Positions 1 to 64,000 of a stretch of DNA of 64,000 nt are shown in pieces; position 1 is the stretch's first letter; each line of letters starts with the position of its first letter. The stretch lies in NCBI RefSeq assembly GCF_025147485.1, contig NZ_CP102263.1, positions 3,795,501 to 3,859,500 on the forward strand. The letters run 5' to 3'. Source of the DNA: Bacteroides uniformis. Its GTDB lineage: Bacteria; Bacteroidota; Bacteroidia; Bacteroidales; Bacteroidaceae. The notes under the pieces were generated by a model that worked only from the letters and a program-made list of their open reading frames with translations, had not been told where the DNA came from and ran no database searches. The translations under genes and the position numbers were made by a program.

Positions 1-1086
1 GAATTTCTTGAAACTCACCGTTATCAGCAATACCGCCATCGTGGCAAGTATGCCGACCTCCATCAGCACAAGCGAAACATCCACTCCCTCAATCATCAGC
101 TTACGCACCGCCTGGATATACCAGCGTGCAGGAAGCACAGCTGAAATGGCCTGCAGGATAACGGGCATACTCTCAATGGGGAATATCATGCCCGAAAGCA
201 ACATGGTGGGCATCATCAGCATCAGTCCGGACACCAGCATGGCGGCAACCTGCGTCCGGGTGACCGTGGAAATCAGCAGCCCCAGCGCCAGGGAGACAAA
301 GATGAATAGCAGCGACACCACCACCAGCCAGAACAAGCTGCCCGCCACGGGAACATTGAGCACATAGACCGAAAGCAGAAGAATGGTGGTCAAGTTGACA
401 AACGACAGCACAAAATAGGGCACCGCCTTTGCCAGAATGATGAAAAGCGGTTTGACGGGAGAAACCAGCAGGACCTCCATCGTCCCCTTCTCCTTCTCGC
501 GCACAATGGAGATGGAGGTCATCATGGCGCAAATCAGCATCAGAATAAGCCCCATGACACCCGGCACGAAGTTGTAGGCACTCTTCATCTGCGGATTGTA
601 CAGCAGCTTGAGCTGGGGTACAATGGCAGCGGCATGCACTCCCGGCGGAAGCATCTCCTGCCCGGCAGAGGAGATGATGTTTGCGGCATAGCCTGCCTGC
701 ATAGTCGCCATATTGGGGTCTGTGGCGTCGGAGACAAGCTGCACGCGCGCCTCGCCGGTATAAAGCTTGTCCGAGAAACGCTCGCTGAAAACAAGCGCCA
801 TGTCAATCTCCCCTCTTCCGAAAGAAGCCTCCATATCGGCGGGAGAATGCAGGCGGCGGATGACGGTGAAGTATTCGCTTGCATCCATGCGGTCGATGAT
901 ACGGCGGGTAACTACGTCATTCGACGGGTCGAGCACCGCCACACGCACGTTCTTCACCTCGGTGGTGATGGCAAAACCGAAAAGGATTATCTGCACGATG
1001 GGCATGCCCAGCAGAATCAGCATCGTGCGCCGGTCGCGGAAGATATGGAAGAACTCTTTTCGGATGAAAGATATGAATTGTTTCAT
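1..1086 (-). CDS. ABC-2 type transporter permease, 3' end cut by window edge
   Basis: I read this by translating the reverse strand from the ATG at 1086; the frame stays open to base 1, giving 362 residues of a family usually about 370 long, so only the last few codons are missing. The protein starts MKQFISFIRKEFFHIFRDRR, has one N-terminal membrane segment, a large extracytoplasmic domain, then about five membrane segments in the C-terminal half. This is the layout of YbhS/YbhR/YhhJ-type ABC-2 permeases. The cytoplasmic motif REKEKGTMEVLLVSP is typical of the family. It lies directly downstream of the double ATPase and should form the membrane channel of the same export complex. A second permease (as in E. 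coli ybhS-ybhR) may follow outside the window. Confidence 0.9.
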   Translation of the reverse strand, partial: MKQFISFIRKEFFHIFRDRRTMLILLGMPIVQIILFGFAITTEVKNVRVAVLDPSNDVVTRRIIDRMDASEYFTVIRRLHSPADMEASFGRGEIDMALVFSERFSDKLYTGEARVQLVSDATDPNMATMQAGYAANIISSAGQEMLPPGVHAAAIVPQLKLLYNPQMKSAYNFVPGVMGLILMLICAMMTSISIVREKEKGTMEVLLVSPVKPLFIILAKAVPYFVLSFVNLTTILLLSVYVLNVPVAGSLFWLVVVSLLFIFVSLALGLLISTVTRTQVAAMLVSGLMLMMPTMLLSGMIFPIESMPVILQAISAVLPARWYIQAVRKLMIEGVDVSLVLMEVGILATMAVLLITVSFKKF

Positions 1087-1133
1087 TGTCTATATTTATA
1101 TTTAGGCTCGGATAATGCGGATTTCACGGATTT

Positions 1134-2591
1134 TCAGTCGGCGGTTCGCACAGCTTGACGAGCCAGTTGTTGGAATACATCGTCCATCGTAGTGGCATTG
1201 AACTGCCGTTTCAGCTCCCCGGGAGTGTCGAGTGCACGGATGACGCCGTCTACCATGATGGAGATGCGGTCGCAATACTCCGCCTCGTCCATAAAGTGGG
1301 TGGTGACAAAGACGGTGATGCCCTCGTCGGCAGCCTGGTAAATCAGCTCCCAGAACTGGCGGCGCGTGGCAGGGTCCACCCCACCCGTAGGCTCATCCAG
1401 AAAGACAATCTTGGGACGGTGGAAGATGGAGACGGAGAAGGCCAGCTTCTGCTTCCAGCCCAGCGGAAGGCTTTTCACCAGTGTATCCCGTTCCTTTTCC
1501 AGCCCGAGGCGGAGGAGCAGCTCATCCGTCTTGGGGGCAATCTCCGCTTCGGGGATGCCGTAGATACCGGCAAAGAGGCGGATATTCTCCCACACCTTGA
1601 GGTCTTCGTAAAGGGAAAATTTCTGGCTCATGTAGCCGATGTTCTTCTTCACTTCTTCGGGTTGGGAAGCCACATCGAAACCTGCCACACATGCCTTGCC
1701 GCCGGTGGGGCGGCTAAGTCCCGTAAGCATGCGCATGGCGGTGGTCTTGCCTGCCCCGTTGGCTCCCAGGAAACCGAAAATCTCGCCCCGATGGACTTGG
1801 AAGGAGATGTGGTCTACAGCGGTGAAATTACCGAACCGCTTGGTCAACCCTTCCACTTCAATCACCTTGTTTTCGTGGTTTTCCACCCGTTCGTGCTGCA
1901 AGCCCGGAGGGCAGAGGATGCCCGCAAAGCGTGTCAGGATACGGTCGGGGGTATCGATGCCTTTTATCTCTCCTTCGTTGATGAAGGCGATGCGGTCGCA
2001 TTGGCGCGCTTCGTCGATGATGGGGGTGGAAGCAATGATGGTGATACCCCGCTCCTTCAGTCGGCGAAGCATTCCCCAGAATTCCTTGCGGGACACGGGG
2101 TCGACGCCCGTAGTGGGTTCGTCCAGAAAGAGGACATCCGGTTTATGGATAAGGGCACAGCTAAGGGCGAGTTTCTGCTTCATGCCGCCGGACAACGCTC
2201 CGGCGCGGCGCTTGCGGAAAGGTTCTATCTGCCGGTAAATGTCGCGCACCAAATCATAATTCTCCTCGATGGTGGTGTGGAAGACGGTGGCGAAGAAATT
2301 GAGATTCTCCTCCACCGTCAAGTCCGGATAGAGGGAGAAGCGTCCGGGCATATACCCCACCCGCCTGCGGATGGCTTTGTAGTCCTTCACCACATCCAGA
2401 CCGCAGACCGAAGCCGAGCCTCCGTCGGCAAGCAGCAAAGTGGTGAGGATGCGGAAAAGCGATGTCTTGCCCGCACCGTCCGGCCCGATGATGCCGAAAA
2501 GCTCACCGGGAGCCACTGACAGAGAGACACCCCGCAGGGCTTCCACGCTGCCGTAACGTTTGGAGATATTAGTTAAAGTTACAGCCTCCAT
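1134..2591 (-). CDS. Fused double ATP-binding subunit of ABC exporter (YbhF-like)
   Basis: 485 residues containing two complete ABC ATPase domains in tandem (about 1-235 and 243-475). Domain 1 has Walker A GPDGAGKTS, signature LSGGMKQK and Walker B VLFLDEPTTGVDP. Domain 2 has Walker A GANGAGKTT, a degenerate signature LPLGWKQK and Walker B IVFLDEPTGGVDP. The H-loop histidine is present in domain 2 (VTTHFMDEAE) but replaced in domain 1 (ASTPIIDEAR). The degenerate signature and the missing histidine fall in the same composite site, so one site is probably non-hydrolytic, an asymmetry I recall for YbhF. The start overlaps the end of the adaptor gene by 23 bases, implying translational coupling. 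It energises the permease encoded at 1-1086. Confidence 0.93.
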   Translation of the reverse strand: MEAVTLTNISKRYGSVEALRGVSLSVAPGELFGIIGPDGAGKTSLFRILTTLLLADGGSASVCGLDVVKDYKAIRRRVGYMPGRFSLYPDLTVEENLNFFATVFHTTIEENYDLVRDIYRQIEPFRKRRAGALSGGMKQKLALSCALIHKPDVLFLDEPTTGVDPVSRKEFWGMLRRLKERGITIIASTPIIDEARQCDRIAFINEGEIKGIDTPDRILTRFAGILCPPGLQHERVENHENKVIEVEGLTKRFGNFTAVDHISFQVHRGEIFGFLGANGAGKTTAMRMLTGLSRPTGGKACVAGFDVASQPEEVKKNIGYMSQKFSLYEDLKVWENIRLFAGIYGIPEAEIAPKTDELLLRLGLEKERDTLVKSLPLGWKQKLAFSVSIFHRPKIVFLDEPTGGVDPATRRQFWELIYQAADEGITVFVTTHFMDEAEYCDRISIMVDGVIRALDTPGELKRQFNATTMDDVFQQLARQAVRTAD

Positions 2592-3459
2592 ACATTCCTA
2601 TTTTCAGCATCCCGTCATTCTTCACGGCAATCTTTACGGCATAGACCAGATTGGCGCGCTCGTCTTTCGTCAGGATAGTTTTTGGAGTGAATTCGGACGT
2701 ATCGGAAATCCAGGTGACGATGCCGGGGTATTCTTTCCGCACTTCCTTTCCATAATCCGCATAAACCTTCACTTGCTGCCCCAGCTTGATTTCGGCAAGC
2801 TGCTCGGAGGTGATGTAGGCACGGAGGTAAATCTGCTCCATATCCGCCACTTTGAAAAGAGGGGTGCCGGGAGCAGCCAGTTCTCCGGCTTCGGCATATT
2901 GGGCAAGGACGGTTCCCGTCAGCGGAGAGGTGATGTGGCATTTGCGCAACTGGTCTTCTATCTGCGCCACCTGGATGCCGACAGAGGAACTTTGCCACGT
3001 CAGGCTCCGGTCACTGTTGCGCAGGGTGGAGTTCTGTGCGTCGAGCTGCTTGCGGAGGACTTCGAGAAGGGACTCGGCATCATCCAGTTGCTTCTGGTTG
3101 GCGGCACCCACACGGAGCAGGTTGGACACACGGTCGCGCTCGCGCCGTGCCTGCACAATCTGTTCCTGAGTGGCGGCTACTTGCTTCAGGATATCAGGCC
3201 GCTGGCCTTCCACGGACTTGACACTGGCCTCCAACTGGAGTTTCTTCAGATAGAGTTGGACGGTATCTATAATGCCTACTTCCTGCCCGTCTATCAGTGT
3301 CGTACCTTCCTCGATGTCGAAACTCAGCAGTTTTCCGGACGCCTCGGCAGAAACGATGACTTCGGTAGCCTCGAACGTTCCCGTCGCATCATATTTCGGA
3401 GTACCGCCGGTACAGGCGGCAAGGAGAAATAAAAAAGGAAATAATTTCAATGATTTCAT
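2569..3459 (-). CDS. HlyD-family periplasmic adaptor lipoprotein
   Basis: 296 residues. The N-terminus MKSLKLFPFLFLLAACTGG is a lipoprotein signal with lipobox LAAC, so the mature protein should be anchored to a membrane by a lipidated cysteine. After it come a biotinyl-lipoyl-like half motif (ASGKLLSFDIEEGTTLIDGQ), a long alpha-helical coiled-coil hairpin (about residues 70-165, rich in Q, E, L and R), then the second lipoyl half (ITSPLTGTVLAQYAEAGE) and a beta-barrel domain. This is the YbhG/HlyD architecture bridging an inner-membrane ABC transporter and a TolC-like channel. The gene sits between the TolC-like gene and the ATPase on the same strand. Substrate unknown; drugs or other xenobiotics are likely by analogy. 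Confidence 0.92.
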   Translation of the reverse strand: MKSLKLFPFLFLLAACTGGTPKYDATGTFEATEVIVSAEASGKLLSFDIEEGTTLIDGQEVGIIDTVQLYLKKLQLEASVKSVEGQRPDILKQVAATQEQIVQARRERDRVSNLLRVGAANQKQLDDAESLLEVLRKQLDAQNSTLRNSDRSLTWQSSSVGIQVAQIEDQLRKCHITSPLTGTVLAQYAEAGELAAPGTPLFKVADMEQIYLRAYITSEQLAEIKLGQQVKVYADYGKEVRKEYPGIVTWISDTSEFTPKTILTKDERANLVYAVKIAVKNDGMLKIGMYGGCNFN

Positions 3460-3493
3460 ACTATTTCAAGTTATAAATTACGGATTATAGTCA

Positions 3494-4756
3494 TTAATTG
3501 TTCAGCGTATATTTCAGCTGCCAGATGTTCATCAGCAACTGCACCTCATGCAATGCCTTGGTCTGTCGTGCCATACTTTCATTGGTAATCTCCCGCAGCA
3601 TATCGGTCACGGTCATTGTCCCGTTCTGCACCTTGGCCTCGGCTGCACGGCGGATATTCCCACGCAGACGGATAATCTCGTCATCATCCGCCATCTGGCG
3701 GCGCATGGATACAATGCCCGCATCCTGCTGCGTAGCCTGCAGGCGAATGTTGAAAAGGAACACATCCCGGCCGGTTTCTATCTGTTGGCGGGTATTGTCT
3801 ATCCTGCGGCGGTCGTTCTTCAATGTATACAGACTGCCGAAATTCCAGGACATGCGCACCCCCGCCATGTAATAGGCGTTGAATTCATCCTTCAGCATAT
3901 TCAACCCTGGATTGCCGTATGCCCCTTGTACAAAAAGGCCGAAACGCGGCATCAACCGGGTGTTCAAAGCTGCCTCCTGCTGGCGGAGTTGCTCTCCCTG
4001 CGCATCGTACCAACGAAGTTCGGGGCGGTTGTTCATCTGCCGGTCTATGTTTTCTTCGGCAGCCGGTTTCAATAAAACCGTTTCGGAAGAGAGATCCTTG
4101 CCCGTAAAGGCAGCAAGCATGCTGAGGTATGCACGGCGGGTGGTCTCCAATTCCACACGGTGCTGCCTGGTGTTCAGTTGCTCTACGCTGACTGCATCCA
4201 GGTCGCTCAGGGTGGCGATGCCATTGGCTATATAGTCGGCTACCTGCTTGTGGGTTCTTCCTAAATCTTCTTGCAAGAGGCTGTTCTGTTTCAGCTGTTC
4301 GTCCAACAGCAGGATGCCGAAAAAGAGCTGGTTCACCCGGTCAGTCAAGGCATACATGTCTACATGCTGTTTTTCCAGTTCCACTTCCGAGGCGGCACGC
4401 GTCAATCGTTTTCTGGAACGTATATCCCCACCATCCCAGAGGGTCTGCTGCACTTCGAGCATCACCTGGTACTGGTCTTTCGAAGCAGTCTTGATGTCGA
4501 GATTAGGGATTTCGACCGGTAGCCGGGTGATGTCACTCTGGTACGTGGCCTTGCCGGATAGGGAAAACTGGGGCAAGTAACCTTTTCCGGCATTGGAGAG
4601 GTCGTACCCGCGTGCCTTTTCTATCAGTCCGTATTGCCTGACCAACGGATAATTGTCTTGCGCCCGGCGCTGGCACTCTTCCAACGTGAGCTGGGCATGT
4701 GCCAGCATGGCGGCAAGAGAAAGGGTAAAAAAGAAAACGGTTCGTTTCATATCCAT
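3494..4756 (-). CDS. TolC-family outer membrane efflux protein
   Basis: 420 residues. The signal peptide MDMKRTVFFFTLSLAAMLAHAQ ends in AHA-Q, a plausible signal peptidase I site. The mature protein begins LTLEECQRRAQDNYPLVRQY, the usual start of TolC-family proteins, and contains two similar helical halves with repeated long amphipathic helices. It is the first gene of the minus-strand efflux operon, followed after 34 bases by the HlyD-like adaptor. It should form the outer-membrane duct of the tripartite system. The start ATG at 4756 is followed two codons later by another ATG; the first is kept because the signal peptide is good from either. Confidence 0.92.
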   Translation of the reverse strand: MDMKRTVFFFTLSLAAMLAHAQLTLEECQRRAQDNYPLVRQYGLIEKARGYDLSNAGKGYLPQFSLSGKATYQSDITRLPVEIPNLDIKTASKDQYQVMLEVQQTLWDGGDIRSRKRLTRAASEVELEKQHVDMYALTDRVNQLFFGILLLDEQLKQNSLLQEDLGRTHKQVADYIANGIATLSDLDAVSVEQLNTRQHRVELETTRRAYLSMLAAFTGKDLSSETVLLKPAAEENIDRQMNNRPELRWYDAQGEQLRQQEAALNTRLMPRFGLFVQGAYGNPGLNMLKDEFNAYYMAGVRMSWNFGSLYTLKNDRRRIDNTRQQIETGRDVFLFNIRLQATQQDAGIVSMRRQMADDDEIIRLRGNIRRAAEAKVQNGTMTVTDMLREITNESMARQTKALHEVQLLMNIWQLKYTLNN

Positions 4757-4799
4757 TCTGTTTCTTGTTTATTCTACATGGTTTTGTTCTATACACATG

Positions 4800-4807
4800 C
4801 AAAGATA
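4800..4807 (-). promoter_or_regulatory. Bacteroides -7 promoter element for the efflux operon
   Basis: Read on the minus strand, 4807-4800 is TATCTTTG, a perfect match to the Bacteroides -7 consensus TAnnTTTG, about 45 bases upstream of the TolC-like start. A clear TTTG at -33 is not visible (only a weak ATTG). The intergenic region to the AraC gene is short, so the two divergent promoters lie within about 110 bases and could be co-regulated. Confidence 0.55.
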
Positions 4808-4904
4808 AAGGCATAACCCTATAACCTTACAATCCATTTGTGCGCAAAGATGTTCTAATAGTACGACATTTCGTAGAAAAAGACAAATAATAGGAACACT
4901 TTAT

Positions 4905-4912
4905 TATCTTTG
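4905..4912 (+). promoter_or_regulatory. Bacteroides -7 promoter element for the AraC-type regulator
   Basis: TATCTTTG on the plus strand matches TAnnTTTG exactly. Transcription would begin near 4919, which lies downstream of the GTG at 4915 and so argues for the ATG at 4948 as the real start of the regulator. No convincing -33 TTTG is seen. Confidence 0.55.
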
Positions 4913-4947
4913 CGGTGGAAATATACATTATTCATAAAGGGAAAGAT

Positions 4948-5841
4948 ATGGAAAAGAACAAACCGATAAGCGTCGCATTCGAGGACATCCGCAACAATCC
5001 GGATTTTATAGAACATTCCGAATACAGATTTATAAACGACGATTTGGGAATGGTCATCAGTTTTCAAGCAATGGGATTCAGGCTATTCCGCACCCAGCAA
5101 CCTTATCGTGCCAAAGAAGGAAGGATTGTACGCATCATGCAAGGTAAGGGCCGAATCTCCATCAATCTTATCGAATATGAAGCTACAGCCCACGATATTA
5201 TTATCATCCCTGACAATTCGCTGATAGAAATATCGGAAGTCAGTCCCGACTACGAATTCCAAGTCATCATGCCCACTGCCAATTTTCTGCCCGTACTACA
5301 GAATTCCATTCTTTCGGAAGCTTATACACGAAACGGAATCCGCCTTTCATGCAACAACGAGGAATGGGCACACATCAGCAGCTTCTTCTCTTTATTGTGG
5401 AATATACTACATTGTTTGCCCTACCGCCGCGGAGCTGTACAGCACTTGATTGTCTCACTTCTCTATAACCTTAAGTATATCCACGAGCACACATGCAAGT
5501 CAACTCCGTCACGCCTTTCACGCCAGGAAGAGCTATTCCGCCGCTTCATCGCTTTGGTGAACCAACACAGCAAGCACGAACGCAGCGTCAACTTCTATGC
5601 CGACAAGCTATGCCTGACACCGCACTATCTGAGTTCGGTGATACGTGAAACAAGCGGACAAACCGTGATGCAATGGATTAATCAAGCAGTTATCCTCGAA
5701 GCCAAAGTATTGCTGAAACACAGTAATCTACTGGTGTTTCAAATATCAGACGAACTGAACTTTCCCAATCCGTCGTTCTTCTCGAAGTTCTTCAAACGTA
5801 TGACGGGGATGACACCGGCGGAATACCAGAAACAAACCTGA
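4948..5841 (+). CDS. AraC-family transcriptional regulator
   Basis: 297 residues from the ATG at 4948 (MEKNKPISVAFEDI). An upstream in-frame GTG at 4915 would overlap the predicted transcription start, so I reject it. Residues about 1-170 form a cupin-like sensory domain. The C-terminal about 100 residues hold two helix-turn-helix motifs, including SVNFYADKLCLTPHYLSSVI and the family signature FQISDELNFPNPSFFSKFFK followed by MTGMTPAEYQ. It is divergent from the TolC-HlyD-ABC operon, so local control of that exporter is the simplest role, but this is inference from position only. Confidence 0.9.
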   Translation: MEKNKPISVAFEDIRNNPDFIEHSEYRFINDDLGMVISFQAMGFRLFRTQQPYRAKEGRIVRIMQGKGRISINLIEYEATAHDIIIIPDNSLIEISEVSPDYEFQVIMPTANFLPVLQNSILSEAYTRNGIRLSCNNEEWAHISSFFSLLWNILHCLPYRRGAVQHLIVSLLYNLKYIHEHTCKSTPSRLSRQEELFRRFIALVNQHSKHERSVNFYADKLCLTPHYLSSVIRETSGQTVMQWINQAVILEAKVLLKHSNLLVFQISDELNFPNPSFFSKFFKRMTGMTPAEYQKQT

Positions 5842-5843
5842 CC

Positions 5844-6392
5844 TCAAAACAGCTGTCCTATACGGGAGCCTGACGGTCCGTCGCAAGAGTCCGCTTCCAA
5901 TGCCAGCATCCCTTGTTTGGCTGCCAGTCCACCGGCATAGCCTATCAGCGTATGGTTGCTGCCCACCACACGATGGCAGGGGATGAGTATGGAGAGGGCA
6001 TTTGCCCCATTGGCAGCCGCCACCGCACGTACGGCTTTCGGATTGCCCAGCTTTCGTGAAAGCTCGCCGTAGGACACTGTTTTTCCGTAAGGGATGTTCT
6101 GCAACTCCTGCCACACCGTCCGCTGGAATTCTGTTCCGACTGCAAGCAGTGGAACATCGAATATGGTCCGCTTACAGGCAAAATACTCATCCAACTGAAT
6201 GATTGCCCTTGCAATCACTTCCGAAGTGCCTTCCTCATAATCGGCATGCAGCGCCTGCCGTATGCGCTTATCAACGGTTACTCTACGTTTCTCGTTCAGC
6301 ATCCAGTCGCATAGGCAGAGTTTATCGCCGAAAGAGCCGAGGAGCAACTCGCCATAAGGAGATTGATAGTATTGGGTCAAAATTGTTTCCAT
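5844..6392 (-). CDS. ogt: Methylated-DNA--protein-cysteine methyltransferase
   Basis: 182 residues. The C-terminal half carries the invariant active-site motif IPCHRVVGSNHTLIGYAGGL, whose Cys accepts the alkyl group from O6-alkylguanine in a suicide reaction. The preceding FQRTVWQELQNIPYGKTVSYGELS is the DNA-binding helix-turn-helix region, with an asparagine-rich turn (AAANGANALSILI). The N-terminal domain is the usual ribonuclease-H-like fold of Ogt/AdaC proteins. There is no Ada N-terminal zinc domain, so this is the Ogt type. It lies 37 bases downstream of carB on the same strand and may be read through from that operon. The 3' end is convergent with the AraC gene and only 2 bases away. 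Confidence 0.92.
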   Translation of the reverse strand: METILTQYYQSPYGELLLGSFGDKLCLCDWMLNEKRRVTVDKRIRQALHADYEEGTSEVIARAIIQLDEYFACKRTIFDVPLLAVGTEFQRTVWQELQNIPYGKTVSYGELSRKLGNPKAVRAVAAANGANALSILIPCHRVVGSNHTLIGYAGGLAAKQGMLALEADSCDGPSGSRIGQLF

Positions 6393-6429
6393 CGAACTTA
6401 GTTTTCAGCAAAGATAGCAAATTAAATCA

Positions 6430-9400
6430 TCATTTGTACTCCGCCCACGACTTGATAGCCAAATCATCCGGCGTCATCGTGCAGAATGCATTGATGAACG
6501 CACTTGCCAGACGGGCATTCGTTATCAACGGAATATTGAGGTCGATGGCGGCACGGCGTATCTTGTAGCCGTTATCCAACTCGCCTGCGGTGAGGTTCTT
6601 CGGAATATTGACAACCATGTCTATCTCCTTGCGGTGCAGCATGTCGAGTGCCTGTGGCTGGCGTTCGGGTTCGCTGGGCCAGTAGACGCGCGTATTCTCC
6701 ACACCGTTCTCCGTAAGGAAATTGCTGGAACCACCCGTGGCAAATATCTTATACCCCTTCTTCTGAAGCATACGCGCGGCAGAAAGCATGTCCACTTTCT
6801 GCTTCGGAGTACCGGTAGAAAGCAGGATATTTTTCTCTGGAATACGATATCCCACGGAGAGCATCGCCTTGAGAATGGCGCAGGAAGTATCGCTGCCGAT
6901 GCAACCCACCTCGCCCGTGCTTGCCATATCCACACCCAGTACCGGGTCGGCCTTCTGCAGACGGTTGAAGGAGAACTGGCTCGCCTTGATGCCTACGTAA
7001 TCCAAATCGAACAGATTCTTGTCCGGCTTCTGTACCGGAATGCCGAGCATCACCTTCGTGGCAAGTTCAATAAGGTTTATCTTCAGCACCTTGCTGACAA
7101 ACGGGAACGAACGGCTGGCACGGAGGTTGCACTCAATCACCTTGATGTCGTTCTCGCGTGCCAGATACTGGATATTGAACGGACCGGAGATGTTCAGCTC
7201 ACGGGCAATCTCGCGGCTGATGCGCTTGATGCGGCGCACCGTCTCCACATACAACTTTTGTGGCGGGAACTGGATAGTGGCGTCACCGGAATGCACTCCG
7301 GCAAACTCGATATGCTCACTGATGGCGTACGCGATAATCTCTCCATCTTGCGCCACAGCATCCATCTCCACCTCCTTGGCATGCTCAATGAACTGGCTCA
7401 CCACTACGGGATGTTTCTTGCTGACATTCGCCGCCAGCTTCAGGAAGCGTTCCAGCTCCTCCCGGTTGGAACAGACGTTCATCGCAGCGCCGGACAATAC
7501 GTAGGAAGGACGGACCAATACCGGGAAGCCCACCTTATCCACAAAGGCGTTGATGTCCTCCAGGGAGGTCAGCGCCCGCCATTCGGGTTGGTCTACACCA
7601 ATGCGGTCGAGCATGGCGGAGAACTTGTCACGGTCTTCGGCATTGTCGATGCTCCTGGCGCTTGTGCCGAGAATAGGTACCTTCTGCGCATCGAGGCGCA
7701 GGGCAAGGTTATTCGGTATCTGACCACCGGTAGAGACAATCACCCCGTGGGGATTCTCCAGTTCGAGAATATCCATCACGCGCTCGAAGGTGAGCTCGTC
7801 GAAGTAAAGACGGTCGCACATGTCATAGTCCGTAGACACGGTTTCGGGGTTGTAGTTTATCATGACACTGCGGTAGCCTTCCTGGCGGATGGTGTTCAGG
7901 GCCTGCACGCCGCACCAGTCGAACTCTACGGAAGAACCGATGCGGTAGGCGCCGGAGCCCAATACGACGATGGACTTGTGGTCGCCGAGGTAACGGACAT
8001 CATTTGCCGTGCCGCTATACGTTAGGTAGAGATAGTTGGTCTGTGCGGGATATTCGGCGGCAAGGGTATCTATCTGCTTCACTACGGGCAGAATGCCTGC
8101 ACTCTTGCGGAAATTGCGGACGGCAAGGATGGCTTCTTCGCCGTCCATTGCTTGTTCCAAGCCGAGGGCACGGGCTATCTGGAAATCAGAGAAGCCTTGT
8201 ACTTTGGCTTTACGCAACAAGTCCACGGGAATCATTGGCAACTCTCCATCAGCCATAAAAGAGTGCAGTTCCCTGCTGGTATCCATGATGTTCATCAACT
8301 TCTCCAGGAACCAACGGTCTATCTTGGTCAATTCGTGCACCTGGTCCACCGTATACCCGGCACGGAAGGCTTTGGAGATGACAAAGATACGTTTGTCGGT
8401 AGGTTCGCGCAGAGCCTTGTCCAAATCGGCAATCACCAGTTCCTTGTTCTCTACGAAGCCGTGCATGCCCTGGCCTATCATGCGAAGCCCCTTCTGGATG
8501 GCTTCCTCGAAAGTACGGCCGATAGCCATCACCTCGCCTACCGACTTCATGCTTGAACCCAGCTCTTTGTCCACCCCGTGGAACTTGCCCAAATCCCAAC
8601 GCGGTATCTTGCAGACCACATAGTCCAGGGCGGGTTCGAAGAAAGCGCTTGTAGTCTTTGTCACAGAGTTGTTCAAGTCGAACAAGCCATAGCCCAAGCC
8701 GAGTTTTGCCGCTACAAACGCCAACGGATAACCCGTTGCTTTAGAGGCAAGTGCAGACGAACGGCTCAAGCGTGCATTTACCTCGATTACCCGGTAGTCC
8801 TCGCTCATCGGGTCGTAGGCATACTGCACGTTACACTCTCCCACAATGCCGATGTGACGGATAATGCGGATAGCAAGTTCACGCAATTTATGATAGTCCG
8901 TATTGCTCAACGTCTGTGACGGGGCAATAACGATGGACTCACCTGTATGGATGCCCAGGGGGTCGAAGTTCTCCATGTTGCAGACCGTGATGCAGTTGTC
9001 GAAGCGGTCGCGCACCACCTCGTATTCCACTTCCTTCCATCCCTTCAGCGATTTCTCCACCAGCACCTGTGGGGAGAAGGAGAAGGCTTTCTCCACCAGC
9101 ACATTCAGCTCTTCTTCATTGTCGCAGAAGCCCGAACCCAGTCCGCCAAGCGCATATGCGGCACGGACAATGACCGGGTATCCCAGTTCCCGGGCTGCGC
9201 GACGGGCATCCGCCGCATTCTCCACGGCTTCGCTCTTGATGGTCTTCACATCAATCTCATTCAGTTTCTGCACAAAGATTTCACGGTCCTCCGTGTCAAT
9301 GATGGCCTGCACGGGAGTGCCGAGAACCGTCACGCCGTACTTCTCGAAAATCTTGTCTTTATAGAGGGAGACACCGCAGTTCAGTGCCGTCTGTCCGCCA

Positions 9401-9672
9401 AAAGCAAGCATGATGCCGTCCGGGCGCTCCTTCTCTATCACCTTCTCCACGAAGTAAGGAGTGACGGGCAGGAAGTAAATCTGGTCGGCAACTCCTTCCG
9501 AGGTCTGTACCGTGGCAATGTTCGGATTGATGAGAACCGTGTAGATGCCTTCCTCCTTCAATGCCTTGAGCGCCTGCGAACCGGAGTAATCAAATTCTCC
9601 TGCTTCACCGATTTTCAGTGCGCCGGAACCAAGCAGCAAGACTTTCTTTATATTGTTTTCTTTCATTTGCAT
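6430..9672 (-). CDS. carB: Carbamoyl-phosphate synthase large subunit
   Basis: 1080 residues, close to the roughly 1073 of E. coli CarB. The two homologous halves are both visible: each has a pre-ATP-grasp motif (VLLLGSGALKIGEAGEFDYS near residue 10 and VVLGSGAYRIGSSVEFDW near 565) followed by an ATP-grasp domain. Between them is an oligomerisation helical region, and the C-terminal roughly 140 residues form the MGS-like regulatory domain (VDMLSAARMLQKKGYKIFATGG). It combines ammonia delivered by CarA with bicarbonate and two ATP to make carbamoyl phosphate for pyrimidines and arginine. carA is upstream on the same strand, separated by a 211-base spacer with odd tandem repeats. Confidence 0.98.
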   Translation of the reverse strand: MQMKENNIKKVLLLGSGALKIGEAGEFDYSGSQALKALKEEGIYTVLINPNIATVQTSEGVADQIYFLPVTPYFVEKVIEKERPDGIMLAFGGQTALNCGVSLYKDKIFEKYGVTVLGTPVQAIIDTEDREIFVQKLNEIDVKTIKSEAVENAADARRAARELGYPVIVRAAYALGGLGSGFCDNEEELNVLVEKAFSFSPQVLVEKSLKGWKEVEYEVVRDRFDNCITVCNMENFDPLGIHTGESIVIAPSQTLSNTDYHKLRELAIRIIRHIGIVGECNVQYAYDPMSEDYRVIEVNARLSRSSALASKATGYPLAFVAAKLGLGYGLFDLNNSVTKTTSAFFEPALDYVVCKIPRWDLGKFHGVDKELGSSMKSVGEVMAIGRTFEEAIQKGLRMIGQGMHGFVENKELVIADLDKALREPTDKRIFVISKAFRAGYTVDQVHELTKIDRWFLEKLMNIMDTSRELHSFMADGELPMIPVDLLRKAKVQGFSDFQIARALGLEQAMDGEEAILAVRNFRKSAGILPVVKQIDTLAAEYPAQTNYLYLTYSGTANDVRYLGDHKSIVVLGSGAYRIGSSVEFDWCGVQALNTIRQEGYRSVMINYNPETVSTDYDMCDRLYFDELTFERVMDILELENPHGVIVSTGGQIPNNLALRLDAQKVPILGTSARSIDNAEDRDKFSAMLDRIGVDQPEWRALTSLEDINAFVDKVGFPVLVRPSYVLSGAAMNVCSNREELERFLKLAANVSKKHPVVVSQFIEHAKEVEMDAVAQDGEIIAYAISEHIEFAGVHSGDATIQFPPQKLYVETVRRIKRISREIARELNISGPFNIQYLARENDIKVIECNLRASRSFPFVSKVLKINLIELATKVMLGIPVQKPDKNLFDLDYVGIKASQFSFNRLQKADPVLGVDMASTGEVGCIGSDTSCAILKAMLSVGYRIPEKNILLSTGTPKQKVDMLSAARMLQKKGYKIFATGGSSNFLTENGVENTRVYWPSEPERQPQALDMLHRKEIDMVVNIPKNLTAGELDNGYKIRRAAIDLNIPLITNARLASAFINAFCTMTPDDLAIKSWAEYK

Positions 9673-9753
9673 ATCTGTTTATTAAAAATGTAATAGTAGT
9701 AATAAAACCTTATCTTTCTCTTACCTTACACAATCAGTCACTAATTGAATGGC

Positions 9754-9819
9754 ATTCAGTATAGGACTGAAAGGTATTCACTCTGGGACTGAATGACATT
9801 CAGTACGGGACTCATTATA
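9754..9819. repeat. Three tandem copies of a 22-bp degenerate repeat between carA and carB
   Basis: Units begin at 9754, 9776 and 9798. Each starts ATTCA, then seven variable-edged bases, then GGACT. Adjacent units contain both CATTCAGT and ACTGAATG, so they also form short inverted repeats. They sit in the carA-carB spacer, downstream of carA and upstream of carB in the direction of transcription. No terminator with a T-run or promoter consensus is obvious with them. Function unknown; they could bind a regulator or fold in the mRNA. Confidence 0.7.
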
Positions 9820-9883
9820 CCGTCTTTTACATACTGATTATCAAGAGATTACGAACGCAACCATTCTTGATAAAATTCTCTTA

Positions 9884-10960
9884 CTAAAGCAACTTCACAA
9901 AGTCATCAAAAAGAAACTCCGTATCCGTCGGCCCGCTGGCAGCTTCGGGATGAAACTGTGCGGAGAACCAGGGATTGCGTTTGTGGCGGATTCCTTCATT
10001 AGAACCATCGTTCATATTGATGAAAAGCGGTTCCCAGTCTTCTGTCAGCGTGTTGTTGTCTACGGCATACCCATGATTCTGTGAGGTGATGAAGCAACGT
10101 TCCGTACCCACCATACGCACCGGTTGGTTATGGCTGCGGTGGCCGTATTTCAATTTGTATATCTTGGCGCCCCCAGCTTTGGAAAGCAACTGGTTTCCCA
10201 TACAGATGCCGAAGATGGGCAGTTTCTCGTTCTGCATTGTCTTGCGGATATGCTGCACGGCAGCATCGCAGGTATCGGGGTCGCCAGGGCCGTTGGAGAT
10301 GAACAACCCGTCGAACTCCATCCCAGTATAATCATAGTCCCAGGGAACGCGAATCACTTCCACGTCACGTTTCAGCAGGCAGCGGATGATGTTATGCTTG
10401 ACGCCGCAATCCACAAGGAGCACTTTCTTCTTACCGGTTCCTTCGTTGTAACGGATAACCTCCTTGCAGCTAACTTTATCCACATAATTCACATCGGCAT
10501 AAGAGGCCTCAGGCATTTCATCCGATTCATCATCAAAGGCGATACGTCCCATCATCACCCCATGCTCGCGAAGCACCTTTGTCAGTTCGCGGGTATCGAT
10601 GCCCGTGATGCCCGGAATCTGTTCGCGTTTCAGCCAGTCACCGAGGCTTTCCACCGCATTCCAATGGCTATAATTTTCGCTATAATCGCTTACAATAATG
10701 GCTTCGGCATGGATATGCTCGCTCTCCATAAAAGTGGCAAGCCCATTCGGTTCGAGAGTAAAAGGCGGCACACCGTAATTGCCCACCAACGGATAGGTGA
10801 GCGTCATCAGCTGTCCGGCATACGAAGGGTCGGTCAGGCTTTCGGGATAACCCGTCATGGCTGTGTTGAAGACCACCTCTCCCGCTACCGGTTTTTCAAA
10901 GCCGAACGACTTGCCGTGGAAGCGGCTCCCGTCGTCGAGGATTAGAGTTACATTTCTCAT
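9884..10960 (-). CDS. carA: Carbamoyl-phosphate synthase small (glutaminase) subunit
   Basis: 358 residues. N-terminal CarA-specific domain (LILDDGSRFHGKSFGFEKPVAGEVVFNTAMTGY in pieces) followed by a class I glutamine amidotransferase domain. The nucleophile Cys is in PIFGICMGNQLL and the His-Glu pair in WFSAQFHPEAASGP. It hydrolyses glutamine and channels ammonia to CarB. The start ATG at 10960 lies 9 bases after the purF-like stop, so the genes are almost certainly co-transcribed. Confidence 0.97.
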   Translation of the reverse strand: MRNVTLILDDGSRFHGKSFGFEKPVAGEVVFNTAMTGYPESLTDPSYAGQLMTLTYPLVGNYGVPPFTLEPNGLATFMESEHIHAEAIIVSDYSENYSHWNAVESLGDWLKREQIPGITGIDTRELTKVLREHGVMMGRIAFDDESDEMPEASYADVNYVDKVSCKEVIRYNEGTGKKKVLLVDCGVKHNIIRCLLKRDVEVIRVPWDYDYTGMEFDGLFISNGPGDPDTCDAAVQHIRKTMQNEKLPIFGICMGNQLLSKAGGAKIYKLKYGHRSHNQPVRMVGTERCFITSQNHGYAVDNNTLTEDWEPLFINMNDGSNEGIRHKRNPWFSAQFHPEAASGPTDTEFLFDDFVKLL

Positions 10961-10968
10961 TGATTCAA

Positions 10969-12852
10969 TTAAAATTGATAAACTTGTTCTATATAATCAA
11001 TAAATGCCTTGTTCAGCATCTTCACACCGCCCGGCGTAGGATAATCGCCGCTGAAGTACCAGTCACCCGGATGCTTGGGGCAGGCCTCATGCAGCCCTTC
11101 GAGAGGCTGGTAGACAATCTGCACTTTGGCTTTCGTCCCTTTGGGAGTGAGCAGTTCCACCATCTTGGCAGAGATTTCCTCGTCGGTAAAGGGAGCGTAT
11201 ATCTCCTTCACGTAATTCACCATCTGCTCTTTGGGCAGGCCTACCTGCTCTTTGGACTTGCGGTAGGCGGCGGCAATCACATCGCGCATCTCGCGCTCCT
11301 TCAGCAGTTCCACAGCAGCCTTGAAGGCGATGAATTCGCTCATCTTAGCCATATCGATGCCGTAGTAGTCGGGATAGCGTACCTGCGGTGAAGAGCTTAC
11401 AATGACTATCTTCTTTGGCTCCAGACGGTCAAGGATGCCGATGATGCTCTGCTTCAGGGTGGTTCCACGCACTATCGAGTCGTCGATGATGACCAGATTA
11501 TCCACTCCCGGGACAAGGCTTCCGTAAGTGATGTCGTACACATGGGCGGCAAGGTCGTTCCGGCTGTTTCCTTCGGCAATGAAGGTACGCAGCTTGATGT
11601 CCTTGATGGCCACTTTCTCGCTCCGTATGCGCCGCGACAAGATATGCTCCAGTTCGTCGTGGCTGGGACTATGCCCCAAGGCGGCAATCTGCTGCACCTT
11701 CTCCTCGTTGAGGTAGTCGTCCAATCCCTGCAACATACCGTAGAAGGCGACTTCCGCCGTATTGGGGATGAAGGAGAAGACGGTATGGTCCACATCGTTG
11801 TCGATGGCTTTCAATATGTTGGGTACAAGTTTCTCACCCAGCAGTTTACGTTCCCGGTAAATGTCCACATCACTGCCCCGGCTGAAGTAGATGCGCTCGA
11901 AGGAACAAGGTTTCACCTCGCGCGGCTTGTTGATTTGCACGGTGCGCACCTTGCCGGCCTTGTTGATAAACATGGCTTGTCCGGGTTGCAGCTCCTTGAT
12001 GGATTCGACAGGAACATTAAGGGCTGTCTGTATCACGGGACGTTCGCTGGCAAGCACCGCTATCTCGTCGTCCTGATACCAGAAGGCTGTACGGATGCCC
12101 CATGGGTCGCGTACGGCAAAAGTCTCTCCGCTTCCGGTAAGTCCGCACATCACGTATCCCCCGTCCCACTCCTTGCTCGAAGTGCGCAGTACGTTGGCAA
12201 GGTCGATGTGGTTTTCTATATAACGGGTGATGTCCATGCCTGCCAGCCCTTCCGCTTCGGCAAGGTTGAAGAGGCGCTCCACTTCGCGGTCGAGGCGATG
12301 TCCCAACTGCTCCAGCATGATGTAGGTATCGGCATATTTGCGCGGATGCTGGCCGATGGCGGTAATGCGTGCGAAGATTTCATCCACATTCGTCATGTTG
12401 AAGTTGCCGCAGAGGGCAAGATTCTTGGCACGCCAGTTGTTTCTCCGGAGGAACGGGTGCACGTACGAGATGCCGGACTTTCCGGTAGTGGAGTAACGCA
12501 GGTGTCCCATATAGACCTCCCCTGCAAAGGGCAGCACACGCTTGGCATAGTCCGCATCATGCAGCTGTTCCTTGGTCAAGTCCTTGAAGTGACCCTGCAC
12601 CGTACCGAAAATTTCGGTAATGGCGCCCGAGCCGAGAGCACGCTCACGGAACATATATTCCTCGCCGGGACTGGCTTCCAGTTTCACGCAGGCCAGTCCG
12701 GCACCTTCCTGCCCACGGTTGTGTTGTTTCTCCATCAGGAGATAGAGCTTGTTGAGTCCGTACATCCATGTTCCGTACTTCTCTTCATAGTACTCCAGCG
12801 GTTTCAGCAGGCGTATCATGGCGACGCCGCATTCATGCTTCAGTTGTTCCAT
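10969..12852 (-). CDS. purF: Amidophosphoribosyltransferase, long Bacteroidota form
   Basis: 627 residues. N-terminal Ntn-hydrolase glutamine amidotransferase domain: the catalytic Cys is residue 8 (EQLKHECGVAMI), implying removal of a short propeptide, and RGQEGAGLA and GHLRYSTTGKSG are the substrate-binding motifs. A C-terminal phosphoribosyltransferase domain has the PRPP loop VIIDDSIVRGTT. It makes 5-phosphoribosylamine from PRPP and glutamine, the first purine step. At 627 residues it is longer than the usual 470-510 residues of PurF; insertions lie in both domains. I recall this long form as common in Bacteroides, but whether it is the only PurF of the cell cannot be seen here. Confidence 0.88.
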   Translation of the reverse strand: MEQLKHECGVAMIRLLKPLEYYEEKYGTWMYGLNKLYLLMEKQHNRGQEGAGLACVKLEASPGEEYMFRERALGSGAITEIFGTVQGHFKDLTKEQLHDADYAKRVLPFAGEVYMGHLRYSTTGKSGISYVHPFLRRNNWRAKNLALCGNFNMTNVDEIFARITAIGQHPRKYADTYIMLEQLGHRLDREVERLFNLAEAEGLAGMDITRYIENHIDLANVLRTSSKEWDGGYVMCGLTGSGETFAVRDPWGIRTAFWYQDDEIAVLASERPVIQTALNVPVESIKELQPGQAMFINKAGKVRTVQINKPREVKPCSFERIYFSRGSDVDIYRERKLLGEKLVPNILKAIDNDVDHTVFSFIPNTAEVAFYGMLQGLDDYLNEEKVQQIAALGHSPSHDELEHILSRRIRSEKVAIKDIKLRTFIAEGNSRNDLAAHVYDITYGSLVPGVDNLVIIDDSIVRGTTLKQSIIGILDRLEPKKIVIVSSSPQVRYPDYYGIDMAKMSEFIAFKAAVELLKEREMRDVIAAAYRKSKEQVGLPKEQMVNYVKEIYAPFTDEEISAKMVELLTPKGTKAKVQIVYQPLEGLHEACPKHPGDWYFSGDYPTPGGVKMLNKAFIDYIEQVYQF

Positions 12853-12861
12853 CTATCTATT

Positions 12862-12991
12862 TACAATTTACCATTTACAATGTACAATTTTAAGTGTACA
12901 ATTTTCTTTTCCTTATTATAGCATACAATTACCATTTACATTTACCCCTCCCAAGCGCAGCCCCATTGTACATTGTAAATGGTAAATTGTA
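12862..12991. repeat. 27-bp perfect inverted repeat flanking 76 bases in the purF-glmS spacer
   Basis: 12862-12888 is the exact reverse complement of 12965-12991. The arms consist of AT-rich GTAAATGGTAAATTGT-like sequence, and the spacer just before the right arm contains AGCGCAGCCCC. The same GCGCAGCC block followed by an AAAT/GTAAAT-rich arm recurs at 60617-60640 and 63301-63320, so I regard this as one member of a family of small palindromic intergenic elements (REP-like or MITE-like). No ORF is present. Confidence 0.8.
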
Positions 12992-12998
12992 CATGTCC

Positions 12999-14843
12999 TC
13001 ATTCTACAGTCACCGACTTCGCAAGATTCCTCGGCTGGTCCACATCCATTCCCTTGCACACGGCAATGTGATAGGCAAGTAATTGCAGAGGTACCGTAGT
13101 TATTAACGGATCAAGGCACTCCATTGTTTCGGGAAGCTCGATGCAAGTGTCGGCTATTTTACTGATGACCGTATCTCCCTTTGTCACAATGGCGATAACC
13201 CTGCCTTTACGCGCCTTTATTTCCTGGATATTGCTCAGCACCTTTTCGTAAAGCCCATTCCGGGTGGCAATAACCACCACCGGCATCTCGGCATCCACCA
13301 GGGCAATGGGGCCGTGCTTCATTTCGGCGGCAGGATAGCCCTCGGCATGGATATACGAAATCTCCTTCAACTTCAAAGCACCTTCCAGGGCTACGGGATA
13401 ACTGTATCCGCGTCCCAGATAGATAAAGTTGTGTGCATAGGTGAATATCTTGGAAAGTTCCGCTATACGGTCGTTCAGTTTCAAGACCTCCTTCATCTTG
13501 TCGGGGATATGTCCCAATTCCTTGACAATTGCCAGGTATTGCCCTTCGTCCATCGTCTTTTTCTCTTTGGCAAGTGTCAGGGCCAGCATGGTAAGCACCG
13601 TTACCTGCCCGGTGAAGGCTTTGGTGGATGCCACCCCTATTTCCGGTCCCACGTGGATATAGGAACCCGTGTGCGTGGCACGGGGAATGCTGGAACCGAC
13701 GGCATTGCAGATGCCATATATAAATGCCCCACGATTTCTGGCAAGCTCCACGGCAGCCAGCGTATCGGCCGTTTCACCGCTTTGCGAGATGGCAATCACC
13801 ACATCGTTGCTGTCAATCACCGGGTCGCGGTAACGGAACTCACTGGCATACTCCACCTCCACCGGAATACGGCAGAAGCTTTCAATCAAATGCTTGCCGA
13901 TGAGGGCGGCATGCCATGACGTACCGCATGCCACGATGACGAAGCGTTTGGCCGCCAGCAGACGTTCCTTATAATCAATCACTGCAGAAAGAACCACGTT
14001 CGTACCCTCCACATTGATACGCCCGCGCATGCAGTCGCGAATGCAGCCGGGCTGTTCGAAGATTTCCTTCAGCATGAAGTGCGGATAGCCTCCCTTCTCC
14101 AGCTGGCCGAGATTGAGCGCTACCGTCTTTACCTCGTGCGGACATTCCACATTCTTCAGGTTAACAACCTTCAGCTTCTCTCCCCGGCGGATGAGGGCAA
14201 TCTCTTCGTCTTCCAGATACACCACCTTATCCGTATATTCCACAATCGGCGTGGCATCCGAAGCCAGGAAAAACTCACCTTCACCGATGCCCACCACCAG
14301 CGGACTGCTCTTGCGTGCAGCGATTATCCCATCCGGATTGTCCTTGTCGAGCACCGCAATGGCATACGCCCCAATCACTTCCTGCAAGGCAAGTTGCACT
14401 GCCGTCAGCAGGTCAATATGGTTTGTCACCTGAATGTATTCGATGAGCTGTACCAGCACCTCGGTATCAGTGCTGCTTTTAAATACATAACCTTTGGCTT
14501 GAAGTTTTTCTTTAAGGACGGCGTAGTTTTCAATAATGCCGTTATGGATGAGGGCGAGGCGTTCGGAAGAGGAATAATGGGGATGGGCATTGACGGAACA
14601 AGGTTCTCCATGAGTAGCCCAACGTGTATGTGCAATACCAATGTTACCGGAAATATCTTTTTGAGCAACGAAAGTTTCAAGTTCCGAAACCTTACCTTTC
14701 GCTTTGTACACGTTCAACTGTCGGTTATCACTGATTAATGCTACCCCTGCACTATCATATCCACGGTACTCCAACCGCTTCAGACCCTTGATAAGAATGG
14801 GGTAGGCTTTCCTTTGACCTATATAGCCTACTATTCCACACAT
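12999..14843 (-). CDS. glmS: Glutamine--fructose-6-phosphate aminotransferase (isomerizing)
   Basis: 614 residues. Starts MCGIVGYIG with the catalytic Cys at residue 2 after Met removal, followed by the glutaminase domain (GIAHTRWATHGEP, NAHPH). The C-terminal half contains two SIS sugar-isomerase domains (VACGTSWHAA, SQSGETADTLAAVE, and AEGYPAAEMKHGPIALVD), and ends KSVTVE as in the family. It makes glucosamine-6-phosphate for peptidoglycan and lipid A. The spacer to purF holds a 27-bp inverted repeat. I looked for a glmS ribozyme upstream of the start and see none, as expected outside Gram-positive bacteria. Confidence 0.98.
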   Translation of the reverse strand: MCGIVGYIGQRKAYPILIKGLKRLEYRGYDSAGVALISDNRQLNVYKAKGKVSELETFVAQKDISGNIGIAHTRWATHGEPCSVNAHPHYSSSERLALIHNGIIENYAVLKEKLQAKGYVFKSSTDTEVLVQLIEYIQVTNHIDLLTAVQLALQEVIGAYAIAVLDKDNPDGIIAARKSSPLVVGIGEGEFFLASDATPIVEYTDKVVYLEDEEIALIRRGEKLKVVNLKNVECPHEVKTVALNLGQLEKGGYPHFMLKEIFEQPGCIRDCMRGRINVEGTNVVLSAVIDYKERLLAAKRFVIVACGTSWHAALIGKHLIESFCRIPVEVEYASEFRYRDPVIDSNDVVIAISQSGETADTLAAVELARNRGAFIYGICNAVGSSIPRATHTGSYIHVGPEIGVASTKAFTGQVTVLTMLALTLAKEKKTMDEGQYLAIVKELGHIPDKMKEVLKLNDRIAELSKIFTYAHNFIYLGRGYSYPVALEGALKLKEISYIHAEGYPAAEMKHGPIALVDAEMPVVVIATRNGLYEKVLSNIQEIKARKGRVIAIVTKGDTVISKIADTCIELPETMECLDPLITTVPLQLLAYHIAVCKGMDVDQPRNLAKSVTVE

Positions 14844-15211
14844 AATGTATCAGTATTTGATTTTGCGCTGCAAATATACATATTCTTAAGAACATAAAGT
14901 TAATCTTTCCACTATTTATTTATCAAAAGAATAGAAAAAAGTTGTTTTTACATCAAAAAGTTAAAGAAAGTGTTATTTTAAAAGCAAAAGGCTTAATTTA
15001 CAAATCCAAATCAAACCGTCTGATTTTGATTTAGGATTAAAAGAAAACAGAGGGTGTTTTCTATCAATTCATAACTTCATCTTCTATCGCAGGAATTTTG
15101 CAAGAAAGAAGGCAGGAATACATATTAGCATTTTGCAATTAATACCATATATTTGCCGAACATTTTGAAACCACAAACAATATTATACAGCAATAAAGAA
15201 AGCTTATAATC
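14844..15211. promoter_or_regulatory. Divergent glmS/gltB promoter region
   Basis: 368 bases without a gene. On the minus strand 14878-14871 reads TATATTTG, a -7 element for glmS; on the plus strand 15148-15155 reads TATATTTG, a -7 element about 57 bases before gltB. Neither has a clear TTTG at the -33 spacing. The middle (about 14900-15120) is very AT-rich and shows no leader peptide, terminator or riboswitch that I can recognise. Confidence 0.55.
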
Positions 15212-18200
15212 ATGAAACAAGAACTTTTTAACAACAAAACAAAAGCAGAGGATTACCAGCGACAGCCCAAACAGTTGGGCTTGTATGAGGCATCCCATGA
15301 GCACGATGCCTGCGGAGTAGGCATGCTGGTCAATATCCAGGGAGGAAAATCACATGAACTGGTAGAATCAGCATTGAAGGTACTGGAAAACATGCGCCAC
15401 CGTGGAGCGGAAGGGGCGGACAACAAAACCGGAGACGGCGCCGGCATCATGCTGCAGATACCGCACGAATTCATTCTGTTGCAGGGCATTCCCGTTCCCG
15501 AGAAGGGAAAATACGGCACCGGCCTGCTTTTCCTTCCCAAAGACGGAAAAGACCAGGCTGTCATCTTGAGCGTCATTATCGAAGAGATTGAAAAGGAGGG
15601 ATTGACCCTGATGCATCTGCGCAACGTGCCCACTTGCCCCGAAATATTGGGAGAAGCGGCTCTTGCCAACGAACCGGACATCAAGCAAATTTTCATCACC
15701 GGATTTACGGAAAGCGAAACCGCCGACCGCAAACTCTATATAATAAGGAAAAGGATAGAGAACAGAATACGCAAGTCGGACATCCCCACCCGCGAGGATT
15801 TCTACATCGTCTCGCTCTCTACGAAGAACATCGTCTACAAGGGCATGCTCTCTTCCTTGCAGTTGCGCAACTACTTCCCCGACCTCACCAACAGCTACTT
15901 CACCAGCGGACTGGCATTGGTGCACTCCCGTTTCAGCACCAACACTTTCCCCACCTGGGGACTGGCACAGCCTTTCCGCCTGCTGGCACACAACGGCGAA
16001 ATCAATACCATCCGCGGCAACCGCGGCTGGATGGAAGCCCGTGAGAGTGTACTCTCCTCTCCCGCCTTGGGAGACATCCGGGAGATACGCCCCATCGTGC
16101 AACCGGGCATGAGCGACAGTGCCTCGCTGGACAATGTGCTCGAGTTTCTCATCATGTCAGGCCTGAGCCTGCCGCACGCCATGGCCATGCTCGTGCCGGA
16201 ATCTTTCAACGAAAAGAATCCCATCAGCGAAGATTTAAAAGCTTTCTATGAATACCACTCCATCCTGATGGAGCCGTGGGACGGACCGGCGGCACTGCTT
16301 TTCAGCGACGGGCGCTATGCAGGCGGCATGCTCGACAGAAACGGACTGCGCCCTGCACGCTACCTGATTACGCAGGGCGGCATGATGGTAGTGGCCAGCG
16401 AAGTCGGCGTGATGGATTTCGAGCCGGGAGACATCAAGGAAAAAGGACGCCTGCAACCGGGCAAGATACTGCTTATAGACACCGAGAAAGGCGAAATATA
16501 TTATGACGGCGAACTGAAGAAACAACTTGCCGAAGCCAAACCATACCGCACTTGGCTGGCCGGCAACCGCATCGAGCTGGACGAACTGAAAAGCGGTCGC
16601 AAAGTCTCCCATAGCGTGGAGAACTACGACAGCATGCTGCGCATCTTCGGCTACTCCAAAGAAGACGTGGAACGGCTGATTGTCCCGATGTGTACCATCG
16701 GTGCCGAACCCATCAACTCCATGGGCAATGACACCCCGCTGGCAGTACTCTCGGACAAGCCGCAACTACTGTACAACTATTTCCGCCAGCAGTTTGCCCA
16801 AGTCACCAACCCTCCTATCGACCCGATACGCGAAGAACTGGTAATGTCGCTGACCGAGTACATCGGAGCCGTAGGCATGAACATACTGACACCCAGCGAA
16901 AACCATTGCAAGATGGTGAGGTTGAACCATCCCATCCTGAACAACGCCCAGCTGGATATTCTCTGCAACATCCGGTACAAAGGCTTCAAGACCGTGAAAC
17001 TGCCCCTGCTCTTCGAAGTGGCAAAAGGGTGCCAGGGATTGCAGGAAGCATTGGCAACCCTCTGCAAGCAGGCGGAAGAATCCGTCAACGAAGGAGTGAA
17101 CTACATCGTGCTTTCCGACCGCGACGTAGACGCCACCCATGCCGCCATTCCGTCACTGCTTGCCGTGTCGGCGGTACACCACCATCTTATCTCCGTGGGC
17201 AAACGGGTGCAGACGGCACTGATTGTAGAAAGCGGCGAAATCCGCGAAGTGATGCACGCCGCACTGCTGCTGGGCTTCGGAGCCAGCGCACTGAATCCGT
17301 ATATGGCTTTTGCCGTCATCGACAAACTGGTGAACGAAAAGGAAATACAGCTCGACTACGCCACTGCCGAAAAGAAATATATCAAGTCCGTCTGCAAAGG
17401 CTTGTTCAAGATTATGAGCAAGATGGGCATCAGCACCATCCGTTCTTACCGGGGCGCGAAAATTTTCGAGACCGTAGGACTGAGCGAGGAGTTGAGCAAT
17501 GCCTACTTTGGCGGACTGAGTTCACGCATCGGAGGCATACGCCTGGATGAAGTGGCACGCGACGCCATCGCCTTCCACAAGGAAGGGATGGAGGTTCTTA
17601 AAAAGAAGGGGGAAGCGGAGTTATTGCCGAACCGCGGACTGTATGCCTTCCGCAAGGATGGTGAGAAGCACGCCTGGAACCCGGAAACCATCAGCACACT
17701 GCAACTTGCCACACGCCTGGGAAGCTATAAGAAATTCAAGGAGTTCACTGCCATGGTAGACAGCAAGGAATCTCCCATCTTCCTGCGCGATTTCCTCGAC
17801 TTCCGCCGCGCTCCTATCAGCATAGACCGGGTGGAACCGGTAGAGAACATCGTACAGCGCTTTGTCACCGGCGCCATGTCCTACGGCTCCATCAGCCGCG
17901 AAGCCCACGAAGCCATGGCTATTGCCATGAACAAGCTGCATGGCCGGAGCAATACGGGCGAAGGAGGCGAAGACCGGGCACGCTTCATGCCGCGCGAAGA
18001 CGGCACCAATCTGCGCAGCGCCATCAAGCAGGTGGCCTCAGGACGTTTCGGTGTCACCGCAGAATATCTGGTGAATGCGGACGAAATACAGATAAAGATT
18101 GCCCAAGGCGCCAAGCCGGGCGAAGGTGGGCAGCTGCCGGGCTTCAAAGTGGATGAAGTGATTGCCAAGACACGCCACTCCATTCCGGGCATCTCGCTGA

Positions 18201-19762
18201 TTTCCCCCCCGCCCCACCACGACATTTACTCCATCGAAGACCTGGCACAGCTCATCTTCGACCTGAAGAACGTGAACCCACGGGCAAAAATCAGCGTGAA
18301 GCTGGTGGCAGAAAGCGGTGTGGGCACCATTGCCGCCGGTGTGGCAAAGGCAAAGGCCGATTTGATAGTCATCTCGGGTGCAGAGGGCGGTACGGGAGCC
18401 TCTCCTGCATCATCCATCCGCTATGCCGGCATCTCGCCCGAACTCGGCTTGAGCGAAACGCAGCAGACACTGGTGCTGAACGGCCTGCGCGGACAAGTGA
18501 TGCTGCAAGTGGACGGACAGCTCAAAACAGGCCGCGACATCATACTGATGGCAATGCTCGGAGCCGAAGAATTCGGTTTCGCCACCAGTGCCCTGATTGT
18601 ACTGGGTTGCGTAATGATGCGCAAATGTCACCAGAACACCTGCCCCGTAGGGGTGGCGACACAGAACGAAGAACTGCGCAAACGCTTCCGCGGACGCAGC
18701 GAGTATCTGGTGAACTTCTTCACGTTCCTGGCGCAGGAAGTACGCGAATACCTGGCGGAAATCGGTGTGGAACGCCTGGATGACATCATTGGACGCACAG
18801 ACCTTATCGTCCGCAAGCCGGATGACGGAATCAAGAAACATCAGTTGATAAGCTTCGACAAACTACTGGCACGCGTAGACAACGAAGCCGCCATCCGCCA
18901 CGTCACCGACCAACAGCATGGCATCGACCATGTGAAAGATGTAGAGATGCTACATGCCGCCGCCGAAGCCGTAGAGAACCAGAAGGAAATCTCGCTGGAG
19001 TACACCATCGCCAATACCGACCGTGCCTGCGGCGCCATGCTCTCTGGTGTCATTGCCGCAAAATACGGAGAAAAAGGGCTGCCCGAACATACGCTGAATG
19101 TGAAGTTCAAAGGCTCCGCCGGGCAGAGTTTCGGGGCATTCCTTGTCCCGGGTGTCAACTTCAAGCTGGAAGGCGAGGCCAACGATTATCTGGGCAAAGG
19201 TCTGAGTGGCGGACGCATCGCCGTCCTGCCCCCGGTACGGAGCAACTTCGAGGCGGAGAAAAACACGATTGCAGGCAACACCCTGCTTTATGGCGCCACA
19301 AGCGGTGAAGTTTACATCAACGGCCGTGCAGGCGAGCGCTTTGCCGTCCGCAACTCCGGTGCCACAGCCGTAGTGGAGGGTGTAGGTGACCACTGCTGCG
19401 AGTATATGACCGGCGGGCGCGTGGTAGTACTCGGACAGACGGGACGCAACTTTGCCGCAGGCATGTCCGGCGGTGTGGCCTACGTATGGAACCGGGACGG
19501 CAACTTCGACTATTTCTGCAATATGGAAATGGTGGAACTGAGCCTCATCGAAGAGGCCTCCTACCGCAAGGAACTGCACGAGCTCATCTGCCAGCACTAC
19601 CTGTACACCGGTTCCAAACTGGCACGCACCATGCTCGATGACTGGCCACGCTATGCCGACCAGTTCATCCAGGTAGTCCCTATCGAATACAAAAAAGTGC
19701 TGCAAGAGGAGCAGATGCAGAAATTGCAACAGAAGATTGCAGAAATGCAACGCGATTATTGA
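15212..19762 (+). CDS. gltB: Glutamate synthase large subunit
   Basis: 1516 residues, the usual length. Starts with a 33-residue propeptide; the catalytic Cys34 follows in HEHDACGVGML and is the nucleophile of the Ntn glutaminase domain. Then come the central domain, the FMN-binding synthase barrel (SPPPHHDIYSIEDLAQLI, GAEGGTGASPASS), the [3Fe-4S] cluster motif CVMMRKCHQNTCPVG, and the C-terminal beta-helix domain with GXXG repeats (GGRIAVLPP, GGRVVVLGQTGRNFAAGMSGG). It transfers the glutamine amide to 2-oxoglutarate. gltD follows after 84 bases. Confidence 0.98.
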   Translation: MKQELFNNKTKAEDYQRQPKQLGLYEASHEHDACGVGMLVNIQGGKSHELVESALKVLENMRHRGAEGADNKTGDGAGIMLQIPHEFILLQGIPVPEKGKYGTGLLFLPKDGKDQAVILSVIIEEIEKEGLTLMHLRNVPTCPEILGEAALANEPDIKQIFITGFTESETADRKLYIIRKRIENRIRKSDIPTREDFYIVSLSTKNIVYKGMLSSLQLRNYFPDLTNSYFTSGLALVHSRFSTNTFPTWGLAQPFRLLAHNGEINTIRGNRGWMEARESVLSSPALGDIREIRPIVQPGMSDSASLDNVLEFLIMSGLSLPHAMAMLVPESFNEKNPISEDLKAFYEYHSILMEPWDGPAALLFSDGRYAGGMLDRNGLRPARYLITQGGMMVVASEVGVMDFEPGDIKEKGRLQPGKILLIDTEKGEIYYDGELKKQLAEAKPYRTWLAGNRIELDELKSGRKVSHSVENYDSMLRIFGYSKEDVERLIVPMCTIGAEPINSMGNDTPLAVLSDKPQLLYNYFRQQFAQVTNPPIDPIREELVMSLTEYIGAVGMNILTPSENHCKMVRLNHPILNNAQLDILCNIRYKGFKTVKLPLLFEVAKGCQGLQEALATLCKQAEESVNEGVNYIVLSDRDVDATHAAIPSLLAVSAVHHHLISVGKRVQTALIVESGEIREVMHAALLLGFGASALNPYMAFAVIDKLVNEKEIQLDYATAEKKYIKSVCKGLFKIMSKMGISTIRSYRGAKIFETVGLSEELSNAYFGGLSSRIGGIRLDEVARDAIAFHKEGMEVLKKKGEAELLPNRGLYAFRKDGEKHAWNPETISTLQLATRLGSYKKFKEFTAMVDSKESPIFLRDFLDFRRAPISIDRVEPVENIVQRFVTGAMSYGSISREAHEAMAIAMNKLHGRSNTGEGGEDRARFMPREDGTNLRSAIKQVASGRFGVTAEYLVNADEIQIKIAQGAKPGEGGQLPGFKVDEVIAKTRHSIPGISLISPPPHHDIYSIEDLAQLIFDLKNVNPRAKISVKLVAESGVGTIAAGVAKAKADLIVISGAEGGTGASPASSIRYAGISPELGLSETQQTLVLNGLRGQVMLQVDGQLKTGRDIILMAMLGAEEFGFATSALIVLGCVMMRKCHQNTCPVGVATQNEELRKRFRGRSEYLVNFFTFLAQEVREYLAEIGVERLDDIIGRTDLIVRKPDDGIKKHQLISFDKLLARVDNEAAIRHVTDQQHGIDHVKDVEMLHAAAEAVENQKEISLEYTIANTDRACGAMLSGVIAAKYGEKGLPEHTLNVKFKGSAGQSFGAFLVPGVNFKLEGEANDYLGKGLSGGRIAVLPPVRSNFEAEKNTIAGNTLLYGATSGEVYINGRAGERFAVRNSGATAVVEGVGDHCCEYMTGGRVVVLGQTGRNFAAGMSGGVAYVWNRDGNFDYFCNMEMVELSLIEEASYRKELHELICQHYLYTGSKLARTMLDDWPRYADQFIQVVPIEYKKVLQEEQMQKLQQKIAEMQRDY

Positions 19763-19818
19763 ATCGCGAATTAATAATGAAAGAATGAAAGACTGAGGAA
19801 ATTCCCCTTTCATTCTTT
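19751..19818. promoter_or_regulatory. Two hairpins in the gltB-gltD spacer
   Basis: A first hairpin, CGCGATT with AATCGCG (19751-19768), spans the gltB stop codon. A second pairs 19780-19791 with 19807-19818 (12 bp perfect, AAAGAATGAAAG arm, 15-base loop). Neither is followed by a long T-run, so they look more like RNA processing or stability elements than a terminator. Confidence 0.45.
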
Positions 19819-19846
19819 AATTCTTTAACTTTTTAATTTGTTCATC

Positions 19847-21205
19847 ATGGGAGATCCAAAAGCATTCCTCAATATCCCCCGCCAAGAGGCGGGTTACCGT
19901 CCGATACACGAACGTATCACAGACTTCAGCCAAGTGGAACAGACACTGAACAGCCACGACCGCAAGCTCCAGGCCTCGCGCTGTATGGACTGCGGCGTAC
20001 CCTTCTGCCACTGGGCATGTCCGCTGGGCAATAAAGACCCGGAATTCCAAGACGCGCTCTACCGGGGCAAATGGCACGAAGCCTATCAAATACTGAACAG
20101 TACGAATGATTTTCCGGAATTTACGGGACGCATCTGCCCTGCCCTTTGCGAGAAGTCGTGCGTACTGAAACTCTCGTGCAACGAACCGGTCACTATCCGC
20201 GAGAACGAAGCCGCCATTGCCGAGGCTGCTTTTCGCGAGGGCTACATCACCCCCCTCCAGCCCGAACGCAACGGAAAGAAAGTAGCCGTCATCGGCGCCG
20301 GCCCTGCCGGATTGAGCGTTGCCGTACGGCTGAACGCCAAAGGTTACGAAGTTACCCTATTCGACAGCAAACCGATGCCGGGAGGACTGTTGCGTTACGG
20401 CATCCCCAACTTCAAACTGGACAAAGCCGTCATCGACCGCCGCATGAAAATCCTCAAGGCCGAAGGAATCTTGTTCAAGATGGGAGTCCATGTCGATGTA
20501 CAGAAACTGCCCGTCGGATTCGATGCCTACGCCATTTGTACCGGTACGCCCACCGCCCGCGACCTCTCCATTCCGGGCAGGGAGCTGAAAGGCATCTACT
20601 TTGCCCTCGACATGCTGGCACAGCAGAACCATATTCTGGATGGAGATACCTTCCCGAAAGACCAACTCGTCAACGCCCGCGGCAAACGGGTACTCGTCAT
20701 CGGCGGCGGCGATACCGGGTCTGACTGTATAGGCACCAGCATCCGCCAGGGAGCCGTCAGCGTAACCCAGATTGAAATTATGCCCCAACCGCCCATAGGA
20801 CACAACCCGGATACTCCCTGGCCGCAATGGCCCGTCGTACTGAAAACCACCAGCAGCCACGAAGAAGGCTGTACCCGTCGATGGTCCCTCGCCTCTACCC
20901 GGTTCATCGGGAAGAATGGCAAGGTATGCGGTGTGGAAGTGGAAGAAGTGGAGTGGCTTCCGGCAACAGACGGTAACCGCCCTACCATGAAATCTACGGG
21001 TAAGAAAGAGGTCATCGAAGCCGATATGGTGCTTCTTGCCATGGGTTTCCTCAAGCCCGAGCAACCGAAGTTTGCAGAGAACGTATTCGTGGCAGGCGAT
21101 GCCGCCCACGGCGCCAGCCTCGTAGTACGTGCCTTGGCCGACGGACGACGAGTGGCAACAGAAATAGACCGTTACCTCGAACCTCTAAAAGAAAACAAGA
21201 AATGA
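19847..21205 (+). CDS. gltD: Glutamate synthase small subunit
   Basis: 452 residues from the ATG at 19847 (MGDPKAFLN); an upstream in-frame TTG at 19838 is a weaker choice. The N-terminus has the two cysteine clusters for [4Fe-4S] centres (CMDCGVPFCHWACP and CPALCEKSCVL). Two Rossmann folds follow: FAD-binding VAVIGAGPAGLSVA near residue 150 and NADPH-binding VLVIGGGDTGSDC near 290, and the FAD-closing motif VFVAGDAAHGASLVV near the C-terminus. It passes electrons from NAD(P)H to GltB. It sits between gltB and asnB in an evident operon. Confidence 0.97.
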   Translation: MGDPKAFLNIPRQEAGYRPIHERITDFSQVEQTLNSHDRKLQASRCMDCGVPFCHWACPLGNKDPEFQDALYRGKWHEAYQILNSTNDFPEFTGRICPALCEKSCVLKLSCNEPVTIRENEAAIAEAAFREGYITPLQPERNGKKVAVIGAGPAGLSVAVRLNAKGYEVTLFDSKPMPGGLLRYGIPNFKLDKAVIDRRMKILKAEGILFKMGVHVDVQKLPVGFDAYAICTGTPTARDLSIPGRELKGIYFALDMLAQQNHILDGDTFPKDQLVNARGKRVLVIGGGDTGSDCIGTSIRQGAVSVTQIEIMPQPPIGHNPDTPWPQWPVVLKTTSSHEEGCTRRWSLASTRFIGKNGKVCGVEVEEVEWLPATDGNRPTMKSTGKKEVIEADMVLLAMGFLKPEQPKFAENVFVAGDAAHGASLVVRALADGRRVATEIDRYLEPLKENKK

Positions 21206-21246
21206 TTTCCCTTTCTTTAATTTTTAACCTTTAATTTTTAATTCTC

Positions 21247-22974
21247 ATGTGTGGAATAGCAGGAATCTTCAACATACAGTCTCAAACTCCTGAGTTGAGA
21301 AACAAAGCGCTACGGATGGCGCAGAAAATCCGTCATCGCGGACCGGACTGGAGTGGTATCTACGTAGGCGGCTCCGCCATCCTCGCCCACGAACGCCTCT
21401 CCATTGTCGACCCGGAATCCGGCGGACAACCCTTATATTCACCCGACCGCAAACAGGTGCTTGCCGTCAATGGCGAGATTTACAACCATCGCGACATCCG
21501 TGCCCGCTATGCCGGAAAATACGCCTTCCAGACAGGTTCCGACTGCGAAGTCATCCTTGCCCTTTACAAAGACAAAGGCATCCGCTTCCTCGAAGAGCTG
21601 AACGGCATCTTCGCCTTCGCCCTCTATGATGAAGAAACGGACGATTACCTCATCGCCCGCGACCCCATCGGCGTAATCCCCCTTTATATAGGACGCGACA
21701 AGGATGGACACATCTACTTCGGCAGTGAGCTGAAAGCCCTTGAAGGTTTCTGCGACGAGTATGAGCCTTTCCTTCCCGGCCACTACTACCGTGGGCGCGA
21801 GGGCAAGATGCACCGCTGGTACACCCGCGACTGGATGGACTATGCCGCTGTGAAGGACAACTACACTCCTGCCGCCGAACGTAATGCCGCGCCGGCTTCG
21901 ATAGGCCGGACAGCCTACAGCACACAAGTCACGGCTGTGCACGACGCACTTGAAGCCGCCGTACAGCGCCAGTTGATGTCCGACGTCCCCTACGGTGTCC
22001 TGCTCAGTGGCGGACTCGATTCTTCCGTCATCTCTGCCATCGCCAAGAAATATGCCGCCAAACGCATCGAGACAGACAACAAGGCAGATGCCTGGTGGCC
22101 ACAGCTCCATTCCTTCGCCGTCGGCTTGAAGGGTGCTCCCGACTTGATTAAAGCCCGCGAAGTGGCCCGTCATATCGGTACCGTGCATCACGAGATAAAC
22201 TATACCGTTCAAGAAGGCCTCGATGCTGTCCGCGACGTCATCTATTTCATTGAGACTTACGACATAACCACTGTCCGCGCCTCCACCCCCATGTATCTGC
22301 TGGCGCGTGTCATCAAAAGCATGGGCATCAAGATGGTACTCAGCGGCGAAGGTGCAGACGAGGTGTTCGGCGGTTACCTTTACTTCCACAAGGCGCCCAC
22401 ACCGCAAGCCTTTCACGAAGAAACCGTGCGCAAGCTCTCCAAACTGCATCTGTACGACTGCCTCCGTGCCAACAAAAGCCTTGCAGCCTGGGGAGTGGAA
22501 GGACGTGTCCCCTTCCTCGACAAAGAATTCCTGGATGTTGCCATGCGCATCAATCCGGCAGTCAAGATGTGCCCCGGCAAGGAGATAGAAAAGAAAGTAG
22601 TCCGCGAAGCCTTTGCCGACATGCTCCCTCAGAACGTTGCCTGGCGGCAGAAAGAACAGTTCTCCGACGGTGTGGGCTACAGTTGGATTGATACGCTGAA
22701 AGCCGTCACTGCCGCCGCCGTCAGCGACGAGCAGATGGCACATGCCGCCGAACGCTTCCCGATACATACCCCACAAAACAAGGAAGAGTATTACTACCGC
22801 ACCATCTTCGAAGAGCATTTCCCCAGTGAAAGCGCGGCCCGGAGCGTTCCCAGTGTGCCCAGTGTGGCATGCTCCACCGCCGAAGCACTGGCATGGGACG
22901 CCTCTTTCCAAGGAAAGAACGACCCCAGCGGACGGGCAGTAGCGGGGGTACACGAAGAAGCATACAAGGATTAA
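21247..22974 (+). CDS. asnB: Asparagine synthase (glutamine-hydrolysing)
   Basis: 575 residues. MCGIAGIFN gives the catalytic Cys2 of the Ntn glutaminase domain; SDCEVILALY and RDPIGVIPLY are typical. The synthetase domain has the PP-loop LLSGGLDSSVISA that binds ATP and the VLSGEGADEVFGGYLYF motif. The last about 50 residues (from about 525) are rich in S, A and G and may be a poorly conserved tail. The gene is 41 bases after gltD and its transcript ends in a strong terminator 4 bases past the stop. Confidence 0.96.
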   Translation: MCGIAGIFNIQSQTPELRNKALRMAQKIRHRGPDWSGIYVGGSAILAHERLSIVDPESGGQPLYSPDRKQVLAVNGEIYNHRDIRARYAGKYAFQTGSDCEVILALYKDKGIRFLEELNGIFAFALYDEETDDYLIARDPIGVIPLYIGRDKDGHIYFGSELKALEGFCDEYEPFLPGHYYRGREGKMHRWYTRDWMDYAAVKDNYTPAAERNAAPASIGRTAYSTQVTAVHDALEAAVQRQLMSDVPYGVLLSGGLDSSVISAIAKKYAAKRIETDNKADAWWPQLHSFAVGLKGAPDLIKAREVARHIGTVHHEINYTVQEGLDAVRDVIYFIETYDITTVRASTPMYLLARVIKSMGIKMVLSGEGADEVFGGYLYFHKAPTPQAFHEETVRKLSKLHLYDCLRANKSLAAWGVEGRVPFLDKEFLDVAMRINPAVKMCPGKEIEKKVVREAFADMLPQNVAWRQKEQFSDGVGYSWIDTLKAVTAAAVSDEQMAHAAERFPIHTPQNKEEYYYRTIFEEHFPSESAARSVPSVPSVACSTAEALAWDASFQGKNDPSGRAVAGVHEEAYKD

Positions 22975-22977
22975 AAA

Positions 22978-23020
22978 AAGAGCTGCCGACAGATTTCCTG
23001 CCAGCAGCTCTTCTCATTTT
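22978..23020 (+). terminator. Rho-independent terminator after asnB
   Basis: AAGAGCTGC (22978-22986) pairs perfectly with GCAGCTCTT (23004-23012), loop 17 bases, followed by CTCATTTTTTATTT. It closes the gltB-gltD-asnB operon and, read from the other strand, could also stop the HU/smalltalk transcript because a run of A precedes it. Confidence 0.85.
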
Positions 23021-23042
23021 TTATTTATCAAATCCTATCGGA

Positions 23043-23135
23043 CTAAAACATCATTGTCTGTCCACCAATCACACCTGCCACAGCACTCGCTACGGCAATA
23101 ATAAGTTTCAAAATCACATTCCACGTTTTCTTCAT
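23043..23135 (-). CDS. Smalltalk-type 30-residue peptide
   Basis: Translation of the minus strand from the ATG at 23135 gives 30 residues, starting MKKTWNVILKLIIAVASAVA and ending GGQTMMF. The pattern (MKK-W start, one hydrophobic helix, small-residue-rich middle, short polar end) and the position 40 bases behind an HU-like gene match what I recall of the Bacteroides 'smalltalk protein' family. Function is unknown; it should insert in the inner membrane. Confidence 0.75.
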   Translation of the reverse strand: MKKTWNVILKLIIAVASAVAGVIGGQTMMF

Positions 23136-23175
23136 AAAGATTATCCATTATCTGATTAATAATTCATAGCTACTG

Positions 23176-23679
23176 TTATCCCAGTGGATTCTCACCTTGG
23201 TCTCCATCCGAATCCGAGCCTCCTCCTTCCGAACCGGAGCCGCCATCTGTAGAAGTCTTCCCCTTAAGATAATCATCCAAACTCACCAAATCCAGCCTCT
23301 CTCCAGCGCGGGTAGCAGCCTTCGATATCTTCAGTTCCCTATTCGCCTGAAAACAGATACGGACGCTCTCCACACTCTTGGCTGTCACGTCATCAGCCTT
23401 TTCCTCACCTTTCGATTTGGCTGCCAGTATAAAAACACCCAGCCCGGCTATATTAACCGTCTTTCCTTCCAGCAACTGCTCTTTCAGCTTTTCCACAAAG
23501 TTCTGCATCGTACTCTTGATGTCACCGATAGACAGAGAAGAGCGGTCCTGCATCTTCTGTGCAATAAACGCCAAATCCACGCTTTGCCCCAATGTTACCA
23601 ACTGCGGATAATACTTCTTGGGAGAGTTTTCAACCCTGGGGTCCGACGGTCTCTCCACCGTCCTGAAAATTACACTCAT
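23176..23679 (-). CDS. HU-family DNA-binding protein with acidic/glycine tail
   Basis: 167 residues. Residues about 20-125 match the HU-like domain seen in Bacteroides (YYPQLVTLGQSVDLAFIAQ, then SLSIGDIKSTMQNFVEKLK and GKTVNIAGLGVFIL, the last corresponding to the HU beta-arm base). The C-terminal about 25 residues are low-complexity G, S, D and E (GGSGSEGGGSDSDGDQG) with a disordered look. It is upstream of the smalltalk peptide on the same strand. Such proteins are numerous in Bacteroides; a nucleoid or regulatory role is likely but not shown. Confidence 0.85.
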   Translation of the reverse strand: MSVIFRTVERPSDPRVENSPKKYYPQLVTLGQSVDLAFIAQKMQDRSSLSIGDIKSTMQNFVEKLKEQLLEGKTVNIAGLGVFILAAKSKGEEKADDVTAKSVESVRICFQANRELKISKAATRAGERLDLVSLDDYLKGKTSTDGGSGSEGGGSDSDGDQGENPLG

Positions 23680-23742
23680 ACTTTTTTTTCTTTAGAGATT
23701 TAAATTCGTTTTCCTATTCACACGTTTCGTTGATCAACGATG

Positions 23743-23774
23743 CAAAGGTGAGGATTAAAAACTATGTAGCCAAA
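23743..23774 (-). promoter_or_regulatory. Likely promoter of the HU-like gene
   Basis: On the minus strand TTTG (23774-23771) is followed after 20 bases by CACCTTTG (23750-23743), one mismatch from TAnnTTTG, about 65 bases upstream of the start codon. The remaining bases up to the IS66 end at 23841 show nothing else recognisable. Confidence 0.45.
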
Positions 23775-23926
23775 GAAAAAAGGTGCTTGGGAGTAGTTTT
23801 TCTGAGAAAAGTGATAAAGTGCTATAAATCAACAAAAAATGTAAGCACTCAATTTAGGGCATCCCCCTTCGAAAGGGCACTTTTCAGTGCCCTAAACCGA
23901 GTTTTGTTAATTAATTAGTCTTGAAT

Positions 23927-25720
23927 TTAACATTGGCTGGTAGCCAAAGTGATTTTGTCAGGAACCATGTTAACATAATCCCTGCATCCGTTAAAGATAT
24001 TTTTGAAAAAAGTTCCGATGAAGTTCCAGACAGAACTGCCATGAAGCTTTACCGTTCCAATCACACTATGATATGTTGCAGCCATCCCAGCACCGGCATC
24101 ACTACCATAATGAAGTGAATTATTACGTTGGGTAGTCAGCTTTCGAATGGTTCGCTCTGCCAGATTGTTGTCTATAGGTAATTCACCATCATCCAAGTAG
24201 GCAAAAATCTCTTTCCAGAACCGGTTCAGATAATTGAGAGCTTCCCTATAATACTGACTTCTAAATTCTGAATCCTTTGACAGTTCACTGTCCAACTGAC
24301 TGCGCAATTCTATCAGGAGTTCCTTCGTTTCCAGACTTTGCCTTTCCCGAAACCTTTCTTTTGGAGTTAATCCGGCATCATCGTATTTACGCTCCCTCAT
24401 AAAGAACTCCTTTAAAATTTCGGAAAAGCGTTCTGCAGTCGGTTCACCACCCTGATTGGAAGCCTTGACAAACTTGTTTTTGGCATGAGACATACAAACT
24501 TGGTGTACAGTATCTTTAAAACGGGCTGATTTCAGATCATTGCCGATAAACACATAAGCATTGTATCCGTCGGACATGATACTCTTCAATTCTGCATCAC
24601 CCAAAAAGTCTGTAAGTACCTCACGACCGCGCGAGCCATTCTCATAGAAGAAAATGGCTGTTTTCCGAGCCTTGTTGACCAGAACCCAAATATAGCACTT
24701 CTTATAGTGATCATATTTACGCACCTTACACCAGGTCTCATCGCAGTTCACTATCGAGTCTTTTTCCAAAGCTATGGACTTCAATACACAGACCAATTCA
24801 TCCAGGTATTTCTTGCCTTTCTTAAGCCAGTTGCGCAATGTGTTTTTAGAAACGGTCATGCCCATATCTGTCAGCCATTGGTGAAGAAGACCGAAAGTCA
24901 CATTCTTCACATAAACTTCATAGGCGATAGCCTGCAGAAATTCAGGAGTAGCTTTAGTACCCTCGAATCTGGTCACCACCTCCGGATGGCCTTCAGAAGG
25001 GAAATAACCCCACCTGGGCTTTTTACCAGGCTCTGCATAATGAACCATCTCAAAACATTCTTCCGTAAGGAAAGTACGGAAACTGAACACCCGTACCATT
25101 CTCCTTTCAATGATGCGACCGGGAACCTTTGTCAAGTCAGAAGGATGCTCTATTACTTCTCCGGATACTCCCGTCGTTTTATAACCGTCAGGACGATTGG
25201 ACAAATCACGGCCTTTCCCGGAAGGCTCTTTAACCTCCGGTGATTGGACATGACCAACCGAATCCGTGCGAAGCGTATCATCGGTTCCATCATAATCATC
25301 CTTCTCCTTGTTCCGGTCTGAATCACCCGTCTTAGCTTTAGATTTGATCTTTTGACGTCGATCACCAAAACGTTCCTGATGGGCATAATCAAGTCTTTCC
25401 TGAAGTGATTTAATCTTACGTTCAGCCGATTTGCGAAGTTTATGCTCTTCTGACAACCGATTCTCAAGGTCAGCATGTTTCGATTCCATAGAGGACACCT
25501 GATCCTTCAGATCCTTCATCTGAGCCATAAAATCCTCCAAAACAAGCTTCATGGCATCACTTGTCAACCGAAGATCCTGATTCTGTTCGGCAAGGTATTG
25601 TATGTACCGCTCTTTCTGATCCTCTGCCATACCTGCACTATAATTTATAGGGCTGAGTGAGCAGGTTGCCCTACTCAACAACTCTCGTTTTGTTGTAATT
25701 ATATCTTGCAGATCGATCAT
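23927..25720 (-). CDS. tnpC: IS66 transposase (TnpC)
   Basis: 597 residues. N-terminal coiled coil (residues about 50-110, leucine/lysine/glutamate heptads), then a basic, zinc-binding-like region, and the DDE core. The motifs DSIVNCDETWCKVRKYDH and LKSIMSDGYNAYVFIG supply the first two acidic residues, and DDGELPIDNNLAERTIRKL the Glu, followed by the family end TTQRNNSLHYGSDAGAGMAA. Length and order fit IS66 ORF3. It is the downstream gene of the IS operon and should catalyse transposition with TnpB. Confidence 0.95.
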   Translation of the reverse strand: MIDLQDIITTKRELLSRATCSLSPINYSAGMAEDQKERYIQYLAEQNQDLRLTSDAMKLVLEDFMAQMKDLKDQVSSMESKHADLENRLSEEHKLRKSAERKIKSLQERLDYAHQERFGDRRQKIKSKAKTGDSDRNKEKDDYDGTDDTLRTDSVGHVQSPEVKEPSGKGRDLSNRPDGYKTTGVSGEVIEHPSDLTKVPGRIIERRMVRVFSFRTFLTEECFEMVHYAEPGKKPRWGYFPSEGHPEVVTRFEGTKATPEFLQAIAYEVYVKNVTFGLLHQWLTDMGMTVSKNTLRNWLKKGKKYLDELVCVLKSIALEKDSIVNCDETWCKVRKYDHYKKCYIWVLVNKARKTAIFFYENGSRGREVLTDFLGDAELKSIMSDGYNAYVFIGNDLKSARFKDTVHQVCMSHAKNKFVKASNQGGEPTAERFSEILKEFFMRERKYDDAGLTPKERFRERQSLETKELLIELRSQLDSELSKDSEFRSQYYREALNYLNRFWKEIFAYLDDGELPIDNNLAERTIRKLTTQRNNSLHYGSDAGAGMAATYHSVIGTVKLHGSSVWNFIGTFFKNIFNGCRDYVNMVPDKITLATSQC

Positions 25721-25792
25721 ACTTAAACCTTTGATTTACAGCATTAAAGGTAATAAAATAATCGCAAAAACGCAAGTGGACAAATAGATTAA

Positions 25793-26128
25793 TTATCTGA
25801 TTTTTAATGTTTTAACTATAGGATTCTCAAGAATCAAAACCACGTCCTTCCAGTCAATCCGATAAACAGTATCTGCCCCGTTCCGCTCTACTTTCATGAA
25901 CTGATAGCCTGCTACAAACTTCTTTTCGAACAGACTATATGAACGATTATCAAATGAAAACATACGGACTATCCTGCGATTTCGAGACATGACTATAAAG
26001 ACGTCTCCATCATTGGGCTCACGGTGAAGCCGTTCACGAATGACAGACAACACACGGCTGTGTTTACAACGCATATCGGTAAAATCACGGACATAATAAA
26101 AATGATTCAGACCGGTAACACTCAACAT
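25793..26128 (-). CDS. tnpB: IS66 accessory protein TnpB
   Basis: 111 residues starting MLSVTGLNHFYYVRDFTDMR at the ATG 26128. Contains the IS66 ORF2 core (KHSRVLSVIRERLHREPNDGDVFIVMSRNRRIVRMF). The ATG overlaps the TGA of tnpA (ATGTTGA), indicating translational coupling. An in-frame non-ATG extension upstream overlaps tnpA and is unlikely to be used. Confidence 0.9.
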   Translation of the reverse strand: MLSVTGLNHFYYVRDFTDMRCKHSRVLSVIRERLHREPNDGDVFIVMSRNRRIVRMFSFDNRSYSLFEKKFVAGYQFMKVERNGADTVYRIDWKDVVLILENPIVKTLKIR

Positions 26129-26484
26129 AACCCCTCCAACTGCTCTACCATACGAACCAAATCCTGGTAGCTTAAATTCTTTTGGGACAAATGCAAGCCA
26201 TTGCTGATACGAATCCCAACCCAAATACGAACCGGGTGATCATCTCTGCTTGGTGATACCGGTTGAGGTTGATCACTAGCCCTGGATTTTTCCTCATGAC
26301 CAATTGCAGGAGCACCATCAACCTGGACTTCAACTACTTTTTTACGGGTATCCTTGTACCATTTCTGAAAGATGTTATAAGGAACTTTGTTCTTAACGCA
26401 AAACGATTGGAGAGATTCTCCATGAGGCAAAGCCTCGGTCTGGTATTGAAAGTAAAACCTTTCAAGATCTTCACTGCTATACAT
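26122..26484 (-). CDS. tnpA: IS66 accessory protein TnpA
   Basis: 120 residues from the ATG at 26484 (MYSSEDLERFYFQYQTEAL). It contains a helix-turn-helix-like region (SLQSFCVKNKVPYNIFQKWYKDTRK) typical of IS66 ORF1 proteins, which resemble IS3 OrfA. It is the first gene of the IS operon. Its exact role in transposition is not known to me. Confidence 0.85.
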   Translation of the reverse strand: MYSSEDLERFYFQYQTEALPHGESLQSFCVKNKVPYNIFQKWYKDTRKKVVEVQVDGAPAIGHEEKSRASDQPQPVSPSRDDHPVRIWVGIRISNGLHLSQKNLSYQDLVRMVEQLEGLC

Positions 26485-26565
26485 AAATTCTAAAATTTTT
26501 GTTCGCAGCGAAGATAGAGGTTGCAATCAATAGCCATTTTTTGACTGCTTACACAAAAAATATTT

Positions 26566-27807
26566 CTACAATATACAATTCTTCATTTCATCTACTATGT
26601 ATCTCACATCCTCATCCATCACATAAGGACCGCTCGGCAAGCAAAGACCACGCTTGAACAAGCCCTCACTGACACCATTCACATAGGCAGGATTAGCCGC
26701 ATAAACCGGCTGGAGATGCATGGGCTTCCATAAGGGACGGCTCTCGATACCGGCTTTATCCAAACAAACACGCATGGCCTCCACATTACGGTTAGGCTCA
26801 CAAGAAGTATGGGCATTCACTGACTCATGAGTAACACCCGCAGCACCACCAACGGCACCTTTCACTGTCTCACGGTAGGCATCCTCCTCACCTCTCACAT
26901 GCAGATTCCCGTCAAGCAGTACCGTGTTCAGCCAATAGTTGCTGTCATAACGTCCGGAAGGATTCTCATGAAGCGTGATTCCCTCCACATCGGCCAACAG
27001 CTCACGATACAGACCGCACAGATGCTTATGGTGTGCTATGTGCTCATCCACCACCGTCATCTGGCCGCGACCGATACCCGCACAAATGTTACTCATGCGA
27101 TAGTTATAGCCTATCTTCTCATGCTGATAATAAGGATAAGCCTCACGTGCCTGTGTGGCATAGAACATAACCTCCTTCTTTGCCTCCGCATCCGGACAAA
27201 TCAAGGCACCGCCACCGCTGGTGGTTATCATCTTGTTGCCATTGAAAGACAGCACACCATATTTGCCAAACGTACCACAAACCCGTCCTTTGTACCTACT
27301 GCCGAAACCTTCCGCAGCATCCTCAATCACCGGAATGCCATACTTCTCCGCCACAGCCATTATTTCATCCAACTTGGCTGGCATACCATATAGATAAACC
27401 GGGACAATAGCCTTTGGTTTCTTACCAGTTTTAGCGATGCGGTCTTTGATTGCCGCTTCCAGCAGCTGCGGATCCATATTCCAGGTATCCCCTTCTGAGT
27501 CCACAAACACAGGAGTAGCACCCAGATAAGTCATAGGATGGCTCGATGCGCAAAACGTAAAACTCTGCACCATCACTTCATCACCCTGTCCCACTCCACA
27601 AGCCACCAAAGCCAAGTGTACAGCAGCCGTACCGGCAGACAAAGCCACCACATGCTTATTCTCACCTACAAAAGCCTCCAAATCCTGTTCAAAGCCGCTT
27701 ACGTTCGGACCGAGTGGAACCACCCAGTTCGTATCGAAAGCTTCTTGTATGAAGCCCATCTCCTTGCCGCTCATGTGAGCGAGGCAAAGATAAATTCTCT
27801 TATCCAT
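26566..27807 (-). CDS. DegT/DnrJ/EryC1-family sugar aminotransferase
   Basis: 413 residues. PLP-dependent fold type I enzyme: VIEDAAEGFGSRYKGRVCG carries the Asp contacting PLP, and VLSFNGNKMITTSGGGAL the Lys forming the internal aldimine. The N-terminal LSAGTAAVHLALVACGVGQGDEV is typical. Closest in character to PglE/WlbE-type enzymes that aminate UDP-4-keto-6-deoxy sugars. It is the last gene of the capsule locus, following the PglC-like transferase, a pair often seen together in Bacteroides capsule loci. No dehydratase making the keto-sugar lies in this window, so that step must be encoded elsewhere. The IS66 element begins 14 bases past the stop. Confidence 0.9.
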   Translation of the reverse strand: MDKRIYLCLAHMSGKEMGFIQEAFDTNWVVPLGPNVSGFEQDLEAFVGENKHVVALSAGTAAVHLALVACGVGQGDEVMVQSFTFCASSHPMTYLGATPVFVDSEGDTWNMDPQLLEAAIKDRIAKTGKKPKAIVPVYLYGMPAKLDEIMAVAEKYGIPVIEDAAEGFGSRYKGRVCGTFGKYGVLSFNGNKMITTSGGGALICPDAEAKKEVMFYATQAREAYPYYQHEKIGYNYRMSNICAGIGRGQMTVVDEHIAHHKHLCGLYRELLADVEGITLHENPSGRYDSNYWLNTVLLDGNLHVRGEEDAYRETVKGAVGGAAGVTHESVNAHTSCEPNRNVEAMRVCLDKAGIESRPLWKPMHLQPVYAANPAYVNGVSEGLFKRGLCLPSGPYVMDEDVRYIVDEMKNCIL

Positions 27808-27877
27808 AAAATATATGTGATTATTCTAATGATTCGATTTCCTCACGTAGTGGGGAATAAAAAGGAAAGAAAGGATT

Positions 27878-28468
27878 TTATAAATCTTTCCCAAGCACTG
27901 TGTAAATGATGATTTTGATGTCATTCCAAAAAGACCAACTATCCAAATATTCAATATTTATCCGCACTTTGTCCGGAAACAAAAACTCATCATTATATTT
28001 TTGAGGTTCCTTCTGTTCTGCCAATAATTCTTCCTCGTTCCGATACTTTAAACTTGCGGGGCCGGTAATGCCGGGTTTTAAGAGAAGTATTCTCCGATGC
28101 TCCCCCTCAAGCCTATCAGCATAACCGGGAACATCGGGACGAGGGCCAACGAAACTCATGTCACCAATCAACACATTCCATAACTCCGGCAATTCATCCA
28201 ATTTATATTTCCGGAGTACTGCTCCTAACGGAGTGATACGACTCTCTCCTTTTACAGAAATGGAACTTCCAGAATGGGCGACAGTCATTGAACGGAACTT
28301 ATACATCGTAAACAACCGCCCATATTGTCCAACTCTTTTCTGTTTAAATATGACAGGACCTCCGGGCATCTTGATACGAATCAAAATGCTGATTATAATT
28401 AAAACCGGGAATAAAAAGATTAAACCGAAGAGTGATGCACCACGGTCAAAGAGAGATTTGATAAACAT
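27878..28468 (-). CDS. PglC-like initiating sugar-phosphate transferase
   Basis: 196 residues, the short monotopic form with a single N-terminal reentrant hydrophobic helix (ASLFGLIFLFPVLIIISILI). Motifs: FKQKRVGQYGRLFTMYKFRSM, then ITPLGAVLRKYKLDELPELWNVLIGDMSFVGPRPDVPGYAD with the catalytic DE pair, as in WcaJ/PglC. It transfers a sugar-1-phosphate onto undecaprenyl phosphate and so starts the capsule repeat unit. Likely sugar: a diamino or amino-deoxy sugar, given the neighbouring aminotransferase. The gene is 14 bases from the preceding glycosyltransferase. Confidence 0.92.
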   Translation of the reverse strand: MFIKSLFDRGASLFGLIFLFPVLIIISILIRIKMPGGPVIFKQKRVGQYGRLFTMYKFRSMTVAHSGSSISVKGESRITPLGAVLRKYKLDELPELWNVLIGDMSFVGPRPDVPGYADRLEGEHRRILLLKPGITGPASLKYRNEEELLAEQKEPQKYNDEFLFPDKVRINIEYLDSWSFWNDIKIIIYTVLGKDL

Positions 28469-28482
28469 TCAATCTTGTAAAA

Positions 28483-29289
28483 TTATCTTAAAAACTTATA
28501 AGCAAATTGAGTTACATGAGGGATAGGAATAATAAATATAACAAAACGAGCACAAGCAAATATATAATTCACATATGATAAGTTCAGTTTTCTAATAACA
28601 AGACATCTATTTTTCAAATCAGATAGACTTTTTGATAAACCATTTCTTCTTAAATAAAAATCCTTATTTACACGTACCCGTACCAACACTTCATCTATAT
28701 TGGCAAACTTACATCCTGATAAAAAACCATTTAGCCAAAATATTGTATCTTCATCTTTATCCGTATCAACGGGATATAAACCTGCTTTATGAAAATAAGA
28801 TTTTCTAAAAATAACACTCACATGTGCCAATGGGTTTCTTTTCCCAAAGAAACATTTCATTTCATCATGTGATAGAGGATATCTTATAACCCCTATAGAT
28901 TTTTTGTTTTCATCCATTTCTTCAATATGTCCTCCACATATATCTATATTTTTATGATTGTTCATATAGATTATTTGTTTTTCAAATCTATTTGAAAGAC
29001 AAATATCATCAGCATCCATACGGAGAACGTAATCATACCCTTTAGATAGTACAATAGTTAACAACTCATTCAATGAATATGCCAACCCATAATTTTCATC
29101 TCTACCATAAACATGAAACCGACTATCATTTAACTCCATGAAGAAGTGTTCTATACCACTTTCAACAACTCCATCATATTGAACATAAACATGAAAATCC
29201 TTAAATGTTTGTTTTAGCAAACTGTCAACACATTGTGCTACATATATCAATTTATCATTTTTATAAATCGACATTATTACTGCTACCAT
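28483..29289 (-). CDS. Family 2 glycosyltransferase
   Basis: 268 residues. GT-A fold: AVIMSIYKNDKLIYVAQCVDSLL at the N-terminus and the metal-binding DxD in LRMDADDICLSNRFEKQI. Two acidic motifs downstream (DTDKDEDTIFWLNG) are typical of the E-D region. The C-terminus has a hydrophobic segment that may contact the membrane. AT-rich. It overlaps the end of the TagB-like gene by 29 bases. Confidence 0.9.
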   Translation of the reverse strand: MVAVIMSIYKNDKLIYVAQCVDSLLKQTFKDFHVYVQYDGVVESGIEHFFMELNDSRFHVYGRDENYGLAYSLNELLTIVLSKGYDYVLRMDADDICLSNRFEKQIIYMNNHKNIDICGGHIEEMDENKKSIGVIRYPLSHDEMKCFFGKRNPLAHVSVIFRKSYFHKAGLYPVDTDKDEDTIFWLNGFLSGCKFANIDEVLVRVRVNKDFYLRRNGLSKSLSDLKNRCLVIRKLNLSYVNYIFACARFVIFIIPIPHVTQFAYKFLR

Positions 29290-30527
29290 TATTTATAATA
29301 TAACGAGTTAATACCTTACATGAATTTTGCATCGGAATATCTCCCCAAAATATTTTTTTTATTCTGTTTTGTTCAGTAGTCAAACTATTACCATAATTCC
29401 AATCAGATAATATTTCCATTAATGAATCAAAACTATAGGCTCGAACACCTGGAGTATAATCATCAAAATCAAAAGCCAAATCCCTACATTGACAAATATA
29501 TTTTTCATAATCAAAAGGGAATAAAACAATACCTTTATCCAATAACAAATAATCGTAAAAAATAGAAGAATAGTCTGTTATTAGTAAATCCGTAAATGGT
29601 AATATTGGATAAACATCTACATCCTTATCTAAGAAACGAATGTTAGAAAATATACTTGAAACATTAGATACTACAGTGGCAGGATGTAACTTAAATAAAA
29701 AAAGTTCATCACGTTTCTCCAAAAATCATTCAATAAATCCAAATTAATACCTGAGGCTAACATAAAATCAGATTGGTCATCTCTGAAAGTTGGCATATAA
29801 ATAATAGTATGGGAAAATTCTTGTATATCCTTTATCAGCCTATTAACTCCTTGCGGTTCATATTCTTCTACATATTTCTTTATTAAATTTGCATTTAAAA
29901 AGAATAACTCACATCTAGGATATCCCAAATTAAGACATTTACGTATATCTATTTGAAAGCATTTAGAAAAATGCATTGACATAAACACTGAAGTAGAAAG
30001 GAATAAATCAGGCTTACGAAATAAATAAGGAAATAAAATACGATTAAATATATTTTTTACATATATCTTAGAATCAATGCCAACAGTTGTTGCAAACTCA
30101 ATTTTTTTATTCCAACACCGTGCCATAGATTTACAGCAAAGCATCCTCCCGAAGTCCAATAATTAATATCTGATAAATGAGAAGAAAAAATATAATAGTA
30201 GGATGTCAAACAATGATATAGCCCATATAAACTCCATCTATAATATGCATTAATACCTTTTTCTCTTAATAACAATATTTCCGATTTATTAGAAGATATC
30301 CAAATAGGAATTACTGTTTTCTCATATTTATATAAATATCTATATAAATATTTCACATTGTCCGTAAAACCCACTTTATATCCCAAAACCCATTTTCTCT
30401 TACTTCTTGGAATTAAGTATGAAAGTAACAATAATGGATATCCTAGAAATAAGGAAATTAAACGATATATTATATCAGTATAATTTCTATTACTAAATAC
30501 CCATTTTATAAAATGAAGATTATTCAT
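29261..30527 (-). pseudogene. TagB/TagF-like polyol-phosphate (glycerol/ribitol) transferase, two frameshifts
   Basis: Three overlapping minus-strand frames join into one roughly 420-residue protein of the CDP-glycerol:poly(glycerophosphate) glycerophosphotransferase family. Frame 1 (from 30527) carries the N-terminal part up to NLWHGVGIKK. Frame 2 continues IEFATTVGIDSKIYVKN and contains YPRCELFF and IIYMPTFRDD. Frame 3 carries FLFKLHP and LLITDYSSIFYDYLLL, the family's catalytic signatures. Each break sits in a homopolymer: seven T at 30102-30108 (eight expected) and five A at 29721-29725 (six expected). So the gene is either inactivated or mis-sequenced. It should transfer CDP-activated polyol phosphate onto the lipid-linked glycan. 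Confidence 0.85.
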
Positions 30528-30529
30528 AG

Positions 30530-31906
30530 TCAGTCTGTTTTACGTCTGACATCTATAACTTGTCCCGTCAATCCAGAAAGTAATGTCATTATTGAAGTTT
30601 CTGCAACAAATTGGGGACTTAATAAACTATTTTCCGGTTCTATACCAAAGTTTTGGATACGCATAGGTGTTTTAGTTCTTTCCGGATTAATACAATTAAT
30701 CTTTATATTATAACTTTTCCATTCTTCAGATAAAGCCTGAACTAAATTCACAATTGCAGCTTTTGAAGATGAATATAGGCTATACATCGCTCTGCCTCGT
30801 GTATATGAACTGGAAGTAAATAGTAATAAACCTCCATGAGACTTCGCTAAATATGAGAATGATTCCTTCGCTACATTTATCGCTCCCAAATAATTTACAC
30901 GTATTAAATTTAAAATATCATCATATTTCATTGTCATCAAAGGAATTTTCAATAATATACCTGCTGTATTTATAACGAAATCAATCTTTTTCTCAATCAG
31001 ATATACTTTTTCCAAAGCTTCTTTTACTAATGATGCATCAGCAACATCTGTTCCAGTCTCACTTCGACTAAACGAATAAACCTTAGCTTTCAATCCGGTA
31101 CACAGTTCTGCAATACTATGTCCTATACCATAACTTCCCCCAAAAATGACTATAACTTTATGCTCTAATGCGGTTTCTTGTCCATATAAAGAAACATCAC
31201 TTACAGATTTTAATTGAAAAAGCTTATCCAACAAAAACAAATCTTCTTTATGCGTTAACTTCATATTAAATTTCTCTCCCGGTACAACTCCTATTGGTAT
31301 ATCAGGCATATATTTTAAAACAACCCCACAATCATCGGTTGTTTTAAAATTAGGATCTACCAATGCACGTTTATATGCTTCCCTAATAACGGATAATTTA
31401 AATGCTTGTGGGGTCTGTCCATTGTATAAAAATTGTCGGTTAGGAATATCCTCTATTTCATGCGTATTCAGATTCATTTTGATAATGGTATCTGTTGCAG
31501 GAATTGCAACATCAACAGCTCCATACTTACCCAACATAGTAATACAATCTGATATTATTCTTTTAGTAACTAAGGGACGTACACTATCATGAAATATTAA
31601 ATTAATATCATTCTCTGTAGAAGCATAGGCATTTATAGCTGACAAACTTGAATAATAACGTTCACTTCCTCCTTGTAGAATTCGTCCTACTTTCTTAAAA
31701 TTATTAATGCAACACAATTCCTCCACTTTTTCAAGATAATTAGGGTGTACCACAATTGCAATTTCATCAATAAGCGGATGGTTATCAAATACAGAAATGG
31801 TATGTTCTAAAACTGTTTTTCCCGAAACTTTAAAAAATTGTTTAGGCATTGTCCCTCCCATACGAGTTCCGACACCACCTGCTAAAATTACAGCAACATT
31901 TCTCAT
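30530..31906 (-). CDS. Bifunctional D-ribitol-5-phosphate cytidylyltransferase / SDR reductase (Bcs1-like)
   Basis: 458 residues in two domains. Residues 1-230 are an IspD/TarI-like cytidylyltransferase (VAVILAGGVGTRMGGTMPKQF, FHDSVRPLVTKRII, PATDTIIK). Residues about 245-458 are a short-chain dehydrogenase (VIVIFGGSYGIGHSIAELC, NTAGILLKIP, YSSSKAAIVNL with catalytic Tyr and Lys). The same fusion (Bcs1/Acs1 of Haemophilus influenzae) reduces ribulose-5-phosphate and forms CDP-ribitol; I infer that role here. It abuts the TagB-like gene (2-base gap), so product and user are encoded together. Confidence 0.88.
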   Translation of the reverse strand: MRNVAVILAGGVGTRMGGTMPKQFFKVSGKTVLEHTISVFDNHPLIDEIAIVVHPNYLEKVEELCCINNFKKVGRILQGGSERYYSSLSAINAYASTENDINLIFHDSVRPLVTKRIISDCITMLGKYGAVDVAIPATDTIIKMNLNTHEIEDIPNRQFLYNGQTPQAFKLSVIREAYKRALVDPNFKTTDDCGVVLKYMPDIPIGVVPGEKFNMKLTHKEDLFLLDKLFQLKSVSDVSLYGQETALEHKVIVIFGGSYGIGHSIAELCTGLKAKVYSFSRSETGTDVADASLVKEALEKVYLIEKKIDFVINTAGILLKIPLMTMKYDDILNLIRVNYLGAINVAKESFSYLAKSHGGLLLFTSSSYTRGRAMYSLYSSSKAAIVNLVQALSEEWKSYNIKINCINPERTKTPMRIQNFGIEPENSLLSPQFVAETSIMTLLSGLTGQVIDVRRKTD

Positions 31907-32898
31907 GCTAATTTCTTTATTCTAACTAATAATCCAATTAAAAAATAGTAAACATAAAACATTCTTACCTGTAACCAAGACAAAATCCTCCTCTTAAACC
32001 CTATTACATGGCAAGTACTACAATATAATAAAACTGATTTGTACCTGGAGTCTTGAGTTATAATTCGAGTTATTGAAATAGCTTTCTTATTGAATATGGC
32101 TATTCGAGGATATTTATAACTCACTGCATTAGAAACCCAATCATAAATAATCCAATAAAAAACATCTTTAATAACTGGATATTTATATTTTTCATATATC
32201 ACAAATAATTCATTAACAGTAAACAAAATATCCAAATCCTTTTCTTTTATAGTATTAATAATACTATCGTTACGTCCTATATAATAATTATATAACAATT
32301 CATTTAACACATAAACTCGTGCCCCTTGTATCATACATTGGAAATTGAACAACAAATCTTCATAAACAATTCCCGATTTAAAGTTCAACCCTCTTTGTCG
32401 TAAAAATGATAATTTATATAATCTGTTACAGGCTGATGCGCTAAAGCGATTATTCAGCTTAGCCTGGACCAAATATTCCTTACCATCTAACAGATTATTT
32501 CCCCAATACGCAGGATCTCTAACTTTTTCTATGCAATCCTTTATCAAATATCGACCAAAAACCACTATATCAACCTCAAATCTCTCTATTACTTGCGATA
32601 ACTCATAACATGTATTAGGCTCTATAGAATCATCACTATCTAAAAATAAAACATATTCTCCTGATGCTATATTTAATCCTGTATTACGAGCTTCACTTAA
32701 ACCTTTATTTTTCTGATATATATATTTAATTCTTTCATCAAATAAATAACTTTTTATGATATTATCACTATTATCCGTCGAACCATCGTTTACCAATATA
32801 ATTTCAATGTCCTGAAAAGACTGTTTCATGACACTATCTAAACATCTGTTCAAATATTTTTCAACATTATATATAGGAATGATAATTGAAATAAGCAT
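31903..32898 (-). CDS. Family 2 glycosyltransferase
   Basis: 331 residues. N-terminal GT-A domain with ISIIIPIYNVEKYLNRCLDSVM, VNDGSTDNS and the DxD-like LFLDSDDSIEPNTCYEL. The C-terminal half is rich in aromatic residues and ends in a membrane-associated helix. It overlaps the following gene by 4 bases (ATGA-type junction). The acceptor and sugar cannot be deduced from sequence alone. Confidence 0.92.
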   Translation of the reverse strand: MLISIIIPIYNVEKYLNRCLDSVMKQSFQDIEIILVNDGSTDNSDNIIKSYLFDERIKYIYQKNKGLSEARNTGLNIASGEYVLFLDSDDSIEPNTCYELSQVIERFEVDIVVFGRYLIKDCIEKVRDPAYWGNNLLDGKEYLVQAKLNNRFSASACNRLYKLSFLRQRGLNFKSGIVYEDLLFNFQCMIQGARVYVLNELLYNYYIGRNDSIINTIKEKDLDILFTVNELFVIYEKYKYPVIKDVFYWIIYDWVSNAVSYKYPRIAIFNKKAISITRIITQDSRYKSVLLYCSTCHVIGFKRRILSWLQVRMFYVYYFLIGLLVRIKKLA

Positions 32899-32902
32899 AA
32901 AA

Positions 32903-34285
32903 CTAAATGAATTTTATTTTAAGTTTCGGAACATATAGAATTAAACTATAAAAAAATAAGAATATCAAAATATTTATCAATGAAGGGAAAAATGAAGCAC
33001 GAGGCATATACACTATATTAGGAACTAATATAAAAGCCAAAAACATGATAACACGAGTATTACGAACACTTTTCTCAAAATAACGAATAATATATCCAGC
33101 TAAAAAACTCATTAGTAGAAATCCGATTAATCCCAAATCCCAAAACTCTCCGAGAAAACTAGAACCAACTCCCTCTCCCCCCAAGTATGCATCCGGTGCT
33201 AAAAAATAAGTCAATCGATGTCCTAAACTATTAGTTTGCTCCACAAATTCCATAGATTGACCTTCAAAAGTTGATGTTAAGGATAAAGGATACAAAATAT
33301 ATGGTAATCCAGTATTTACAAATGTTGATTTATAAAATATCATATATGCAAATACTAATAACGAAACCCCTTGTTGAGAAAAAAACATCATAAATAAATC
33401 AGAATCATAACCAGTATCAACGTCCCCCCTCCGGAACTCCAATAATACTTGTGACAGAATAATACACACGATTGAAATCAATAATAATTTGCCTATTTTT
33501 TGTTTTTGTTGTTCAGAATAAAATGAATAATAATACCATAATAAAAATATAATAGGTAAAAATAGTTTAGAACGTCCACCCTTTAAAACATCTGCAATTC
33601 TTAAAGCAAAGAAAATTGACGATATGATAAAGAACTTCTTTTTAGAAGGTTTCGATGCTAAAAATAAGCAATATGAAAATTCAAAAATAGATATTGCTCC
33701 CGTCGTCCATATTGGATATTTCAAATTTGCAATAGTTCCATCATATACAGCTAAATATCCATGCTCCAACACAGCTTTAAACTGAATCAAATATTTAATA
33801 AAAGTACCTGGAACGGAGAATAGAAATAAGAAAGTAGATATTTTATCTAGATACCTCGAATATTCAAAATTTATCTTTCTATAAGACAAATATTTTCTAC
33901 CCATCAAGCATCCAAGATGCATAAATAGCAATGAAAATGTTAACAATATTAATATTTGAAACTGTACGTTTATAGGGAAAATGAAATCATTATATTTATC
34001 TGCCCATGTCCAATTAAACAAACCATAAATATCCAAGAATATACGCGAATAAATAAACACACATAGCATATATAGAAAAAGAACATACAAATTGAATGTT
34101 CCACTTTCATGTATCGCAGAAAAAAGTGACCACAAAAAAATGAGTAACAATTCATATTGTAGTATATTAATTGTTACATCATTATATCCAAATCCAATAC
34201 AAAATAAAAATTGGAGAAAATAGCAAATAATAATAAAAATCTGTATTACTTGAAAAATGGAATATTTCCACGTAAAACTTATCAT
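32903..34285 (-). CDS. Oligosaccharide repeat-unit polymerase (Wzy-like)
   Basis: 460 residues with about eleven hydrophobic segments and a large central loop near residues 300-370, the usual Wzy layout. It has no soluble domain. Sequence is poorly conserved in this family, so the call rests on topology and on position between glycosyltransferases and a flippase. It should join lipid-linked repeat units in the periplasm. The start overlaps the previous gene by 4 bases. Confidence 0.8.
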   Translation of the reverse strand: MISFTWKYSIFQVIQIFIIICYFLQFLFCIGFGYNDVTINILQYELLLIFLWSLFSAIHESGTFNLYVLFLYMLCVFIYSRIFLDIYGLFNWTWADKYNDFIFPINVQFQILILLTFSLLFMHLGCLMGRKYLSYRKINFEYSRYLDKISTFLFLFSVPGTFIKYLIQFKAVLEHGYLAVYDGTIANLKYPIWTTGAISIFEFSYCLFLASKPSKKKFFIISSIFFALRIADVLKGGRSKLFLPIIFLLWYYYSFYSEQQKQKIGKLLLISIVCIILSQVLLEFRRGDVDTGYDSDLFMMFFSQQGVSLLVFAYMIFYKSTFVNTGLPYILYPLSLTSTFEGQSMEFVEQTNSLGHRLTYFLAPDAYLGGEGVGSSFLGEFWDLGLIGFLLMSFLAGYIIRYFEKSVRNTRVIMFLAFILVPNIVYMPRASFFPSLINILIFLFFYSLILYVPKLKIKFI

Positions 34286-35371
34286 CTAAATAAAGTATTA
34301 ACTTTACATATTTGCTGATTCAAATCAAAATCAGATAATCTATGCCTTAATTTAGTGGATATCAACAAAGAATGTTCTGACGCTTTACAAATTGCTTCCG
34401 AAAAAGAATTTATATCCAATGAAGCCACATATCCAAACTCTCCATTACACAATACTTCTTCAGCACCTACACAAGGAGAGGAAACAATATTTCTTTCTAA
34501 AATTAAAGCTTCTATTATTACAGTCGGTAATCCTTCATATAGGGAAGATAAAACAAATACGTCACAGGATTTTATTAAAGGATATGGATTTTCTTTAAAC
34601 CCTAAAAAATGTACATAATCTTGCAATCCCATATCATCTCTCAGTTTTTCCAACTCAACTTGTAAAGGCCCCACCCCTAAAATCCATAATGTAAAATTTC
34701 CCTTGTTCAACAATAAAGGCATACACTCAATCAAAAATCGATGATTTTTACCTTTGTCAATCCTACCTACAGCCAATAAATTTATTCTATCCCGACTAAA
34801 TGGTACATTAATATGTACATTTGATTTTTGTATAATATCAGAAATATCAATAGGATTATATAAAACAATCGATTTATTTTTGACAGCAGGGCATAAATTT
34901 ATCAATGTCTTTTGACAAGCTTTAGAAACACATACTATTTGATTTAAAGAAGGAAGGTCACGAAAATATCTCCGCTTATTAGTTGTTTTACAGTAGGTAT
35001 GCTTTATTAAATCTGTATGTAGCCAAGCCACTCTTTGCGCAGTAGCAGGAGCTTTAAATAAAATTCTGGTAGCAGTATCCTCTCTAAAAGCAATATAACA
35101 ATCGTATAGTTTCCTTATATGAAAGATATAGAACAAGCTAGGAAACGTTAGTAAAATACGTCTCTTAATTTTATTTATTAGCAGATTTGAATCCCCCAAA
35201 GCAGAATATAAACATATATTCCGAGGAACACTATCAAGATAAACACCCTCTCTATTTATTAAAAGATCTACATTATATTTTTTTGCATCAAGATGTTGAA
35301 GTATTGTTATCAATATCCTTTCTGCTCCACCACCTTTCAAATTATCTATAATGAATAAAAGATTTTTTCAT
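34282..35371 (-). CDS. Family 4 glycosyltransferase with N-terminal indels
   Basis: The C-terminal 352 residues are continuous from about 35340. GT-B motifs: LKGGGAERILITILQHL near the N-terminus, VGRIDKGKNHRFLIECMPLL and the C-terminal donor-binding EGLPTVIIEALILERNIVSSPCVGAEEVL. The expected first dozen residues are out of frame. The natural ATG at 35369-35371 overlaps the preceding TGA (ATGA) but is in another frame. Restoring one A in the six-A run next to it and one T about 15 bases later gives MKKIFYFIIDNLKGGGAE, a textbook start. The gene is intact if these indels are base-calling errors. Confidence 0.8.
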
Positions 35372-36254
35372 GACCTACTTTTATCTTTAATATATAATAA
35401 AATTCCTAAGAAACAGGCTATTATAAAAGTCCATCTTCTATTTATAGCTTCTTTATATATATTCCTAAAACTTTTTCCTGCAAATAGACTATAACGCACA
35501 TAACTTGCAGCATTAATAACATAGTTAGTAAATGATAAATTAAAATAATTCCTCTCATTTATATACAGAGCATAACCATTAGATTTCTTAAACACAGATG
35601 TCTGTATTTGCTAGACAGACCATCTCTTTGATAATCTTTTATTTCTAAACTTCGCTTAATACAACATATTTTATATCGCAAAAGAAATTCTATTTAAAAC
35701 CAATGCTTCTGTTACAAAGAATTCATTCTCAAATTCAGGAATGGATATTCTTTCAAAATACGAGTATAATAAATTAACCCTTTATCTCCTTTTACTGACA
35801 ATGAATTGTAAAGGTTATAATGTGAAACAACCAACTCGTCTACAGGTAGCGAAGTTCCTATTAGATTTCCATGTAAATCTAAAGAATTACATGAAAATCC
35901 TGCTATCCAAGGATTATCCTTATGTATCAAATGATATGAATAAATTATTTCTAGTGCAGTTTCAATATAATAATCGTCAGAATCTAAACAAATAAAGATT
36001 TCCCCTTTAGCTATCTGCACTGCTCTATTAAATGCACGATGCTTTCCCCCATTCTCCTGCTTCAAATATACAATGGAAATTTTATTTGTATTTATCCATT
36101 TCTGAACTATTTCTTCTGTATTATCTGTGGAACCATCATCCACAATAATCCATTCAAAACTACGTAATGTTTGTTTACACAAATATTCATAGGTACGTCC
36201 TATAGTATTCGCTCTATTGTAAGTCGGAGTAAATACACTAAAGAGAAATTCCAT
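35368..36254 (-). pseudogene. Family 2 glycosyltransferase with at least three frameshifts
   Basis: Starts normally at 36254 (MEFLFSVFTPTYNRANTIGR), with VDDGSTDNTEEI and the metal site ICLDSDDYY. The frame breaks near 35721 after YTRILKEYPF. The next frame reads PEFENEFFVTEALVLNRISF, another SLEIKDYQRDGLSSKYRHLCL and the last NGYALYINERNYFNLSFTN. These pieces fall in family order, so one roughly 290-residue protein has been broken by small indels near 35721, 35672 and 35583. The N-terminal catalytic part alone is unlikely to work. See the finding on clustered indels. Confidence 0.85.
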
Positions 36255-36864
36255 ATTTTTCCATTAAACAATTAACATCTGAAAAAAGTAAACTATTACT
36301 TCTTATCCATTCCTCATCCATATTCCACCACTTTAATTTTAACAAAAAATCTATTTGATTCTGCTCAAAGCGCATTCTAATACATTTAGCCGGTACTCCA
36401 CCATAAATTGAATAAGGCGGTATATCTTTAGTTACAATAGAATTTGCTCCTATTACTGCACCATCACCAATTGTAACTCCATTTACAATAGTCACATTAG
36501 CACCAATCCATACATCATTTCCAATAGTAACTATAGCAAACTGGTCATACCTATCTTCTAAAAGGAACTTTCCTTTTAAAAATAACCTCGGAGAAGTCGT
36601 AACGTTCTTTTCTACTGGATGATTACCCAAGCCAGCTACGACATTAGGACCTATTGAACAAAACTTTCCTATATGGCAACAATGTATAATAGAGTTATAA
36701 TTTACATATGAATAATCTCCAATAATAGAATTACTGAAAATAACGCGAGCTGAAAAAGAACAATCACAGCCTATAATAGTATTTCCTAATAATTGTACAT
36801 CTCGTCCTATATTGACAGTCCTTCTCCTAAAGAGTCTCATAAACCGATTTATGAAATTCATCAT
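36238..36864 (-). CDS. Left-handed beta-helix (hexapeptide) O-acetyltransferase
   Basis: 208 residues with repeated hexapeptides of the (I/V/L)-G-x-x-x-x type (IIGDYSYVNYNSIIHCCHIG, TIGNDVWIGANVTIVNGV, TIGDGAVIGANSIVTKDI) and the family closing PYSIYGGVPAKCIRMRF. Resembles the CatB/maltose-acetyltransferase group; the conserved His of the catalytic site is probably in GLGNHPVEKN. It should acetylate a sugar of the repeat unit. It overlaps the flippase stop by 4 bases and the next gene by 17. Confidence 0.9.
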   Translation of the reverse strand: MMNFINRFMRLFRRRTVNIGRDVQLLGNTIIGCDCSFSARVIFSNSIIGDYSYVNYNSIIHCCHIGKFCSIGPNVVAGLGNHPVEKNVTTSPRLFLKGKFLLEDRYDQFAIVTIGNDVWIGANVTIVNGVTIGDGAVIGANSIVTKDIPPYSIYGGVPAKCIRMRFEQNQIDFLLKLKWWNMDEEWIRSNSLLFSDVNCLMEKYGISL

Positions 36865-38123
36865 ATTATACCATATTTTTTACAATAATACCATCTCTGT
36901 AAAGTTTCAAAGAAAACAGATATTACCAATGATATAGATAAAGTATATATATTTAAACAATCAATAATTCCCAAAAACATTATTACGAACAAATACACGA
37001 ACATACTATAAAACATATTGACAATAACATCTTTTACATGATTGTGACTTATTAATATAACAGTTCCAAGAAAATAACTTAAATGGCGATATATAAACAG
37101 AGTTCCCAACATCCAATACGCAGGAATTGCCATTAGCATATCATTATTAAAAAATAAAAGAATAAATGATTTCAAAGAACATCCAACAATAAAATATAAT
37201 AAAACTCCTATTACAGTAGTATATATTAAAAGTTTACGGGCAAATATTTTATTAGCATTTTTATTATAATATGGAAATACAACATTACTTATTGTATAAA
37301 ATATAGTAGATAATACATTTACTATTTTTTCTACAAAATCATAATAAGCAACTTCTCCCATTCCCAAAACGCTACCAATAACTATAGTATTAGTCCTATC
37401 TTTCACTATACCTGTTATTGACGTTAAGAGAAGTTTGGTTGAATCTTTTGTATGATAAAATATAGTCGCTAAAGACTGCCATCTAAACTTAATTTTAAAT
37501 TTATATATTAGTATATATATGGCTATAAGAGATGTAATAATAGCTCCAATGCCATTTATAAGTGGAACCAATAAATAATCTTGCGGTGTAGTGACCCATA
37601 TAAATATCAATAGAATAAACACTACACGTCCTATGAAAGAAAAAATTGCAATATATTTCATTTTTTCTATACCTTGAAAAAAACCATATAGGAAATAAAC
37701 ATTCATAAATACATTGCCACATTGAAAAATATATAATAATTTATATTCTCGAATTTCAGGAAAAAGAAATATTAAAAATAAGAATCCAAATACTATAATT
37801 AAAAGCAAGGTTTTTACAATATATACCACACTAACTATTTCGTTTATCTTCTTTGAATCTTCTCTATTAATGCTAATATATTTCGTAGCTGAGATATTAA
37901 ATCCCCAGTTTACAAATATTGCTAAATAACTAACTATTGCCTGAGAATATATGATTACACCATATAAATTTTTTCCTAAAGTATTAATTAAATAAGGATA
38001 TGTAACAAGTGGTATCAATAAATTACATATCTGTAATAAAGTTAGATAGCCAAAATTTTCAATTAAGGTTTTATACCTATATATATAGTCAGATATATTT
38101 TTCACTTTGCAAATTAACATCAT
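36861..38123 (-). CDS. Polysaccharide flippase (Wzx-like, MATE/PST fold)
   Basis: About 420 residues with around twelve hydrophobic segments; the N-terminal LIENFGYLTLLQICNLLIPLVTYPYL (in part) is the typical PST-family start. It moves lipid-linked repeat units across the inner membrane. The frame is open back to a GTG at 38132, but that lies inside the IS66-type end repeat; ATG at 38123 or 38120 is more likely. The IS66 end (GTAAGC at 38125) abuts this start, so the native upstream sequence and ribosome binding site have been lost or replaced. Confidence 0.88.
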   Translation of the reverse strand: MMLICKVKNISDYIYRYKTLIENFGYLTLLQICNLLIPLVTYPYLINTLGKNLYGVIIYSQAIVSYLAIFVNWGFNISATKYISINREDSKKINEIVSVVYIVKTLLLIIVFGFLFLIFLFPEIREYKLLYIFQCGNVFMNVYFLYGFFQGIEKMKYIAIFSFIGRVVFILLIFIWVTTPQDYLLVPLINGIGAIITSLIAIYILIYKFKIKFRWQSLATIFYHTKDSTKLLLTSITGIVKDRTNTIVIGSVLGMGEVAYYDFVEKIVNVLSTIFYTISNVVFPYYNKNANKIFARKLLIYTTVIGVLLYFIVGCSLKSFILLFFNNDMLMAIPAYWMLGTLFIYRHLSYFLGTVILISHNHVKDVIVNMFYSMFVYLFVIMFLGIIDCLNIYTLSISLVISVFFETLQRWYYCKKYGII

Positions 38124-38124
38124 C

Positions 38125-38975
38125 GTAAGCACTCAATCACTTTGGACTCTTCTGAAAATAAGTAAGCAGTCATTTTAGACCTGAAAAGGTTTAAAAGTAA
38201 GCACTCAATACCTTTTTCCCTACTGAAAATCAGCGAGAAAGGGAATTGGTCTTATTATATTTGACTTCGATTTAACTTAATTCAAACCGAAATGCCTGAT
38301 GGAATCAGCATTTCGTAGTTCTTGTTTCCTGACAATAGTTCACGGAATACATGTATAAGATATCCCTTGATATCCGAGAGGTACATCTTGGCCGTTTCGA
38401 TAATGGTATAGAAAGTCATTGCCACATTGACACCCTCCTCACTGCTGAAGTGAAGAGAATTATTTCGCGATACGGCAAAGGGACGTATCGCACGTTCCGC
38501 CACCATGTTGTCTATCGTGTAGTCGCCCCAGTGGTGATATTTAAGCAGGTCATCCCAGCCGTTCAACATATAAGCCAAAGCTGTCTCCATCATTTTACCG
38601 TAGTGACAGCGTTTATCCTGCTGAAGTTCCAATACCTGTTTCCTCAAGCCTTTCAATATCTCACTGACATCGGATTTATTTCTTCTTTTCCTTATCTCCC
38701 CGAGAGTGAGCCGACGCATCAAACATTCAGCCTCTATCAGATACAACCGCCCAATTTGTTCCACAAACCATGCCGCCTCTTCGTCTTTGGCGATGTCTGC
38801 AGCAAGTTTGAACTTTGCCCGGACATGAGAGATGAACTTGGAAACTCCCTCCTTTTGATAGCGTTTCCATAAATTCTTGAAATCCGTGCTGCTTGCCATA
38901 AGCATTCGTTTTATCTTTATGGCACAAAAATCTAGCATACGGGGCGGTAAAGCAAATAAACAATTGAGTGCTTAC
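38125..38975 (-). mobile_element. IS66-family remnant with multiplied ends
   Basis: The left side has three IS66-type end sequences in the same orientation: GTAAGCACTCAATCA at 38125, GTAAGCAGTCATTTT at 38162 and GTAAGCACTCAATAC at 38197. The right side ends with the complement of GTAAGCACTCAATTG at 38975, with a further GTAAGC at 38987. Inside is only the C-terminal third of a transposase. No flanking duplication is visible for any pair. It is best read as a deleted IS66 copy or successive insertions that decayed. It separates upxY/upxZ from the biosynthetic genes. Confidence 0.8.
38282..38938 (-). pseudogene. C-terminal fragment of an IS66 transposase
   Basis: About 200 residues matching the end of IS66 TnpC: FISHVRAKFKLAADIAKDEE, then ERAIRPFAVSRNNSLHF and FRELLSGNKNYEMLIP. 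The N-terminal half (coiled coil and first DDE acid residues) is absent and no tnpA or tnpB accompanies it. The first about 15 residues of the frame are fortuitous. It differs clearly from the TnpC at 23.9-25.7 kb (different wording around the same motif), so it came from another IS66 lineage. Confidence 0.85.
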
Positions 38976-38992
38976 CGTCCATATGGGTAAGC

Positions 38993-39411
38993 AATAATAC
39001 GTTATTTTTTGAATCCGGCACCAACTCTCCCTATCCAAAAAGCGATGCAACGCCATCCGCATCCGGATTTCCTTTACCGAAGGTATCAGCTGGCCGGCAT
39101 TTATATAATTCATAAACTGAGGGACGAGGTCCGAAAGGGAATCTCGTACAGAGTCAGGCATCAGCATGTGCCATTCACCTTTAACATCATCCTCATATGT
39201 CAGCACAAGACCGAACTTCTAGAGTTTATAGGGAGTTTTGCGTATTGCGTACCACGTATGCATTGGCACCGACCGTGACAAACTCCTCAAGCAACTGATG
39301 TTCCGCCTTGCAAAGAGAATTGCAGATGGCAGCAAGGCTGATATTAGAACCGTATTCCTTATTTTTGATGGTAACCATATTTCCAATTTTAGAAAACAAA
39401 ATCTTCCACAA
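38993..39411 (-). pseudogene. Broken hypothetical gene
   Basis: Two frames join into one protein: MVTIKNKEYGSNISLAAICN through VVRNTQNSL, then after a frameshift near 39228 and an in-frame TAG, KFGLVLTYEDDVKGEWHMLM through MRMALHRFLDRE. It then runs into the IS66 remnant, which appears to have truncated its 3' end. I do not recognise the family. It probably predates the insertion and was lost. Confidence 0.55.
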
Positions 39412-40957
39412 TATACCTGTCTACATTACGCCTTTCCTTGCTGAAATTCACCCCCACTTTGACAAGACGCCTCCCGTCCAACCTATAAGGAATCAGATAC
39501 CCTTTTTCGTCAATCTGCCGTAAAGCCTCCTCAGCACTGCCGTTCAGTTTAAACTCAAAAACATAAATGGTATCTTTCGTCTTCACCACGGCATCGGCAC
39601 GACCGCGGGCACTACGGATTTCCGTTTCAACAAATTGTCCCATCAAAGTGAAAACCACATAAAAGATAGCCTGATAGTGACGCTCCGTATTATCGCTCAA
39701 ATCGTATGGCATACCGGCAAAGAATACTTTCAAGCGTTCCATGAATGCATCCACATCACCGGAACGGAGTTCACGCATAAACTTGGCTATGTGGAAACCG
39801 GTTTCATCATCAGTCACTCCTGTATAATAAGGAACCAAGAAATTCAAGAAACCATAGCGTACCTCATCATTGGGAAAACCCAAAGTGTACAATAAAACAT
39901 CCCTATCGTAGTCTTTGATGGTCAGATAACCACTCTGATAAATCATGGGAAGCGGATTCTTTACTTCCGCACGATACTCAAAAAAGGCGGAAGCCGTCAC
40001 TTCAACTCCCTCAATCAGAAGGCGCAAATCATAATCACTCTCTTTCAATAAATTTACCAAATAGGTAGGAGTACCGGTCTGAAACCAGAAATTATCCAAA
40101 ATCTTCGACTTGCATGCATTCAACACACTGAAAGGATTAAAAACCCCTTCACAATGGGGGTAAAAATGATAACCGTCATACAGCTTGGTCATCTGCTCCA
40201 AAGTTGTATCAAAGTCCATTCCATTGGAAACACCCAAACGTTCTATCTCCGGAGTAAACGTTGTGAGCAGTTCTTCCTTAGTAATACCACATAAAGAAGA
40301 ATAGTCGGGCCATGTACTGATGTCCTGCAACTGATTTAAATCACTGAACACGCTAATCTGCGCAAACTTCGTCACACCCGTCAAAAAAACAAAGCGGAGA
40401 TAACGGTCGGCACTTTTCAGTACCCCATAAAAGGCTTTCAATATCCGACGATATTCTTCCGTTAGCTTTTCATCCGAAAGAGCTTGAAGCAAAGGCTTAT
40501 CGTATTCATCAATCAACACTACCACTTGCTTACCCGTCTGGGCATACGCCTGCTCTATCACATAGGCAAAGCGCTCTTCGGGACTACGCTCCTGCTTTTC
40601 CGCACCATATTTCAATTCCCACTTTTCCAGATATTGATTAAGCATGGCTATCAAATCTCCGGCTATTTCATATTTACGGGCATTTAAGTCCATATGTAAT
40701 ACTGGATATTCCTCCCATTGGGTTTCCAGTTTTTCGATGGCAAGTCCGTGAAACAAATCTTTATGTCCTTGAAAGTAAGCTTCGAAGGTAGATATAAGCA
40801 AACTCTTACCGAAACGGCGAGGACGGCTCAAAAAATAGGGAGTGGAATTGGATGCTATCTTATAGACCATTGCTGTTTTGTCTACATAAAGATAATTTTC
40901 TTCACGCAGCTTTTCAAAAGTCTGTATACCAATCGGCAGTTTACGCATCTGTTCCAT
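39389..40957 (-). CDS. AAA-ATPase-like protein with C-terminal PD-(D/E)XK nuclease domain (DUF1703 type)
   Basis: 522 residues. N-terminal AAA-ATPase-like domain: the phosphate-binding loop is FLSRPRRFGKSLLISTFEAYF (in part) and Walker B-like VVLIDEYDKPLLQAL. The C-terminus has the PD-(D/E)XK-like core KTKDTIYVFEFKLNGSAEEAL with an E-x-K. This large family is abundant in Bacteroides and other gut bacteria; its function is unknown to me and it often behaves as a mobile or repeated gene. It lies between upxZ and the biosynthesis genes, on the same strand, an unusual place in a capsule operon. Confidence 0.88.
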   Translation of the reverse strand: MEQMRKLPIGIQTFEKLREENYLYVDKTAMVYKIASNSTPYFLSRPRRFGKSLLISTFEAYFQGHKDLFHGLAIEKLETQWEEYPVLHMDLNARKYEIAGDLIAMLNQYLEKWELKYGAEKQERSPEERFAYVIEQAYAQTGKQVVVLIDEYDKPLLQALSDEKLTEEYRRILKAFYGVLKSADRYLRFVFLTGVTKFAQISVFSDLNQLQDISTWPDYSSLCGITKEELLTTFTPEIERLGVSNGMDFDTTLEQMTKLYDGYHFYPHCEGVFNPFSVLNACKSKILDNFWFQTGTPTYLVNLLKESDYDLRLLIEGVEVTASAFFEYRAEVKNPLPMIYQSGYLTIKDYDRDVLLYTLGFPNDEVRYGFLNFLVPYYTGVTDDETGFHIAKFMRELRSGDVDAFMERLKVFFAGMPYDLSDNTERHYQAIFYVVFTLMGQFVETEIRSARGRADAVVKTKDTIYVFEFKLNGSAEEALRQIDEKGYLIPYRLDGRRLVKVGVNFSKERRNVDRYIVEDFVF

Positions 40958-41030
40958 CTCATTTCTCTTTTTTAGAAGCTATATGCAAATATACGTTTTT
41001 TCTTCAAAGAGAAATTCTATTTATACATTT

Positions 41031-41516
41031 TTATTCCATTTCCTCCCATGGATAAGGATTATCCACCACATTCTGAAACTCATCAACTGCTTCCTGCTGC
41101 TCGGCAGTCAGTGATGCAACACTCCAAGAAGCAATGATAGAACGGCCCTCGTCGGCCAAAGGCTCATCGAAAACCTCTCCATAACAAGCCGTAAGCAAAC
41201 GGAGTTTCAACAAAGAGGAAGGAAGGGAATCAAGGGTATCCCAGCAACGCCTCAATACCTCCTGCACATGCTGCTGTTTCTCACCATGGTCAATGAACGA
41301 GGCACTATACCCCTTCAAGAGCGCAAGACATACATTTGCCTGCTCCTCCACCGTGGTGCCCCAAGTGCCAGAATTATACAAAGTTGTGGTCAAGCGATAG
41401 ACTTCGCTGTTACGACGAGACAAGTCATCGCTATAGATAGGACTGCCGTCCATACCCAAATACATCAGATCGTGCGCGGCACGCTGAAGGAGGAGTGCTT
41501 CTTCTAAAAGAGACAT
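41031..41516 (-). CDS. upxZ: UpxZ-family inhibitor of non-cognate UpxY antiterminators
   Basis: 161 residues, second gene after upxY, as in B. fragilis capsule loci. Features of the family: LLEEALLLQRAAHDLMYLGMD, an SRRNSEVYRL segment, and the C-terminal DEFQNVVDNPYPWEE. In B. fragilis, UpxZ proteins block UpxY proteins of other capsule loci so that one capsule is made at a time; the same is expected here. The family call rests on size, position and remembered sequence features. Confidence 0.85.
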   Translation of the reverse strand: MSLLEEALLLQRAAHDLMYLGMDGSPIYSDDLSRRNSEVYRLTTTLYNSGTWGTTVEEQANVCLALLKGYSASFIDHGEKQQHVQEVLRRCWDTLDSLPSSLLKLRLLTACYGEVFDEPLADEGRSIIASWSVASLTAEQQEAVDEFQNVVDNPYPWEEME

Positions 41517-41586
41517 GCTATTTTGATTTATGATTTCAGAGTTATGATTTATCTATCACCAATGACTAATCATTGATTATCGACGA

Positions 41587-42117
41587 TTATTTGATTACTT
41601 CGATGAGGTCTGGATGGATGGTCGCCATGGCAACGGCGATGATACCTTGTATAGCAATCACTACACGACGATCACGGGCACCTTTTACCTTTAGAAAAAC
41701 ACCTTCTTGACCCTCGAAGTCGCCACCGGTGATACGGACTTTCGTACCTTTGGAGAGATTCAGTTCTTCGGGCTGGAAATAGAGAAGATGGTCATTGTAG
41801 GTACCAGCAACGGCTATGAAACGCTGCATATCATGGTCAGGAATGACTATTTTCTGACCGCTACGGGTATCAGTAATATATTGCAAATAAGTAATTTGAG
41901 ACTTAAATCGCTGCACTTCGGAAGGACGTGCGTGGACAAAAACCAGGTTACGGATGACGGGAACCAAAGCACGGACTTTCCTGCCCCTACGGATACTTAT
42001 CTTATATTGCATGGGAATGAAACAGCCAAGATTTGCCTTTTCGAGAAGATGCATAGCTTCAAGCTCCCTGCGGTATGTAGCACGCATGGCAAACCAAACT
42101 TCGGTCTCTTTATCCAT
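41587..42117 (-). CDS. upxY: UpxY-family capsule transcription antiterminator (NusG paralogue)
   Basis: 176 residues. N-terminal NGN domain (VWFAMRATYRRELEAMHLLE and NLVFVHARPSEVQRFK) and C-terminal KOW-like domain (GTKVRITGGDFEGQEGVFLK). It is first in the capsule operon, as in Bacteroides capsule loci, where UpxY acts on its own 5' leader to let polymerase read through. 42118-42320 would be that leader; it contains two hairpins. The only strong promoter upstream points the other way in this assembly. Confidence 0.93.
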   Translation of the reverse strand: MDKETEVWFAMRATYRRELEAMHLLEKANLGCFIPMQYKISIRRGRKVRALVPVIRNLVFVHARPSEVQRFKSQITYLQYITDTRSGQKIVIPDHDMQRFIAVAGTYNDHLLYFQPEELNLSKGTKVRITGGDFEGQEGVFLKVKGARDRRVVIAIQGIIAVAMATIHPDLIEVIK

Positions 42118-42318
42118 TTCTATTCTTGTTAATTTTACTTAGAAAAAGGTATTCCTTGGGGGCTTTGAACTACTATTACAGAACTGTAGTTCAATCACTT
42201 GCGAGCATTTTATGGGAAGTTTGACAAGCACTATGCCCTTCTTGTCAACAGATTCTCTGCGGTTGTTCATTACCTTTTGGTAAGAGACTATAAACGAACG
42301 TATTAGAAACAAAAAAGC
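42118..42318 (-). promoter_or_regulatory. Putative capsule mRNA leader with two hairpins (UpxY target region)
   Basis: Two perfect stems: 42165-42173 with 42186-42194 (9 bp, 12-base loop) and 42221-42228 with 42241-42248 (8 bp, 12-base loop). They would lie in the untranslated leader of upxY if transcription came from the flipped promoter. In B. fragilis the leader is the site where UpxY prevents premature termination. No long T-run follows on the minus strand, so they are not simple intrinsic terminators. Confidence 0.5.
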
Positions 42319-42546
42319 GTTTTTTAATCGTACGTTTAAAAAACACCTATTTCGAACTTATACAAGACATACTCAAAGAGCTAAAAATAAGAAGATTTTA
42401 ACTGATTACACATATTGCATATACTGCTGAAATTCAATGTAATATACTTATCATTATTTATTATTAGGAACATTTTTCTATCAAACATTTTGCCATTACA
42501 AAAAACGTCTCTATCTTTGCGTTCATTAAACGTACGTTTTTTAAAC
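42319..42546. promoter_or_regulatory. Putative invertible capsule promoter, OFF orientation
   Basis: Imperfect inverted repeats at 42319-42345 and 42520-42546 (20 of 27 positions match, with an uninterrupted 11-bp core CGTACGTTTAA at 42329-42339 and its complement at 42526-42536) enclose a promoter. TTTG (42489-42492), a 19-base spacer, then TATCTTTG (42512-42519) point rightward, away from upxY. Core-to-core length is 208 bp, in the range known for the Mpi-controlled promoters of B. fragilis. After inversion the -7 element would lie at about 42353-42346 on the minus strand, giving a leader of about 220 bases before upxY. Confidence 0.75.
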
Positions 42547-42737
42547 AGCATATCATCTTATATATCAACCATTTACAACTCACCCTTCACATTTCCCTCC
42601 AAAATTCCCTTATTTCTCCCTCACTTTTTATACTTTCGCATTTTTTAACCAGAATAAAAAACAGTTAAACGAACAAAGAATTACACAAATGAAAGAACTC
42701 AAAAAAGAAGCATCTCAACAGTAACGAACAGAGAAGC
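42547..42737 (+). promoter_or_regulatory. Leader region before the 119-residue gene
   Basis: AT-rich. A short open frame, ATG at 42689 to TAA at 42724 (MKELKKEASQQ, 11 codons), precedes the 42738 gene and could be a leader peptide, but it has no repeated diagnostic codon. TTAAACGAAC at 42664 resembles TAAACGAACG at 42291, another relative of the inverted-repeat core. Confidence 0.3.
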
Positions 42738-43097
42738 ATGTCGTATCAATCTGATACACAGAAACTAAGAGCAACAAAAGTAAAAGAACACAGCTCCATA
42801 GTGGATGAAAAGCTATTGGCAGAACGGGTTTACTACGGAGACCAGACCCATGTTTATGTAGGTTACTTAAGAGCCTTTAAATCAGGCTATTTTGAAGGCA
42901 CAAAAATTAGAAAAATAACGGATATAGCCAAACTGCTCGTAGCATCCGAAAACTTCACAAAGAAAGCCAGAGGAGAGCAAAAGCCTTTGACTTACAGTAC
43001 GATAATTACCGAATTGGAGAAGGTATGGGCCATCATAAAACAGGAAGACACCACACTGATTGACCCATACGGATATGATGTAAGGATAAATCACTGA
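42738..43097 (+). CDS. Hypothetical protein, 119 residues
   Basis: Starts MSYQSDTQKLRATKVKEHSS and is rich in K, E, T and Y; predicted mixed alpha/beta, no signal peptide and no membrane segment. I do not recognise a family. It is the first gene to the right of the capsule promoter region, on the opposite strand to the capsule operon. In the present orientation the invertible promoter would read into it. Confidence 0.65.
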   Translation: MSYQSDTQKLRATKVKEHSSIVDEKLLAERVYYGDQTHVYVGYLRAFKSGYFEGTKIRKITDIAKLLVASENFTKKARGEQKPLTYSTIITELEKVWAIIKQEDTTLIDPYGYDVRINH

Positions 43098-43100
43098 TAG

Positions 43101-43217
43101 TTCAGTACCTGGAAAGGCAGTAATTTTGCCGCCGTCAGCAACCGGACAGAAGGGCTACACCTTTCTCGTCGGATGGTGTAGCCTCAACAAGGCAAGGGCG
43201 TAGCCATCCGTACTGAA
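43101..43217 (+). ncRNA. Structured intergenic element of unknown class
   Basis: A closing stem TTCAGTAC (43101-43108) pairs with GTACTGAA (43210-43217). Inside is a perfect 9-bp hairpin GGCTACACC (43153-43161) with GGTGTAGCC (43175-43183), extendable by a G.T pair, and a small GGCA/TGCC hairpin before it. The segment is GC-rich compared with its surroundings, which suggests structural constraint. It lies between two small hypothetical genes. It fits no riboswitch I know. Confidence 0.45.
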
Positions 43218-43277
43218 AGGAGTAGCTCTTTTTCATTGCTGATTATCATACATTTAATAACCCTAAAAACATAAAAA

Positions 43278-43643
43278 ATGGGAAAAGAGAAAACTGAATT
43301 TGAGGAGCAATTTGTATCCAAAACAGAAAAAACAAAAAAACTATGGGAAAAACGGATTACGGAAAACACGACATTGAGCATGGAGTCTGTACAATGGATG
43401 GCACAGCGCATAAATTCCCTACTGGAATACATGCAATACGGATATGCATTGATAGCCTACCGAAAGCAGGACGGTAGCTTCTACATGGGAAGAGGAACCC
43501 TTGTTTCCTACGAAAGCGACTTCAAAAAGAAACATGACATGACAAGCATTAAAGCTCACGTAGCCTATTGGGACGCGGAACAACAAGGCTGGCGGACTTT
43601 TCTGATTGAGAACTTTATGGAATGGAGACCGATAGTAAACTAA
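43278..43643 (+). CDS. Hypothetical protein, 121 residues, possible SH3-like C-terminus
   Basis: Lysine- and glutamate-rich N-terminus (MGKEKTEFEEQFVSKTEKTK) followed by YALIAYRKQDGSFYMGRGTLV and a C-terminal YWDAEQQGWRTFLIENFMEW. This last pattern resembles Bacteroides DUF2693-like proteins (a tyrosine-aspartate then W-R-S/T-F-x-x-E-N-L), but the similarity is weak and I claim no function. It lies between the structured element and the DUF4373 gene. Confidence 0.6.
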   Translation: MGKEKTEFEEQFVSKTEKTKKLWEKRITENTTLSMESVQWMAQRINSLLEYMQYGYALIAYRKQDGSFYMGRGTLVSYESDFKKKHDMTSIKAHVAYWDAEQQGWRTFLIENFMEWRPIVN

Positions 43644-43668
43644 CAAAAAAACACCAATATCAAAAGCT

Positions 43669-44370
43669 ATGGAGGCTTATTTACTACATGATGCCAATGC
43701 CGGCAGCAACCTAAAATTAATGATTATGATACAAGAAGAAGGTATGAAAGGATATGGCATTTACTGGACAGTGCTCGAATTCCTCAGATTGCAGAACGAA
43801 TATAAAGCCAGCCTGAAAGTGATTCCCATACTGGCACAAAAAGCAAGGGTGACAACCGCCACACTGAAGCGAATCATCTATGACTATGCGCTGTTCGAGG
43901 TGAACGAGACAAGCTTCTCATCCCCCGGACTAAGCCGCCGCATGGAGCCATGGGACGCCCAACAAGAAGCTAAAAAAGAGGCCGGACGTCGCGGTGGACT
44001 GGTTAACCAGCAGAGAATCAGGGATGCCAAGACAAGCAGCGCTTTAGCAAATAAACTAAATAAAGAGAATAAAGAAAACCCCTCTCTATCTCCCCAAGGG
44101 GAGACGGGAAGAAGGAAGGAGGAGATTCTTCTGACTCCACCGGAGTACACGCTCAACAGACAGACGCATAATTACCAAGGCCTGATGGAAGAGCTGGCAA
44201 GGCAGAAAGTAACCGACATCCACGATTTGAATGCCATCTTGAGACTGACAGATTTTGGAAAACTGGGAGGGAAAATCTGGAAAATCCTATATGAGTTGAA
44301 CAGCTCACCCCAACTGAAAGCCCGTATCGTGATGCCCGGAAAGTACATACTGAAATTACTCAGGGGTTAG
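43669..44370 (+). CDS. DUF4373 (Lin1244/Lin1753-like) domain protein
   Basis: 233 residues. The first about 95 residues match the Lin1244/Lin1753-type domain (MEAYLLHDANAGSNLKLMIMIQEEGMKGYGIYW in part), predicted to be a winged helix found in phage and plasmid replication-type proteins. A lysine-rich linker and a helical C-terminus follow. Such proteins are often found beside Bacteroides capsule loci. Its cellular role is not established. The IS1595 element begins 15 bases after its stop codon. Confidence 0.75.
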   Translation: MEAYLLHDANAGSNLKLMIMIQEEGMKGYGIYWTVLEFLRLQNEYKASLKVIPILAQKARVTTATLKRIIYDYALFEVNETSFSSPGLSRRMEPWDAQQEAKKEAGRRGGLVNQQRIRDAKTSSALANKLNKENKENPSLSPQGETGRRKEEILLTPPEYTLNRQTHNYQGLMEELARQKVTDIHDLNAILRLTDFGKLGGKIWKILYELNSSPQLKARIVMPGKYILKLLRG

Positions 44371-44439
44371 ATTTAATAAAAGAAGGTAACTATATACCAC
44401 TTTGCACTAAATATTAAATTCAATAAAGAATAGAAAGTT

Positions 44440-44763
44440 ATGGAAATGAACGAGGAAAGTATTAAAAATTTATGGGTAATAGTAGAAAAGACCCATAAGC
44501 AAGTTTTAGCGATGAAGTTTTTAGGCGAATTTAAAGCTTATGTAGTAAGTGGGTTTTCAACGAAGACAAGGGATAACCCTTTTAATGAAGCTTACAATGC
44601 GATTGATATTACAGATATATCGGTTAACTTGCCTATTTTACCGTCGGAATTAAACCCTCAATCTTTTGAAGAAAAGCTACGAGGACGTTCTGTAAAGAAT
44701 TTCAAATTTGGTGGTGATGATTATTTTTGGTTGATTAAATCTGGTAAAACAGAATATTTATAA
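44440..44763 (+). CDS. IS1595 passenger, hypothetical protein, 107 residues
   Basis: MEMNEESIKNLWVIVEKTHK start; no signal peptide, no membrane segment, no recognised motif. It lies between the left terminal repeat and the transposase, on the same strand. Unknown function. Confidence 0.55.
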   Translation: MEMNEESIKNLWVIVEKTHKQVLAMKFLGEFKAYVVSGFSTKTRDNPFNEAYNAIDITDISVNLPILPSELNPQSFEEKLRGRSVKNFKFGGDDYFWLIKSGKTEYL

Positions 44764-44835
44764 GAAAAATATACTGTTTTAGTTGGATTTATGAAAAAAT
44801 ATTTGTATATTTAGATGTAAAAGGAGGAATATATT

Positions 44836-45753
44836 ATGATAGACGTCAATTCGTTTAATTCATTGTTTGAACTGTTAGAAGCATTTCCTACTGAACAGTC
44901 TTGTATCGAATATTTAAAGAAAGTACGATGGGGTGAAAAGGTGAAATCTCCTTTTAGCCCTGGCTCTAAAGTGTATGTATGTGGAAATAATACATATTTA
45001 TGTAAGGACACCGGGAGAAGGTTTAATGTAAAAACGGGAACCATTTTTGAGAATACTAAAATGTCGTTGCGAAAGTGGTTTATGGCCGTATGGATGGTTC
45101 TTTCAAACAAGAAAGGAATATCATCTTTACAATTAGCAAGGGATATAAAAGTGACCCAGAAAACAGCCTGGTATGTGTTACAACGGATAAGAATATGTTT
45201 GGTATGTGAAAATCAAGGAAAATTGCATAATGAAGTAGAAGCCGACGAAACCTTTGTCGGAGGCAAAAATAAGAATCGGCATAATGACAAGAAAGTTAAG
45301 GCTTGCCAGGGACGTTCATTCAAGGATAAGACCCCGGTTCTTGGAATGGTAGAAAGAAAAGGAAAGGTTATCGGGATAGTTATCAAGAATACGTCCAAAG
45401 AGGAACTCACTCCTAAAATATTGGAGTTTGTTGATAGAAACGCTATATTGTACACTGACGAATGGTACGGATATAATGAGATAGACAAAATGTATTATCA
45501 CTATTCCATAGACCACAGCAAGAAACAATATGGGTACGGAAGAATCAACACTAATACCATTGAGGGTTTTTGGACTTTATTAAAAAGAGGATATGTAGGA
45601 ATATACCACTATATGAGTTCTAAGCATCTTCAAAGATATGTTAATGAATTTGTGTTCCGCTATAATACACGAAAAATCAGCGAGAATTCAAGATTTAATT
45701 TGTTACTTTGCAATATGAATTATCATATTACATATAAGAAATTGACAGCATGA
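44836..45753 (+). CDS. IS1595-family (ISXO2-like) transposase
   Basis: 305 residues. A degenerate N-terminal zinc ribbon (only the second cysteine pair, VCGNNTYLCKD, remains) is followed by the family's FNVKTGTIFENTKMSLRKWF. The catalytic DDE core is VEADETFVGGKNK, YTDEWYGYNE and the Glu in NTIEGFWTLLKRGYVGIYH. Close to full length for the family. The stop overlaps the ATG of the next small gene (ATGA). Confidence 0.93.
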   Translation: MIDVNSFNSLFELLEAFPTEQSCIEYLKKVRWGEKVKSPFSPGSKVYVCGNNTYLCKDTGRRFNVKTGTIFENTKMSLRKWFMAVWMVLSNKKGISSLQLARDIKVTQKTAWYVLQRIRICLVCENQGKLHNEVEADETFVGGKNKNRHNDKKVKACQGRSFKDKTPVLGMVERKGKVIGIVIKNTSKEELTPKILEFVDRNAILYTDEWYGYNEIDKMYYHYSIDHSKKQYGYGRINTNTIEGFWTLLKRGYVGIYHYMSSKHLQRYVNEFVFRYNTRKISENSRFNLLLCNMNYHITYKKLTA

Positions 45754-46009
45754 GTAAAAAGGAAATGACAATAGGAGAAGAATTTGAAAACTTTATGAGT
45801 TTTGCAATGCGATATAATTTTAAGAAAAAAAGAAAGTAAAATTATATAAACCAACTGAAATTGCAAAAATATATCGTGAAAATGGAATGACGGAAGAAAT
45901 GCTGTATAAGCGTTGTATAGGATTGGGATGTACAGAAGAGGAAGCAAAGATGTTGGTACAAAAATGCTTCCACCCTACAGAAAAAGATTTAGAACTTGAA
46001 AGATTATAA
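45750..46009 (+). pseudogene. IS1595 passenger, small hypothetical protein with a frameshift
   Basis: The frame from the ATG at 45750 (MSKKEMTIGEEFENFMSFAM) stops after 29 residues, just past a run of seven A at 45825-45831. One base longer, the run would continue VKLYKPTEIAKIYRENGMTE to a stop at 46009, a coherent protein of about 86 residues. The homopolymer context again suggests a base-calling error or decay. Unknown function. Confidence 0.5.
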
Positions 46010-46022
46010 TAAAAGAATACCT

Positions 46023-46208
46023 TTATTTAGATTCTTTTTCTTTATTCTCGTTTTTCAAATCTTCCTCATAATCTTTTAAATAAGAATCTTCATACATAAT
46101 TCCGGGAGTGCCAATAATCTCTTCTTTGATTTTTAATTCACCACAGTGAATACATTTAAAGTAAGCATTATGCTCTTCCCAAACATGGTTGCATTTTTTG
46201 TTCTCCAT
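46023..46208 (-). CDS. IS1595 passenger, small zinc-ribbon-like protein
   Basis: 61 residues: MENKKCNHVWEEHNAYFKCI with a CxxC (CIHC), and Cys6/His8 could complete a metal site. The rest is highly charged and acidic. It is on the minus strand, opposite to the transposase. Role unknown. Confidence 0.6.
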   Translation of the reverse strand: MENKKCNHVWEEHNAYFKCIHCGELKIKEEIIGTPGIMYEDSYLKDYEEDLKNENKEKESK

Positions 46209-46305
46209 AATATTTTCTTATTTGTTTGACATTGCAAATGTAGCAAATATCACTATATTTGCAAATGTTCTATAGAACAAACGTTTTAGAGAAAATATTC
46301 GGGAG

Positions 46306-46477
46306 TGCCTTACTTCGTTAAAATCGCCAGTTTTAACACGCACACAAGGCACAAGCCCTCACTGTACCAAGTGGGTTGCTTGTCTGCGTGTGCATAGGTC
46401 TCTGGCGATACCTTACGAAGTTGTGGACTGTGACCCACTTCCTTTTAGGTACAGCCTTTATAGGTCACGTGAAGGCA
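46306..46477. ncRNA. Highly structured roughly 170-base non-coding segment in the IS1595 cargo
   Basis: Nested and crossing complementary segments: TGCCTT (46306-46311) with AAGGCA (46472-46477); ACTTCGT (46312-46318) with ACGAAGT (46415-46421); a hairpin GTTAAAA/TTTTAAC (46317-46337) whose loop TCGCCAG complements CTGGCGA (46402-46408); ACACGCA (46336-46342) with TGCGTGT (46385-46391); ACAAGC (46351-46356) with GCTTGT (46378-46383); CTGTACC plus AAGTGGGT (46362-46376) with ACCCACTT (46433-46440) and GGTACAG (46448-46454). It lies directly upstream of the secreted-protein gene. Class unknown; strand undetermined. Confidence 0.6.
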
Positions 46478-46492
46478 GAAATACGAATAGTT

Positions 46493-47026
46493 ATGAAAAA
46501 GTTTGTATTATTGATTTTGTTTGTTTTTTCTTGTACGTTATCATCTTATGCACAATTCGATAACGGATTACAATTTAGGGATTCTCTTGCAGGATGGACT
46601 GCAAGACATGCAAAAATTAGTGAGATAGAACCAATTCTAAAAAAATACAATATTGATTCTTCTGGAAAGCGAATGATTATAAAAATAGATGAGAATAATA
46701 TTTTTAGAATTAGATGTAACGTTGATTCACAAGATGAAATAGAGTGGATAAGTATGACAACTTTATATGATTCAACGGATTCCGGAATGAAAGCTGATAT
46801 TATGGTAATGACTACACTTTTAGAAAATTCTAAATATTTAGGATTGAAATTTAAAGAAGAAGCTTATTTTCAAATGAGTAGTGAAAACAACATGTTTTTT
46901 TTTTCAGAAAAATTGGGGATTACTGTTGTTCTTACTACATGCTCAATGTCTCGAAGATATGGATGTCCTACTTTGGAAATATCATTTATAAAAGGAACTG
47001 ATTATAAAAAATGGATTAAACAATAA
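46493..47026 (+). CDS. IS1595 passenger, secreted hypothetical protein
   Basis: 177 residues from the ATG at 46493, with a clear signal peptide MKKFVLLILFVFSCTLSSYA and predicted cleavage before QFDNGL. The mature part is hydrophilic, mixed alpha/beta and unlike any family I recognise. Non-ATG starts further upstream would overlap the structured element and are rejected. It is separated from that element by 15 bases. Could be periplasmic or exported. Confidence 0.7.
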   Translation: MKKFVLLILFVFSCTLSSYAQFDNGLQFRDSLAGWTARHAKISEIEPILKKYNIDSSGKRMIIKIDENNIFRIRCNVDSQDEIEWISMTTLYDSTDSGMKADIMVMTTLLENSKYLGLKFKEEAYFQMSSENNMFFFSEKLGITVVLTTCSMSRRYGCPTLEISFIKGTDYKKWIKQ

Positions 47027-47101
47027 ATAATAAAGGTAACTATATGCCCAAGCATTTTTAGTGCAAAATGGTATATAGTTACCTAAAAGAAATATAATAC
47101 T

Positions 47102-47109
47102 TATCTTTG
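47102..47109 (+). promoter_or_regulatory. -7 element of the phosphodiesterase gene, next to the IS1595 end
   Basis: TATCTTTG lies 28 bases before the ATG at 47137. The -33 position (about 47079-47082) now falls inside the IS1595 right terminus, where no TTTG is present. The insertion therefore seems to have replaced the native upstream promoter half. Confidence 0.55.
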
Positions 47110-47136
47110 TGTTCAAAACAAAACACCCTAATCATT

Positions 47137-47901
47137 ATGAATCTGAAAAAACTTTTTTTTGCTTCTGCCCTGCTCTTTGCTGCGTGCGGCACTATCCAGG
47201 CCCAGGAAGTCATTGCCCACCGTGGTTTCTGGACTACGGACGGCTCGGCCCAGAACTCCCTTGCCGCACTTGTAAAGGCTGATTCTATCCACTGCTACGG
47301 CTCCGAGTTCGACGTTTGGCTTACTACAGACAATCAGCTGGTTGTCAATCATGACGCCACCTTTAAAGGCGTGACTATGCAAGATGCCACAGCCAAGGTA
47401 TGCACAGCCGTGCAACTGGACAACGGCGAACAACTCCCCACCCTGCAACAATATCTGGAGAAGGCCGTGGGACTGAAAACCCGTCTCATCCTCGAACTGA
47501 AAGCCCATAAAACTCCCGAACAAGAGACACGTGCCGTAGAGGGTATCATTAAAATGATTAGAGACATGGGACTGGAAAATCGTACGGAATATATTACCTT
47601 CTCCCAACATGCCACCAAGGAATTTATCCGTCTGGCACCCAAAGGTACCCCCGTCTACTATCTGAGCGGTGACCTTACCCCCAAGGAGTTGAAAGCATGG
47701 GGTTGTGCCGGTCCCGACTATCACTTCAGTGTTTTCCAAAAACATCCTGAATGGATAAAGGAATGCCACGACCTCGGCATGAAAGTAAACGCCTGGACCG
47801 TAAACGAAGCCAAAGACATGGAATGGCTCATCAGCCAAGGAGTAGATTTCATCACAACCAATGAACCGGTAGTGCTGGAAGAAATTTTAAAGAAAAAATA
47901 G
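47137..47901 (+). CDS. Secreted glycerophosphodiester phosphodiesterase
   Basis: 254 residues from the ATG at 47137; signal peptide MNLKKLFFASALLFAACGTI, with a possible lipobox (FAAC) so it may be lipidated. The GDPD core is clear: EVIAHRGFW (catalytic His), GSEFDVWLTTDNQLVVNHD (metal-binding Glu/Asp and second His), LILELKAHK, and C-terminal VNAWTVNEAKDMEWLISQGVDFITTN. It hydrolyses deacylated phospholipids to glycerol-3-phosphate and alcohol in the periplasm. Confidence 0.93.
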   Translation: MNLKKLFFASALLFAACGTIQAQEVIAHRGFWTTDGSAQNSLAALVKADSIHCYGSEFDVWLTTDNQLVVNHDATFKGVTMQDATAKVCTAVQLDNGEQLPTLQQYLEKAVGLKTRLILELKAHKTPEQETRAVEGIIKMIRDMGLENRTEYITFSQHATKEFIRLAPKGTPVYYLSGDLTPKELKAWGCAGPDYHFSVFQKHPEWIKECHDLGMKVNAWTVNEAKDMEWLISQGVDFITTNEPVVLEEILKKK

Positions 47902-47936
47902 CCGCTCCTTATACATTTAGAAACAAAAACCAAACA

Positions 47937-47972
47937 AACCGCTTCATTATGTCCGCAATGGAGCGGTTTTTT
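47937..47972 (+). terminator. Rho-independent terminator after the phosphodiesterase gene
   Basis: AACCGCTTCATT (47937-47948) pairs with AATGGAGCGGTT (47957-47968) with one mismatch, loop 8 bases, followed by T-run TTTTTTG. The remaining bases to dapF (47973-48241) are AT-rich and hold only the dapF promoter. Confidence 0.85.
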
Positions 47973-48185
47973 GTTTTCAAAAAGATAGCAATTAGTCTTA
48001 TAAAAAATCTTTTTTCTTATTTTGAATCAAACTAAACTTTCACATGGATTACAATTTATATAAAAACAAAGCCATATGCTTTTAAATTGAAAGCCTGACA
48101 GTAGATATTCTCATTGAATGAAAGTTTCGCTAAAAAATAATAGAAAATAGATATGCTTTACAGTTAATTATAAAACAAAACGTCG

Positions 48186-48193
48186 TATATTTG
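48186..48193 (+). promoter_or_regulatory. -7 element of the dapF operon
   Basis: TATATTTG, a perfect TAnnTTTG, 48 bases before the dapF ATG. No TTTG at the -33 spacing is visible. Confidence 0.5.
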
Positions 48194-48241
48194 CATCGAA
48201 ATAGAACAAAAGGACATACTAACCAACCAATAAAGGACAAA

Positions 48242-49090
48242 ATGACAAGAGCTATAAAATTCACCAAGATGCACGGTGCCGGAAACGACTACATTTATGT
48301 AGATACGACCCAATATCCTATCAGCCATCCGGAAGAGCTTGCGAGGGCATGGAGTGCACCGCATACGGGAATTGGAAGTGACGGTCTGGTACTTATCGGT
48401 TCTTCGGACAAAGCCGATTTCAGCATGCGGATATTCAATGCCGACGGCTCGGAGGCCCGGATGTGCGGCAATGCAAGCCGCTGCATCGGAAAATATCTTT
48501 TTGACTACGGACTGACCTCCAAAACAGAAATCGCACTCGATACACTGTCAGGTATAAGGATGCTAAACCTGCACTTGGCAGACGGAAAGGTCAACTCTGT
48601 AACCGTAGACATGGGCATACCTGCCGACGAACCGGCAGACTACGACGGCAAAGGAGCCAAACCGATGAAAGAACAGCCCATCGAAGTGGACGGAGAACGA
48701 TATGTAGGGACCACCGTATCCATGGGAAACCCACATCTGGTAATCTTTGTCAATGATATTGAAGCCATCGACCTTACAGTCATCGGTCCCAAACTGGAGA
48801 ATCACCCTCTCTTCCCCGGACGCATCAATGTGGAATTTGCCCAGATATTGGGAGAAGGAAAAATAAGGATGCGTGTCTGGGAACGAGGCTCGGGCATTAC
48901 CCAAGCCTGCGGAACCGGAGCTTGTGCCACCGCCGTGGCAGCCTTCCTCACCGGACGCGCAGGAAGGGAATCCATCATCATCATGGACGGAGGCTCACTC
49001 ACCATCCGATGGGACATCGCCACCAGGCATGTACTGATGACGGGAGAAGCCACCAAAGTATTCGACGGCAAAATTGAATTAATTGACTAA
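48242..49090 (+). CDS. dapF: Diaminopimelate epimerase
   Basis: 282 residues from the ATG at 48242 ([20 protein letters not shown]); the upstream in-frame extension has no ATG and overlaps the promoter. The two catalytic cysteines are in [17 protein letters not shown] and [17 protein letters not shown]. It interconverts LL- and meso-diaminopimelate for peptidoglycan and lysine. It precedes dapL by 27 bases; together they give the short aminotransferase route to meso-DAP. Confidence 0.96.
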
Positions 49091-49117
49091 TCACCAACTA
49101 TCAACCAAGAAAAGATT

Positions 49118-50350
49118 ATGGCATTAGTAAACGAACATTTTTTAAAGCTACCGGGCAGTTATCTGTTTTCAGACATAGCCAAGAAGGTAAATACTTTCAG
49201 GATAACACATCCCAAGCAAGAGGTCATCCGTCTGGGTATCGGAGACGTTACCCGGCCACTGCCACCGGTCTGCATCGAAGCGATGCACAAGGCAGTGGAG
49301 GAGATGGCTGACGCACGGACATTCCGTGGATATGGTCCCGAGCAGGGATACGACTTCCTGATAGAAGCCATCATCAAGCACGATTACCTTCCGCGAGGCA
49401 TCCACTTCGGTCCTACGGAAATCTTCGTGAACGACGGAGCAAAGAGCGACACGGGAAACATCGGCGACATTCTCCGCCACGACAACAGCGTGGGAGTGAC
49501 CGACCCGATTTATCCGGTCTATATAGACAGTAACGTGATGTGCGGACGTGCCGGAGTACTGGAGGAAAACGGCCAGTGGAGCAACGTCACCTACATGCCT
49601 TGTACCGCCGAGAACGACTTCATCCCGGAGATTCCGGACAAGCGCATCGACATCGTCTACCTCTGCTACCCCAACAACCCCACGGGCACCACCCTGACCA
49701 AGCCCGAGCTGAAGAAATGGGTGGACTATGCGCTCGCCAACGACACGCTGATTCTGTTCGATGCCGCCTACGAAGCCTTCATCCGCGAAGACGACGTGCC
49801 CCACTCCATCTATGAGATAAAGGGAGCGAAGAAATGCGCCATCGAGTTCCGCAGCTTCTCGAAGACTGCCGGATTCACGGGAGTACGCTGTGGCTACACC
49901 GTTGTGCCGAAAGAACTCACTGCCGCCACGCTGGAAGGCGAACGCATCCCGCTGAACAAGCTCTGGAACCGCCGCCAATCTACCAAGTTCAACGGCACCA
50001 GCTACATCACCCAGCGAGCGGCGGAAGCCATCTACACACCGGAGGGACAGCGGCAGATAAAGGAAACGATAGATTATTATATGGACAATGCCCGGACCAT
50101 GAAGCAGGGCCTTGAAGCGGCCGGGCTGAAAGTCTACGGCGGTGTGAACGCTCCTTACATCTGGCTGAAAACACCCGACGGAACAAGTTCCTGGCGGTTC
50201 TTCGAACAGATGCTGTACGAAGCCAATGTAGTGGGCACACCGGGTGTAGGTTTCGGCCCCAGCGGTGAAGGATATATCCGGCTGACGGCCTTCGGCAAGC
50301 ACGAAGACTGCGTGGAAGCCATGAAGCGCATCCGGAAGTGGCTGAAATAA
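49118..50350 (+). CDS. dapL: LL-diaminopimelate aminotransferase
   Basis: 410 residues, a fold type I PLP aminotransferase of the DapL class. Start [23 protein letters not shown]-phosphate region [31 protein letters not shown], and the Schiff-base Lys in [19 protein letters not shown]. It converts tetrahydrodipicolinate directly to LL-DAP using glutamate, so no succinyl or acetyl intermediates are needed. It follows dapF in the same operon. Confidence 0.96.
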
Positions 50351-50435
50351 AAAAACAATTGAATTAGCGAGGTACTTGCTATAATCGAGTCGGACTGATC
50401 ATCCGGAATTTTTCTAAACTTAAAGGTAAAAAGGT

Positions 50436-51161
50436 ATGAAAACAAGAAGTGTAAAATGGGGAATAATGGCAATGGCGCTGTTATCAATGGCAATGCCTTT
50501 CACGGCAAAGGCTCAGGATAAAGTGGAAGCGTCGGCAGGCGTCGACCTCGTAAGCGGTTACGTGTGGCGTGGCCAGGATTTGGGAGGGGTAAGCCTCCAG
50601 CCGAGCGCATCCATCGCCTACAAAGGTTTCTCTCTGGGAGCTTGGGGCTCCGTAGGCATCGAGAGTTCGGACACGAAAGAGTTCGACCTCATACTGGGAT
50701 ATTCAACCGGAGGCTTCAGCGTATCGGTGACGGACTACTGGTACAATGTGACCGGAGATGGGGTGACAGCCAAATACTTCCAGTACGGTGCACACAATGC
50801 TGCCAACTCACATCTGTTCGAGGCGCAAATCGGCTATGATTTCGGCCCCGTAGCCGTAAACTGGTACACCAACTTTGCAGGCGACGACGGTGTTGACAAA
50901 GACGGTGACCGTGCTTATTCATCCTACATCTCCGTGGCAGCCCCCTTCACACTGGGCGGTCTGGACTGGACGGCCGAGATAGGCGCTACCCCTTGGGCCA
51001 CGGACTTCTATGGAGCCAACGGATTTGCCGTATGCGACGTCAGCCTGGGAGTATCAAAAGACATCAAAATCACCGATTCCTTCTCCCTCCCGTTGTTTGC
51101 CAAAGCAACCTGGAATCCAAGGTCTGAAGGTGCCTATTTCGTAGTCGGACTAAGTTTCTAA
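50436..51161 (+). CDS. TorF-family putative outer membrane porin
   Basis: 241 residues. Signal peptide MKTRSVKWGIMAMALLSMAM ending PFTAKA-Q. The mature part is a beta-barrel pattern with alternating aromatic residues and the family start VEASAGVDLVSGYVWRGQDL; it ends SEGAYFVVGLSF with a terminal phenylalanine suited to barrel assembly. It is first in the PII-AmtB-GlnN operon, so a role in nitrogenous solute passage is plausible, but this is inference from context. Confidence 0.8.
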   Translation: MKTRSVKWGIMAMALLSMAMPFTAKAQDKVEASAGVDLVSGYVWRGQDLGGVSLQPSASIAYKGFSLGAWGSVGIESSDTKEFDLILGYSTGGFSVSVTDYWYNVTGDGVTAKYFQYGAHNAANSHLFEAQIGYDFGPVAVNWYTNFAGDDGVDKDGDRAYSSYISVAAPFTLGGLDWTAEIGATPWATDFYGANGFAVCDVSLGVSKDIKITDSFSLPLFAKATWNPRSEGAYFVVGLSF

Positions 51162-51239
51162 GATGAAAAACCTATGATTTACACACACCGAAAGGCAAAT
51201 AGTAAATCGTAAATTGTCTAATCGTAAATTATTTAAGGT

Positions 51240-51596
51240 ATGAAAAAGATTGAAGCTATTATCCGAAAGACCAAGTTCGAGGACGTGAAGGACGCGCTGC
51301 TCGAAGCGGACATCGAATGGTTCTCCTATTATGATGTACGGGGCATCGGGAAATCCAGACAAGCCCGTATCTACCGTGGTGTCATGTACGACACCAGTTC
51401 CATCGAGCGCATCCTTATCTCCATCGTGGTGCGCGACAAGAATGCGGAAAAGACCGTACAAGCCATCATCAAATCTGCACAAACCGGTGAAATCGGCGAC
51501 GGACGTATCTTCGTCATCCCCATTGAGGATGCCATACGCATACGTACTGCAGAGAGAGGCGACATCGCACTCTACAATGCCGAACAAGAAAGATAA
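51240..51596 (+). CDS. glnK: PII-family nitrogen regulatory protein
   Basis: 118 residues with the whole PII fold: MKKIEAIIRKTKFEDVKDAL, the T-loop with its conserved tyrosines (ARIYRGVMYDTSS), the B-loop GEIGDGRIFVIPIEDAIRIRT. It senses 2-oxoglutarate and ATP/ADP, and should bind AmtB. Pairing with amtB supports the name GlnK, but no direct sequence feature separates it from GlnB. The T-loop is a few residues shorter than in E. coli. Confidence 0.92.
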   Translation: MKKIEAIIRKTKFEDVKDALLEADIEWFSYYDVRGIGKSRQARIYRGVMYDTSSIERILISIVVRDKNAEKTVQAIIKSAQTGEIGDGRIFVIPIEDAIRIRTAERGDIALYNAEQER

Positions 51597-51654
51597 CGGG
51601 CAGCTACAAACCACAACCAAGAAAATACAATACAACTAAAAGCAACAAGAAATT

Positions 51655-52923
51655 ATGGATAAACTTATTTTAAGTGAACTGACCAACGGACTGAACACTG
51701 TATGGATGCTGCTTGCAGCCATGCTGGTATTCTTCATGCAGCCGGGCTTTGCACTGGTCGAAGCCGGTTTCACCAGAGTAAAAAATACGGCCAATATCCT
51801 GATGAAGAACTTCGTTGACTTCATGTTTGGCAGCCTGCTCTACTGGTTCATCGGTTTCGGACTGATGTTCGGTGCAGGCGGATTCATAGGAATGCCCCAT
51901 TTCTTCGACCTCTCGTTCTACGACGGAGGCGGGCTTCCCACGGAAGGTTTCCTGGTATTCCAGACTGTATTCTGCGCAACGGCTGCCACCATCGTGTCCG
52001 GCGCTATGGCAGAACGTACCAAATTCTCCATGTACCTGGTTTACACCATCTTCATCAGTGTGCTGATTTATCCCGTTTCCGGTCACTGGACTTGGGGCGG
52101 CGGCTGGCTGATGAACGGTGAGGCAGGTTCCTTCATGATGGAAACATTCGGAACAACTTTCCATGACTTCGCAGGTTCCACCATCGTCCACTCCGTAGGC
52201 GGCTGGATTGCCCTGGTAGGTGCGGCCATCCTCGGCCCGCGCATCGGGAAATACGGCAAAGACGGCAAGTCAAGAGCCATTCCGGGACATAACCTCACGA
52301 TTGCGGCACTGGGTGTATTCATCCTTTGGTTCGGATGGTTCGGCTTCAACCCCGGTTCACAGTTGGCAGCAGCCACTACGGACGATGCAAGGGCCATCTC
52401 GCATGTATTCCTCACCACCAATCTGGCAGCCTGCGCAGGCGGTTTCTTTGCATTGGCGGTAAGCTGGATGAAATATGGCAAACCCTCCTTGTCTCTGACA
52501 CTGAATGGCATTCTGGCCGGATTGGTAGGCATCACGGCCGGTTGTGACATGGTTTCTCCCTTCGGGTCGGTAATCATCGGCACCATCTGCGGCATCCTGA
52601 TGATTTATTCGGTGGAATTCATCGACCGGACACTGAAAATTGACGACCCCGTAGGGGCCAGTTCCGTACACGGCGTCTGCGGTTTCACGGGAACCATCCT
52701 CACCGGACTGTTTTCCACCAGTGAGGGACTGTTTTACGGTGCAGGCTGGAGCTTTCTCGGAGCGCAGGTATTCGGTGCACTCGTAGTAGGCGCATGGGCA
52801 GCAGGCATGGGATTCATCATCTTCAAAGGACTCGACAAAATCCACGGCCTCCGCGTTTCCAAACGTGTGGAGGAAGAAGGACTCGACATTTACGAACACG
52901 GCGAGTCTGCCTACGGTGCATAA
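51655..52923 (+). CDS. amtB: Ammonium transporter
   Basis: 422 residues with eleven membrane segments. Diagnostic residues: the Phe-gate segment FQTVFCATAATIVSGAMAER, the twin pore histidines in FAGSTIVHSVGGW and SSVHGVCGFTGTI, and the family motif LAACAGGFFALAVSW. It passes NH4+/NH3 into the cell and is normally closed by PII when nitrogen is ample. It lies between PII and glnN. Confidence 0.96.
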   Translation: MDKLILSELTNGLNTVWMLLAAMLVFFMQPGFALVEAGFTRVKNTANILMKNFVDFMFGSLLYWFIGFGLMFGAGGFIGMPHFFDLSFYDGGGLPTEGFLVFQTVFCATAATIVSGAMAERTKFSMYLVYTIFISVLIYPVSGHWTWGGGWLMNGEAGSFMMETFGTTFHDFAGSTIVHSVGGWIALVGAAILGPRIGKYGKDGKSRAIPGHNLTIAALGVFILWFGWFGFNPGSQLAAATTDDARAISHVFLTTNLAACAGGFFALAVSWMKYGKPSLSLTLNGILAGLVGITAGCDMVSPFGSVIIGTICGILMIYSVEFIDRTLKIDDPVGASSVHGVCGFTGTILTGLFSTSEGLFYGAGWSFLGAQVFGALVVGAWAAGMGFIIFKGLDKIHGLRVSKRVEEEGLDIYEHGESAYGA

Positions 52924-52968
52924 TGATTTTATATTTTATTAAACCAACAATTACAACTCTAAGGTATT

Positions 52969-55158
<2,190 letters not shown>

Positions 55159-55230
55159 AAAATGGAGGATGAAGGATGAATCCTTAATCCCTATCTCATT
55201 CTTTTGTTGGTTGTTTTAAGTTTGCAGGGG

Positions 55231-55266
55231 GGAGAGGTGCCGCGAGGCAGTTCTCTCTCTTTTTTT
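55231..55266 (+). terminator. Rho-independent terminator after glnN
   Basis: GAGAGGTGCC (from 55232) pairs with GGCAGTTCTCTC (55246-55257) with a small internal mismatch and a GCGA tetraloop, followed by CTTTTTTT. It closes the amtB-glnN operon. Confidence 0.75.
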
Positions 55267-55281
55267 CGTCCATGCCAACTG

Positions 55282-55312
55282 TTGGCGGTAAGCGGGAAAT
55301 AACCTATCTTTG
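55282..55312 (+). promoter_or_regulatory. Promoter of the S37-type peptidase gene
   Basis: GTTG near 55281-55284 (one mismatch to TTTG), then after 20 bases TATCTTTG (55305-55312), 28 bases before the ATG at 55340. Confidence 0.6.
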
Positions 55313-55339
55313 CCCGTCAGATAAAACAATCCTGTCATC

Positions 55340-56638
55340 ATGAAGAATTTACGTAACTGCTATGCAGCGTTCCTGCTGTTTGCCTTGCTGTTCGTTTCGG
55401 CTGCTGCCCCGGCACAAACCGATCTGCAGCAAAAACTGGGTCGGATTTCCGCCATTACGGAAACCCGTCCGTTGGAGTCCACCCGGTTCTCCGAGAAGTA
55501 TGTAACCTATTTTACCCAGCCGTTGGACCACCGTCATCCCGAAAAGGGCAGTTTCCGCCAGCGCGTGATTGTCTCCCACGTCGGCTTCGACCGTCCCACG
55601 GTGATTGTAACCGAAGGCTATGGAGCTGCCTATGCCCTCAACCCCAAGTATCGCGAGGAACTTTCAGAGTTGCTCGATGCCAACATGATTTTTGTGGAAT
55701 ACCGTTATTTCCTGGAATCCACCCCTGAGCCTAAAGACTGGCAATACCTCACCGCCGAGAATTCTGCCGACGACCTGCACGCCGTCCGCAACGCCTTTAA
55801 AAGCATCTATCCCGGCAAATGGATTGCGACCGGCATCAGCAAGGGCGGACAGACTACCCTGCTCTACCGCACGTTCTATCCGGACGACGTGGATATTTCC
55901 GTGCCTTATGTAGCTCCGCTCTGCTACGGGGCGGAAGACGGACGCCACGAGCCTTTCCTCAGGAAAGTGTCTACTCCGGAGGACCGCAAACGGATTGAGG
56001 ACTTCCAGTTGGAAGTGTTGAAACGGAAAGCCGCACTGCTCCCCCGCTTTGAGAAATATTGCAATGAAAAAGGACTCAAGTTCCGTGCGCCCGTTGAAGA
56101 GATATACGACTATTGCGTGCTGGAGTATTCTTTTGCCCTTTGGCAGTGGGGAACTCCCGTCAGCAGCATCCCTGCCACCACGGCCTCGGACGATGAGATA
56201 TTTGCCCATCTGCTCGGTATCAGTAATCCCGACTACTTCATTGCCGACAGTCCCACAGCCTCATTCTTCGTGCAGGCCGCCCGCGAACTGGGCTATTACG
56301 GCTACGATACGAAGCCTTTCAAGAAGTATCTTTCCATCCAATCGAGCAAGGGTTACCTGCATCGCCTCATGCTCCCCGAAGAGCTGAAAGACATGCCCTT
56401 CGACAAGACCCTAAGCAAGAAAATCACGAAGTTCCTGAAAGAGAATGACCCGAAAATGATATTCATCTACGGACAGAACGACCCGTGGACAGCTGCCGGA
56501 GTGACCTGGCTGAAAGGAAAGAAAAACATCCATGTATTCGTAGAGCCCGGTGGAAGCCATCGGGCACGCATCGGCACACTGCCCGAAGAGGAAAAGAAGC
56601 AAGTGATGGAGCTGATAAATGAATGGTTGAAACAATAA
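55340..56638 (+). CDS. Secreted serine peptidase, S37 (PS-10) type
   Basis: 432 residues. Signal peptide MKNLRNCYAAFLLFALLFVS ending AAAPAQ. The alpha/beta-hydrolase triad is visible: Ser in ATGISKGGQTTL, Asp in MIFIYGQNDPWTAAG, His in VEPGGSHRARIG. The N-terminal FTQPLDHRHPEKGSFRQRV is typical of the S28/S37 group. It is likely a periplasmic tripeptidyl- or prolyl-type peptidase; the exact specificity cannot be read from the sequence. It is followed by a bidirectional terminator. Confidence 0.85.
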   Translation: MKNLRNCYAAFLLFALLFVSAAAPAQTDLQQKLGRISAITETRPLESTRFSEKYVTYFTQPLDHRHPEKGSFRQRVIVSHVGFDRPTVIVTEGYGAAYALNPKYREELSELLDANMIFVEYRYFLESTPEPKDWQYLTAENSADDLHAVRNAFKSIYPGKWIATGISKGGQTTLLYRTFYPDDVDISVPYVAPLCYGAEDGRHEPFLRKVSTPEDRKRIEDFQLEVLKRKAALLPRFEKYCNEKGLKFRAPVEEIYDYCVLEYSFALWQWGTPVSSIPATTASDDEIFAHLLGISNPDYFIADSPTASFFVQAARELGYYGYDTKPFKKYLSIQSSKGYLHRLMLPEELKDMPFDKTLSKKITKFLKENDPKMIFIYGQNDPWTAAGVTWLKGKKNIHVFVEPGGSHRARIGTLPEEEKKQVMELINEWLKQ

Positions 56639-56640
56639 AA

Positions 56641-56725
56641 ACGGATGGTCCGTGTGGCATGAACAGACCATCCGTTTACTCCTGACAGACCATCTGTTCT
56701 ACCTCAACAGATGGTCTGTTTTTTT
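56641..56725. terminator. Bidirectional terminator pair between convergent genes
   Basis: Two hairpins: ACGGATGGTC (56641-56650) with GACCATCCGT (56666-56675), and CAGACCATCTGTT (56686-56698) with AACAGATGGTCTG (56706-56718) followed by TTTTTTT. All arms share the sequence AGACCATC/GATGGTCT, so alternative pairings exist. They serve the peptidase gene (plus) and the HdeD-like gene (minus). Confidence 0.8.
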
Positions 56726-57299
56726 ATTCTATAATTTGTGCATCCTCAATATCGTCCACTGCCTTTACTGAAGCATCCGGTGTCTTCGGGCGGCGACGCG
56801 TAAACTTGAACCAGTTCAGCAGTTCCGAAGCCGCATAGACCAGACTGCTGATACCGATAATGATAAATGCCGTGGAGCGTACTCCCGTAGGATTGAACAG
56901 CGCAACCAAGCCGGCAAGCAGAATCAATACCGGAACCACATAAAAACCTCCCGGTACCGGCATCCAGCGACGGGCAGCGGAAAGCGAGGCAATCTGTTGC
57001 ACTCCTCCCATCACCAGGATAAATCCCAATACAAATGTCAGCAAATCGGCAAAGAAACCGGGCATGATAATCAGCCACAAGCCAAACAGCAGGCTGCCCA
57101 CTCCCTCGATAGGGAAACGGCTGCGCATCTCCGTGCTCTGTGCAAAGTAGCCTATGATGCTGATAAGCGAAGGCACCAGGAAAATGACACCTATCGTAAT
57201 CACAAAGTAATCACCCGCCTGGTCGGGAAACATCACCAGCACCAAACCGATAACCAGCGCACATATAGCACGCAAAAATGAATAACTTAATCCTTTCAT
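56724..57299 (-). CDS. HdeD-family (DUF308) membrane protein
   Basis: 191 residues with six hydrophobic segments in three repeated pairs (about residues 10-150), the DUF308 pattern with conserved prolines and glycines (MFPDQAGDYFVITIGVIFLV, FVLGFILVMGGVQQIASLSA). The C-terminal 30 residues are charged and cytosolic. In E. coli HdeD is linked to acid resistance; the role here is not shown. Confidence 0.88.
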   Translation of the reverse strand: MKGLSYSFLRAICALVIGLVLVMFPDQAGDYFVITIGVIFLVPSLISIIGYFAQSTEMRSRFPIEGVGSLLFGLWLIIMPGFFADLLTFVLGFILVMGGVQQIASLSAARRWMPVPGGFYVVPVLILLAGLVALFNPTGVRSTAFIIIGISSLVYAASELLNWFKFTRRRPKTPDASVKAVDDIEDAQIIE

Positions 57300-57365
57300 G
57301 AGTCTATGTTTTTTTGCGAAGATACATCTTTATCCGAATAACTCCACACGAAAATCCCGAAAAAT

Positions 57366-57473
57366 CAGTTTACATTCAGCCAGGCATTCATATCTTCGGC
57401 CACAAAAAGCCAGTATAATAACAACAGTACAGCAATAACCACGCCTATGGCAACTAAATGTTTTCTATTCATA
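57366..57473 (-). CDS. Small membrane peptide, 35 residues
   Basis: Translation from the ATG at 57473 gives MNRKHLVAIGVVIAVLLLLY, continuing WLFVAEDMNAWLNVN: a basic N-terminus, one membrane helix and a short polar tail. The next 40 bases upstream on its own strand contain no clear promoter. It stands alone between hdeD and trp. It may be a genuine small protein; I recognise no family. Confidence 0.5.
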
Positions 57474-57575
57474 GTTTGTTCCTTTCTTTTTTTGAATGAA
57501 TATTCGTTTTTACTACACTTATAAGAACAATATTTCAAGAAAAATGTTCTTATCCAGAAAAAAAGTCATATTTAT

Positions 57576-57606
57576 TTTGGCAGTTAAAACAAAGTGCTTA
57601 TATTTG
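57576..57606 (+). promoter_or_regulatory. Promoter of the trp operon
   Basis: TTTG (57576-57579), a 19-base spacer, and TATATTTG (57599-57606) match the Bacteroides consensus completely. The transcription start should be near 57613, giving a leader of about 310 bases before trpB. Confidence 0.8.
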
Positions 57607-57713
57607 TCGCGAAAACGAAGACAGGCTGCACCTCAGCATAAAAAATGAACAAGTTCATTTTATTATACATTCGGTTTGCACTGTCTTTGCCCCCGATAAA
57701 ACAAAAAAAGTCA

Positions 57714-57776
57714 ATGAAAACAATGTTAGTAAATACATATTGGTGGTGGCACCCGTTACAACTCCGACAGTCGTAA
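57714..57776 (+). CDS. trpL: trp leader peptide
   Basis: A 20-residue ORF, MKTMLVNTYWWWHPLQLRQS, with three consecutive Trp codons (TGG TGG TGG at 57741-57749). Its stop lies 50 bases before the terminator hairpin. The sole role should be sensing charged tRNA-Trp by ribosome stalling. Confidence 0.85.
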   Translation: MKTMLVNTYWWWHPLQLRQS

Positions 57777-57826
57777 GGGAGCAGCGCTCGTATGTATATA
57801 TGTAATATATAGTAAAAAACAAAAAG

Positions 57827-57858
57827 AGCCCTGTCGCACCAAGCGACGGGGCTTTTTT
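57827..57858 (+). terminator. Attenuator terminator of the trp operon
   Basis: AGCCCTGTCGC (57827-57837) pairs with GCGACGGGGCT (57843-57853), 11 bp with one G.T pair, five-base loop, followed by six T. Its left arm overlaps the segment that pairs with the leader ORF, so the two structures exclude each other. Confidence 0.88.
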
Positions 57859-57924
57859 CGTTTAAGCAATAATGCGTTTTGATTTCTGAAATAGTAAATA
57901 GTAAATCGTCAAATAGTAAATAAC

Positions 57925-59106
57925 ATGATGAATTTCTTAGTTGACAAAGAAGGTTATTACGGAGAGTTCGGCGGGGCATACGTTCCCGAAATCCTCCACA
58001 AATGTGTAGAAGAGTTGCAGAACACCTACCTCAAGGTGCTGCAAAGTGAGGACTTCAAGCGTGAATACGACCAGTTGCTGCGCGACTACGTGGGACGCCC
58101 TTCCCCACTCTACTTGGCACACCGCTTGTCCGAGAAGTACGGTTGCCGGATTTACCTCAAGCGTGAAGACCTGAACCACACCGGTGCCCACAAAATCAAC
58201 AACAGCATCGGGCAGGTGTTGCTGGCACGCCGCATGGGCAAGCGCCGCATCATCGCCGAAACCGGAGCCGGACAGCACGGTGTGGCCACAGCCACCGTCT
58301 GCGCCTTGATGAACATGGAATGCATCGTCTACATGGGTAAGACCGACGTAGAGCGCCAGCGCGTCAATGTGGAGAAGATGAAGATGCTCGGCGCCACCGT
58401 CGTTCCCGTCACCAGTGGCAATATGACGTTGAAGGACGCCACCAACGAAGCCATCCGCGACTGGTGCTGTCATCCCTCGGACACCTACTACGTGATAGGT
58501 TCCACCGTCGGCCCGCATCCGTACCCCGACATGGTGGCACGCCTGCAGTCCGTCATCAGCGAAGAAATCAGGAAACAACTTCTTGAGCATGAAGGACGCG
58601 AATGCCCCGACTACCTCATCGCCTGCGTAGGCGGAGGAAGCAATGCAGCCGGCACCATCTATCACTACGTCAACGACCCGCACGTGCAAATCGTCCTCGC
58701 CGAAGCCGGAGGAAAAGGCATTGAAACGGGAATGACAGCCGCCACCATCGCCCTCGGCAAGATGGGCATCATCCACGGCTCGCGCACCTACGTCATCCAG
58801 AACGAGGACGGACAGATAGAAGAGCCCTATTCCATCTCTGCCGGACTGGACTATCCGGGCATCGGCCCCATGCACGCCAACCTTGCCAAGCAGAAACGTG
58901 CCATCGTCCTCGCCGTGAACGACGACGAAGCCATCCGCGCCGCCTACGAGCTGACCCGGCTCGAGGGCATCATCCCCGCATTGGAAAGCGCCCACGCACT
59001 GGGTGCGCTGGAGAAGATGAGGTTCAAGCCGACGGACGTGGTGGTGCTGACGGTGTCGGGACGGGGGGATAAGGATATAGAGACGTATTTGAGTGATGAG
59101 TTATAA
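57925..59106 (+). CDS. trpB: Tryptophan synthase beta subunit
   Basis: 393 residues. PLP Lys in [15 protein letters not shown], the glycine-rich phosphate loop [12 protein letters not shown], and GAYVPEI at the N-terminus are all present. It condenses indole with serine. It is first in the operon, ahead of trpE; a trpA gene would be expected after trpF, beyond the window. Confidence 0.98.
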
Positions 59107-59160
59107 GTGATAAGTGATGAGCTATTTGAAAATACGAGATGAAATAAAATACAAGATACA

Positions 59161-60561
59161 ATGAAACAATATGATTATAAAACAGTCAGCCGCACCATGC
59201 TCGGTGACTTGCATACGCCGGTGAGCACGTATCTGAAGGTGCGTGACATCTTTCCGCAGAGCGCACTTATGGAGAGTTCCGACTATCACGGCAGTGAGAA
59301 CAACCGCTCGTTCATCGCTCTGTGTCCGCTGGCTAGTGTCAGCATAGACCACGGCACGGCTATCTTCCGTCTGCCGGACGACAGCCGCGAAGAGCATCCC
59401 ATAACCGAAGAATACCGGGTGGAAAACGCACTGAACGATTTCCTCTGCCGCTTCCGCGTGGAGGGCGAATACAGCAATTACTGCGGACTCTACGGATACA
59501 CCTCCTTCAATGCTGTCCGCTACTTCGAGAATATCCCCGTGAAGGACAGCCGCGAAGCTACCAACGATGCGCCGGACATGCTGTACATATTATATAAGTA
59601 CCTCATCGTCTTCAACGACTTCAAGAATGAGATGCTGCTTCTCGAGATGCTGGCGCCCGGCGAGACCAGCGAACTGGACCAGGTGCAGAAGGCCATCCAT
59701 AACCGTAACTACACCGCCTACGATTTCCGCGCCATCGGCCCCACCACCTCTCCGCTTACGGACGAGGAGCACAAGGCGAATATCCGCCGGGGCATCGCCC
59801 ACTGTCTGCGCGGCGACGTTTTCCAGATAGTCCTCTCCCGCCGGTTCGAGCAGCGTTTCACAGGCGATGACTTCAAGCTCTACCGTGCCCTGCGCAGCAT
59901 CAACCCTTCTCCCTATCTGTTCTATTTCGACTTCGGAGGCTTCCGCATTTTCGGCTCGTCCCCCGAAACCCATTGCCGCATCGAAGGCCGCCATGCCTAT
60001 ATCGACCCCATTGCCGGAACCACGAAGCGCACCGGCGATGCAGAGCAGGATGCCCTCAATGCCCGGTACCTGCACGACGACCCCAAAGAGAACGCCGAAC
60101 ACGTGATGCTGGTGGACCTTGCCCGCAACGACCTCTCCCGCAACTGCCACGATGTAAAGGTGGACTTCTATAAGGAGATGCAGTATTACAGCCATGTCAT
60201 CCACCTCGTCAGCCGTGTCAGCGGAACGCTCCGCGAAGAGGCCGACCCCGTCAAGGCCTTCATCGACACCTTTCCTGCCGGCACCCTGAGCGGTGCCCCC
60301 AAGGTACGCGCCATGCAGCTCATCAGCCAGCTGGAACCGCACAACCGTGGAGCCTACGGAGGCTGCATCGGTTTCATCGGACTGAACGGCTCGCTGAACC
60401 AGGCGATTACGATTCGTACTTTTGTCAGCCGCAACGGTGTCCTCTGGTTCCAGGCAGGCGGCGGCATCGTGGCCAAGAGCAACGACGAGTACGAACTGCA
60501 AGAGGTGAACAACAAGCTCGGCGCACTGAAAAAGGCGATTGAGATGGCAGAAAAAATGTGA
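59161..60561 (+). CDS. trpE: Anthranilate synthase component I
   Basis: 466 residues. N-terminal regulatory domain with LMESSDY, corresponding to the Trp-feedback LLES motif, and the C-terminal chorismate-binding domain (FQIVLSRRFEQRF, IDPIAGTTKRTG, LVDLARNDLSRNC, ERKY-like region absent, PAGTLSGAPKVRAM, RGAYGGCIGF). It converts chorismate and ammonia to anthranilate with TrpG. Feedback inhibition by tryptophan is expected. Confidence 0.97.
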   Translation: MKQYDYKTVSRTMLGDLHTPVSTYLKVRDIFPQSALMESSDYHGSENNRSFIALCPLASVSIDHGTAIFRLPDDSREEHPITEEYRVENALNDFLCRFRVEGEYSNYCGLYGYTSFNAVRYFENIPVKDSREATNDAPDMLYILYKYLIVFNDFKNEMLLLEMLAPGETSELDQVQKAIHNRNYTAYDFRAIGPTTSPLTDEEHKANIRRGIAHCLRGDVFQIVLSRRFEQRFTGDDFKLYRALRSINPSPYLFYFDFGGFRIFGSSPETHCRIEGRHAYIDPIAGTTKRTGDAEQDALNARYLHDDPKENAEHVMLVDLARNDLSRNCHDVKVDFYKEMQYYSHVIHLVSRVSGTLREEADPVKAFIDTFPAGTLSGAPKVRAMQLISQLEPHNRGAYGGCIGFIGLNGSLNQAITIRTFVSRNGVLWFQAGGGIVAKSNDEYELQEVNNKLGALKKAIEMAEKM

Positions 60562-60581
60562 GTTTATGTACGATTTGACGA

Positions 60582-60640
60582 TTTACGATGTACGATTTGC
60601 CATGCGGCGTACATTGCGCAGCCAAATCGTACATCGTAAA
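60582..60640. repeat. 18-bp perfect inverted repeat in the trpE-trpG spacer
   Basis: 60582-60599 (TTTACGATGTACGATTTG) is the exact complement of 60623-60640. The loop contains GCGGCGTACATTGCGCAGCC. Related sequences occur before glmS and before trpF. No transcription terminator T-run follows, so it does not simply stop the operon; it may form a strong mRNA hairpin. Confidence 0.8.
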
Positions 60641-60707
60641 TAAAGTAACTTCAATCGTACATCGTAAATCGTCAAATAGTAAATAAAATAGATTGTAAAT
60701 ACAAAAG

Positions 60708-61355
60708 ATGAAAACAGTTATCATAGACAATTACGACTCCTTCACCTACAACCTTGCCCATCTGGTGAAAGAGCTTGGCGCAGAAGTGGATGTGCTGCGC
60801 AACGATAAATTCCGGCTCGAAGAATTGGAGCCATACGATAAAATCATCCTCTCACCCGGCCCCGGTGTCCCCGAGGAAGCCGGACTGCTGCTGGATGTCA
60901 TCCGCACCTATGCCGGACGGAAACCCATACTCGGTGTCTGTCTGGGCGAACAAGCCATCGGACAAGTGTTTGGCGGAAAGCTGGTCAATCTGGAAGAGGT
61001 ATTCCATGGGGTACAGACGGAGATAAGGATTAGGAGTGAGGGATTAGGGACGAGGGAGGAAGGATTAGGGATTAGTGATGAAGGATTGGGGGGAAAGGAT
61101 TATGAAGGTATTTCTCTCGAAGAAGACTATATCTTCTGCGGTTTACCCAATAGGATTCCCGTCGGACGATACCACTCCTGGGTAGTGGATACGAAGGACT
61201 TTCCCGAAGCGCTGGCCATTACCGCCATCAGCCCCGAAGGACAAATCATGGCGCTGAAACATCGGGAGTATGACATACACGGCATCCAGTTCCATCCTGA
61301 ATCGGTACTGACACCCGACGGAAAAACAATCGTAAAAAACTGGCTTTTCAAATGA
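60708..61355 (+). CDS. trpG: Anthranilate synthase component II (glutaminase) with in-frame insert
   Basis: 215 residues versus the usual about 190. Class I amidotransferase: nucleophile Cys in PILGVCLGEQAIG, His/Glu in IHGIQFHPESVL, and the loop ILSPGPGVPEEAG. Residues about 105-131 are an insert of low complexity, with repeated E/G/L/R codons, encoded by GGATTAGGGA-like repeats at about 61019-61101. The insert lies between GVQTEI and YIFCGLPNRIPVGRYHSW, on a surface loop, so the active site is probably unaffected. It supplies ammonia to TrpE. Confidence 0.95.
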   Translation: MKTVIIDNYDSFTYNLAHLVKELGAEVDVLRNDKFRLEELEPYDKIILSPGPGVPEEAGLLLDVIRTYAGRKPILGVCLGEQAIGQVFGGKLVNLEEVFHGVQTEIRIRSEGLGTREEGLGISDEGLGGKDYEGISLEEDYIFCGLPNRIPVGRYHSWVVDTKDFPEALAITAISPEGQIMALKHREYDIHGIQFHPESVLTPDGKTIVKNWLFK

Positions 61356-61419
61356 GGCACTTCAGAAAAAGAGTAAATTCAATCGTCAAATCGTAAATCG
61401 TCAAATCGTAAATAAAAAG

Positions 61420-62415
61420 ATGAAAGCAATACTCACCCGTCTCTTTAACCACGAAGAGCTTACGTCGGAGGAAACCAAACAAATCCTCCTCAACATCACC
61501 AAGGAAATGTATCCTGAGGCGCAGATAGCAGCCTTGCTCACTGCCTTCCAGATGCGGAGCATCACTGTGGACGAGCTTATCGGTTTCCGCGAAGCACTGA
61601 TGGAGACACGCCTTCCCATCGACTTCGCCCCCTATCGCCCCATCGACATTGTAGGTACGGGCGGCGACGGAAAGAACACCTTCAACATCTCCACCTGCGC
61701 TTGCTTCGTGGTGGCGGGAGCCGGCTACAAGGTTGCCAAGCACGGCAACTACGGAGCCACTTCCGTGAGCGGAGCCAGCAATGTCATCGAGCAGCACGGC
61801 GTACGCTTCACCAACAACCCCGACACGCTGAAACGCAGCATGGAGGAGTGCAACATCGCTTACCTTCATGCCCAGCTTTTCAATCCGGCGATGAAGTTTG
61901 TCGGTCCCGTACGCAAGACGTTGGGAGTGCGCACCTTGTTCAATCTGCTCGGCCCGTTGGTGAATCCATGCTGTCCGGCATACCAGCTGCTCGGTGTGGC
62001 AGACCTCTCGCAGATGCGCCTATACACCAACGTATTCTATAAGCTCGGCATTGACTTTGCCGTGGTCAACAGCCTCGACAGCTACGACGAAATCTCCCTG
62101 ACGGACGAGTTCAAGGTGATGACCCGCAACTATGAGCGCATCTACCGTCCGCAGGCCCTCGGCTTCAAGGATGCCCGTCCCGAAGAACTCTTCGGCGGCG
62201 TATGCAAGGAAGATGCCGCCCGCATCTTCGACAATATCCTTACGGGGCATGCCACACCTGCACAAACGCAATGCGTCATTGTCAACGCCGCCTTTGCCAT
62301 CCAGGTGATGGAGCCGCAGAAAGAGATTGAAGAGTGCATCGCCATCGCACGCGAATCATTGGATAGCGGACGGGCGCTGGCGACACTGAAAAAATTTATC
62401 GAGATTAATAAATGA
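61420..62415 (+). CDS. trpD: Anthranilate phosphoribosyltransferase
   Basis: 331 residues. Motifs of the family: PIDIVGTGGDGKNTFNISTC (glycine-rich PRPP loop), KHGNYGATSVSGASNVIEQHG and LGPLVNPCCPAYQLLGV. It joins anthranilate with PRPP. It lies 64 bases after trpG, the spacer consisting of GTCAAATCGTAAAT-like repeats. Confidence 0.97.
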   Translation: MKAILTRLFNHEELTSEETKQILLNITKEMYPEAQIAALLTAFQMRSITVDELIGFREALMETRLPIDFAPYRPIDIVGTGGDGKNTFNISTCACFVVAGAGYKVAKHGNYGATSVSGASNVIEQHGVRFTNNPDTLKRSMEECNIAYLHAQLFNPAMKFVGPVRKTLGVRTLFNLLGPLVNPCCPAYQLLGVADLSQMRLYTNVFYKLGIDFAVVNSLDSYDEISLTDEFKVMTRNYERIYRPQALGFKDARPEELFGGVCKEDAARIFDNILTGHATPAQTQCVIVNAAFAIQVMEPQKEIEECIAIARESLDSGRALATLKKFIEINK

Positions 62416-62419
62416 AGCA

Positions 62420-63247
62420 ATGAAAGATATACTGTCCGAAATCATCGCCCATAAGCAAACAGAAATTGAACTGCAAAAGCAGACCGTCTCTCTGGAACAG
62501 TTGCAGGAGCAGGCCGGAGTCATCATCCGGGAGAATGCGGCCCACCGCCGCAGCATGAAGCAGGCCCTTGCCGCTTCTTCTACAGGAATCATCTCCGAGT
62601 TCAAACGCCGTTCACCCTCTAAAGGCTGGATAAACGAGGCTGCCCAAGCAGAGGAAATACCCGCCTCCTACGAAGCCGCCGGCGCCGCCGCCCTCTCCAT
62701 CCTGACGGATGAGAAGTTCTTCGGCGGTACGCTGCGCGACATCCGCACGGCCCGTCCGCTGGTCCACATCCCCATCCTGCGCAAAGACTTCATCATCGAC
62801 GAGTACCAGCTTCTGCAAGCCTGCATCGTAGGTGCCGACGCCGTACTGCTCATTGCCGCCTGCCTCAGTCCGGAGCAGTGCAGCACCCTCACCGCCCAAG
62901 CCCACGAACTCGGGCTGGAGGTATTGCTCGAAATCCACAGCCCTTCGGAACTCTCCTATATAAATAAGGAGGTCGACATGGTGGGTGTCAACAACCGCAA
63001 CCTCGGCTCCTTCGTCACCGATGTAGAAAACTCCTTCCGGATAGCCCGGCAACTGCGCGAAGCCACCCACGGACCGGCATCCCCGCTCCTTGTCTCCGAA
63101 AGCGGCATCTCCGACCCCGAAACCATCTGCCGCCTGCGTGCCGCCGGCTTCCGCGGTTTCCTCATCGGCGAAACCTTCATGAAAACAGCCAATCCGGGCG
63201 AAACCCTGAAAGAGTTCATCCAAGACAGTCTCTTAATTAATAATTGA
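62420..63247 (+). CDS. trpC: Indole-3-glycerol phosphate synthase
   Basis: 275 residues, TIM barrel. Motifs: ISEFKRRSPSKGWIN (active-site Lys), ILTDEKFFGGTLRDI, LRKDFIIDEYQLLQA, VGVNNRNLGSFVTDV and LLVSESGISDPETI. It closes the indole ring. Four bases separate it from trpD. It is separate from TrpF, unlike the E. coli fusion. Confidence 0.97.
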   Translation: MKDILSEIIAHKQTEIELQKQTVSLEQLQEQAGVIIRENAAHRRSMKQALAASSTGIISEFKRRSPSKGWINEAAQAEEIPASYEAAGAAALSILTDEKFFGGTLRDIRTARPLVHIPILRKDFIIDEYQLLQACIVGADAVLLIAACLSPEQCSTLTAQAHELGLEVLLEIHSPSELSYINKEVDMVGVNNRNLGSFVTDVENSFRIARQLREATHGPASPLLVSESGISDPETICRLRAAGFRGFLIGETFMKTANPGETLKEFIQDSLLINN

Positions 63248-63308
63248 AAGCTGAAAGTTGATAATTGTAAATACAAAAGTCTCTCATACAGCGTTACATC
63301 GCGCAGCC

Positions 63309-63364
63309 AAATTGTAAATCGTAAATTGTAAATCGTAAATTGTAAATCGTAAATTGTAAATCGT
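63309..63364 (+). repeat. Four perfect 14-bp tandem repeats before trpF
   Basis: AAATTGTAAATCGT is repeated four times without change at 63309, 63323, 63337 and 63351. The array ends seven bases before the trpF ATG at 63372, so it occupies the translation initiation region. It is preceded by GCGCAGCC, the block shared with the inverted-repeat elements of this window. Copy number is likely to vary between strains. Confidence 0.9.
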
Positions 63365-63371
63365 AAATAAA

Positions 63372-63995
63372 ATGTCTCCTCTCATCAAAGTATGCGGAAT
63401 GACCGAAGCAGAAAACATCCGCAATGTAGAACTGCAAGGTGTAGATATGATTGGTTTTATCTTCTACCCCAAATCTCCCCGTTGTCTGTGCCAGATGCCC
63501 GGGTATCTGCCAGCCTGCGCCAAGCGCGTCGGCGTCTTTGTCAACGAAAGTAAGGAAAACATCCTGATGTATACCGACCGTTTCAGCCTGGACTACATCC
63601 AGCTGCATGGCAATGAAGCTCCCGAATACTGCCGTTCCCTGCGCAATGCAGGCCTGCACCTCATCAAGGCTTTCTCTATCTTGCTGCCCAAGGACCTGCT
63701 TGCCGTATCTGCCTACAATGGTCTGTGCGACTACTACCTCTTCGACACCAAGACCCCGCAGTACGGCGGTTCCGGCAACCAGTTCGACTGGAACCTCCTG
63801 CACCGCTACAACGGTCCCACCCCGTTCCTGCTCAGCGGTGGCATCAACCCCTACAGCGTAAAAGCCCTCCGGGAGTTCCGCCATCCCTATTTCGCAGGTA
63901 TCGACATCAACAGCCGCTTCGAGACGGCACCGGGAATAAAGGATGTGGAACGCATCTCAAACTTCCTGAAAGAACTCAAGGGAGGTACGATTTGA
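63372..63995 (+). CDS. trpF: Phosphoribosylanthranilate isomerase
   Basis: 207 residues. KVCGMTEAENI carries the catalytic Cys and LFDTKTPQYGGSGNQFDW the catalytic Asp and phosphate-binding region; DYIQLHGNE and LSGGINPYS complete the barrel. It isomerises PRA to CdRP. The stop codon is at 63993-63995. The last bases of the window again begin a GTACGATTTGACGATT-type spacer. Confidence 0.96.
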   Translation: MSPLIKVCGMTEAENIRNVELQGVDMIGFIFYPKSPRCLCQMPGYLPACAKRVGVFVNESKENILMYTDRFSLDYIQLHGNEAPEYCRSLRNAGLHLIKAFSILLPKDLLAVSAYNGLCDYYLFDTKTPQYGGSGNQFDWNLLHRYNGPTPFLLSGGINPYSVKALREFRHPYFAGIDINSRFETAPGIKDVERISNFLKELKGGTI

Positions 63996-64000
63996 CGATT

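Follow-up and report, generated by a model that had tools for sequence, protein, structure and literature searches.

The intergenic region upstream of upxY in the analysed stretch of Bacteroides uniformis DNA (64,000 nucleotides, here called the window) contains an element that very probably serves a phase-variable capsule operon as its Mpi-type invertible promoter. A Bacteroides promoter lies between two recombination sites and is directed away from upxY, an Mpi gene is present in the same genome, and elements of this class were found in both orientations among relatives. Both sites have the central dinucleotide TA.

Recombination sites and promoter

The element occupies a 620-bp intergenic region between upxY (- strand) and a divergent ORF (+ strand). 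Two recombination sites, neither assigned to a strand, were located at 42319-42344 (proximal, on the upxY side; core CGTACG at 42329-42334) and at 42521-42546 (distal; core CGTACG at 42531-42536). The half-sites of both are those of CGTTCG sites of the class. The segment between the cores (42335-42530, likewise without strand) is 196 bp long and occurs in both orientations among relatives. It contains a promoter of the form TTTG-N19-TATCTTTG on the + strand at 42489-42519 (TTTG at 42489-42492, a spacer of 19 bases, TATCTTTG at 42512-42519), and a first-pass annotation of this DNA had given the same coordinates and direction. A sigma-70 scan performed no better than shuffles (4 found, shuffle mean 2.9).

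The first-pass annotation had also described inverted repeats with an 11-bp core over 208 bp. The pair was found again, with CGTACGTTTAA at 42329-42339 (+) and 42526-42536 (-) and an outer-edge span of 208 bp; the arms are 26 nt each and 77% complementary (20/26). The description as inverted stood less well. The core CGTACG is a palindrome and the arm stretches also match as direct repeats (29 nt, 79%), so that the sequence by itself cannot say 'inverted'.

Chance levels were estimated on shuffles of the 620-bp intergenic region. Of 150 dinucleotide shuffles, 1 had an inverted arm match as good as 20/26 at a distance of 100-350 bp; an exact inverted 11-mer pair arose in 75/1000 shuffles and the exact promoter pattern in 10/1000. 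Given these rates the window sequence taken alone is suggestive only. Comparison across genus genomes is judged decisive for the reality of the element.

upx operon and neighbouring genes

The element was reported to lie just before upxY-upxZ, and family models agreed. upxY (41587-42117, -) encodes a NusG-like antiterminator (NF033644, 169.9 bits, cut-off 100; PF02357) and is followed by upxZ (41031-41516, -; PF06603, 146.6 bits). Capsule genes lie at 26566-38132 (-) and encode a flippase, Wzy, glycosyltransferases, a sugar transferase and a DegT-type aminotransferase (Pfam, nine proteins scanned). The order is that of a upx operon, upxY and upxZ first and polysaccharide genes after, with two interruptions: upxZ and the capsule genes are separated by a gene for a predicted AAA-ATPase with a PD-(D/E)XK nuclease domain (39389-40957, -; PF09820, PF08011), and part of an IS66 transposase lies inside the operon (38282-38938, -; PF03050). 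The ATPase stretch (within 38282-40957) also aligns in the B. muris locus L088.

The divergent ORF (42738-43097, +; 119 aa, no family assigned) is the one now faced by the promoter. The stretch 42738-44370 comprises this ORF, a WYL_2 gene and a Lin1244_N gene. Relatives of the WYL_2 gene also adjoin other upx loci (L132, L029, L149 and L150). In L088/L162 the WYL_2 and Lin1244 genes are seemingly shortened.

The window genome has a further upxY-like gene (L136, G000:C1:3451023-3451532), with a promoter facing the gene. Mpi sites and a UpxZ match were not found at that locus, which is possibly that of a capsule that is always on.

Genus-wide class and recombinase

Pairs of sites were searched for in 158 genus genomes with patterns that demand exact cores, fixed inner bases and a set distance, and diverged pairs escape such patterns. 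CGTACG pairs numbered 11, in 9/158 genomes, and the backward-pattern control gave 0. A promoter was present inside 10/11 of them, with cores spaced 200-203 bp apart; at the exception (L159) the promoter pattern was absent and the cores were 189 bp apart. Standard CGTTCG pairs numbered at least 97 (own sum) in 26/158 genomes, with 0 in the control. The window genome has five pairs of sites, one of the CGTACG type and four of the CGTTCG type, each ahead of a upxY-upxZ pair. Core spacing at these five invertible upx loci is 201-202 bp, and all five are OFF in the assembly.

A PF00239 search of the window genome (a single contig of 4,629,452 bases) returned one protein only, an Mpi-family invertase of 197 aa (NF009949, 279.6 bits, cut-off 272) encoded at 4,049,734-4,050,324, ~212 kb from the element. 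The first-pass annotation had seen no recombinase in the window and had proposed looking for an Mpi-type serine recombinase elsewhere in the genome, where it was indeed located. Mpi orthologues (at least 63% identity) occur in 27/158 genomes. These are all 26 genomes with CGTTCG pairs, among which lie the nine CGTACG genomes, and G083. The orthologue of G083 (80%) was found together with no CGTTCG or CGTACG pair by the patterns used. From the co-occurrence of gene and sites we infer that one and the same Mpi probably acts on both site types.

It is improbable that the promoter is turned by some other enzyme, for example a tyrosine recombinase. B. fragilis does have further master invertases, Tsr0667 and Tsr19 (named in the excerpted text of PMC4747536), but the half-sites of the window element are like those of CGTTCG elements, which are accompanied by Mpi in 26/26 genomes, and a matched 2-bp centre, as described below, is what a serine recombinase predicts (by a rule in an excerpt of PMC11607074).

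With Mpi as the likely enzyme, a dimer of the serine invertase would bind each 26-bp site, and the two sites would then be paired. Cutting at the central TA of CGTACG, rotation and rejoining would turn the 196-bp segment. The sequenced state, with the promoter directed away from upxY, is OFF. In the turned state transcription would start in the proximal arm and run through a leader of ~223 nt (own arithmetic) into upxY, close to the ~220 bases predicted in the first-pass annotation. Expression of a capsule might follow, provided that the operon still makes one with an ATPase gene and an IS66 piece inside it.

Orientation in related genomes

Loci L154 (G014) and L156 (G058) have the same CGTACG core. 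Their 1-kb flanks are 98.6% and 96.8% identical, and their middles are 92% identical when one is inverted and 51% when both are read straight, which makes them one orthologous locus in opposite orientations. The orientation of L153 (G054) is that of L156. The L154/L156 locus precedes a gene resembling a polysaccharide export protein (judged by eye). A second comparison among CGTACG elements gave L152 (G053) as ON and L155 (G056) as OFF, with upxY-side flanks 90% alike over 677 bp. A close relative of the window element is L158 (G112), the middle of which is 82% identical inverted (162 of 197) and 53% straight. Its upxY-side flank is 78% like that of the window over 185 bp and the leader motif described below lies on the same side; its distal flank is without match to the window (49%), and upxY is beyond the available sequence. 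L158 was called ON because of the flank homology and the leader motif on that side.

These relatives bear on the possibility that the divergent genes, from ORF 42738-43097 onward, are served by a fixed promoter and that the repeats are without significance. As sequenced, the promoter does face the divergent ORF, the start of which is ~219 bp on, and a scan found no terminator-like site between the two. However, L158 has the segment turned with respect to its upxY side, L088/L162 keep sites and promoter next to a broken divergent ORF (the ORF is intact in L157), and CGTTCG and CGTACG pairs at such spacing form a genus-wide class. A fixed divergent promoter was rejected on the inverted L158 and the broken ORF, and its probability is very slight.

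The closest named match to the window upxY was that of B. muris NM69_E16B (L088), at 96%. A second strain of the window species was not found; B. muris was the nearest (records of the window genome were possibly left out). L162 (G070), apparently the same as the B. muris locus L088, has a middle 97% identical to that of the window and is OFF likewise, as is L157 (G070), with a middle 80% identical.

States were assigned to 61 distinct elements in the fetched loci, 11 of which were without upxY in reach. TT-centred elements with upxY in reach were 38 OFF, 6 ON and 1 unclear, and those with a TA centre were 4 OFF, the window element among them, and 1 ON, in loci that were gathered by several routes, some of them related, with UpxY matches from two query proteins. 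Assemblies thus show OFF more often than ON.

An Mpi-type promoter locked OFF, its TA-centred sites having lost the ability to recombine in this lineage, would account for the OFF state of the window genome, of B. muris (L088, L162; 97% middles) and of the related L157. We consider this unlikely. L158 (82% alike) and L152 are both TA-centred and ON, the TA-centred L154 and L156 differ by inversion, and the excess of OFF is seen among TT elements too. An active switch is favoured, and the proposal of a phase-variable promoter, first made from size, core and position, is strengthened by membership of the Mpi-type family and by same-core relatives in both orientations. The turned state was observed among relatives, and the window strain itself probably inverts the segment in the same way. 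The comparison with related strains suggested in the first-pass annotation, made here with related genomes, gave L158 ON, L154 and L156 inverted relative to each other, and the B. muris orthologue OFF like the window.

Separately, one genome carries two upx loci, L145 and L146 (G022:C11), whose arms are the same and whose segments lie in opposite orientations, one ON and the other OFF. Their inner half-sites are exchanged.

Core centre and crossover groups

The window core had been likened to the repeats of Mpi promoters. This held for the outer half-sites, which agree with the CGTTCG class, and did not hold for the centre, which is TA where the consensus ARACGTTCGTN, as quoted in the excerpted text of PMC8375218, covers TT only; two inverted ARACGTTCGTN sites were accordingly not found, both window cores being CGTACG, and kinship of function is argued from the other features. 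In literature searches for a TA core, ACGTACGT was not found among the matches listed, and no absence from print is claimed; among the matches listed in another search CGTTCGT appears in PMC8375218, and those of a third were, by title, not about Bacteroides promoters.

The central 2 bp are identical in the two window sites (TA/TA). Local pairs were then picked by CGNNCG and outer bases with the centre ignored, and the central dinucleotide was common to both arms in 55/55 (45 TT, 10 TA). In this set 25/55 pairs come from loci retrieved with patterns in which matched centres were a requirement; the 30 pairs independent of such patterns (28 TT, 2 TA) had matching centres in 30/30. Outer positions differ between arms in up to 24/52 promoter-bearing pairs. 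A search for mixed centres, covering TT with TA and TT with AA, found one pair in 158 genomes (in G090, which is without any matched pair), and the backward control also gave one. On a tree of 56 segments with clear promoter direction (46 TT, 10 TA) the TA label needs four changes, at least 3/4 of them on well-supported branches, in a tree that is uncertain and has several long rows. Because the centres match in the local pairs and the TA label changes repeatedly on the tree, both arms seem to change centre together.

When two sites of a serine recombinase differ in the central 2 bp, at most traces of recombinants are formed (from an excerpt of PMC11607074). A matched 2-bp centre is thus the serine-recombinase expectation, and such a centre agrees with crossover taking place there, which would probably be the point of cutting in the window element. 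Recombination of a TA promoter with TT promoters is then not to be expected, and the distribution of centres suggests two crossover groups run by one enzyme. A TA overlap is palindromic and so cannot dictate inversion, though relatives show inversion.

A more general model is proposed tentatively, as one that may well prove wrong. One master invertase would serve two mutually incompatible promoter groups, set apart by nothing but their 2-bp crossover, TT in one and TA in the other. Promoters would move from one group to the other when both arms change jointly, a TA promoter would so be kept from recombining with TT promoters elsewhere on the chromosome, and inversion rather than deletion would have to be decided outside the overlap, for example by the outer half-sites or by synapse shape.

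Conserved leader motif

A conserved motif, AATNNNTTCGTTTATAGNNNNTTA, lies in the leader at 42281-42304 (-) and matches at 17/17 in the window. It scored at least 12/17 on the upxY side in 48/50 upxY-linked elements, and in 47/48 of these its distance to the proximal core was 29-31 bp. The consensus was built from 32 of the scored loci, which makes the scores partly circular, and the far side and non-upx elements served as controls. On the far side a score of 12 was reached in 2/50 elements and never exceeded. It was missing (at most 10/17) from seven Mpi-type elements that have no upxY within reach (L052, L153, L154, L156, L159, L181 and L182), and four others without upxY in reach carry the motif at 15-17 (L157, L158, L175 and L185). 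At L136, the upxY locus without Mpi sites, the best match was 14/17, and 20 shuffles reached no more than 12. At most of the other upxY loci that lack Mpi sites the motif scored no better than in their own shuffles.

UpxY proteins prevent early termination within such leaders (excerpted text of PMC7819879). Within the transcribed leader, the motif is a candidate element for the recruitment of UpxY, by analogy with ops for RfaH. A role as a third recombinase site was rejected, the motif being missing at seven Mpi-type elements and present at 14/17 at the site-less L136. The leader motif, the departure of the TA centre from the consensus and the palindromic nature of the core are not noted in the first-pass annotation.

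Comparison with known systems

The finding gives a Bacteroides genome one more probable phase-variable capsule locus and reveals a second class of Mpi-type sites, outside the quoted consensus. If one enzyme does run two crossover groups, a cell could place many promoters under a single switch while its chromosome is less at risk of being scrambled. With TA sites, the features that lead Mpi to invert and not to delete can be tested directly.

Serine invertases of the Hin/Gin type act as dimers at sites with a central 2-bp overlap. The requirement for a match in the central overlap (rule taken from the excerpt of PMC11607074) is common to them and to the window element. Unlike the Hin/Gin type, Mpi serves many distant promoters.

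In B. intestinalis, the invertible capsule promoters PVR7-12 are segments of 183-186 bp flanked by inverted repeats GTTCGTTTAA and placed ahead of capsule operons, transcription starts inside the proximal repeat and Mpi homologues are present in the genome (excerpted text of PMC8375218). Those sites have a TT centre and their inversion was measured, whereas the window element has a TA centre and its inversion is predicted from relatives. With the Mpi promoters of B. fragilis (Coyne 2003, as quoted in excerpts of PMC8375218 and PMC4747536) the element shares a distantly encoded serine master invertase, a short invertible promoter that precedes a upxY-type gene, and sites near ARACGTTCGTN. It differs in that the quoted consensus has TT, whereas the window sites both have TA and a palindromic core. 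The element probably works like an Mpi-controlled capsule promoter and, by the strict consensus, is a variant with a TA centre.
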